From assembly GCA_018969485.1 (NCBI GenBank), contig JAGWYG010000025.1, forward strand, positions 1 to 37,232: a DNA stretch of 37,232 nucleotides, read 5' to 3'. This document shows positions 1-37,232 of the stretch, piece by piece (the stretch's first letter is position 1; each line of letters opens with the position of its first letter). The translations under genes and the position numbers were made by a program. Under the pieces are notes generated by a model. The model ran no database searches. It was not told the DNA's origin and saw nothing but the letters and a program-made list of their open reading frames with translations. Source of the stretch: Chloroflexota bacterium (GTDB lineage Bacteria > Chloroflexota > Chloroflexia > Chloroflexales > Roseiflexaceae).

Positions 1-120
1 CCGTGGCCGTGGCGGTCTCGGTCGCCGTGGCCGTGGCGGTCTCGGTCGCCGTGGCCGTGGCGGTCTCGGTCGCCGTGGCCGTGGCGGTCTCGGTCGCCGT
101 GGCCGTGGCGGTCTCGGTCG
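1..120. repeat. Five perfect 24-bp tandem repeats
   Basis: The 24-base unit ending in GGTCTCGGTCG occurs five times in exact register at 1-24, 25-48, 49-72, 73-96 and 97-120, and may continue past the left edge. Read on the minus strand in the frame of the surface-protein gene it encodes the octapeptide ATETATAT. The copies are identical at third positions too, which suggests recent expansion or homogenisation. Confidence 0.9.
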
Positions 121-364
121 CCGCAGGCGGGCCCTGCGTCTCAGTCGGCGCCACTGTCGGTGCCGCCGTGGCGGTCTCGGTCGCCGTGGCGGTCTCGGTC
201 GCCGTGGCGGTCTCGGTCGCCAGCACCTCCTGCGCCATCACGGGCGACTGGAATGCGCTGATGCTGCCCGGGAGGGTGAACAGCAGGCTCGCCAGCAGCA
301 GCCCGACGACCGCGCCAAAACGCCGCCGCTTGCGATCGAGGAACTCTGTCACTTCGTGGTTCAT
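1..364 (-). CDS. Exported Thr/Ala/Glu-repeat protein, N-terminal part
   Basis: The function is not recognised. The reading frame starts at ATG 364-362, seven bases after a strong AGGAGGG ribosome binding site, and stays open to the left edge (121 codons visible). The N-terminus has a basic stretch (KRRR) and then a hydrophobic segment of about 20 residues ending near ISA/VMAQ, so it looks like a signal peptide or membrane anchor. Next come repeats of the octamer ATETATAT and the hexamer ATETAT, broken by a short Pro/Thr spacer (APTVAPTETQGPP). Such Thr-rich low-complexity stretches usually form extended stalks on bacterial surface proteins. The functional part presumably lies beyond the edge. 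The opposite strand is also open here, but only as a mirror of the repeat. Confidence 0.72.
   Translation of the reverse strand, partial: MNHEVTEFLDRKRRRFGAVVGLLLASLLFTLPGSISAFQSPVMAQEVLATETATATETATATETATAAPTVAPTETQGPPAATETATATATETATATATETATATATETATATATETATAT
166..219. repeat. Three perfect 18-bp tandem repeats
   Basis: A shortened 18-base version of the 24-base unit occurs three times, at 166-183, 184-201 and 202-219, in the same minus-strand frame, encoding ATETAT. The difference is one internal 6-base Ala-Thr dipeptide, so the array probably varies by whole dipeptides and keeps the frame open. Confidence 0.88.
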
Positions 365-689
365 GTTCTAGCCCTCCTGCCCGGTTGTCGACTGCAGCAC
401 GCGTGGTGCGAGCGGTGCGTGGTTGTCATGGCTGCCATGACGATTGTGTGAACATTGCCAAACGTCATGAGTTTGGTGCAAAACATTCATGAATGCCGCC
501 TGTTTTGTTGATTGTTCATGATCATTCATTTTGTACACGACATCAGGATGTTTCGAGAAGCCAGCGATCGATCGTACCGGAATTGACGATTCATTGCTGT
601 GATGAATCACTCGTGCAGTGATCACGATGAACAGCCAATGGAGCGCTACTCGGTTCATACTGGCTCATTTCCCCAGATATTTTCGGTCA

Positions 690-985
690 CACCACGACGA
701 ATCATCCTGCGGGCGAATGCCTGACCTTCAGCATAGATCGTCTTGAAGCGACTCGCAATACGCATTTCTACCCATTTTCTCTTGGCATCGGAAGCGCTCT
801 GTCAAATCTTGGCATAATTCCCTAATGACACTCATGAACTAGATTATGGACAGCAGACTGCCTGATGAGGCTATAGCTCCTGACCGAGTCATCTCAGCAA
901 ATCATCGGCCTGGATCGGCTGTTACGACAGTAAGCGTCCGAGTAGCCAGATCGCGTGCTGCCGGAATCTCTCTGAATCACTCGTC
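690..985. repeat. Degenerate noncoding duplication, copy 1
   Basis: This block resembles 1005-1285 in the same order. Anchor words include CACGACGAATC near the start, TTCAGCATAGA about 45 bases later, then CGCAATACG, a region around CTCCTGACCGAGTCAT, and CGAGTnnnCAGnTCGCG..GCCGG at the end. By eye the identity is modest with several gaps. Neither copy carries an open frame, so it looks like an old duplication of noncoding or decayed DNA. Confidence 0.4.
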
Positions 986-1004
986 ACAGTTTTGATCATC
1001 AATG

Positions 1005-1285
1005 CCACGACGAATCGCAGGTCAGTCAGACGCTCGCCTTTCAGCATAGAGTATCAGCATACGAATCGCAATACGAAGAAATGCGTATCATCGGGAGGAT
1101 TTCCGGGAAATATGGTTAATTTCGGGAATATGATCCAAACAATACTCATATACCAGGTCGTGAGCTATTCGATTCCTGTCGGAGTCATACATGATTCGCT
1201 GGCAGAAACGCGATTGGTGAGCCCAACCATAACACGAACGAGTCAATAGGTCGCGGTACGCCGGTATATGGCCAGATAACCCGTG
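1005..1285. repeat. Degenerate noncoding duplication, copy 2
   Basis: This is the second copy of the block at 690-985, offset by about 315 bases in direct orientation. It shares CACGACGAATC, TTTCAGCATAGA, CGAATCGCAATACG, a region around TTCCTGTCGGAGTCAT and GGTCGCGGTACGCCGG in the same order. No gene is recognised in it. Confidence 0.4.
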
Positions 1286-2152
1286 ATCAATGTACATGCA
1301 GGTCTGCTTTGCAGACCAACCACCGTGTGTGATCATGAGATTCGCCATCTGCAGGTTGCCGTGCTCGAAGCAGTTCGCCGGACCGATCTATCAAAACCAA
1401 ACAAACATCCCTAACAACACTCACAACTTCTTCTGCGCGAACGCCGGCAACCATTTGAGTTACTGGTCAAACCTGGCATCATGATCGCGTTGAGCAGCAA
1501 TATCACTGTATGTACTCGCCATGACTGCTCAATGTCAATTGATTAACTCTGTGCTCGATCGGCAATCTGAACCTGAGATTCATGGAGATTGGATCGTATA
1601 GATCTTGGTGATTGCATCACCAGCGGCGCTACCGGCCAGAAGTATTCGCCAGGCTAGCGGTGCGATCGGTTTCACCGAATGTCATGGAGCGAATCATTCG
1701 ACGTGGTGGCGCGAGTATCCGGCTGGAACGTGGGCATTCGCACCGAGCGGCAGATCAACCAGGCGATGATGACGACAGCAATGATCTCGTGATCGCCTGA
1801 CGATCGCGATCGCGCGATCATTGGCTGTTCCGGCATCAATGATCCGAACCTGGCGACGTCTGTGCAGCGATACCGCGATTCACCGATCAATCGTGCATCC
1901 CGGAGCTACTGACGACGCGGCGTCACCGACGGTCGTGTTCGCGCTCACATCGCGGCACAGGGTCTGGTACTGCCTCACCGGCCAGCGGGATCACGCGCAT
2001 CGTGTGGGCACAACGGCGGTCATCTGCCCGAGGGTGCACGCCGTGGCGCGCTGACTGCTGCAGCGCGTCGGCGGCCAGGGTGACGCGCGACCGCGCACGT
2101 GTGTGAAGCCATGGCCGGCCGCAACCCGGCACCGCCACACCCTCGCGGCGGC

Positions 2153-2181
2153 TTGCAGCGGTGCCACGCCCGCGGTATGAT
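2153..2181 (+). promoter_or_regulatory. Promoter of the FGGY kinase (leaderless)
   Basis: A -35-like TTGCAG (2153-2158) is separated by exactly 17 bases from a -10 box TATGAT (2176-2181). Only six bases lie between the -10 and the ATG at 2188, so transcription would begin at or next to the start codon. No Shine-Dalgarno sequence precedes that ATG, which fits a leaderless mRNA. Confidence 0.6.
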
Positions 2182-2187
2182 CGCTGC

Positions 2188-3675
2188 ATGCGCGAACCAT
2201 ACCTGCTCGGCATTGATGCTGGCACCACCAACTGCAAGGCATTCCTGTTCGACGGGGCCGGGCAGACCGTCGCATCGGCGAGTGCGCCCACGCCAATCCG
2301 GCGCCCGCAGCCCGGTTGGGCCGAGCACGACGCCGACGAACTCTGGCAGGTCGTCGCCGGCCTCGTGCGGCGCGTCGCTGCGGGCAGCGCCACGCGGCCG
2401 ATCGCCGGCGTTGCCGTTGCCAGCATGGCCGAAGCCGGCGTACTGGTCGATGCCGCCGGGCGGGCGCTGACGCCGATGATCGCGTGGTTTGACGCACGCC
2501 CGGCAGCCTGGTGCGAGCGCTGGATCGCCGCCCATGGGCGTGACACCACCTACGCCATCGCCGGTGTCGCGCCGCGGCCGATCTTCGGGGCATTCAAGCT
2601 GCAGTGGCTCCGCGATCAGATGCCCGATGCCTATCGCGCTGCCGCACGCTGGCTGCACGTCGCCGACTATCTGGCGTTTCGCCTGTGTGGCGTCGCGGCC
2701 ACCGACTACTCGCTGGCGACGCGTAGCATGCTGCTCGACCAGCGCGCCCGCCGCTGGTCCGATGGACTGATCGCACGTGCGGGGCTGCGCCGCGAGCTAT
2801 TCGCCACGCTGCATCCGGCCGGCACCCGGCTCGGGTCCGTCAGTCACGCTGCTGCCGCCCTGACGGGCCTGCCGGCGGGCACCCCAGTCGGCGTCGGCGG
2901 ACACGACCACGTATGTGGAGCGTTGGCAGCCGGGGTCGTCGCCCATGGCGCCTGCCTCGACTCGATGGGCACCGCAGAGTCGGCATTTGTCGCGACCGAG
3001 GCACCGCTGCTCGAGCGGCTGACTGCGAGCGCCGAGGTCAATCTCGGGAGCCACGTGGCGCGCGACCGGTGGTATCTCATGCGGGGCGTCTCGAGCGCTG
3101 GTGCGTCGATCGAGTGGGCTGGCCGGCTGCTGGCTGGCAGCACCGAACCGGCCCACGTGGCGCTTGAGCGACTGGCGGGCGCGGCGGCGCCGGGCGCTGG
3201 TGGCGCGCTGTTCCTGCCGCGCATCACGGGCGGCGAGCGGGGTGGATTCATCGGCCTGAGCGCCGACGCTGCGGCGCCACAGCTGGCGCGGGCAGTGTAC
3301 GAGGGCCTGGCCTGCGAGTGGCGCCGCTGCCTGGGGCTCCACGAGGCTGCGCTCGGCGCGGCTGCCAACTCCATCACGGTGATCGGCGGTGGCGCGCGTT
3401 CAGCACTCTGGGTACAGATCAAGGCCGATGTACTCGGGCGCCCGCTGTGGCTGCCCGACGTCAGCGAATCGGTTGCGCTCGGCGCCGCGCTGCTCGCCGG
3501 CATGGCCGCCGGGGTCTACGCCGACGCTGCCGCGGCAATGGCGCAGATCGTCCGTCGCGGACGGACCGTCGAGCCCGACATGGCGCTTCACGCCATGTAT
3601 GATGAACGGTACCACCGGGTGTATGTGCCGCTGCATCCGGCGCTGCTGCCGCTGCACCGCGCACTCGCCGACTGA
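2188..3675 (+). CDS. FGGY-family carbohydrate kinase
   Basis: This is a sugar kinase that would phosphorylate a pentose, ketose or polyol with ATP in the cytoplasm. At 495 aa it has the usual FGGY length. The N-terminal ATPase lobe begins GIDAGTTNCKA (about residues 8-18), followed by the PQPGWAEHDADELW segment. GGHDHVCGALAAG near residue 236 carries the expected catalytic Asp. The C-terminal lobe has GGGARSALWVQIKAD (about residue 399) and ESVALGAALLAG. I chose ATG 2188 over the upstream in-frame GTG (2161), because family homology begins there and the promoter -10 lies six bases before it. The substrate is not evident: it resembles xylulokinase/gluconokinase-type enzymes, but no transporter or isomerase is adjacent. 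A DUF952 gene follows after 21 bases. Confidence 0.9.
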   Translation: MREPYLLGIDAGTTNCKAFLFDGAGQTVASASAPTPIRRPQPGWAEHDADELWQVVAGLVRRVAAGSATRPIAGVAVASMAEAGVLVDAAGRALTPMIAWFDARPAAWCERWIAAHGRDTTYAIAGVAPRPIFGAFKLQWLRDQMPDAYRAAARWLHVADYLAFRLCGVAATDYSLATRSMLLDQRARRWSDGLIARAGLRRELFATLHPAGTRLGSVSHAAAALTGLPAGTPVGVGGHDHVCGALAAGVVAHGACLDSMGTAESAFVATEAPLLERLTASAEVNLGSHVARDRWYLMRGVSSAGASIEWAGRLLAGSTEPAHVALERLAGAAAPGAGGALFLPRITGGERGGFIGLSADAAAPQLARAVYEGLACEWRRCLGLHEAALGAAANSITVIGGGARSALWVQIKADVLGRPLWLPDVSESVALGAALLAGMAAGVYADAAAAMAQIVRRGRTVEPDMALHAMYDERYHRVYVPLHPALLPLHRALAD

Positions 3676-3696
3676 CGCACCGAATGGGGAGTGACG

Positions 3697-4059
3697 ATGA
3701 TCATCCTGCACCTCGCACCTGAGGCACGCTGGCTGACGTGGCCGGCTGGTGCCGATTATCTGCCAGCCGAATACCCGCACGATGGGTTTGTGCATTGCAC
3801 TGCCGGCGAGGCGCTGCTGCTGCTGGTCGCCAACCGTTATTATCGCCAGCAGCCCGGCGGCTTCGTCGCACTCAGCATCGATGGCGCGCGCCTGACGGCG
3901 CCACTGCGCTGGGAAGCGCCCGCCGACGGCCTGGCGGAGCGCTTTCCGCACGTGTACGGCGCGATCGATCGTGCGGCGATCGTGGCAGTGCGGCGCGCCA
4001 CGCGTGCCGCCGATGGCGCCTTCACCGCACTGGGTGAACCGTTCGCCGGCCCACGCTAG
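3697..4059 (+). CDS. DUF952 family protein
   Basis: This small soluble protein (120 aa) matches the DUF952 family in length and motifs. It has an N-terminal strand MIILHLAP, the YPHDGFVHCTAG signature with conserved His and Cys (about residues 27-38), and the C-terminal FPHVYGAID segment. The family's biochemical role is unknown; some members are linked to ADP-ribosyltransferase-like folds, but I cannot assign an activity. The start is ATG 3697, five bases after GGGGAG; the in-frame GTG at 3691 overlaps that site. It lies 21 bases after the FGGY kinase and is probably co-transcribed. It converges on the oxidase operon. Confidence 0.85.
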   Translation: MIILHLAPEARWLTWPAGADYLPAEYPHDGFVHCTAGEALLLLVANRYYRQQPGGFVALSIDGARLTAPLRWEAPADGLAERFPHVYGAIDRAAIVAVRRATRAADGAFTALGEPFAGPR

Positions 4060-4084
4060 CCGCGACGCCGATCGCGGCGCGGTG

Positions 4085-4366
4085 TCACGCCGACGCGCTC
4101 GCCCGCGTGGTCAGCGCGGTCAGTGCCACGCCGATCAGCAGGCCGATGGTGCCACTGCCCAGCAGCAGCGGCACCGTCACCACGTCATCGGCCTGGGGCA
4201 CGCCGCACAGCGCTGCCCAGATGACCTCGGGTGCACGACGCATCTGTTCGATGTCGCGCGCCGTCAGCAGGCCAAGCACCAGCAACGTCGCCCCGAACCC
4301 GAGTGCCAGCGCCGCGCCGACGGGCAGCAGCAACGACGCCGCCGATGTGCGCGTGTGCATCGTCAT
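4085..4366 (-). CDS. Two-helix membrane protein of the ba3 oxidase operon
   Basis: This is a 93-residue protein with two hydrophobic segments (about residues 10-31 and 61-80) joined by a polar loop, so it should be an integral membrane protein. I recognise no family. It is the last gene of the oxidase operon. The start used is ATG 4366, seven bases after a G7 tract that can act as ribosome binding site. An alternative in-frame ATG at 4387 overlaps the stop of the subunit I gene (TGATG), which would give translational coupling and seven more residues. A role as an accessory subunit or assembly factor is inferred from position only. Confidence 0.65.
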   Translation of the reverse strand: MTMHTRTSAASLLLPVGAALALGFGATLLVLGLLTARDIEQMRRAPEVIWAALCGVPQADDVVTVPLLLGSGTIGLLIGVALTALTTRASASA

Positions 4367-4386
4367 GACGCATCCCCCCCCAGCCA

Positions 4387-6102
4387 TCAGCGCAGCGGCA
4401 CCGGCGATTCGGGCCGGAACCCGGGCACATTGAAGCCATTCACCAGGTCGAGCGTCTCGGCGAACAACGGCCCCCACGCCACCAGCGCCAGGAACAGCAT
4501 CACGCCGAGCCACAGCCCCCAGCGCTCGAACCACAACGGCGAGCCATCGCTGCTGCCGGTGGCGATCGGTCCATCCTCGCTCACCGGCGCGCGCGAGAAG
4601 AACAGTGTCCCAATGATGTTGATGAACAGCAGCACCGAGCTGATCAGCAGGATCACGCCGGCGATCGCCGCACTGTTGAGCCAGGTCGCCGCCTCAGGGC
4701 TGATGTAGCCCGAACCGGCCAGATCGGCGCGTCGTGGGACGCCGAGGATGCCCGCCGCCCCCATGCCATGGCCAAAGATCAGCATACCGACCAGCCAGGT
4801 GTAGATCTGCGCCAGCGCGATCGGCCGGCTGAACAATGCGCGGCCACGGATGAGCGGCAGGATCCAGTAGGCGATCGCGATGTAGGTGAGCGTGATCGCG
4901 CCCGCCAGCGTCATGTGAAAGTGGCCGGGCACCCAGGCGGTGTTGTGCAGGGCGATGTTCAGCGTCAGCGATGCATGGATCAGGCCGCTGAACCCGCCGG
5001 CGATGAACAGGATCATGCCGGCGAGCTGTGCCGCTACCACCGGATTGCCCCAATCCTGACGTACCAGCCAGCCGAATGGTCCGCGCGCGCCGCGCGATCG
5101 GCCCGCCCGCTCGAGCACCGCACCGATGTTGAATGCCGTGAGGAAGCTCGGCACCGCGACGACGAACGTCAGGATGGTATGGACACCCTTCATCGCCGCG
5201 CTCACCCCCGGATCCGAGAACAGGTGATGTGCACCCACCGGAATCGAGAAGATCATCAGCATGAGAAACGCGACGCGCGCCAGCGGTTCGCTGAATAGCT
5301 GGCTGCCAGTCTGGCGCGGGAGCATCGTGTACCACGAGATGTATGCCGGGATCAACCAGAAGTACACCAGCGGGTGTCCGAAGAACCAGAACAGCGCCCG
5401 CGCCATCTGCGGATCGGTGTGCGTGATCCAGCCGAGCGACAGCGGCAGCAGCATGAACAGCACTTCGATAGCCACGCCGATGGTCGCCACGCACCACATC
5501 ACGTAATTTGCCAGCGTCGCGAAGACGGCCAGCGGCACGCGCTCGCCGGGGTGATCGGCACGCCACTGCGCATAGGTGAGGAAGATATTCGCCGTGACGA
5601 TCCATGTTCCGACGATCAGCAGCACCAGGCCGATGTAGAACGTCGGATGCGCGACCAGCGACGGATAGAAAGTGTATAGCACATTCGCCTGATTCGAGGC
5701 GATGGCGTAGAGCACCAGCGACAGCCCGACGAACATCATGCCGAACGCGCCCCATGCCAGCCCCCGGCTGAACATCGGCCGCTCGAGCGAGCGCTGTGTG
5801 ACGAAATAGCTGAACCCGACGATGAAGAATGTGGTGAAGAACAGCGCGTTGATCACGCCGTGAATGGTGAGCGCCTGGTAGTAGTAGGTGAAGACCGGAA
5901 TCTTCCAGTCAGGCAGCGCCTCCATGAACGCCGGCGAGCGGCGAAACGTCTGGAATGGCCCCATCAGGATACCGATCGAGAGCGCCACCAGCGCGGTGAT
6001 GATGTGCGCGCCGATCAGCGTACGCTCGCTTGCGAGCATCGCCAGGCGGGGGAACGACAGCGGCGCGACGCGTCGCTGCGGCAGCGGTTGGGCAGCCTGC
6101 AT
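4387..6102 (-). CDS. cbaA: ba3-type cytochrome c oxidase subunit I
   Basis: This is the catalytic subunit of a B-family haem-copper oxidase, which reduces O2 to water with electrons passed on from subunit II and pumps protons across the membrane. The 571-aa protein is strongly hydrophobic throughout, with a dozen or more membrane segments. Visible ligands are a low-spin haem His in LTIHGVINA (about residue 78), the CuB-site GHPLVYFWLIP with its His and Tyr (about 240), the CuB pair in PVGAHHLF, and the haem ligands in VPGHFHMTLAG. The HPxVYFW context without A-family proton-channel motifs places it with ba3 enzymes. The start has GGAGGAG six bases upstream. It begins 12 bases after cbaB ends. 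Confidence 0.95.
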   Translation of the reverse strand: MQAAQPLPQRRVAPLSFPRLAMLASERTLIGAHIITALVALSIGILMGPFQTFRRSPAFMEALPDWKIPVFTYYYQALTIHGVINALFFTTFFIVGFSYFVTQRSLERPMFSRGLAWGAFGMMFVGLSLVLYAIASNQANVLYTFYPSLVAHPTFYIGLVLLIVGTWIVTANIFLTYAQWRADHPGERVPLAVFATLANYVMWCVATIGVAIEVLFMLLPLSLGWITHTDPQMARALFWFFGHPLVYFWLIPAYISWYTMLPRQTGSQLFSEPLARVAFLMLMIFSIPVGAHHLFSDPGVSAAMKGVHTILTFVVAVPSFLTAFNIGAVLERAGRSRGARGPFGWLVRQDWGNPVVAAQLAGMILFIAGGFSGLIHASLTLNIALHNTAWVPGHFHMTLAGAITLTYIAIAYWILPLIRGRALFSRPIALAQIYTWLVGMLIFGHGMGAAGILGVPRRADLAGSGYISPEAATWLNSAAIAGVILLISSVLLFINIIGTLFFSRAPVSEDGPIATGSSDGSPLWFERWGLWLGVMLFLALVAWGPLFAETLDLVNGFNVPGFRPESPVPLR

Positions 6103-6114
6103 TGCGGCTCCTCC

Positions 6115-6600
6115 TCACTCTACGATGATGGCTGCGACCATGTTGGCGTGGGCCGGGCCGCAATACTCGTGGCAGATGATGTGGTACGTGCCGGGACGAT
6201 TGAAGCGCACCGTCGTGCTGGCGATCTGGCCCGGCAGCAACATCAGGTTGGCATCATGCCCCTCGATGAAGAAGCCATGTGTCACATCCTCGCTCGTCAC
6301 GAAGAACGTCACCTGCGCACCGCGCGGCAGCCGGACTTCGGCCGGCTCGCCCTTCGCCTGGCCCAGATCGAAGTTCCACATCTTCGCCACGATGTGCATG
6401 TCGTACCGGCTCGCGCCGAGATCCGTCAGGCCAGGCGTCGCGAACTCGGTCTCTGCCAGGGCACGCGGATCGACCCGCCCGACCGGACTGGGCAACTGGA
6501 CACGGAAGACCACCACGCTGACGAACAGCGCAGCCATGAACACGCCGAGCATCGCCGTTACCGCGATGATCCAGTAGCGCTCCAGGCGATCAATATGCAT
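6115..6600 (-). CDS. cbaB: ba3-type cytochrome c oxidase subunit II (CuA)
   Basis: This is the electron-entry subunit: one N-terminal membrane helix (about residues 9-30) anchors a periplasm-side cupredoxin domain holding the dinuclear CuA centre. The CuA ligands are visible: His in SEDVTHGFFI, then CHEYCGPAHANM near the C-terminus with two Cys, His and Met in canonical spacing. At 161 aa it is short, as in Thermus-type ba3 oxidases, which have a single helix. I chose ATG 6600 because GGAGGTGAT lies just upstream; the ORF extends in frame to a GTG at 6615. It starts four bases after the subunit IIa gene stops and is followed 12 bases later by cbaA. Confidence 0.94.
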   Translation of the reverse strand: MHIDRLERYWIIAVTAMLGVFMAALFVSVVVFRVQLPSPVGRVDPRALAETEFATPGLTDLGASRYDMHIVAKMWNFDLGQAKGEPAEVRLPRGAQVTFFVTSEDVTHGFFIEGHDANLMLLPGQIASTTVRFNRPGTYHIICHEYCGPAHANMVAAIIVE

Positions 6601-6604
6601 GCCA

Positions 6605-6772
6605 TCACCTCCCACGCTCGATCACGACGATGAACCACAGATACGCCCAGTAGATGGCGTACCCCAGGAGCATCAACAGCACGAACACCAGCGTACCGCG
6701 CGGCTCGAATCCCTCGCGCTCCGCGTCCGGCGGCGCTTCTGCCCCCGGGACATCGCTGCGTTGATCGGTCAT
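6605..6772 (-). CDS. cbaD: ba3 oxidase subunit IIa, small membrane protein
   Basis: This is a 55-residue protein that is easily missed because of its size. It has an acidic, Pro/Ala-rich N-terminus, then EPRGTLVFVLLMLLGY and a single membrane helix ending in VVIERGR. The helix and its flanks (PRG-L at the start, RG at the end) match the pattern of Thermus ba3 subunit IIa, a one-helix protein of 34 residues. An AGGGAGGG ribosome binding site lies about eight bases before the ATG. It is the first gene of the operon, four bases ahead of cbaB, so the order is IIa, II, I, then a two-helix protein. Confidence 0.85.
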   Translation of the reverse strand: MTDQRSDVPGAEAPPDAEREGFEPRGTLVFVLLMLLGYAIYWAYLWFIVVIERGR

Positions 6773-6811
6773 TGCGTCTGCCCTCCCTTCGGCACCGACC
6801 TGTACCGCGCC

Positions 6812-6817
6812 ATCCTA
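6812..6817 (-). promoter_or_regulatory. Possible -10 of the oxidase operon
   Basis: TAGGAT on the minus strand lies 40 bases upstream of the subunit IIa start, in the divergent gap shared with pepF. No convincing -35 box is present, so this is weak. Confidence 0.3.
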
Positions 6818-6884
6818 CGGCGATGGTCTGCGCCCGGCGTGACGACGCGACAACGCAGCGTGGCGATCGGGCAACACGGTGCTG

Positions 6885-6893
6885 TGGTACACT
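6885..6893 (+). promoter_or_regulatory. Extended -10 of pepF
   Basis: TGG followed by TACACT fits an extended -10 (TGn-TANNNT), about 35 bases before the pepF start. There is no clear -35 box. Confidence 0.45.
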
Positions 6894-6927
6894 GGAGGCA
6901 ATCGGTCGCAGAACGAAGGAGACGGTG

Positions 6928-8739
6928 GTGCCGGAAACCCAGAAGATTCCACGCCGCGACGAGATTCCCGTCGAGCACACCTGGGATCTCACGACGGTCT
7001 ATCGCGATGATGCACACTGGCAGGAGGCGCTGACGGCGCTGGAGCAGCAACTCCCGGCGCTGGCGGCGCACCAGGGGCAGGTGGCGGTGAGCGGCGGCGC
7101 CCTGCTGGCCACCCTCCAGGCGCGCGATGCGGTGCTGCAACACCTGTGGCAGCTGTACGTCTACGCTGAGCGACGCCACGACAGCGACACGGGCGAGGCG
7201 GCCGGCCAGGCGCTCAGCCAGCAGGCCGGCAGTCTGGTGGCGCGTGTGCTGGCGGCGCTGTCGTTCATCGAGCCCGAAATCCTCGCGGCCGATGAGGCCA
7301 GCATCGTCGCGTGGCAGCACGCGACGCCTGATCTGGCGGTGTATGGCCGCGAGCTCGCCCAGTTGATGCGCCGCCGGGCGCACGTGCGCTCCGCCGAGGT
7401 CGAGGCGTTGCTGGCCGAGTTCGGCGATGTCGCCCGCGCGCCGAGCGATATCGTCTCGGTGCTCACCAATGCCGATCTGAGCTTTCCGACGATGACCGAC
7501 GAGCATGGCCAGACCATCGAAATCTCGCATGGGCGCTATGGCCGGCTGCTCAAGAGCGGTGATCGCCGCGTGCGGCGCGATGTCTTCAAGGGGTACTACG
7601 CCGGCTATCAGGGGATCCGCAATACGCTCGGGACGGCATTGGCGGCGCATGTGCGCACGCAGGTGCTCGGCGCCCGGGTGCGCGGGTATGGTTCGGCGCT
7701 CGAGGCGGCGCTGTCAGCCACCGAGATTCCGGTGGATGTCTACCACAACCTCATCCAGACGGTCAACGCCAATCTGCCACGCCTGCATCGCTATGTCGCC
7801 CTGCGCCGGCAGATCATGCAGCTCGACGAGGTGCGCATCTACGATCTGTACGCTCCGCTCGCCACCGAGGCCGAACTGACGGTATCGTACGAGGAAGCGC
7901 AGCAGATCGCCTTGGCTGCCTTCGCGCCATTGGGCGCCGAGTACGTGGCGGCGGTCGAGCAGACATTCCGCAGCCGATGGATCGATGTCTATGAGAATGT
8001 TGGCAAGCGCAGCGGTGCGTATAGCGATGGCTCGTACACCACCGCGCCATTCATCCTGCTGAACTACCAGGATCGCCTCGATGACCTGTTCACGCTGGCG
8101 CACGAGCTCGGCCATTCGATGCACTCGTATTTCACACGCCGCGCCCAGCCGTTCGTCTATGGCGATTACACGATCTTTGTCGCTGAAGTGGCGTCGACCT
8201 TGAATGAGGCGCTGCTGACCGACTACCTGCTGCGAACGCGCGATGATCCGGCGTTGCGGCGCCATCTGCTGGTGCAGCAGCTTGAGGATATCCGGACGAC
8301 GCTGTTGCGTCAGACGATGTTCGCCGAGTTTGAGTTGGCGATGCATCAGCGTGCCGAGGCTGGCGAGCCGCTGACCGCCGAGAACCTGAGCCAGCCGTAC
8401 CGGGAGTTGGTGGCGCGCTATCATGGGCCACAGGTTGTCCTCGATGATGAGATTGCGCTGGAATGGGCGCGCATCCCGCACTTCTACTACAACTTCTATG
8501 TCTACCAGTACGCCACCGGGCTGGCGGCGGCGCTCGCGCTCAGCGACCAGATTCTTGCCGATGGCGAGCCGGCGGTCGCGCGGTACCTGACGTTCCTCAG
8601 CAGTGGCTCGTCGCAGCCACCGATCGAGTTGCTGCGCGCGGCCGGCGTCGATATGCGCTCGCCGGCGCCGGTGCAGGCGGCGCTGGACCGTTTCGACCAG
8701 TTGCTGGATCGTGTCGCCGAGGCGTTCGGCGTGGCCTGA
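6928..8739 (+). CDS. pepF: M3B family oligopeptidase F
   Basis: This is a cytoplasmic zinc metallopeptidase that cleaves short peptides. The protein is 603 aa, normal for PepF. The zinc motif HELGHSMHS is at about residue 392, and the third ligand Glu lies about 25 residues later in FVAEVASTLNEAL. The N-terminus IPVEHTWDLTTVYRDD is typical of the family. I chose GTG 6928, six bases after AAGGAG; a GTG at 6925 is also possible and the frame is open further upstream, but homology begins at PRRDEIP. It is transcribed alone, divergent from the oxidase operon, and is followed by two perfect hairpins. Confidence 0.93.
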   Translation: MPETQKIPRRDEIPVEHTWDLTTVYRDDAHWQEALTALEQQLPALAAHQGQVAVSGGALLATLQARDAVLQHLWQLYVYAERRHDSDTGEAAGQALSQQAGSLVARVLAALSFIEPEILAADEASIVAWQHATPDLAVYGRELAQLMRRRAHVRSAEVEALLAEFGDVARAPSDIVSVLTNADLSFPTMTDEHGQTIEISHGRYGRLLKSGDRRVRRDVFKGYYAGYQGIRNTLGTALAAHVRTQVLGARVRGYGSALEAALSATEIPVDVYHNLIQTVNANLPRLHRYVALRRQIMQLDEVRIYDLYAPLATEAELTVSYEEAQQIALAAFAPLGAEYVAAVEQTFRSRWIDVYENVGKRSGAYSDGSYTTAPFILLNYQDRLDDLFTLAHELGHSMHSYFTRRAQPFVYGDYTIFVAEVASTLNEALLTDYLLRTRDDPALRRHLLVQQLEDIRTTLLRQTMFAEFELAMHQRAEAGEPLTAENLSQPYRELVARYHGPQVVLDDEIALEWARIPHFYYNFYVYQYATGLAAALALSDQILADGEPAVARYLTFLSSGSSQPPIELLRAAGVDMRSPAPVQAALDRFDQLLDRVAEAFGVA

Positions 8740-8747
8740 GCGTGCGC

Positions 8748-8775
8748 GATGCGGCACCTCCGGCTGTGCCGCATC
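8748..8775. terminator. Perfect 10-bp hairpin after pepF
   Basis: GATGCGGCAC at 8748-8757 pairs perfectly with GTGCCGCATC at 8766-8775 across an 8-base loop, starting eight bases after the pepF stop. No T run follows, so it is not a textbook intrinsic terminator. It may slow polymerase or protect the mRNA end. Confidence 0.4.
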
Positions 8776-8811
8776 GATGGTCTCTGCCATCAGCCGCCAC
8801 CGGCGCGCGCG

Positions 8812-8842
8812 GCCGGCGATCCCCGACCCGGGGATCGCCGGC
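8812..8842. terminator. Perfect 13-bp hairpin between convergent genes
   Basis: GCCGGCGATCCCC at 8812-8824 pairs perfectly with 8830-8842 across a 5-base loop. It sits between pepF and the converging aminotransferase gene, so it could serve either strand. No T tract follows on either side. Confidence 0.4.
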
Positions 8843-8928
8843 TCAGGGATGCGGGTCGCGGGCGCTGCGGCGAGCCGCGCAGCCGGGCGCCGCCCGCATC
8901 CGTCTGCCGGGAGCGTGCGCGCGCCCAC

Positions 8929-10101
8929 TCAGGCGCGGTGCGCCGCCTCGAGCAGGCGCGCCAGCGCCGCCACCAGCCGGTCGGTGTCGTCCGGGCTGGT
9001 GTATGCCTGGACCGACAGGCGCACGAACAGCCGGCCCTGCCAGCGAATGGTCGGAATCTCGATGCGGTCCTGCTGCCACAGCTGCTCAAGCGCCGGTTCG
9101 AGCGCCGGCGGCAGCGGCAGGACGCACATCTGGCTCCACCACGCGCTATCATCAGGGCAGATCGGCGGCATGCCCGTCAGATCGCCGATCCGCTGGCGCG
9201 TCTGTGCTGCCAGATGGTGGCACGCCGCACGCACTGCCGGCCAATGATGGCGCTGCTGGAATGTGATCGCGTCGGGTACCGCCAGATACGCGGCCGGGTC
9301 GTTGGTGCCCACAAACTCGACGTGATCGAGAAAGCGCGATTCCCGTGGCGCGATGGCGCGCCAGCCCCAGCTGACTACCAGCGGTTCGATGGCGTCCTGA
9401 TGCTCGCGTCGGACGTACAGGAAGCCAGCGCCCTTGGGGGCGCACAGCCACTTGTGGCAGTTGCCGCCATAGAAATCAGCGTCGATCGCCGTCAGGTCGA
9501 GCTCGATCTGCCCGGGGGCATGCGCGCCGTCGATCACGGTGAGGATACCGGCGGCGCGGGCGCGGCGGCAGATCTCCGCCACCGGCAGGATCAGCGCCGT
9601 CGGCGAGGTGATGTGGCTCAGTGCGATCACCCGCGTCCGCGGCGTCACCCCCTGCCAGATGGCATCGACGAGCGCGGCGGCATCATGGAACGGTAGCGGC
9701 AGTGGCTGGACGACCAGCCGTGCGCCGCTGCGCTCCAGCGTGTACTGCCAGGTGCGGTCGATCGCACCGTATTCGTGATCGCTGGTCAGCACCTCGTCGC
9801 CGGGCTGCAGCACAATCGATCGTGCTGCCACATTCAGCGCGTACGTCACATTTGGCACGAAGACCACATCGTCGGCGTCGGCGCCGAGCAGCGCCCCCAG
9901 GGCGCCGCGCGCCGTCGCCAGGCGCTCACGCAGGCGCCGGCCGATGAACTCGACCGGCTGGGCCTCGAGCTCGCGCTGCCAGCGCTGGTACGCGTCGAAG
10001 ACCGGACGCGGGCATGCGCCGAAGCTCCCGTGATTGAGGAAGGTGACATCGCGGCGCAGCATGAACTGCTCGGCCACGCCGGGAACCGGGAGCGTGATCA
10101 T
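8929..10101 (-). CDS. Class V aminotransferase, isopenicillin-N epimerase-like
   Basis: This is a PLP-dependent fold-type I enzyme of the aminotransferase class V / cysteine desulfurase superfamily (390 aa). Visible features are the N-terminal FLNHGSFGACPRPV, typical of isopenicillin-N epimerase-like proteins, the PLP-binding VIDGAHAPGQ Asp and His, and the Schiff-base Lys217 in GGNCHKWLCAPKGAGFLY. Family members include epimerases and cysteine or ergothioneine-type C-S lyases, so the real reaction is open; no beta-lactam genes are nearby. I chose ATG 10101, where homology starts; the frame is open upstream to 10245 but overlaps the glycyl-tRNA synthetase end. The ribosome binding site (AGAAAGAG) is weak. 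Confidence 0.86.
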   Translation of the reverse strand: MITLPVPGVAEQFMLRRDVTFLNHGSFGACPRPVFDAYQRWQRELEAQPVEFIGRRLRERLATARGALGALLGADADDVVFVPNVTYALNVAARSIVLQPGDEVLTSDHEYGAIDRTWQYTLERSGARLVVQPLPLPFHDAAALVDAIWQGVTPRTRVIALSHITSPTALILPVAEICRRARAAGILTVIDGAHAPGQIELDLTAIDADFYGGNCHKWLCAPKGAGFLYVRREHQDAIEPLVVSWGWRAIAPRESRFLDHVEFVGTNDPAAYLAVPDAITFQQRHHWPAVRAACHHLAAQTRQRIGDLTGMPPICPDDSAWWSQMCVLPLPPALEPALEQLWQQDRIEIPTIRWQGRLFVRLSVQAYTSPDDTDRLVAALARLLEAAHRA

Positions 10102-10148
10102 GGTCGCTCTTTCTCGCTGTGGCGCGTGGCGCGCCCGATTGATGACGC

Positions 10149-10157
10149 ATCCTAGCA
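10149..10157 (-). promoter_or_regulatory. Extended -10 of the class V aminotransferase
   Basis: On the minus strand TGC followed by TAGGAT forms an extended -10 about 48 bases before the ATG at 10101, in the 115-base gap after the glycyl-tRNA synthetase gene. Confidence 0.42.
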
Positions 10158-10216
10158 CGATCCCGTCTGCCGCGCATGCGGCGCGAGAACGTGATCCGCG
10201 CCAGGATGCGTCGCAC

Positions 10217-11803
10217 TCATCCGGCGATGCGCTGCGCCAGCTCATGGGCGGCGACGCGCTCCTGCCGCATCGTATCGCGATCGCGCACCGTCACCGTCTG
10301 ATCCTCCAGCGTCTGGAAGTCGACGGTGATGCACCACGGCGTGCCGATCTCGTCCTGTCGGCGGTACAGCTTGCCGATCGCGCCGGTGTCATCATACACC
10401 GTGCGCGCGCCCGTCGCCTGCTGCAGCGCCCGGCGAATCCCCTGCGCCGTTGCGACCAGCCCGTCGTGATTGCGCTTGAGCGGAAATACTGCCGCGCGCA
10501 CCGGCGCGAGCTGCGGGCGCAGCCGCAGCACCGTGCGGTAGCACTCGTCGATCAGCGGCTGCGCCTGGCCGCGCACCTTCTTCGCCAGTTCGATCTGGTC
10601 GGCTCCGGGCAATGCCAGCAAGCCCTCGATCTCGACCAGGCGCTCGCCGAGCGCGCCGGCGATCGCCTGCCCGTGCTCGACGATGCGGTCGCGCATGGCG
10701 CCATCGAGACGCTCGCTGCGGCCAGCCGAGCGCAGGAAGCTCTCGAGTGCATCGGACAGCGCAGCGAGACGCGCGGCCTCGGGAGCGCGCAGTTGCTCGT
10801 CGTCGTAGGCCTGACACAGCACGGCCAGCACCGCCCGCCCGACGCCGGCCGATGGTTCGATCACGAAGGGCACCACGTGCCGCCGGCTGTCGGCGTCGTA
10901 GTAGCTCAGCCGCGTGATGCTGTGGGCGTTCGGCTGGACCCGCGCCTGCAGCCCCAGGCTGGCCTGGTCGCGCGTGTGCGAGCCCAGGTCGTAGTCGCTC
11001 CGGCTGGCGATGCCCTCGATCTCCTCGTATCCCAGCGTCGGGTAGTCGTACATCAGATCAAAGGTGCGCCGGGAGTAGTGCGCCAGATCCGCCGGCGGCA
11101 CATCGTACACCTGGATGCGCTCACGCGGCACGCCGACGCGCTCCCACCAGCGCAGCCGATCCTCCAGCCAGCGCGCATGCCAGCCCTCCTCGCTGCCCGG
11201 CATCACGAAGAACTCGATCTCCATCTGATCGAACTCGCGCACGCGAAACAGGAAGTTGCGCGGATTGATTTCGTTGCGGAATGCCTTGCCGATCTGGGCG
11301 ATGCCGAACGGCAGCTTGCGGCTGGTGCTGGCGAGGACGTTGGCGAAGTTGACGAAGATGCCCTGGGCGGTCTCTGGCCGCAGGTAGGCGAATGACTCGG
11401 CATCAGCGACCGGGCCGATGGCGGTACGGAACATCATGTTGAACGGCCGCGATTCGGTCAGGTCGGTCGAGCCACACGCCGGGCAGCGCCCCTGAAGATG
11501 ATCGGCACGCCAGCGCCCCTTGCAGGCGCGGCAGTCGACCAGCGGATCGTTGAAGGTCTCCTCGTGGCCGGAGTAGCGCCAGACCAGGCGATTCATCAGG
11601 ATCGAGGCGTCGAGCCCCTCGATGTCGTCGCGCTCGTAGACATTGGTCCGCCACCAGTCGCTGGTCAGATTGTTCTTCAGCTCGACGCCCAGCGGGCCGT
11701 AATCGAAGATCCCCTGCAAGCCACCATAGATCTCGGAACCGGCGAAGATGAATCCGCGACGCCGGGCGAGTGAGACGATCTGGTCGAGACTGCGTGCTGG
11801 CAT
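10217..11803 (-). CDS. glyS: Glycyl-tRNA synthetase, dimeric class II type
   Basis: This enzyme charges tRNA-Gly with glycine in the cytoplasm. At 528 aa it is the single-chain alpha2 (eukaryote/archaea-like) type, not the alpha2beta2 GlyQ/GlyS type. Visible features are the N-terminal [13 protein letters not shown] and DYGPLG, a zinc-like CxxC pair around residues 90-115, class II motif 2 [21 protein letters not shown], the [12 protein letters not shown] segment, and a C-terminal anticodon-binding domain starting near [12 protein letters not shown]. The start has AGGAGGAAAC directly before ATG 11803. The gene is preceded by a glycine T-box leader with its own terminator, so it should be induced when uncharged tRNA-Gly accumulates. 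Confidence 0.95.
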
Positions 11804-11830
11804 GTTTCCTCCTGGCCGCGGCGGCGGCAC

Positions 11831-11862
11831 AAAAAATCCCCGGGCGATCACTCGCCCGGGGA
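11831..11862 (-). terminator. T-box regulated intrinsic terminator
   Basis: On the minus strand an 11-bp perfect stem (11862-11852 with 11847-11837) encloses a 4-base loop and is followed by six T (11836-11831). It lies just after the T-box sequence and 27 bases before the glyS start, so it is the alternative to the antiterminator. Confidence 0.93.
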
Positions 11863-12025
11863 CGCATCCGTCGGATGCGCGGTTCCACCCCGGTTGCCGG
11901 TCATCCCGGCCGCTCGGCATGCATGTCCTGGCTCCACAGCGCCGTTCCCCACCATTCGGCACCGACCTCGCACCAGCGTCGGCTCGCTGCGACCGAATCG
12001 GCGGGTACTCCTCTGCTTCAACGCC
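11831..12025 (-). promoter_or_regulatory. Glycine T-box riboswitch of glyS
   Basis: The leader reads tRNA charging and decides between termination and read-through. On the minus strand it shows a stem I with GAAGCAGAGGAGTA, AGCGAGCCG and GGTGCGAG elements; a specifier GGC at 11943-11941, directly after GAAC; and the T-box TGGAACCGCG at 11887-11878, followed by a terminator. GGC is a glycine codon. The variable base of the TGGN motif is A, which pairs with the U discriminator typical of bacterial tRNA-Gly. These two independent matches agree with the downstream gene. The 5' end is estimated from the -10 box. Confidence 0.92.
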
Positions 12026-12031
12026 AGGCCC

Positions 12032-12040
12032 AGTATATCA
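12032..12040 (-). promoter_or_regulatory. Extended -10 of the glyS T-box leader
   Basis: On the minus strand TGA followed by TATACT gives a good extended -10. A start about seven bases downstream would place the RNA 5' end near 12025, just ahead of stem I. No clear -35 is seen. Confidence 0.6.
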
Positions 12041-12187
12041 TGGCTGTGCCGTGCGGTGGAGCCGCGCGGCACCGCACGCACCTGTCGCGACTATGCCCCC
12101 GGCAGGGCGTGCCAGTCCGGGCGCGCCCGTCCGCCGGTGCCGGCTCATGCGTCGATCTGCGCTCTGGCTGCTCCGTGTCGCGCCGGG

Positions 12188-13054
12188 TCAGGCATCCGGC
12201 CGTGGCTCGCTGCCCTGGGTATAGATCTGCGTCGTCGCAATCGACGCGTGCCCCAGCAACGCCTGCACCGCCCGCAGGTCTGCGCCGCCTCTGAGCATGT
12301 GCAGCGCAAACGAGTGCCGCAACATGTGCGGATTGACATCGTGAATGCCGAGTTGCATGGCGTACTGCTTGAGAATCAGCCAAAACCCCTGCCGCGTGAG
12401 CCGACGGCCACGGTGGTTGAGGAACAGTGCGCCGGTCGCCTCGCTGCTGACGCGCGCCAGTTGCGGGCGCCCGATGTCACAGTATTCCTCCAGCGCCGTC
12501 AGCGACGACTCGTTGAGCGGCAGATCGCGCGACCGGCCACCACGACCCACGCAGCGCACACGACGCTCGTCGAGCGACGCATCGGCGACGTTCAGTGCCA
12601 CCAGTTCGCTGACGCGCACGCCAGTGGCGTAGAGCACCTCGAGCATCGCCTTGTCGCGCAGTCGCTCGGGCGTCGGCTCGCGCAACGGCAGTTCGAGCAA
12701 CTCGTCCACCTGCGCCACGCTGAGCGAGCGCGGCACGTAGCGCTCGACCCGCGGCGTGTCGATCTGGAGCGTCGGATCGGCACCCAGATGGCCCTGGGCG
12801 ACGAGAAAGGCGCAGAACGAACGTACTGCCGCGATCCTGCGTGCGATCGTCGAGGTGGCGTAGCGGCGCTCGCGCAGTTCGATGAGAAATCCGATGATCT
12901 CCTGTTTGCCGATGACCGCCGGATCGGCGATCGAGCGTGCGCTCAGGTATCCGACGAACTGTTCGAGATCAGTTCGATAGGCAGACGTCGTATGTGCCGA
13001 GCGCTCGCGCTCGACGGCGAGATGATCCAGGAAAGATCCGACCAGGTGGTCCAT
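12188..13054 (-). CDS. xerD: XerD-like tyrosine recombinase, atypical catalytic residue
   Basis: This is a site-specific recombinase of the XerC/XerD type, normally resolving chromosome dimers at dif. It is 288 aa, with an N-terminal SAM-like core-binding domain (about 1-95) and a C-terminal catalytic domain. Catalytic residues align with E. coli XerD at a constant offset of one: Arg147 (ATGVRVSEL), His243 and Arg246 (HMLRHS), His269 (LGHAS) and Tyr278 (QIYTQ). The catalytic Lys of the beta-hairpin (GKG in XerD, Lys172) is replaced by Arg171 in VGRGGRSR. I chose ATG 13054, seven bases after GGAG; an in-frame GTG at 13069 would add five residues. The dus gene lies 154 bases upstream. XerC/XerD assignment is by similarity; a housekeeping role is assumed because no phage or integron genes flank it. 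Confidence 0.88.
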   Translation of the reverse strand: MDHLVGSFLDHLAVERERSAHTTSAYRTDLEQFVGYLSARSIADPAVIGKQEIIGFLIELRERRYATSTIARRIAAVRSFCAFLVAQGHLGADPTLQIDTPRVERYVPRSLSVAQVDELLELPLREPTPERLRDKAMLEVLYATGVRVSELVALNVADASLDERRVRCVGRGGRSRDLPLNESSLTALEEYCDIGRPQLARVSSEATGALFLNHRGRRLTRQGFWLILKQYAMQLGIHDVNPHMLRHSFALHMLRGGADLRAVQALLGHASIATTQIYTQGSEPRPDA

Positions 13055-13208
13055 CGTGTGGCTCCGCACAGCGCCGCCAGCACCGCGATGAGAGGCGACG
13101 CACCAACAGGATTGCTGAATGGAAGGTGGGACGTGCCTGGCAGTTCACGCTGCGGCGCAGCGATCACCGGATGCGGCGCGGATACCCTACTGCACGCGCT
13201 AGTACCTG

Positions 13209-14231
13209 TCAACGTCCATACTGCACGACTCCATCGAGATGCGGTGCAAAAAACCGCTCAAGCAATTCGAGCGCCGCCTCGATGGCATGCGCACGATGCA
13301 CTGCCTCACGGAGCACGGCGCTGCCCGGCAGTTCGACGGCGTATTGGCCGATGATCTGCTTGAGCTTGTTGAGCGCCAGCCGATCGCCCATGGTCTCACG
13401 GCACAGCGCGACATAGCGCAGCAGCCACTCGAGCCGCTCGGCCGGGCCGGGGATGAACGGCGTCATCCCGCGCCGCAACTGGTCGGCCTGGCGGAAGATC
13501 CACGGATTGGCCATCGCCGCACGGCCGATCATGACGCCGTCGGCGCCGCTCGTCCGCAGTCGCTCCAGTGCATCGGCGGCTGTTCGCACATCGCCGGAGC
13601 CGATCACCGGGATGCGTACCGCTTGCTTGACTGCGGCGACGCGCTGCCAGTCGGCGCTGCCGCTGTAGCCCTGGGCGCGGGTGCGTGGGTGGAGCGCGAG
13701 CGCCGCGACGCCGACGGCTTCGGCCATGCGGGCGGTATCGAGAAAGTTCAGGCTGGCTTCATCCCAGCCGGCCCGGTATTTGAGGGTGATCGGCAGCTGC
13801 ACGGCGCGGCGTACTGCACGCAGCAGCTGCTCCATGCGCGGCAGATCGCGTAACAGCGCAGAACCGTGACCACCTCCGGTCACCTTCGGCGATGGACAGC
13901 CGCAGTTGATATCGATGATGTCGGCTCCGAGGCGCTCGACACTCGCCGCGGCACGCGCGACGAGGTCGGGATCGTTGCCGCTCAGCTGGATGGTGATCGG
14001 CCGCTCTTCGGGCAGAAACTCGAGCTGATGGTGCCGCTGCGCGGCGCGCGCGCTCACGCTGGCCGCGTTGGTCATCTCGCTGCTCACGAGACCACAGCCG
14101 CCCGACCCCAGGATCATCCGCCGGAAGACGCTGTCGGTCACACCGACCATTGGCGCAAGGATGATGTTGGGCTCGATGACGATCGCGCCGATCTGGTAGC
14201 GCGTCGCCATGTTGCTGGATAGTTCGCTCAT
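13209..14231 (-). CDS. dusB: tRNA-dihydrouridine synthase (Dus, DusB-like)
   Basis: This flavoenzyme reduces specific uridines in tRNA to dihydrouridine using NADPH and FMN. It is 340 aa, normal length. Visible features are the N-terminal ILAPMVGVTDSVFR (FMN barrel start), VSSEMTNA, the signature IDINCGCPSPKV with the catalytic Cys, then HPRTRAQGYSGSADW, GSGDVRTAADA and GVMIGRAAMANPWIF. The C-terminal helical tRNA-binding domain is present. I chose ATG 14231, preceded by a weak AGGGTG; the frame stays open upstream to 14366, but its promoter lies inside that extension. An ATG at 14210 is possible. Another gene on the same strand (xerD) follows after 154 bases. Confidence 0.92.
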   Translation of the reverse strand: MSELSSNMATRYQIGAIVIEPNIILAPMVGVTDSVFRRMILGSGGCGLVSSEMTNAASVSARAAQRHHQLEFLPEERPITIQLSGNDPDLVARAAASVERLGADIIDINCGCPSPKVTGGGHGSALLRDLPRMEQLLRAVRRAVQLPITLKYRAGWDEASLNFLDTARMAEAVGVAALALHPRTRAQGYSGSADWQRVAAVKQAVRIPVIGSGDVRTAADALERLRTSGADGVMIGRAAMANPWIFRQADQLRRGMTPFIPGPAERLEWLLRYVALCRETMGDRLALNKLKQIIGQYAVELPGSAVLREAVHRAHAIEAALELLERFFAPHLDGVVQYGR

Positions 14232-14266
14232 GACACCCTGATGTTCGTACTCGCGCACCCTGCACC

Positions 14267-14275
14267 AGTATAGCA
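14267..14275 (-). promoter_or_regulatory. Extended -10 of dus
   Basis: On the minus strand TGC followed by TATACT forms a strong extended -10 about 36 bases upstream of ATG 14231. This argues against the longer upstream reading of dus. Confidence 0.55.
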
Positions 14276-14401
14276 CATGATGATCACTGGAGCATATCCT
14301 GCGCATTGATGCGCTGTTGCGCAGCCGGGGTGCGTGAGCGCGCGCCCGTGCTCGTCGGGTGGCCATCGGCCCGCGCAGCGGCGTGCCCCGCTGGCCAGCG
14401 C

Positions 14402-15151
14402 TCAGGCATGCGGCGCCGGGCGCGCGCCGAAGAGCGCACGCCCGATGCGCACCATCGTCGCCCCTTCCTCGATGGCGACCTCAAAGTCGTCGGTCATGCC
14501 CATCGACAGTTCGTCCCAGCAGATCTCGGGTGCCTGCACGCGGAGGGTATCGCGCAGGGCGCGTAGCGCCCGAAAGACCGGCCGCGCCTGCTCGGCGTCG
14601 GCGGCCAGTGGCGCGATGGTCATCAGGCCGGTGATGCGCGTGCCGGCGAGCGCCGCGATATCGCGGGCGGCGTCGATGAATGCCGCCAACTGTGCCGGAT
14701 CGCTGCGCCAGTGCTGGAGATCAAAGCCTTCCTTGCTGGCCTCGCCGCTGACGTTCACCTGCAACAGGATGTCGAGCGTACGTCCGGCAGCGTGCGCGTG
14801 TCGCGCCACTGCAGCGGCGAGCCCCACGCTGTCGATCGACTGGATCACCGCGAACAGCAGTGCGGCGCGGCGTGCCTTGTTGCGCTGCAGATGACCGATC
14901 AGGTGCCACGTCGCGCCTGGCTGCGCGGCTGCCAGCGCTTCGATCTTGGCTTCGGCTTCCTGCACGCGATTCTCACCGACATCGGTCACGCCGGTGTTCA
15001 GCACGCCGGCGACCGTCGCAGCATCGTGGGTCTTGGTCACGGCGATCAGCCGCACGGTCGCATCATCGCGCCCGGCCCGCTGGCAGGCCAGCGCGATGCG
15101 CTGTCGAATGCCGGCGACCCGGTCGCGCAGCATGCTCATGTCGTCATGCAT
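14402..15151 (-). CDS. yggS: YggS/PROSC family PLP homeostasis protein
   Basis: This is a cytoplasmic PLP-binding protein of the YggS (PLPBP) family. It is thought to hold and deliver pyridoxal phosphate and has no known enzymatic turnover. At 249 aa it is close to the usual length. PLP-binding Lys40 is in LIAVTKTHD. Also visible are [48 protein letters not shown], and the phosphate-binding [31 protein letters not shown] 15151 has AAGGAG about ten bases upstream. The start overlaps the stop of a possible 49-codon ORF by eight bases. Confidence 0.94.
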
Positions 15152-15293
15152 CGGAGGACTCCTTCATGGCGCATGCGCGCGACGCGGCGGCGCTGTGCTG
15201 CCGGGGCGCGCCCGCGCCTGCGCGTCTGCCGGCTCCCGCTGGCGCCACGATGCCAGGACGCGGCGTGCGGCATTGGTAGCGCGTGCGAATCAT
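15144..15293 (-). CDS. Possible 49-residue leaderless ORF before yggS
   Basis: An open frame starts at ATG 15293, six bases after a minus-strand -10 box TATACT, which would put the mRNA start on or next to the start codon. It runs 49 codons and stops at 15144, overlapping the yggS start (ATGCATGA), an arrangement suited to translational coupling. The predicted peptide is Arg-, Ala- and Gly-rich and matches no family I know. In this GC-rich DNA such frames occur by chance, so the evidence is positional only. It could instead be just the untranslated leader of yggS. Confidence 0.25.
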   Translation of the reverse strand: MIRTRYQCRTPRPGIVAPAGAGRRAGAGAPRQHSAAASRACAMKESSDA

Positions 15294-15299
15294 GCCGCC

Positions 15300-15305
15300 A
15301 GTATA
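15300..15305 (-). promoter_or_regulatory. -10 box upstream of yggS
   Basis: TATACT on the minus strand, with no clear -35. It lies 148 bases before the yggS ATG and six bases before the possible leaderless ORF. It is back to back with the promoter of the plus-strand dehydrogenase gene. Confidence 0.45.
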
Positions 15306-15360
15306 CCGCACTCCGTCTGCGCGGCCCGATGGGCCCGGGACGCTGGGGTGCGCGAGGCTG

Positions 15361-15369
15361 TGCTATGAT
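15361..15369 (+). promoter_or_regulatory. Extended -10 of the Fe-type alcohol dehydrogenase
   Basis: TGC followed by TATGAT forms an extended -10 about 50 bases upstream of the gene start. No clear -35 box is present. Confidence 0.5.
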
Positions 15370-15417
15370 CCCTGGCGCGGCGCCATGCAACGGTGCGCGA
15401 GCGAGGAGACGATGTCG

Positions 15418-16563
15418 ATGAACCTGCCGCTGATGATCGATCTGCCGCATACCCGCGTCGTCATCGGCGTGGGGGTGATGGCTGCCGTGGGCGAGCGCGC
15501 GCGCGCCCTGGGGATGCAGCATGCCTTGATCGTCACTGATCCGCACTTTGCCGGCAGCCCGGTGCTCGACGCCGTGTGTGCATCGCTGGCAGCCTGTGAC
15601 ATCGCGACAACCCGCTACACTGATGTGCTGCCCGATCCGAGCGATGCGAGCGTGGCCGCGGCGGCGCAGGCCTACCGTCGATCGTCGGCTGACGGCGTCG
15701 TCGCGCTCGGCGGCGGCAGTTCGATCGATACGGCCAAAGCGCTCGGCATTCTGGCCCACGCCGCGACCACCAGGATCGATACGTTCTATCTGGGAACCGG
15801 TCGGGCACCCGCTGGCCGGCCACCGCTGATCTGCCTGCCTACGACCGCCGGTACCGGATCCGAGGTGACCGAGGTGGCGGTGGTGACCGACGCGGCGCTG
15901 GGTCGCAAGATGGTCGTACGCCATCCGATCGTCGCGCCCGATGTGGCGCTGATCGATCCTGCCCTCAGCCGGACGATGCCGCCGGCGCTGACTGCGGCGA
16001 CCGGCAGCGATGCCCTGGCACATGCCATCGAGGCGCTCACGTCGAGCATGGCAAACCCTGTCGCCGATGCCCTGGCCAGCGCGGCGCTGCAGCGGGTCAT
16101 CGCCGCGCTGCCGGCCGCATGCCGCAACGGTGCCGATCTGGCGGCGCGCACCGAGATGAGCACCGCTGCGCTGCTCGCGGGACTGGCGTTCAATAGCGCC
16201 CGGCTCCATCTGGGGCATGCGGTCGGGCATGCCCTCGGTACGCGCTATCATCTGCCCCACGGCATCGGGTGCGTCGTGTGCCTGCCGGCGATCGTCGGGT
16301 TCCTCGCGCCGGCGTGCCCGGCTGCCGCTGCTGGCATCGCTGCCGCCTTCGGCACGACCGTCGCGGAGTTGCCGGCGGTCATCACCGCATTCCTCCGCGC
16401 TGTGGGCATCGCCGGATTGGCGACGTGGCTGTCGGCGGATCAGCCGGACATCACGGCTCTGGCGCAGCTGATCGCCCAGGAGACGCGCCTGATCGCGCTG
16501 AGCCCCCGTCAGCCGACGCTGACCGACTGGGCTGCGATGCTCGGGGCGAGTTGGGATGACTGA
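15418..16563 (+). CDS. Iron-containing alcohol dehydrogenase
   Basis: This is a group III NAD(P)-dependent dehydrogenase interconverting alcohols and aldehydes or ketones; the substrate is not determinable. It is about 381 aa, the normal length. Visible features are the dinucleotide loop ALGGGSSIDTAKALG, the family signature LPTTAGTGSEVTEVAVV, and metal ligands Asp in DVALIDP/GSDALAHAIEAL, His in ALAHAIEAL, and two His in LHLGHAVGHALGTRYHLPHG. I chose ATG 15418, nine bases after GAGGAG; ATG 15412 would add two residues but sits only three bases from that site. The gene is monocistronic, divergent from yggS. Confidence 0.9.
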   Translation: MNLPLMIDLPHTRVVIGVGVMAAVGERARALGMQHALIVTDPHFAGSPVLDAVCASLAACDIATTRYTDVLPDPSDASVAAAAQAYRRSSADGVVALGGGSSIDTAKALGILAHAATTRIDTFYLGTGRAPAGRPPLICLPTTAGTGSEVTEVAVVTDAALGRKMVVRHPIVAPDVALIDPALSRTMPPALTAATGSDALAHAIEALTSSMANPVADALASAALQRVIAALPAACRNGADLAARTEMSTAALLAGLAFNSARLHLGHAVGHALGTRYHLPHGIGCVVCLPAIVGFLAPACPAAAAGIAAAFGTTVAELPAVITAFLRAVGIAGLATWLSADQPDITALAQLIAQETRLIALSPRQPTLTDWAAMLGASWDD

Positions 16564-16883
16564 TGCTGTGTCGGCGGGATGCCGGATTGCGCGAGTGCTG
16601 GCGCGTTGATGTTCGGCAGACCGGTGCCGGCGGGCGGTGCGTTGCGGCCGAGGCTGCCGGATCACTACGCCGGGCGCGGTCGCCCGCCGGCGCGCTGGCG
16701 TCGTGAGCGCCGGCTGCGAAGACGCCGATCGCAGCCTTCGTCACCAGGGACGCCGGCGTGCCGCTGCGGTCTCATGGCCGATCATGCCCGCACCCCCCCT
16801 GCGCCGACGCCGTGCGATGCGCCCCGGGGCATCGGTGATGCCACCGCCGAAGGCGTGCGCCGGGCCCGGTGCGGGCGTACGGG

Positions 16884-17026
16884 GGCAGGCTGCTCCATCG
16901 GAGCATGAGATCACGCATCCTGATGTGGCAAGCGCGCGTCCGGGGGTTGCGGCATGTCCGGCCACGGCGCGGGCGCACGGTGCCGCTGCTGGCCAGGCTC
17001 GCCGTGGTATCCCAGCCCCCGAACGC
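16884..17026. repeat. Direct repeat copy A
   Basis: This matches 17071-17219 in direct orientation at an offset of about 187 bases. The central 90 bases, from GCATCCTGATG through GGCCAGGCTCGCCG, differ at only about eight positions; the flanks are looser. It is noncoding as far as I can see. Confidence 0.8.
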
Positions 17027-17070
17027 GGGCCGCCCGCCATGTGAGCGCCCGGGGTGATCGCCATTGCAGC

Positions 17071-17219
17071 GGCAGGTTGTTCCGTAGAAGCATGGGATAG
17101 CGCATCCTGATGCGGCAAGCGCACGTCCGGGGGTTGCGGCATGTCCGGCCAGGGCGCGGGTTCACGGCGCCGCTGCGGGCCAGGCTCGCCGCGGAACCTC
17201 AACAACCTGCCCCCGAACG
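17071..17219. repeat. Direct repeat copy B
   Basis: This is the second copy of the 16884-17026 unit. Both begin with GGCAGG(C/T)TG and end near CCCCCGAACG. Differences are scattered and include small indels near the right end, so reading frame is not conserved between the copies. Confidence 0.8.
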
Positions 17220-17476
17220 TCCGGTGCGGGAGCGCGCACTCGTCACGATCGCTCGCTGGGGATGTCGCCAGCCGGCCGGCGCTGCGCCTGGTCGCGACGG
17301 ACGAACCAGCCTGGTGTTCCGCACGCGATGCGCTCGAGGAGCGATCCGGCAGACGCGACGGCGACCACATCGGCGGGAGGTGCGTCGAGCCCTGATACGC
17401 GCGCAGTGCCGCCGAGCAGCGGCGTGCATGCGCATCGCACCCCGTTCAGCATGCACCCGCAGCGATCCGGCGTCGT

Positions 17477-18802
17477 TCACTCCTGTGGCGCGCCCTCGGG
17501 CGGCGGCCGCGTGATCAGCACGCGATCAATGCGCCGGCCATCCATATCGACGACCTCGAAGGTGAACCCGTGCCAGCGCACGATCTCGCCGACCACCGGA
17601 ATATGTCCGAGCAGCGCCAGGATGAACCCGGCGAACGTTTCGAAGCCGTGCTCGCGCGCCAGCGCATCGACCCCGGGGACGGGCAGGCGTTCCAGGAACG
17701 CGGCGAATGGCATCAGGCCAGCGACGAGATACGTCCCATCATCGCGCTGGACAAACGCCTCGTCGATTTCGTCCGTTTCGTCGGCGATATCGCCGACCAG
17801 TTCCTCAATCATGTCTTCCATCGAGATGACGCCGGCTACCTGGCCGTATTCGTCGAGTACCACCGCCAGTGCGCTGCGCCGCTGCTTCAACTGCTGGAAT
17901 GCGGCGGCAGCACGCTGGCTCTCGAGGATGAAGACGGCCGGACGCATCACGTCGCGGATGGTGATCGATTGCGCCGTGATGAAGGCCGGCAGGACATCCT
18001 TCACATAGAGCATGCCGACAACGTGATCCAGCGAGTCGGCGTAGACCGGCAGCCGCGAGTAGCCGCTCTCGTTGAAGATGCGCAATACCTCGGCGACCGG
18101 CGTCGTGTCCTCGACGGCGACGATCTGGGTGCGCGGCGTCATGATCGAGCGGATCACTCGGTCGGAGAACGTGAAGACGTTGGTGATCAGCTCGTGCTCC
18201 GATGCGGCGACGGTGCCGCCGGCGGTGCCTTCGCGCGAGAGCGCGATGATGTCCTGCTCGGTGACGCTGGCTTCGACGACCGTCTTGCGCCCCAGCAGGC
18301 GTAAGACCACCTCGGTGGAAAACGTCAGAAAGCTGACGATGGGACCGGCGATGCGGGCGAGGCGTGCCATGACGGGCGCGACGGAGGCGGCGATGCCTTC
18401 GGCGTGCTGCAGCGCCAGACGTTTGGGGACGAGCTCGCCGATGATCAGTGACAGGTAGCTGATCGCCAGGGCGACGACCACGGCGCCAATCGTCTCGGCG
18501 TATGGGGCGAGCAGCGCGACGCCGCTCACCGATGCCGCGATGCGCTCGCTCAGGCCGGCGCCGCCGAAGACGGCGGCGAATGTGCCGAAGACCGTGATGC
18601 CAACCTGGACCGTCGAGAGGAATCGGCTCGGATGCTCGGCAAGCCCGAGTGCCGCTTTGGCACCGGCATTGCCATCGGCAGCGCTCCGCTCGAGCCGCCC
18701 CTTGCGCGCCGAGACCACGGCAATCTCTGAGGCGGCAAAGAAGCCGTTGGCGATGATCAGAATGACGATGATGACGATTTCGATGGCAGAACTTTCAGGC
18801 AT
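17477..18802 (-). CDS. CNNM/CorC (hemolysin-like) CBS-domain membrane protein
   Basis: This is an integral membrane protein of the DUF21-CBS-CorC_HlyC family, whose members are implicated in Mg2+/Co2+ or Na+ transport; several are annotated as hemolysins by tradition. It is 441 aa. Order: a DUF21 domain with four hydrophobic segments (about residues 1-190, including NGFFAASEIAVVSARK and IIGELVPKRLAL), paired CBS domains (about 205-330, starting VIRSIMTPRTQIVAVE and ending VLDEYGQVAGVISMEDMIEELVGDI), then a C-terminal transporter-associated domain. The start has only a weak ribosome binding site. It is transcribed alone. Confidence 0.92.
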   Translation of the reverse strand: MPESSAIEIVIIVILIIANGFFAASEIAVVSARKGRLERSAADGNAGAKAALGLAEHPSRFLSTVQVGITVFGTFAAVFGGAGLSERIAASVSGVALLAPYAETIGAVVVALAISYLSLIIGELVPKRLALQHAEGIAASVAPVMARLARIAGPIVSFLTFSTEVVLRLLGRKTVVEASVTEQDIIALSREGTAGGTVAASEHELITNVFTFSDRVIRSIMTPRTQIVAVEDTTPVAEVLRIFNESGYSRLPVYADSLDHVVGMLYVKDVLPAFITAQSITIRDVMRPAVFILESQRAAAAFQQLKQRRSALAVVLDEYGQVAGVISMEDMIEELVGDIADETDEIDEAFVQRDDGTYLVAGLMPFAAFLERLPVPGVDALAREHGFETFAGFILALLGHIPVVGEIVRWHGFTFEVVDMDGRRIDRVLITRPPPEGAPQE

Positions 18803-18831
18803 GAACCGCTCTGCTGTCTGTGTCCGCGTTC

Positions 18832-18840
18832 AGTATACCA
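18832..18840 (-). promoter_or_regulatory. Extended -10 of the CorC-like gene
   Basis: On the minus strand TGG followed by TATACT gives an extended -10 about 30 bases before ATG 18802. No -35 box is evident. The rest of the 18803-19101 gap shows nothing else that I recognise. Confidence 0.52.
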
Positions 18841-19101
18841 GAAGCGGCACGGTCGCGCAGCGCGGTGACTGATGGTTGTTTGTACGATGGCGTCGCGCGC
18901 CGTCATGGATGAGCGTACACGCGCTCCGCGGCCGCGCGCGGCGTCAGCGCAGCCGTGCCACCGATGCCGTGACGCGGCAGCAGCCCGCGGTTTGCCACGC
19001 ATCTCCGCCGCTGTGGCGGCAGGCAGCGCGCCAGCGGTTCGGTCGCGCCGGGAAGCGCGAGCCGGGGTCGATCCCGGCCGCGCCGTACACGCCGGTCCCG
19101 G

Positions 19102-20115
19102 TCAGTCGAGATACGACTGCAGCCTCGCGCCGACGACCGGGTTCCGCAGATAGCGCAGCGCATCCGCTTCGAGCTGTCGGGTACGCTCGCGGGTGATGCC
19201 GAAGGCATGCCCGACTTCTTCGAGCGTGCGGCGACGGCCATCGGTCAGGCCATAGCGGAGTTGCAGGATGGCGCGCTCGCGATCCGGCAACGCCATCAGG
19301 GCGTCGGCGATGTCGCGCTGCAGCATCCGCTGCGCGGCGAGTTCCAGCGGCGGGTCGCTGTGCTCGTCGGCAACCACGTCGCCGACCAGGCCATCGCCAT
19401 CGGCGCCGAGTGGCTGCTCGAGCGAGATTGGCTGTGCCGACGCCTGGATCAGCCGTTCGACGCGGCGCTCGCTGATGCCGAGCGCAGCGGCGAGCTCGGC
19501 CGTGCTCGCCTCTCGCCCGAGCGTCTGCTCAATCTGGCGGCTCGCTCGCCGCATCTGGCTGATCGCATCGCTGAGGTGGACGGGCAGCCGGATGACGCGG
19601 CTTTGCTCGGCGATGGCACGCGAGATGGCCTGGCGGATCCACCAGGTCGCATAGGTCGAGAACCGGTTCCCTTTGGTGTGATCGAATTTCTCGACGGCGC
19701 GCATCAGGCCGATGTTGCCCTCCTGGATGAGATCCATGAACGAGAGCGGCCCGCCGATGTATTTCTTGGCGACGCTGACGACGAGCCGCAGATTTGCCTG
19801 GATGAGCCGCCGTCGCGCGTCCTCACCCTGCGTGACCGCAGTGATACGGGCATGTCGCTCGATCAGGGATTCGGTGACGCGGGGCGCTACCCGGGCCAGC
19901 GTGCGGCCATGCTCGATCAGCCGCGCGAGTTCGACTTCTTCCTGCGCGTTGAGCAGGGCAACCTGGCCGATCTCGCGCAGGTACGTCTGCACGGTGTCTT
20001 CGCTGGCATCGTCGTGTCGTCCACGCGGCATGATGTCGTCATCGTGCGCGTCGCTGGCATCGTCGTCGATCCGATACCTGGTGGTGCCCAACGTCGTCGT
20101 TCGCTGCTCACTCAT
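19102..20115 (-). CDS. RpoD-family sigma factor (group 1/2)
   Basis: This is a sigma-70 family transcription initiation factor of 337 aa. Visible regions are 1.2 ([32 protein letters not shown]), 2.1-2.4 ([47 protein letters not shown] then [20 protein letters not shown]), 3.0 ([17 protein letters not shown]) and 4.2 ([28 protein letters not shown]). There is no long region 1.1; the N-terminus is a short acidic stretch rich in Asp. That length suggests a group 2 or a streamlined primary sigma factor. ATG 20115 has GAGGAG five bases upstream; the frame is open further upstream without a site. I cannot tell primary from alternative by sequence alone. Confidence 0.93.
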
Positions 20116-20775
20116 ACCTGCTCCTCGGTTTCCTCGATCGATAGTGAGGCGCTGGGTGCCCGGCATGACCACGCCGCCGGGCCTCGCTGTGTGATACGTC
20201 GGTGATGCGCTGGTGGATGTCGCGGCGATGCGCGATGATCGCGGCCGGTCGGGCTCACCTGCCTCCCGGATCCGCAGTGCGCGACGGCGCGTCGTCTGGC
20301 TTCGCGGTCGGCGCAGCGGGGTGCTGGCCGCCCGGGCGCCGTCGGGCGCACATTGCCGCACGGGCTCCGCCGGTCGTTCGGCATACGCTCACCCGGCGTC
20401 CCGCACAGCCGCCGGCGTGATGTCGCTGGCGGTCATGCCTGGACTGTGGTGCTGGTGGCGTGGTCATTCGTGGCAGCGGCGCCATCTGGCGTGTGCGGCA
20501 CGAGGATCGCCGGCACGCGCGCCAATGCTGCTGCGAGGGATGCGACGCCCTGCCGCCGATCGCTGATGACCGCGATGCTGGCCAGGCTGGGCGCTCAGCA
20601 CGTGCAATCGAGATGAACGCACAGGATCAGTGTTTGTAGGGCGTGTGGCGGTCGTACGCATGCCTGGTGGAGTCGTGTTCCTCCTGGTAGAGCACCGATT
20701 CATGATGTGTGAATGTGTCTGACTGGCCGCACAGCAATTCGCTGCGCGCAATGCTTATCGCCTGGCCATGATCCG
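20116..20775. other. Gap between sigma factor and hydrolase genes
   Basis: This is a divergent intergenic stretch. I see no supported gene or RNA in it. Open frames are short, Arg-rich, and lack ribosome binding sites. It should hold the promoter of the sigma gene, which I cannot locate. Confidence 0.45.
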
Positions 20776-20784
20776 TGCTATAGT
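20776..20784 (+). promoter_or_regulatory. Extended -10 of the beta-lactamase-fold hydrolase
   Basis: TGC followed by TATAGT forms an extended -10 about 37 bases before ATG 20822. TTATCG 18 bases upstream is a poor -35. Confidence 0.52.
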
Positions 20785-20821
20785 GAAACACGGATCGATA
20801 TCTGGGGAAGGAGATCCAGCC

Positions 20822-21973
20822 ATGAGTGACCTCGATACCGTGTTGGACGACGCAGTCGCGGCAAACGATGTTCCTTTTCTCGTGGCCATGTCAGGAAGCT
20901 CCAGTAGCATCACGTGGTCCGGCGCAGCCGGCGAACGATCGCCTGGCGCCTCGGCGACGGTAGACACGGTCTTCCGTCTCTTCTCGATGACCAAGGCGAT
21001 CGGATCGACTGCTGCGATGATTCTGATCGATCGCGGAATGCTCAGCATGGATACGCCGGTGATCGAGGTCATCCCCGAGTTTGCCGGGATCCGGCTGCTC
21101 GAAGGCTTCGATACGGATGGCGCACCGCTGCTGCGCGCGCCGGGCAGGCAGGTGACGGTGCGTCATCTCGCGACCCACACGTCCGGCTTCGTCTACGAGT
21201 TCTGGAACACGGACATGCCGAAGTATCTCGCGGCAACCGGGCACCCGACCATTCTGAGCGGCCTCAAGGCGTCGCTGTCGTATCCGTTGCTGTTCGAGCC
21301 GGGCGAGCGCTGGGATTACGGTATCGGCATCGACTGGCTCGGTCAGATCGTTGAAGCCATCGATGGCCGCCGCGTTGATACGTTCTGCCGCGAGGAGATC
21401 TTTGGGCCGCTCGGCATGGTCGACAGCGACTTCGAGCCGAGCGAGCGCCTTGCTCCGCGCCTGGCAGCCGTCAAAATCCGCGGCGAAGATGGCTCTTTCG
21501 CTGATTTCAGCATCGCTCCGCCGCCGAACCCCGAAGTCTATGGCATGGGGCACCATATCTACTCGACTGCGCCCGACTACATGCGTTTTCTGCGCATGCT
21601 GCTCAACAAAGGCCAGCTCGATGGCAATCGTGTGCTCAGCGAGGCGGCAGTCGCGGCGATGCTGGCGAATCAGATCGGCGATCTGCGCGTCGGCAAACTG
21701 GTGTCGATCGCTCCTGCGCTGACGGCTGATGCTGAGTTCTATCCCGGCGTCCCCAAGACTCACAGCTTTGGCTTCGTTCGCGTCGAGGAAGATGTGCCCG
21801 GACGGTGCTCTGCTGGCTCACAGATCTGGGCCGGGGTGCTGAACATGCACTACTGGCTTGATCCGGCGCGCGACGTGGCGGCGGTGATCATGACCCAGTC
21901 GCTGCCCTTTGTCGAGCCGCGCTTCATGCAGGTGTACGAGCGCTACGAACGCGCTGTCTATGCCGGCATGTGA
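20822..21973 (+). CDS. Serine hydrolase, class C beta-lactamase/PBP4* family
   Basis: This is a serine hydrolase of the beta-lactamase (PF00144-type) fold. Members include esterases, D-aminopeptidases and lactone or amide hydrolases, so resistance to beta-lactams should not be assumed. It is 383 aa. The nucleophile is Ser55 with Lys58 in FSMTKAIG. The second motif Tyr is in RWDYGIGIDWLG (about residue 165), and the third motif is HSFGFVR near residue 318. The PGRQVTVRHLATHTSGF segment is typical. There is no signal peptide, so it appears cytoplasmic. ATG 20822 has AAGGAG upstream. It is monocistronic. Confidence 0.9.
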   Translation: MSDLDTVLDDAVAANDVPFLVAMSGSSSSITWSGAAGERSPGASATVDTVFRLFSMTKAIGSTAAMILIDRGMLSMDTPVIEVIPEFAGIRLLEGFDTDGAPLLRAPGRQVTVRHLATHTSGFVYEFWNTDMPKYLAATGHPTILSGLKASLSYPLLFEPGERWDYGIGIDWLGQIVEAIDGRRVDTFCREEIFGPLGMVDSDFEPSERLAPRLAAVKIRGEDGSFADFSIAPPPNPEVYGMGHHIYSTAPDYMRFLRMLLNKGQLDGNRVLSEAAVAAMLANQIGDLRVGKLVSIAPALTADAEFYPGVPKTHSFGFVRVEEDVPGRCSAGSQIWAGVLNMHYWLDPARDVAAVIMTQSLPFVEPRFMQVYERYERAVYAGM

Positions 21974-22603
21974 GTCGCCGACCGCGCTGACCCCATCTGT
22001 TGCACCGTGATGCCGTGGTTCTCTGGCGTGCCATGACGACGACCTGACGAACGCTGGCTTCACGCGCAGCCTGCTGGCGCGCGTCTGGCGTATTGATGCC
22101 GAGTCGCTCAGGAGTCGGCACGACGCGCATGTGCGACGCATCAGGCCAGGCGCTGGCTACACTGCATGGCTGTCATGTTCGATGAAGCGTGCTGGTGATG
22201 CACACACGCGCTATCCCCGCCGATCGCGCGTCATCGGCCGCGTCTGGTTGCCGCGGTTGCTTGTCAGGTCGCCGAGGCGCCGTCATCGCATGATCGCGTT
22301 CGACCTCACCGGGTCATGCTGAGCCCCGGTAGCGCATTCGCCGCAGATCAGCCGCTGCCACATCGCACCATGCCTGCCTCGCAGCATGCTGTACGTGTCG
22401 TATGTATGCCGCGATGCTACCATGCGATGCTGCTCTGTAGCCTGCCCAGCTCATCAATTGTGATGATTTTTGCTTGTCGATGATTATATCGGTGAGCAGT
22501 ATCTTCTATAATAATCTGGCGACCATCTGTTTGATGTATGCCGCATATGTCTGGAACGCGGTTGCGATCGATTGGTATTCGATGATTTAAGTGAGAATAT
22601 AGC
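21974..22603. other. Gap leading into the AT-rich island
   Basis: From 21974 to about 22430 the base composition is like the rest of the genome and I see no supported gene. From about 22430 it turns AT-rich, in step with the nuclease gene that follows. A short minus-strand frame (22417-22605) spans the AT-rich part but has no ribosome binding site or recognised family. Confidence 0.5.
22507..22512 (+). promoter_or_regulatory. Possible -10 of the nuclease gene
   Basis: A perfect TATAAT lies 91 bases before the nuclease ATG inside AT-rich DNA. Without a clear -35 and in such composition it could be chance. Confidence 0.3.
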
Positions 22604-23497
22604 ATGGTAAACTCAAATATCGCCAGTAACTTGTTAGAACGACTCGTTATTGCAGTTAAACGAATCGCTACTGCACTTAAGCGGATGATTGGCTGCTCTC
22701 AGCCGGAATCCACGATTATTGAACAACCTGCACGATCAATTGCCACACAATCGTTGCTGGATTTGCATAATCCTGTCAATTCAATACACCGATACATTTT
22801 GAGCAACGGTATTACGGTTCAGTCGTTTCGAACTGAACATGTTGAAGATACGCAAGTTAATCAAATGACCTGGTACATGGGTGAACGATTTAAATCGATC
22901 GAACCGTTTCTGGCAACGATCAAACGTCACATCAGTGGCGAAAAGTTTCGTTTTTCCATGGTGAATTTTCATCAGCGACAGATCAGTGATGTGTGCCAGT
23001 TTGCGATCATGGCTCACACACTAGGTTTTCTGACTCGCTATCAGTACTACTCGAAACAGCGTATAATTGTTGGGTGTGTTGCAGCTACTCCAAAGGTTCA
23101 GAATTTTTTTAATGGACTCTGGTTTGAGCGATACATTGTACAAAAAATCAACAAAATCATCAATTCGTATGAACAACATGTACAACAACGACTCAATATT
23201 GTAATGCTGGAAAACGTGATTATTATTCTCAATAATGGTAATCAGCGCGAAATTGACTTACTTATCTCAGTGAACGATGAAATATATTATATTGAAGCTA
23301 AAACCGGTGATATCGATGGAAGTTTCTATCAAAAATATAGAAAGATTGCTGGCTTCCTGGATATTCCGAACAAGCGAATGATTGTTGTGCGTGCCCGGAC
23401 GACTATGCATGAAACCTGCAATCATGGCGTGCTCGTGTGTTCAATCGGCGCATTCGAGCAACGGATGCGGAGCGTGTTCGATCGGCACGCGCGCTGA
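22604..23497 (+). CDS. Probable PD-(D/E)XK nuclease, DUF1887/Card1-like C-terminus
   Basis: This 297-aa protein is probably a nuclease. Its C-terminal half carries a PD-(D/E)XK pattern: Glu175 in FFNGLWFERYI, Asp218 in NQREIDLLI, and Glu231-Ala-Lys233 in IYYIEAKTG. The GxWFE-x(n)-EID-x(n)-EAKTG order is that of the nuclease domain in DUF1887/Card1 proteins. Residues 95-170 may form a winged-helix-like part. The N-terminus (1-60) is basic and shows no clear Rossmann CARF fold, so it is not a standard Card1. Both gene and upstream DNA are strongly AT-rich, unlike everything around it, which points to horizontal transfer. The ribosome binding site (GTGAGA) is weak. No CRISPR array or cas gene is in the window. 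The role, for instance in defence, is an inference. Confidence 0.7.
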   Translation: MVNSNIASNLLERLVIAVKRIATALKRMIGCSQPESTIIEQPARSIATQSLLDLHNPVNSIHRYILSNGITVQSFRTEHVEDTQVNQMTWYMGERFKSIEPFLATIKRHISGEKFRFSMVNFHQRQISDVCQFAIMAHTLGFLTRYQYYSKQRIIVGCVAATPKVQNFFNGLWFERYIVQKINKIINSYEQHVQQRLNIVMLENVIIILNNGNQREIDLLISVNDEIYYIEAKTGDIDGSFYQKYRKIAGFLDIPNKRMIVVRARTTMHETCNHGVLVCSIGAFEQRMRSVFDRHAR

Positions 23498-23568
23498 CCA
23501 GCGGCGGCGAGGCGGCCACATGGCGCAGGCACCGCGCCAGACGGACGGTGTGCGGTGCCGGGCTGCGG

Positions 23569-23574
23569 TATGAT
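23569..23574 (+). promoter_or_regulatory. -10 box of the SDR gene
   Basis: TATGAT lies 24 bases before ATG 23599 and just after the AT-rich nuclease gene, so the SDR operon does not depend on that gene's promoter. No clear -35 is seen. Confidence 0.42.
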
Positions 23575-23598
23575 GGGCGCCGTGCGATGGAGGCAGGC

Positions 23599-24378
23599 AT
23601 GGATCCGCGTGGCCGCAGCGTCATCATCACCGGCGCATCATCAGGGATCGGTGCAGCCGCGGCGCACACCTTTGCCGCCGCCGGTGCGCACCTGATCATC
23701 AGCGGACGCGACCACGCGCGGCTGGATGCCGTCGCCGCCGCCACCGGCGCCATCGCGATCGCCGGCGACCTGACCGCGCCCGGGGCTGCCGAAGCGCTGG
23801 TCGATGCGGCGAATCGGCACTACGGTCGCGTCGACCTCATCATCGCCAATGCCGGCGCCGGGCTCGCCGCGCCCGCGCTGACCACCGATGCCGGCGCGCT
23901 GCAGGCGATCCTGGCGGTCAATCTCATCGCTCCGCTCGCGCTCATCCAGGCAGCCGCGCCGACGATGCGGCGCCAGCAGCGCGGTCAGTGCATCCTGGTC
24001 TCCTCAGTCGTCGGTTGGCGAGCGCTGCCCTGGGCTGGCGCCTATGCTGCCAGCAAGGCAGCGCTCGACCGGATGAGCGAGGCGTTGCGCGTCGAGCTCG
24101 CCGGCAGCGGCATCGCAATCACGCTGGTTCGCCCGGGCACGACGGCGACGCCATTCCACCAGCGCCGGCCGGGTGCCAGCGCCGAGCGGCGCGCGCGTAT
24201 TCCCGCCGGCGTCGCGCCGGCCGTCGTCGCGCATGCCCTGCTGCGGGCAGCCCGCCGCGAGCCACGCGTCGCCTATGTCGGCTGGCGCGACCGGCTGCTG
24301 ATCCTGGCTGCGCTGCTCGCGCCCGGCATCACCGACCGGACGCTCGCGCAGCGCATTCGCTGGCAGCCGGATCCGTGA
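23599..24378 (+). CDS. Short-chain dehydrogenase/reductase
   Basis: This is an NAD(P)-dependent oxidoreductase of the classical SDR family (259 aa); the substrate is unknown. Visible features are the cofactor loop TGASSGIGAAAA (about residues 10-21), the structural IIANAGAG (NAG motif), the catalytic Ser in ILVSSVVGW, and Tyr/Lys in AYAASKAALDRM. The C-terminus has a hydrophobic stretch RLLILAALLAPGI that may be a membrane-contact helix. I chose ATG 23599 with GGAGGC just upstream; an in-frame ATG at 23587 overlaps that site. The next gene starts 67 bases downstream with its own promoter. Confidence 0.91.
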   Translation: MDPRGRSVIITGASSGIGAAAAHTFAAAGAHLIISGRDHARLDAVAAATGAIAIAGDLTAPGAAEALVDAANRHYGRVDLIIANAGAGLAAPALTTDAGALQAILAVNLIAPLALIQAAAPTMRRQQRGQCILVSSVVGWRALPWAGAYAASKAALDRMSEALRVELAGSGIAITLVRPGTTATPFHQRRPGASAERRARIPAGVAPAVVAHALLRAARREPRVAYVGWRDRLLILAALLAPGITDRTLAQRIRWQPDP

Positions 24379-24386
24379 GATCCACG

Positions 24387-24395
24387 TGCTATAAT
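24387..24395 (+). promoter_or_regulatory. Extended -10 of the CpXC gene
   Basis: TGC followed by a consensus TATAAT is about 50 bases before ATG 24446. The -35 position holds no good match. Confidence 0.58.
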
Positions 24396-24445
24396 CCTCT
24401 GGCGGCGCATGCAGGCGCCGCGCCAGCCAGACGGAGGCGGTCGTC

Positions 24446-25759
24446 ATGTCATCACCCGCACCGGCGCAGGTCATTCAGCTCAACTGTCCGGCGTGCCGTG
24501 CACCGATGCGTGCGCGCCTGTTCACGGTCATCGATGCGGCGAGCCAGCCCGAGCTCAAGCAGGCGCTGATCACTGAACAGCTCAATCTGGCGATCTGCCA
24601 GTCGTGTGGCAATCCTGTCGCGCTGGCGGCGCCGCTGATCTATCACGATCACGAGAAGCGGCTGTATCTGGTCCACTTTCCGACGCAGCTGAACGCCCGC
24701 CCCGAGGATCAGCAGCGCTTCATCGGCGATGTCACCGCGCGCCTGATGCGCGCCCTGCCGGCAGACGCGCACCGGGCGCATCTGCTCGCACCGCGTCACT
24801 TCCTCACCATCGAGGCGCTGGTCGATGTCATCCTCGAAGGCGATGGCATCACGCGCGAGATGCTCCAGGCGCAGCAACGCACATTCACCATGCTCACCGC
24901 CCTGCTCGGCGCGCTCGAGCGCGACGTGAACGAGTTCGAGCAGCTCGTGCTCGCCGACCCCGCCGCGTTCGATGAGTCGTTTTTTGCCACGCTCGATGCG
25001 CTCTATCGCGCCAACGACGCCGCCGGCCGCAGCGATGCGACGACGCTGCTGAACGAACTGCGCGGCCGCCTCGAGGCGCTGCTGGCCGGCGCCGCGATGC
25101 GTGCCGAGCCCGTCGATGAGGCGTTGCTTGCACAGTTGCTCGCTGTCGACGACGCCGGGCTCGAGGCGCTGGTGCGGCAGCACCGCGAAGCGATCGGCTA
25201 CGAGATGGTGCTGGCGATCGGCATGCGCATCGATGACGCGCTCAATGCCGACGAGCATGGTGCGGCCAGCCAGCTCGAGGCGCGACGCGATGCGCTGATT
25301 GCCATCATCGAGCGCCTCGATCAGGAACTTCAGGCGCAGCTCGAGGCGGCCGCCAACCTGCTGCGCGAGGTCATCGTCGCCGATGATCTGTCTGCCGTGC
25401 TGCGCGATCATCTCGCGCAACTCGACGACGCCTTCACGACGGTGATCGAGGCGAACCTCGACAACGCCCGCCGTGCCCGCCGCGATGACATCGTCGAACG
25501 GCTCGAGGCCATCCGCACGACTGCGCAGCAAGTGCGCGATGAGGCGCTCACGCCTGAGGAGCGGTTCATCCGCGAGTTGCTCGCCGCCGAGACGCCCCAG
25601 GCGGCCACCCGGCGGTTGCGACAGAGCCCGGCACAGATCACGACGGCGCTGGTGCGACGCATGAACGAGCTCGCGGATACGCTCGCCGGGCAGGGGAAGA
25701 CCGACGAGGCTGATCTGGTGCGCCGGCTGGCGCGCGAGGCTGGTGCGATGCTCTTCTGA
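24446..25759 (+). CDS. CpXC domain protein
   Basis: This 437-aa soluble protein has an N-terminal CpXC domain (about residues 10-130) with two CPxC-like knuckles, CPACRAPM and CQSCGNPV, likely a zinc site, followed by IYHDHEKRLYLVHFP. The rest (about 135-437) is predicted all-helical and rich in Glu, Leu, Ala and Arg, consistent with coiled coils. CpXC proteins are conserved with unknown function and are common in Chloroflexota. The start has GGAGGC seven bases upstream. It lies between an SDR gene and inorganic pyrophosphatase, each with its own promoter, so context says little. Confidence 0.86.
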   Translation: MSSPAPAQVIQLNCPACRAPMRARLFTVIDAASQPELKQALITEQLNLAICQSCGNPVALAAPLIYHDHEKRLYLVHFPTQLNARPEDQQRFIGDVTARLMRALPADAHRAHLLAPRHFLTIEALVDVILEGDGITREMLQAQQRTFTMLTALLGALERDVNEFEQLVLADPAAFDESFFATLDALYRANDAAGRSDATTLLNELRGRLEALLAGAAMRAEPVDEALLAQLLAVDDAGLEALVRQHREAIGYEMVLAIGMRIDDALNADEHGAASQLEARRDALIAIIERLDQELQAQLEAAANLLREVIVADDLSAVLRDHLAQLDDAFTTVIEANLDNARRARRDDIVERLEAIRTTAQQVRDEALTPEERFIRELLAAETPQAATRRLRQSPAQITTALVRRMNELADTLAGQGKTDEADLVRRLAREAGAMLF

Positions 25760-25787
25760 GCGGCGTCCGGGTGCGCTGGCCCGCGCA

Positions 25788-25796
25788 TGCTATAAT
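25788..25796 (+). promoter_or_regulatory. Extended -10 of ppa
   Basis: TGC followed by a consensus TATAAT (25791-25796) lies about 42 bases before the ppa ATG. No clear -35 is seen. Confidence 0.58.
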
Positions 25797-25837
25797 ACGT
25801 CAGGTGGTTCCGCCGCACACGATGAGGCAACGACGCG

Positions 25838-26386
25838 ATGAATCTGTGGCATGACCTTGATCCCGGGCCGAGCGTCCCCGATGTCATCAATGTGGTCGTC
25901 GAGATCCCGAAGGGGTCGCGTAACAAGTACGAGTTCCACAAGGAATCCGGGGCGTTCAAGCTCGATCGCGTGTTGTATTCGGCCGTCCACTATCCGGGCG
26001 ATTACGGCTTCATCCCGCGCACCTACTACGACGACCATGACCCCTTCGATGTCCTGGTGATGACCAACCTGCCGACATTCACCGGCTGCATCGTCGAGGC
26101 ACGCCCGATTGGCATGTTTCGCATGACTGATCGCGGCGAGGCCGATGACAAGGTGCTCGCGGTGTTGCACTACGATCCGTTCTTCGCCGACTATGCCAGC
26201 TACACGGAGTTGCCGGCGCACTACATCCGCGAAGTCGAGCATTTCTTCAAGGTGTACAAGGATCTCGAGGGTGCTCGTGTCGAGCCGATCGGCTGGGAGG
26301 ATGCCGAGCAGGCGCGCGATCGCATCCGCTTCGCCGTCGACAACTACTGGGATATGCGTGCCGGCCGGCTGGCGCGCCGTCGCTGA
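25838..26386 (+). CDS. ppa: Inorganic pyrophosphatase, family I
   Basis: This enzyme hydrolyses pyrophosphate to two phosphates and so drives biosynthetic reactions, including ADP-glucose synthesis. It is 182 aa, usual for bacterial family I. Visible features are VVVEIPKGSRNKYE (about residues 20-33), YPGDYGFIPRTYYDDHDPFDVLVM with three metal-binding Asp, EADDKVLAV, and the C-terminal HFFKVYKDLEG. In the signature DxDPxDVLV the second residue is His, where Gly, Ser, Asp or Asn is usual. The ribosome binding site is weak. The NUDIX gene begins immediately after the stop, with no gap. Confidence 0.94.
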   Translation: MNLWHDLDPGPSVPDVINVVVEIPKGSRNKYEFHKESGAFKLDRVLYSAVHYPGDYGFIPRTYYDDHDPFDVLVMTNLPTFTGCIVEARPIGMFRMTDRGEADDKVLAVLHYDPFFADYASYTELPAHYIREVEHFFKVYKDLEGARVEPIGWEDAEQARDRIRFAVDNYWDMRAGRLARRR

Positions 26387-26857
26387 ATGCATGCGGCGCA
26401 AGCGATGACACGGGACGGACAGGATCAGTTGGTGCAGCGGGTGGCGTATTCGGCCGGTGGCGTGATCTATCGGCGCGTCGCGGGCGGGATCGAGGTGGCG
26501 CTGATCGCGACTCACGCGGCACGGCGCTGGGGTCTGCCGAAGGGGCATGTGCAGCGCGGTGAGCGTGCCGAGGATGCGGCCATCCGCGAGATCGCTGAGG
26601 AGACCGGGCTGCGTGGGGCGGTGGTCTGCCACCTGACGACGATCGAGTACTGGTTTCGCGTCGGCGGGACGCGCATTCATAAATATGTCGACCTCTTCCT
26701 GGTGCAATACACCGACGGCGTGCTGGTGCCGCAGATCACCGAAGTCGATGATGTCCGGTGGATCCCGCTGCCGCAGGCGATGCTGATGGTGAGTTTCCCG
26801 CGCGAGCGCGATGCGCTCGATCAGGTGCGAATCCTACTCGAGGCTGGCATGGGCTGA
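26387..26857 (+). CDS. NUDIX hydrolase
   Basis: This is a Mg2+-dependent pyrophosphohydrolase of the NUDIX family (156 aa), which would cleave a nucleoside diphosphate linked to some moiety. The Nudix box is intact: G(x5)E(x7)REIAEETGL, in GHVQRGERAED to TGLRG (about residues 53-77). The sequence WGLPKGHVQRGE and the length resemble diadenosine polyphosphate hydrolase-like proteins, but the substrate is uncertain. The start ATG 26387 directly follows the ppa stop (TGA-ATG); ATG 26405 is an alternative. No ribosome binding site is apparent, so translation probably depends on coupling to ppa. Confidence 0.9.
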   Translation: MHAAQAMTRDGQDQLVQRVAYSAGGVIYRRVAGGIEVALIATHAARRWGLPKGHVQRGERAEDAAIREIAEETGLRGAVVCHLTTIEYWFRVGGTRIHKYVDLFLVQYTDGVLVPQITEVDDVRWIPLPQAMLMVSFPRERDALDQVRILLEAGMG

Positions 26858-26886
26858 TGCCGTTCGGCACGGCGACCGGGCTGGCG

Positions 26887-27726
26887 TCAGCCGCTGATGG
26901 TGCGACGTGCGCGCCGCAGCCATTCGGCGCGCGCCGCCGGGATGCTGGCGACGCGCACGAGCAGGTGGGCGATGCGGGCGAGCGCTGCCGCATGCAGCAG
27001 CGCCGGGTCGGGCATGGCATCGGCGTACTGGCGCCAGAAGTGCGCCGCTTCACCGGCGGCGACCTGGCGAAACCGCAGTGTCCAGGCGATCCATCCCAGG
27101 TCGAGCAGCGGATCACCCCAGCCAGCCCACTCCCAGTCCACGAGTGCTGCGGCGTCGGGATGCCACACCAGGTTGTGGAGCCCGGCGTCGCCGTGCACCA
27201 GCCGGCGGCGCTGGGGCAGCATGGCGCATGCAGCATCGAACTGCGCCAGCAGCGTGGCCGCATCGGGCTCGCCGGCCAGCGCGGCAGCCAGCGCGTCGTG
27301 CGGCACCGCGATCGGCGCCAGCGGCGCGTCGTGGGGATCGGCGGCGACGGCGTGTATGCGCGTCATGATTGCGCCGAGCCGCGCCAACGCCGCACAGCGC
27401 TGCGCCGGTGGCGCCTGGTAGAGCGTCACGCCCGCCTGCCCGGGCAGCCGGCCGGTGAGCAGGACGGTGGTGCCGGCGTCCTCGAGCAGCGCCAGCGGGC
27501 GCGGCGCCGGCAACGCGGCGGCGGTCGCCAGCGTCAGGGCTGCAGCTTCGCGGCGGATGTCCTCGCGGCGTGCGGTGATCGTGCCGGCTTTCGCCACGTA
27601 CGGCACGCCATCGATGCTGACGACCAGCGTGGTATGCGAAAAACCGCCGAGCGTGTCGGCGAGGAGTGCGACTGTGGCGTCGGGATGCCGGTTGCGTAGC
27701 CATTCCAGGAGTGTCGATGAATCCAT
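26887..27726 (-). CDS. Aminoglycoside phosphotransferase-family kinase
   Basis: This is a small-molecule kinase of the APH/choline kinase fold (279 aa). Visible features are an N-lobe Lys in VPYVAKAG (about residue 45), the Brenner-type catalytic motif LVHGDAGLHNLVW (about 174-186), and the metal-binding DWEWAGWGDPLLDLGW (about 195). The family covers antibiotic phosphotransferases, choline and homoserine kinases and fructosamine kinases, so resistance is not implied. The ribosome binding site is weak. It converges with the NUDIX gene; its promoter upstream has both -35 and -10 boxes. Confidence 0.87.
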   Translation of the reverse strand: MDSSTLLEWLRNRHPDATVALLADTLGGFSHTTLVVSIDGVPYVAKAGTITARREDIRREAAALTLATAAALPAPRPLALLEDAGTTVLLTGRLPGQAGVTLYQAPPAQRCAALARLGAIMTRIHAVAADPHDAPLAPIAVPHDALAAALAGEPDAATLLAQFDAACAMLPQRRRLVHGDAGLHNLVWHPDAAALVDWEWAGWGDPLLDLGWIAWTLRFRQVAAGEAAHFWRQYADAMPDPALLHAAALARIAHLLVRVASIPAARAEWLRRARRTISG

Positions 27727-27810
27727 CAGCGTCGCCTGTCAGCGGTGCGGGCCGCCATGGCACTCGCGGCAGTGGCGCGTCGGGCAGGCCCGCGGTGCAG
27801 CGCGGTGGCG

Positions 27811-27839
27811 ACTGTACCACACTTCCAGCCGGTCGCCAA
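27811..27839 (-). promoter_or_regulatory. Promoter of the APH-family kinase
   Basis: On the minus strand TTGGCG (27839-27834) and TACAGT (27816-27811) are separated by exactly 17 bases, and TGG precedes the -10, so this is both a -35/-10 and an extended -10 promoter. Transcription would start near 27804, giving a leader of about 80 bases. Confidence 0.6.
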
Positions 27840-28327
27840 CTGCCTGGCGGCGATGTGCCAGCGACGGCCTCGGCGGTGCGCCGGTGGTTGTGGGCCCGGG
27901 CCGCACCAGGCGTGTCAGCTGGCACATGGCTCATGTCGGCGCCCCACCACGCGGCGGCGCCGTCGGACCGTGGGGCGCGCGGCGCCCGCGCGGTGATCGC
28001 GCGGGGCGCGTTGCGCCGGGTGGACAGCGCGTGGCGCATGTGTTGCGCCGTCACGCATCACACCAGCCGACGTTCCAGCGCAGCCGGTGCAGCCACCCTG
28101 CTCGCCTGCGTCGCACCGGCATACCCGTCGGCAGGCCGGCGGGCATGGGTCAGCCAGCATCATGCCGTGGCACGCCTGCGCCTCCGGCAACCGAGCGCAG
28201 CCGATCAGCGACGATCCATCGATCGGCGGTGCCGGGTGCCTGACGGGATCGTGCCCGATCGACCCGGCCGCCAGCGCATGGCGCACCCGATGCCTGATCG
28301 ATCCGGCGGGTGCTGCGTGATTCCACG
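27840..28327. other. GC-rich divergent gap
   Basis: I see no supported gene, RNA or repeat here. Open frames on both strands are low-complexity Arg/Ala/Pro sequences without ribosome binding sites. A promoter for the GNAT gene to the right is expected but not recognisable. Confidence 0.45.
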
Positions 28328-29190
28328 ATGATCACCATCGCCCGCCTCGCCGCGCCGCTCGGCCTTGAGCGCGCGCTCGCCGCGCACCTCGCCCGCGATC
28401 GCGACACCAACCGCATCCTGGCCGGTGCCAGCGCAGCGCGTGCGCCGCGGGCGTGGCTCCTGGCGTGCGCCGCGGCGACGGTCGTCGGCGCCATCTACCT
28501 GCCGCACCACGGCCCGGCACTCTGGTCGGCGATGAGTCGCGCCGCCGCCCTGCAACTGGCTGCCCGGTGGCAGCAGCACACGTCACACGCCGCCTGCCTG
28601 GTGCCCCCGACATCGCCGACATCCTCGCGGCAACCGGCAGCGGCGCCGTGAGCACCACCCGGCTCGCGGTCCTGGTCGTCACAACAACGCCTGCGGCGGC
28701 CGGTCCTGGTCTGCTGCGGCGCGCCACACATGCCGACCGGCCCTGGCTGCCCGCATGGTTCCTCGACTATCAGCGCGCCACTGGCGGTGGCGACCAGGCC
28801 AGCGCCGCCGCCGCATTCCAGCGCTGGGTCACCGGCGCTGATCGCACGCTGTATCTCTGGGAGCCCGATGGCATTCCGCGGGCGATGGTCGGCCATGGCC
28901 TGCCCGGCCCGTATGGTGTGCGCATCGCCGCAGTGTACGTGCCACCTGCGGAGCGCCGACGCGGGCATGCCGCTGCTGCCGTGGCACAGGTGTGCCGGCG
29001 GCTCGCTGCCGGCGGGCACGCACCGTGGTATCTGCTCGTCGACATCGACGACATCGCCGCGTGGCGGCTCTACCACCGCCTCGGTTTCGTCGCCGCTGGC
29101 GATGACCGCCGGGGGCGCGTGGCCATGCGGCGCAGCAACCATCGCACATCGCGTGGCGCGCGCGCCATCACCGCGGCGCCGGTGTGGTAG
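28328..29190 (+). pseudogene. GNAT acetyltransferase split by a one-base frameshift
   Basis: This is an acetyl-CoA-dependent N-acetyltransferase whose reading frame is broken. The first part (ATG 28328 to about 28608) reads ITIARLAAPLGLERALAAHL through WLLACAAATVVGAIYLPH to HAACLV. The remainder, in another frame, reads DIADILAATGSG, LLRRATHADRPWLPAWF, and the GNAT core VYVPPAERRRGHAAAAVAQV, YLLVDIDDIAAWRLYHRLGF. Adding one C to the C5 run at 28604-28608 joins the frames as ACLVPPDIADILAATG, giving about 287 aa. The breakage is therefore a single-base loss, either real or a sequencing error. The C-terminal half is also open alone from 28453 but lacks a sensible N-terminus. Confidence 0.75.
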
Positions 29191-29193
29191 GAT
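29185..29193 (+). promoter_or_regulatory. Extended -10 of the crotonase-his-glg operon
   Basis: TGG followed by TAGGAT lies about 33 bases before ATG 29226. No clear -35 box is seen. It overlaps the end of the GNAT gene. Confidence 0.42.
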
Positions 29194-29225
29194 GGGCCAT
29201 GACGATCTGAAGGGAGTGCAACCAC

Positions 29226-30002
29226 ATGACGGTGCGGGTAGAGCGCGATGGCACCATCGTGACAGTGACGATCGAGCGGCCAGCGGTGCGCAATGCGCTC
29301 GACCCGGCGACGATCGACCGCCTGATCGCGGTCTTCGACGAACTCGGCAGCGATCCGCATGCGCGCGCCATCGTCCTGACCGGTGCCGGTGACACCTTCT
29401 GTGCCGGCGGCGACCTGCAGTGGATGCGCGACTCGCTCGTCCTCGACGATGCCGCCAACCATGCCGATCTCCAGCGCCTCGCCATCTTGTTCGAGCGCGT
29501 CTGGCGCTGTCCCCGGCCGCTCATCGGGCGCGTCAATGGCGTCGCCATCGGCGCCGGCGCCGCGCTGGTCGCCTGCTGTGATCTCGCCGTCGCAGCCGAT
29601 CACAGTCGCATCGGCTTCAGCGAGGTGCGCATCGGGCTGGTTCCGGCGATCTTCGCGCGCTTCGTCGTGCCCAAGATCGGCGTCGGCCACGCCCGCGCGC
29701 TCTTCGTCAGCGGCGAATGGATCACGCCCGAGCGCGCCTTCGAGATCGGCCTGGTGCATGCGGTCGTCGCCCGCAGCGATCTCGATCAGACGGTTCGTGA
29801 TCTGGCGCGCCGCTGCCTGGCTGGTGCGCCCGGCGCGATCGCGACCACCAAGCGATTGCTCGACATGCTCGCCGGCGATGATCCGACCGCTGCCGCGGCG
29901 ACGCTGACGACGCTGGCCGACGTCCGACGCGGCAGCGAAGCGCAGGCCGGCATGCAGGCCTTTTTTGCCCGCCGCCCGCCACCATGGATTGAGAAGGGCT
30001 GA
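29226..30002 (+). CDS. Enoyl-CoA hydratase/isomerase (crotonase) family
   Basis: This crotonase-fold enzyme acts on an acyl-CoA thioester and is 258 aa, the usual length. Visible features are the N-terminal [12 protein letters not shown], the oxyanion-hole segment [10 protein letters not shown] (about residues 58-67), [19 protein letters not shown], and [14 protein letters not shown] with one conserved catalytic Glu. The position of the second hydratase Glu is not evident, so it may be an isomerase or a methylglutaconyl-CoA hydratase-like enzyme. GGGAG lies nine bases before the ATG. hisC begins two bases after the stop, so the two are co-transcribed, though their pathways are not obviously linked. 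Confidence 0.89.
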
Positions 30003-30004
30003 AC

Positions 30005-31129
30005 ATGTCGCTCACCCCGTTCCTGCGCGCCGACATCGACGCGCTCGAGGCGTACGCGCCGATCATGCCGCTCGATGTGCTGGCGGCGCGCCTCGGCATG
30101 CCGGCCGGGCATCTCGTCAAGCTCGACGCCAACGAGAATCCGTATGGCCCCTCGGCCGCGGTGCTGGAGGCCCTCGCCGAGTTGACTGGCCCGGCGGGCG
30201 CGCTGCGCAACGCTATCTACCCCGATCCCGAGAGCGGCGCGCTGCGCGAGGCGCTGGCACAGTACACCGGGCAGCCAGCCACGCGCATCGTCTGTGGCGC
30301 CGGCTCCGATGAACTGATCGACCTGACGATGCGGCTGTGCCTGACGCCCGGCGACGTCATGCTCGATTGTCCGCCGACGTTTGGCGTCTACGCCTTCGAT
30401 GCGGCACTGTATGGTGCGCGCGTCGTCGAGGTGCCACGTGATGCGGCATTCGATATCGATGTCGCGGCGATCGAGGCGGCCGCGCGGCAGTGGCAGGCGC
30501 GCCTGCTGTTTCTGCCCGCACCCAACAACCCCACCGGCAATCCGCTGGCGCGCGCGGCGATCCTGCGGTTGCTCGAGCTCCCGCTGCTGCTGGTGATCGA
30601 CGAAGCGTACTATGAATTCGCTGGCGAGACCGTCGCCGATCTCGTCGCCGATCATCCCAATCTGGTGGTGCTGCGCACCTTCAGCAAGTGGGCCGGGCTC
30701 GCCGGGCTGCGCGTCGGCTATGGCATCTGGCACGACTCGGTGGTCCGGCATCTGTGGAAGATCAAGCAGCCGTATAATGTCAACGTTGCCGCGCAGATCG
30801 CGGCCGTCGCCGCCCTGGGCGATCTCGGGCACCAGCGCTGGTGCGTCGCCCGGATCACCGCCGAGCGCGAACGCATGCGCACCGCGCTCGCCAGCATTGC
30901 TGGCCTGACGCCGCTGCCGAGTGCGGCCAACTTTCTGTTATGTCGCGTTTCAGCTGATGCATCGACCACGGCCGCGGCGCGTGCCGCCGGGCTGCGCGAT
31001 GGTCTGATGCGCCGTGGGATCCTGGTACGCTACTTCCGAAAGCCGCGGCTCGACGATCACATCCGCATCACGATCGGCACCCCGGAGCAGAATGACCGCG
31101 TGCTCGGCGCGCTGCGCGAGCTGGCCTGA
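30005..31129 (+). CDS. hisC: Histidinol-phosphate aminotransferase
   Basis: This PLP enzyme converts imidazole-acetol phosphate and glutamate to histidinol phosphate, a late histidine-synthesis step. It is 374 aa, typical. Visible features are [12 protein letters not shown] near the N-terminus, [45 protein letters not shown], and the Schiff-base Lys228 in [16 protein letters not shown]. The start overlaps the end of the crotonase gene region (two-base gap). A probable histidinol-phosphatase follows after ten bases, which supports the histidine assignment over other class I aminotransferases. Confidence 0.92.
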
Positions 31130-31139
31130 CGGAGGAGTG

Positions 31140-31913
31140 ATGGCTGCCGAGACCCTCGACGCCCTGCGGACATTCGCCTGCGAGCTCGCCTGGCTTGCCG
31201 GGCGCGTGACCCTGCGCTATTTCCAGACCGGCGTCGTGCCGGATACCAAGGCCGATGATACGCCGGTGACCATCGCCGATCGCGAAGCCGAGCGTCTGAT
31301 GCGCGAGCTGATCGCCGCGCGCTACCCGCACCACAGCATCCTGGGCGAGGAAGAGGGCGAGACCAATCCCGGCGCGTCACATCGCTGGATCCTCGACCCG
31401 ATCGATGGCACCAAGGCGTTCATCTACGGCGTTCCGCTGTATGGCGTGCTGGTCGGGCTCGAGCGCGAGGGTCTGCCGGTCGTCGGGGCGGTCAATCTGC
31501 CGGCGCTCGGCGAGTTTCTCAGCGCCGCGCACGGGCAGGGCTGCCTGTGGAACGGTCGGCCGGCGCGCGTCTCGCATGTTGCGGCGCTGCGCGACTCGCT
31601 GTTGCTGTGCACCGAGGTGGCCGGCGTGCGCGCCCATGGGCGTGAGGCCGCCTATGAGCGCCTCGTCGCGGCGACGCGCATCCAGCGTGGCTGGAATGAC
31701 TGCTACGCCTATGTGCTCGTCGCCACCGGACGCGCCGAGGTCGTGGTCGATCCGGTGATGAGCGCCTGGGATTGCGCCGCCCTCAGCCCGCTGCTCACTG
31801 AGGCCGGGGGGACCTTCACCGACTGGCGTGGTGTGCCGACGATCCACGCCGGCGAGGCGATCGCGACCAATGGTCGGGTGCTCGATGAGGTGCTGCGCAC
31901 CGTCGCTGGCTGA
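31140..31913 (+). CDS. hisN: IMPase-family histidinol-phosphatase (probable HisN)
   Basis: This is a Mg2+-dependent phosphatase of the inositol monophosphatase family (257 aa). The metal sites are intact: GEEEG (about residue 70), [12 protein letters not shown] (about 84-95) and [12 protein letters not shown] (about 202). Several IMPase-family enzymes act on histidinol phosphate (HisN), and a position ten bases after hisC makes that the likely substrate; inositol phosphate or 3'-phosphoadenosine phosphate are alternatives. I chose ATG 31140 with GGAGGAG just upstream. glgC follows after 17 bases. Confidence 0.88.
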
Positions 31914-31930
31914 GTGCAGGGAGGCAGGCT

Positions 31931-33184
31931 ATGCGCGTCGTCGCGATGATCATGGCAGGTGGCGAAGGAACCCGGCTGACGGTGCTGTCGGAACAGCGGG
32001 CCAAGCCATCGGTGCCGTTTGCCGGCAAGTTCCGCATCATCGACTTTCCGCTCTCGAATTGCGTCAACTCGGGAATCTTCGATGTCGCGATCCTCACCCA
32101 GTATCGGCCGCACTCGCTGAACCACCATATCGGCAATGGCAAGCCCTGGGACCTCGATCGTGCCCGCGGTGGCGTCCAATTACTCCAGCCATACCAGGGA
32201 CGACGCGACGAGAGTTGGTATCGTGGTACGGCCGATGCGGTGCTCCAGAACCTGGCGTACATCCGCAACCACCGTGCCGATGTCGTGGTGCTGCTCTCGG
32301 GTGATCACATCTACAAGATGGATTACACCGCGATGGTTGCGTTTCATCAGCGGCAGCGTGCCGATCTCACAGTCGCGGTGATGCACGTGCCACTCGAGGA
32401 GACTGACCGCTTCGGCATCATGACGGCAGATGAGCAGTGGCGCGTGACGGCGTTCACCGAGAAGCCGAAGCAACGCGACAAGGGCACGCTCGCGAGCATG
32501 GGCATCTATGTGTTCAACGCCGATGTGCTGCAGCAGCGCCTGGCTGAGGGCGATGCAGCCACGCCACGGATCGATTTCGGCCGTCACGTCATCCCGGCGA
32601 TGATCAGCCAGGATCGCGTCTATGCCTATCCGTTCGACGGCTACTGGGTCGATGTCGGGACCATCCAGTCGTACTGGGAGACGAGCATGCAATTGCTTGA
32701 TCCGGCACACTCGCTCAACCTCTATGATCCGGCGTGGGTGATCCACACGCGCAGTGAAGAGCGTCCACCAGCCAAACTCGGCCCTCAGGCGCGCGTCGCA
32801 CACAGCATGGTCTGCAATGGCTGCATCATCCGTGGCAGCGTCGAGCGCTCGGTGCTCTCGCCCGGCGTCTATGTCTCGCCGGGCGCAGTGGTGCGCGACA
32901 GCGTGGTGATGAATGACAGCTGGATCGGGCCGGGTGCGGTCCTCGACCGGGTGATCGTCGACAAGAATGTCGTCGTCGGAGCGGGCGTCCACCTCGGCGA
33001 TGGTGATGATCTGTCGATCGTGAATGCGGTGTTTCCCGACCGCCTCGATACCGGCATCAGCGTGGTGGGCAAGGGCGCGCACATTCCCGCCGGGCTGCGC
33101 ATCGGCCGCAATGTGCTGATCAATGCCGATCGCGATGTGGAAGCATTCCCGGACCGCGAGGTGCCGTCGGGCGGGACGATCTGA
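31931..33184 (+). CDS. glgC: Glucose-1-phosphate adenylyltransferase
   Basis: This enzyme makes ADP-glucose from glucose-1-phosphate and ATP, the committing step of bacterial glycogen synthesis. It is 417 aa. Visible features are the nucleotide loop MAGGEGTRL (residues 8-16), the [17 protein letters not shown] segment with Lys25, [20 protein letters not shown], the glucose-phosphate site [20 protein letters not shown], and a C-terminal left-handed beta-helix (about 290-417). GGGAGG lies just before ATG 31931. It ends 89 bases before its degenerate paralogue. No glycogen synthase or branching enzyme is in view. Confidence 0.95.
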
Positions 33185-33273
33185 TCGTGGTCGTCGGCAT
33201 CGGGCGCCTGCCGTCCGCCGGGCGCCGAAGCCGGTGAAACAGCCTGTGGTACATGCCCAGAGGAGGCAAGCCG

Positions 33274-34515
33274 ATGCTTCGTGTACTCGCATTGATCCTG
33301 GCCGGCGGCGAGAGCCCGGCGCTGAGCGTGCTGACGGCCGAGCGCTCCGAGGCAGCGGTGCCGTTCGCCGGCAAGTACCGCATCGTTGATTTCAGCCTGT
33401 CAAACTGCGTCAACTCGGGCATCGCCAACGTCGGTGTGCTGACACAGTACCGGCCGCGCTCGCTCCACGAGCACATCGGCGTGGGGAAGCCGTGGGATCT
33501 CGACCGGCGCATCGGCGGCGTGCGCGTGTTGCATCCCTACCTCACCAGCGAGGGCGGTGCCTGGCAGCGGGGTGATGCCGATGCGCTGCGCGCCAACGCC
33601 GACTACATCGCCGAGCAACCGGTCGATGCCGTGCTGGTGCTGGCTGGCGATCACGTGTATACCATGGACTACCGGCCGATGCTGCGGCTTCACCAGGAGC
33701 ATGCAGCTGACGTGACGCTGGCGGTGCATGGCGTGAGCCCGCACGATGCGCACCGCTTCGGCATCGTCACGGTCGAGAACGATGGAACGGTGAGCCACTT
33801 CGAGGAGAAGCCACGCCGTACGCGCTCGAGCCTGGCGTCGATGGGCATCTACGTGTTCCGTCGCAGCTTCCTGCTCGACATGCTGGCGGGTAGCCCTGCC
33901 GCCAATCTCGGCCGCGACCTGATGCCGCGGCTGGTCGCCGAGTCGCGCGTCGCGTCGTATCATTTCCAGGGATATTGGGCCGACGTTGGCACCGTCCAGG
34001 CATACTACGAGGCGAACATGGCGCTGCTCGGCGAGACGCCGGCGCTGGATCTGTACGATCCGGAGTGGGTGATCCATACCCGCAGCGAGGAGCGGCCGGC
34101 GGCGGAGATCGGTGATGCGGCCCGGGTTGCCGGCAACCTGATCTGTGATGGCGCGCGGGTCTATGGCACGGTGGTGCGCTCGGTCCTCTCACCGGGCGTG
34201 GTGATCGAGGCCGGCGCCGTCGTGCGCGACTCAATCGTGCTCTCGAATGTGGTGGTTGCAGCCGGTGCAGTGGTCGATCGCGCCATCCTCGACAAGCACG
34301 TGGTGATCGGCACTGGGGCGCGCGTCGGCGATGGCGACGATCAGACGCCGAACGCGACCAGCCCGACGCTGCTCAACACCGGTCTGACGGTGGTCGGCCA
34401 GCGTGCCCGCATCCCGGCCGGAGCCAGGGTTGGCCGCAATGTCATCGTGCGCGCCCGCGCCAGCGAGGCGGCGTGTGGCGATGGCGTGGTATCCAGCGGT
34501 GCGACCATCGGGTGA
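33274..34515 (+). CDS. GlgC paralogue lacking nucleotide-loop residues, GlgD-like
   Basis: This 413-aa protein is homologous to the preceding glgC along its whole length, including the beta-helix. The catalytic loop is changed: GEGTRL becomes GESPAL (residues 12-17), and RAKP becomes RSEA (24-27), so Lys25 of GlgC is Glu26 here. WYRGTADA is WQRGDADA. Other sites are retained: LAGDHVYTMDY, FEEKPRR and GYWADVGTVQAYYE. The pattern resembles Firmicutes GlgD, a regulatory, poorly catalytic partner of GlgC, and I infer the same role. The start ATG 33274 lies seven bases after AGAGGAGG; an earlier ATG at 33253 overlaps this site. Confidence 0.88.
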   Translation: MLRVLALILAGGESPALSVLTAERSEAAVPFAGKYRIVDFSLSNCVNSGIANVGVLTQYRPRSLHEHIGVGKPWDLDRRIGGVRVLHPYLTSEGGAWQRGDADALRANADYIAEQPVDAVLVLAGDHVYTMDYRPMLRLHQEHAADVTLAVHGVSPHDAHRFGIVTVENDGTVSHFEEKPRRTRSSLASMGIYVFRRSFLLDMLAGSPAANLGRDLMPRLVAESRVASYHFQGYWADVGTVQAYYEANMALLGETPALDLYDPEWVIHTRSEERPAAEIGDAARVAGNLICDGARVYGTVVRSVLSPGVVIEAGAVVRDSIVLSNVVVAAGAVVDRAILDKHVVIGTGARVGDGDDQTPNATSPTLLNTGLTVVGQRARIPAGARVGRNVIVRARASEAACGDGVVSSGATIG

Positions 34516-34516
34516 T

Positions 34517-34532
34517 GCCGCTGCGCAGCGGC
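34517..34532. terminator. GC palindrome after the glg operon
   Basis: GCCGCTGC is followed directly by its complement GCAGCGGC; as a hairpin it gives a 6-bp stem and a 4-base loop. It begins two bases after the stop codon, between convergent genes. Without a T run it is a weak terminator candidate. Confidence 0.25.
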
Positions 34533-34601
34533 AGCATCACGGCCAGCGCGCCGCACACGCACGCCGGGGTGCCCCCGACGGGATGCTGCGCGGCGCACGC
34601 C

Positions 34602-36125
34602 TCAGCAATTCTTGAGCAGCCGGCAGCGATCGAACAGCAGATCGCCGAGCCGGCCGATCAGGTTCACCGGCGCCTCGAACTGCCAGCGCCACAGGTCGGG
34701 CCAGGTGAGCCCGCGGCGGAGCTGGGTCACGTCGTTGAACAGCGTGGCATTGAGCACCAGTCCGGCATTCCACGCGATAAACGCCGCGGCGAGCGCGAGC
34801 AGCGCCACCCGCCCGGACATCGGCCGGACGCGCTCGATCAGCAGGGCGAGGCCGACGACGAACGCTGGCGTGCACTCGATCAGGCGACGAAATCCGAATG
34901 CACCGCTGAGATGCCACGTCGTGCCGAATGCGCCATTGATGTAGACCTGCAAGGCGACGCCGCCGACCAGTGCGGCGAAGAGCCCGGCATCGCGGCGGCG
35001 TAGCCACCACAACCCGATGAGCGCAGGCAGCAGCACCGGGCTCCACAGCAGCGCCCCGCGGCTCCAGGCCGGCGTGCGTGCGACGTACTGGGCATCAGCG
35101 ACGCACCAGCGCGTCGGCCGCGGGTCGTAATCGACGAGCGTATCGATGGCATGTGGGCTGCACAGGTTCAGCTTCCCTGACACCTCGCCCGCCGGCCGGG
35201 GGGCGCCGTTGAGCACCTGGTATACGACCAGTTGCGGCGTCAGGCCGATGAGCAGCACCCCGGCGAAGACGACGTGGCGGCGCAGCAGCCGCAGCCAATC
35301 GACGCCGCGATCCGGGCGGCGCAGCACCCGGAGATACCCGCCGAGCGCCTCAACCAGCGGGATCGCCAGGAACAACCCAAGCTGTTCGCGGGTCATCGTC
35401 ATCAGCGCCCCGATCACGGCGAGCGCAATCCAGGCGCGCCAGTTGCGGGCGGCACGGGTCTCGTGCCAGACGCTCAGAAAGGCGCTGGTCAGGAAGAAGC
35501 CGGTCGCGTGGGCGAACGGCATCTGGACATACATGTAGAACACCAGCGGTGTCGCCAACCAGATGGTCACCACGCTGATCGTCGCGGCAGCGGTGCCGAC
35601 GAGGCGTCGCACCAGGCGATAGCAGAGCAGGAGCCCGAGCAGGCCGTACACCATCGAGGCGTAGCAGACCGACGCCAGGTATGGCCACGAGTAGCCATCG
35701 GCCGCGATGGGCGCACCGAACCATCTCGCCACTTGCGTCGCCAGGTCGGCCAGCAGGAACCACGGCGCCCACATCATCGCCGACCCTACCGGCGCAATGT
35801 TGCCGTACAGCCCGGTCGCCTCGCGGATGCGATCCGGCTGCAGCAAGCTGTCGGCGACGCCTGCATGGGGGTTCAGTTCGGCGAATCGGCGATACTCGTT
35901 GGCGAAATTCAGATCACCGTCGAAGCGCAACGAACGCAGATACACATAGTATTGCACCTCATCGGTCGCGTACACGCGAGGAGTCGCCAGCGGCAGCAAC
36001 GCCACCGCCAGCGCCAGCAGCGCCAGCGGCCCGCTGGCATCGCCAGCGAGCCGCCTGGTATGATCCGTGATTCGGCGCAATGCGCGCTGCAGGTGCCGCC
36101 GTACGGCGGAATGACGGTCGGCCAT
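34602..36125 (-). CDS. Polytopic membrane protein, GT-C glycosyltransferase-like
   Basis: This is a hydrophobic integral membrane protein of 507 aa with about ten membrane segments. The first large loop has an acidic pair, Asp55-Glu56, in VYATDEVQYYVYLRSL followed by DGDLNFANEY, the arrangement seen in GT-C-type lipid-linked sugar transferases such as the PMT and ArnT group. A transferase role is inferred from this alone; the sugar and acceptor are unknown. I chose ATG 36125; a GTG at 36134 is in frame. The ribosome binding site is weak. It starts 18 bases after the upstream surface-protein gene stops, so both are likely one operon. Confidence 0.75.
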   Translation of the reverse strand: MADRHSAVRRHLQRALRRITDHTRRLAGDASGPLALLALAVALLPLATPRVYATDEVQYYVYLRSLRFDGDLNFANEYRRFAELNPHAGVADSLLQPDRIREATGLYGNIAPVGSAMMWAPWFLLADLATQVARWFGAPIAADGYSWPYLASVCYASMVYGLLGLLLCYRLVRRLVGTAAATISVVTIWLATPLVFYMYVQMPFAHATGFFLTSAFLSVWHETRAARNWRAWIALAVIGALMTMTREQLGLFLAIPLVEALGGYLRVLRRPDRGVDWLRLLRRHVVFAGVLLIGLTPQLVVYQVLNGAPRPAGEVSGKLNLCSPHAIDTLVDYDPRPTRWCVADAQYVARTPAWSRGALLWSPVLLPALIGLWWLRRRDAGLFAALVGGVALQVYINGAFGTTWHLSGAFGFRRLIECTPAFVVGLALLIERVRPMSGRVALLALAAAFIAWNAGLVLNATLFNDVTQLRRGLTWPDLWRWQFEAPVNLIGRLGDLLFDRCRLLKNC

Positions 36126-36143
36126 CGACAGCACCCTGCCCCG

Positions 36144-37232
36144 TCAGCGCTCGAGATTCGGCACAAACTGTGCCGGTTGCGTCTCGTAGCCGGCCGCGAT
36201 CGTCACGTCCGTCGTGAGCGACGTAGCACTGAAGTTCCCGGCGCCATCGAGGAAGCGGACGTAGATGCGATAGGTTGCCGGCTTGTCCGTCGCCCACGCC
36301 GGATAGATGCCCTCGAGCAGGTTCCAGGTGAACTCCATGCTCGTCGACTGGCGATCGCCCACTGGTACGCGCACCGGATACCACTTCAGCGCCGCGTTGT
36401 TGGGATCGGCGACGGGCGCCCCGCTCGTCGGCAACTCTTCGTTGGCCACCCACACGCCCCAGTAGTTGCCGGCTTGCAGGTTATCCGACACCGTCAGATT
36501 ACTCACGGTGAACGTCTGCAGTGCCGCGTTGATGCTGCCATTGACGGCGATGGTCGGCGTGCCGACGACGGCAGGTGCCGAGGTGTCATACGTCAACGAT
36601 GTGGTGACGTCCGATTCGCGGCCAGCCTCGTCCTTGACGCGGACCGTGATCGTCGTCGGCCCCTGTGCGCCGGGCGTCGACGACATGAGGGCCGTGCGAT
36701 CGACCGAGGCGGTCGCGATCGCGGTGAAACTGCTCTCGCCCGGCAGACGATAGGCGGATAGTTTGGTACAGCTGCCACTCGGTACGATCAGCACGCGATA
36801 CGCCGCGATGCGTGTCGCGGCGACGTCACCGTCCGATGCTCCACCGGCCACCTGTGCGTCGCCGCCTGCGGTCAGCGTCGTGTTCGGGTTGATCACGCGC
36901 ACCTGCGCCGCCCGCAACGCGTCGTCGGCCGACGTGACCGAGCAGGTGACGCCGCCCCCGCCGCCGCTCCCTCCGGCCAGCGAACCACCATTGCGGTACG
37001 CCTGCAGCGTCGTCGTCGAACCCTTGTCCTGCCAGACGACTTCGAATTTGGCGGAGCCGACGCCGATGAACGGGATGTTCGAATCTTCGGGACTATTGCT
37101 GATCCGGTCGGCAGTCGTGTACGCATTGCCCGTCGGATCGTACTCCTGGAACCAGACTTCTTTCTTGCCCGATGCTCCGCCATTCTCGTCGGCCCAGGCG
37201 AAGTACACCCGGCCGGTGACGCTGCTGTAGCG
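36144..37232 (-). CDS. Large extracellular protein, C-terminal part
   Basis: This frame is open to the right edge (362 codons visible) and is the C-terminal part of a larger protein. It has a beta-rich, Ser/Thr/Gly/Asp-rich composition typical of secreted proteins, a Gly-rich linker (GGSGGGGG, about 90 residues in), and a later Ig-like or cadherin-like region with TITVRVKDEAGRESDVT and RIYVRFLDGAGNFSATS. The opening VTGRVYFAWADENGG and EVWFQEYDPTGN could be part of a beta-propeller-like repeat. The function is not recognised. The GTG near 37208 is not a real start, since the frame continues upstream. A membrane glycosyltransferase-like gene follows after 18 bases. Confidence 0.72.
   Translation of the reverse strand, partial: RYSSVTGRVYFAWADENGGASGKKEVWFQEYDPTGNAYTTADRISNSPEDSNIPFIGVGSAKFEVVWQDKGSTTTLQAYRNGGSLAGGSGGGGGVTCSVTSADDALRAAQVRVINPNTTLTAGGDAQVAGGASDGDVAATRIAAYRVLIVPSGSCTKLSAYRLPGESSFTAIATASVDRTALMSSTPGAQGPTTITVRVKDEAGRESDVTTSLTYDTSAPAVVGTPTIAVNGSINAALQTFTVSNLTVSDNLQAGNYWGVWVANEELPTSGAPVADPNNAALKWYPVRVPVGDRQSTSMEFTWNLLEGIYPAWATDKPATYRIYVRFLDGAGNFSATSLTTDVTIAAGYETQPAQFVPNLER

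What the first reader, a model, noticed from the sequence alone, without database searches (positions are those of the whole stretch)
22430..23497. AT-rich island carrying an orphan DUF1887/Card1-like nuclease
A sharp composition change coincides with one gene. Its C-terminal half has the Glu175, Asp218, Glu231-x-Lys233 pattern of Card1-type PD-(D/E)XK nucleases, while the N-terminus lacks an obvious CARF sensor. It may be a stand-alone defence nuclease or an effector with a different sensing domain. This is the best candidate for an undescribed system here.
Basis: partly seen in the sequence, partly recalled or inferred. Interest (0 to 1): 0.6.

Follow-up and report, generated by a model that had tools for sequence, protein, structure and literature searches.

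The report
CARF-less Can2/Card1-type solo nuclease
A solitary bacterial gene makes an enzyme with the DNA/RNA-cutting half of a known CRISPR-linked nuclease, but with the usual sensor replaced by a short helix; its relatives, found across many bacterial phyla, carry other front ends such as membrane anchors or zinc ribbons.

Summary
Confirmed: 22604-23497 (+) is an intact 297-codon gene at 42% GC in a 67% GC window. The predicted structure (mean pLDDT 89.8) shows that residues 57-293 match the whole part of Can2/Card1/Cdn1 behind the CARF domain (Z 17 to Can2). E216/D218 and E231/K233 sit at the positions whose mutation kills Can2 and Card1. No CARF is present: the frame is closed four codons upstream, and an amphipathic helix (3-30) and a disordered linker stand in its place.

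New here: it is one member of a dispersed family (116 relatives in GTDB genomes) in which no CARF was found. The body is constant; the front ends swap (coiled-coil-like helix, membrane anchor, zinc ribbon, TerD). The genes are nearly always solitary. The own genome has neither Cas10 nor Cas1, and orthologues in Cas10-free relatives are under strong purifying selection (dN/dS 0.04-0.07). It is not a classical type III CRISPR effector, nor a recent insertion: a same-genus genome has the gene at the same place.

Most likely mechanism (inferred): a nuclease switched on by oligomerisation or recruitment through the N-terminal helix. Substrate, trigger and defence role are unproven.

The parts
22604..23497 (+). 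CDS of the CARF-less Can2/Card1-type nuclease, 297 aa plus stop
   Evidence: Intact ORF; PADLOC CARF4-PDDEXK E 9.4e-11; AF2 model pLDDT 89.8; Can2 Z 17.1
22610..22693 (+). N-terminal amphipathic helix (residues 3-30), in place of the CARF domain
   Evidence: AF2 helix 3-30, pLDDT 78-95 by block of ten; hydrophobic moment 1.84, reached by 0.12% of shuffles; aligns with the LERIAxALERIA-type helices of homologues
22694..22771 (+). Disordered linker (residues 31-56)
   Evidence: pLDDT under 50 at 33-45 and low around it; variable in length and sequence
22772..23080 (+). Helix-strand segment (residues 57-159) N-terminal to the nuclease core; corresponds to the part of Can2 just behind CARF
   Evidence: VIA-align model 57-293 to Can2 139-365; hhalign from residue 60; strand pair 143-159
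23081..23494 (+). PD-(D/E)XK nuclease core (residues 160-297) with E175, E216, D218, E231, K233
   Evidence: G171, W173, E175, D218, E231 and K233 invariant and E216 nearly so in 70 aligned sequences; E216/D218 align with SthCan2 E276/D278 (alignment; mutation data PMC7969007)
22430..22603 (.). AT-rich upstream stretch, probably non-coding; the open frame on the minus strand (22417-22605) is probably not a gene
   Evidence: GC about 0.4; no homologue of the minus-strand frame in 29 other genomes of the order, no PHROGs or NCBIfam hit

Best explanation
The gene encodes a solitary, metal-dependent nuclease, probably without sequence specificity, made of the complete post-CARF body of Can2/Card1, from a lineage in which no member was found to carry the CARF sensor. 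In Can2/Card1/Cdn1, ligand binding to the CARF dimer brings two nuclease bodies together, which completes the substrate cleft and metal site. Here that job is most likely done by the N-terminal amphipathic helix: it oligomerises the protein, or docks it on a partner or membrane, and so controls when two nuclease bodies meet. Relatives use other front ends (membrane anchors, zinc ribbons, TerD, a possible TIR) for the same purpose. Once active it would nick DNA and/or cut single-stranded RNA, as a cell-autonomous stress or anti-invader response without cyclic oligoadenylate. Shown: fold (predicted with high confidence), catalytic residues, absence of CARF, solitary context, no Cas10 found in the genome, purifying selection on orthologues in related Cas10-free genomes. 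Inferred: activity, control by oligomerisation, substrate, defence role.
For: AF2 model with pLDDT 89.8 whose residues 57-293 match Can2 139-365 (Z 17.1), Cdn1 149-399 (Z 16.7), VC1899 (Z 14.6) and Card1 140-373 (Z 11.4); Foldseek gives the same family first. Profile comparison: P0001 60-261 aligns with the post-CARF columns of CARF-bearing proteins. Catalytic residues invariant in 70 aligned sequences. Closed frame upstream and no CARF match. N-terminal helix strongly amphipathic. Interchangeable N-terminal modules in the family. Solitary genes: neighbour strands about random (34/35 upstream, 27/38 downstream), no recurring neighbour except within closely related genomes or generic families. 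No Cas10 or Cas1 in this genome. dN/dS 0.04-0.07 in related Cas10-free genomes. cOA-driven nuclease-domain dimerisation in Cdn1: PMC12825302.
Against: No activity, oligomer or substrate data. A multimer could not be predicted here. Solitary context gives no partner that would name the trigger, and only a few neighbours elsewhere are defence genes. Absence from phage, plasmid and viral collections and conserved positions in related genomes are less typical of defence genes, which move often. Across the wider family 37 of 50 carrier genomes do hold Cas10-like sequence, so a link to type III signalling in other hosts is not excluded.
Confidence: 0.5

Rival explanations
1. A cellular DNA/RNA-processing or repair nuclease (like NERD, Bax1 or EndoMS-type PD-(D/E)XK enzymes) without a defence role, kept vertically in each lineage.
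For: Conserved chromosomal neighbours across related genomes: Caloramator/Thermobrachium/Fervidicella, Roseiflexaceae genus g8, Thiomargarita, and the same-genus genome; strong purifying selection; no phage, plasmid or viral copies; weak NERD match and Bax1 among the lower structural hits.
Against: Patchy presence (8 of 60 relatives; 9 of 400 in the phylum), wide phyletic scatter in the tree and N-terminal module swapping are unlike a housekeeping enzyme.
Confidence: 0.27
2. A degenerate remnant of a type III CRISPR effector cast adrift after losing CARF, as was proposed for VC1899.
For: Can2-type body without sensor and without CRISPR; one relative carries an in-frame TAG (L003) and another is a C-terminal fragment (L009).
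Against: Catalytic residues are invariant over 70 divergent sequences; dN/dS 0.04-0.07; the CARF-less form is widespread, not a one-off truncation.
Confidence: 0.12
3. A type III CRISPR ancillary nuclease that works in trans and responds to cyclic oligoadenylate by another route.
For: Same nuclease family as Can2; 37 of 50 wider carriers have Cas10-like sequence; single members lie beside a Csx1, a Cas1 and an AAA-Csx3 gene.
Against: No Cas10 in this genome, in its same-genus relative or in four other carriers, no Cas1 here, no CARF. In the order-level sample carriers have Cas10 less often (2/8 against 38/52, Fisher p 0.013, not corrected for kinship).
Confidence: 0.06
4. Recently inserted mobile cargo (an AT-rich island delivered by a transposon or phage).
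For: Sharp GC change at both edges.
Against: The same position is occupied in a same-genus genome, with a coinciding AT minimum in the nuclease core; the flanking inverted repeat is at chance level (10 of 60 resamplings reach it); no relatives in phages, plasmids or viral contigs. An older acquisition in the genus's ancestor remains possible.
Confidence: 0.05

Closest known systems
Can2 / Card1 (DUF1887; Pfam PF09002 Card1_endonuc), e.g. SthCan2 7BDV, TbCan2 8Q3Z, Treponema Card1 6WXW
   Same: Whole post-CARF body and PD-(D/E)XK active site (Z 11-17); E216/D218 = SthCan2 E276/D278; 31 of 70 family members match PF09002
   Different: No CARF domain, no type III CRISPR locus, short N-terminal helix instead; sequence identity only about 10-16% in the structural alignments
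Cdn1 (9U49), Psychrobacter CARF ribonuclease
   Same: Nuclease body, Z 16.7 over 224 residues
   Different: Cdn1 is switched on by cA4/cA6 through CARF (PMC12825302); the window protein has no CARF
VC1899 of Vibrio cholerae (1XMX)
   Same: Orphan DUF1887 protein without a type III locus (PMC7969007); best Foldseek hit (E 1.6e-10)
   Different: VC1899 still carries a CARF domain
PADLOC PDLC01131 'PD_DExK, same family as the one fused to CARF (1XMX)'
   Same: A domain of this nuclease family named without CARF is already catalogued; 5 of 39 family members match it
   Different: The window protein itself gives no match to it at E up to 1
NERD domain nucleases (PF08378)
   Same: Weak match to the nuclease core, E 4e-4, just under the gathering score
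   Different: Structure and profile comparisons favour Can2; NERD does not account for residues 57-160

Membership tests
Can2/Card1 (DUF1887) type III CRISPR effector | PD-(D/E)XK nuclease domain of the Can2 fold with E/D...ExK active site | tested here: met
   E216/D218 and E231/K233 correspond to SthCan2 E276/D278 and the Card1 ExK (alignment, PMC7969007)
Can2/Card1 (DUF1887) type III CRISPR effector | N-terminal CARF domain (Can2 residues 3-151) | tested here: not met
   Frame closed upstream; model aligns from Can2 139 onward; CARF4 profile matched only at 137-296 of 364
[quoted passage not shown]
   No Csm1/Cas10 or Cmr2 match in the own genome (assembly 95.6% complete), no Cas1
Can2/Card1 (DUF1887) type III CRISPR effector | Activation by cyclic oligoadenylate | not testable with these tools
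   Needs biochemistry; no CARF to bind it
Can2-type nuclease body (superfamily level, CARF not required) | Post-CARF helix-strand segment plus nuclease core, conserved GxWxE, D, ExK | tested here: met
NERD nuclease (PF08378) | Score above the Pfam gathering threshold | tested here: not met
   21.3 bits against 22.1
Anti-phage defence system | Recurring genomic association with defence genes or mobile elements | tested here: inconclusive
   A few single neighbours are defence genes; no recurring association; none in phages, plasmids or viral contigs
Anti-phage defence system | Protection against phage or plasmid in vivo | not testable with these tools
   Needs experiment

The most novel reading that the evidence does not exclude
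A broad lineage of CARF-less Can2-type nucleases is an undescribed class of stand-alone conflict effectors in which the cyclic-nucleotide sensor has been replaced by interchangeable N-terminal modules (self-associating helix, membrane anchor, zinc ribbon, TerD, TIR-like). The nuclease would then be triggered by oligomerisation or recruitment rather than by a second messenger.
Probability: 0.35. Interest if true: 0.7.

Novelty: new variant of a known kind. Interest (0 to 1): 0.45.

Why it matters
Can2/Card1 are known as cyclic-oligoadenylate-gated effectors of type III CRISPR. A widespread related lineage that keeps the nuclease body but carries other front ends, in some cases in genomes without Cas10, suggests that the body is a general effector module that has been wired to several kinds of trigger. 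That makes a concrete question testable: can this nuclease be switched on simply by bringing two copies together? Named species among the carriers include Meiothermus taiwanensis, Thermobrachium celere and Caloramator proteoclasticus.

Tried and rejected
1) CARF remnant upstream or elsewhere: none; the frame is closed and PDLC01880 finds only this gene in the genome. 2) Transposon ends: the best inverted repeat flanking the island is at chance level. 3) Minus-strand ORF 22417-22605 as a partner gene: no homologue in 29 other genomes of the order. 4) Phage, plasmid or viral origin: no relatives found. 5) Conserved neighbour or operon: clustering of 664 ORFs of the homologous loci showed recurrence only among near relatives or generic families; strand orientation about random. 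6) Structure of the long N-terminus of L053: confidence too low to name a fold; TIR_2 match only E 0.039. 7) A tree separates the CARF-less rows from six CARF-bearing rows, but those six come from one subclade, so a single loss of CARF is not shown. 8) A literature search for CARF-less Can2 relatives found none described, but many subscription papers are not held.

Full report
OBSERVATION. The window is 67% GC; 22430-23497 is 42% GC, clearly below any stretch of its length elsewhere in the window. It holds one complete ORF, 22604-23497 (+), 297 aa, with an in-frame stop four codons before the ATG, so nothing extends its N-terminus.

WHAT IT IS. Pfam gives only a sub-threshold NERD hit, NCBIfam and PHROGs nothing convincing, while PADLOC's CARF4-PDDEXK profiles match from residue 59 (E 9.4e-11). 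With an alignment of 70 sequences an AlphaFold2 model reached mean pLDDT 89.8: helix 3-30, a disordered linker, then a compact body 57-297. Foldseek ranks VC1899, Cdn1, Can2 and Card1 first. VIA-align puts model residues 57-293 on Can2 139-365 (Z 17.1, 198 aligned, 3.1 A), Cdn1 149-399 (Z 16.7) and Card1 140-373 (Z 11.4), with a clear drop from the Can1/Can2/Card1 group (Z 10.4 or more) to Z 7.3 below it. In Can2 the CARF domain is residues 3-151 and the nuclease domain 166-366 (PMC7969007). Profile-profile comparison with CARF-bearing proteins of the same order agrees (P0001 60-261 on columns 198-386 of 439, E 2.7e-6).

ACTIVE SITE. G171, W173, E175, D218, E231 and K233 are invariant and E216 nearly so in 70 aligned sequences, the others 15-38% identical to the window protein. 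In the alignment to Can2 E216/D218 fall on E276/D278, whose double mutation inactivates SthCan2, and E231/K233 on the ExK motif that was mutated in TsuCan2 (E302/K304; PMC7969007).

FAMILY. A scan of GTDB genomes found 116 relatives and kept 80, in many bacterial phyla and one methanogen. No CARF family appears among the Pfam families that the scanned members match; 31 of 70 match PF09002 Card1_endonuc. The body is constant and the front end varies: of 74 usable members 26 have a LERIAxALERIA-type helix by pattern (others have leucine-rich helices that the pattern misses), 9 a membrane segment, 7 a CxxC-CxxC zinc ribbon, and 8 long N-termini, among them one TerD domain (L088, E 6e-50) and one possible TIR (L053, E 0.039). 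At least two of the 8 long N-termini (L050, L072) look like wrong start choices. Two rumen members carry a second, seemingly degenerate body in tandem (L074, L077), reminiscent of Can1. These class counts come from a simple pattern script.

CONTEXT. The genes are solitary: no neighbour family recurs apart from near relatives and generic families, and neighbours lie on either strand about equally. A few single neighbours are defence genes: a Csx1 at L054, a Cas1 at L037, an AAA-Csx3 at L057 (I assigned the loci by reading the sequences). No relative was found in phages, plasmids or viral contigs.

CRISPR LINK. The own genome (95.6% complete) has no Csm1/Cas10 or Cmr2 and no Cas1. Six of eight carriers among 60 relatives lack Cas10, against 14 of 52 non-carriers (Fisher p 0.013; kinship not corrected). 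Elsewhere 37 of 50 carriers do have Cas10-like sequence, without a matched control; judged by contig numbers and coordinates it is not near the gene, which I checked for part of them only. The gene is thus not dependent on type III signalling here, though a link elsewhere is not excluded. Orthologues in three related Cas10-free genomes (genus g8) are under purifying selection (dN/dS 0.04-0.07).

THE ISLAND. A same-genus genome has the orthologue (40% protein identity, 58% GC) at the same place, behind the same sigma-factor gene and a partly deleted beta-lactamase-like gene, with its AT minimum in the nuclease core as here. The AT-rich island is therefore probably at least as old as the split of the two species. 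Whether it entered their ancestor from outside, or an older copy was replaced, cannot be told.

MECHANISM. In Cdn1, cyclic oligoadenylate on the CARF dimer creates a nuclease-domain dimer interface, a substrate cleft and the metal site (PMC12825302). A CARF-less protein with the same body needs another way to bring two bodies together. The strongly amphipathic helix (moment reached by 0.12% of shuffles), which in relatives is exchanged for anchors or other modules, is the obvious candidate. This step is inference. The substrate (DNA nick and/or ssRNA) is inferred from Can2, Card1 and Cdn1.

COMPARISON AND NOVELTY. It probably works like Can2/Card1 at the catalytic end but is not a member of the type III effector family as defined (CARF and type III locus tested, not met). 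Orphan relatives are known (VC1899, which keeps CARF), and PADLOC lists a domain of this family without CARF. I found no description of the CARF-less lineage with swapped front ends in the papers held, but many relevant papers may be missing from that library. I rate it a new variant of a known kind.

Noticed in passing
L074:5175-9107 and L077:5635-8262: Two rumen homologues carry a second copy of the nuclease body in tandem whose ExK motif appears lost, a parallel to Can1's active/inactive pair.
   Followed up: no
L088:2872-4611: TerD domain (E 6e-50) fused in front of the same Can2-type body, followed by a likely membrane segment, in a Methylococcaceae genome.
   Followed up: partly
L046, L052, L056, L057, L059, L061, L062, L064, L070, L075 and G003 (L004:1360-2844): A conserved C-terminal extension of about 150-170 aa (motif 'LRPLPE') without a convincing Pfam match in the two members scanned singly (L046, L070), mostly in cyanobacteria and Chloroflexota.
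   Followed up: partly
L080, L084, L090, L093, L095, L096: A subclade with an N-terminal zinc ribbon (CxxCxxLREV...CPxC) in front of the nuclease body, in Gammaproteobacteria and Desulfobulbaceae.
   Followed up: partly
L003:1489-2418 and L009: Broken copies in genomes of the same family (genus g3): one in-frame TAG before the NFF motif; one C-terminal fragment only.
   Followed up: no
window 501-2000: Second AT-richer stretch (GC 0.48-0.57) without a convincing ORF.
   Followed up: no
window 20768-21973; L010 1583-1781: Beta-lactamase-like gene intact in the window but internally deleted in the same-genus genome, just upstream of the nuclease gene.
   Followed up: no
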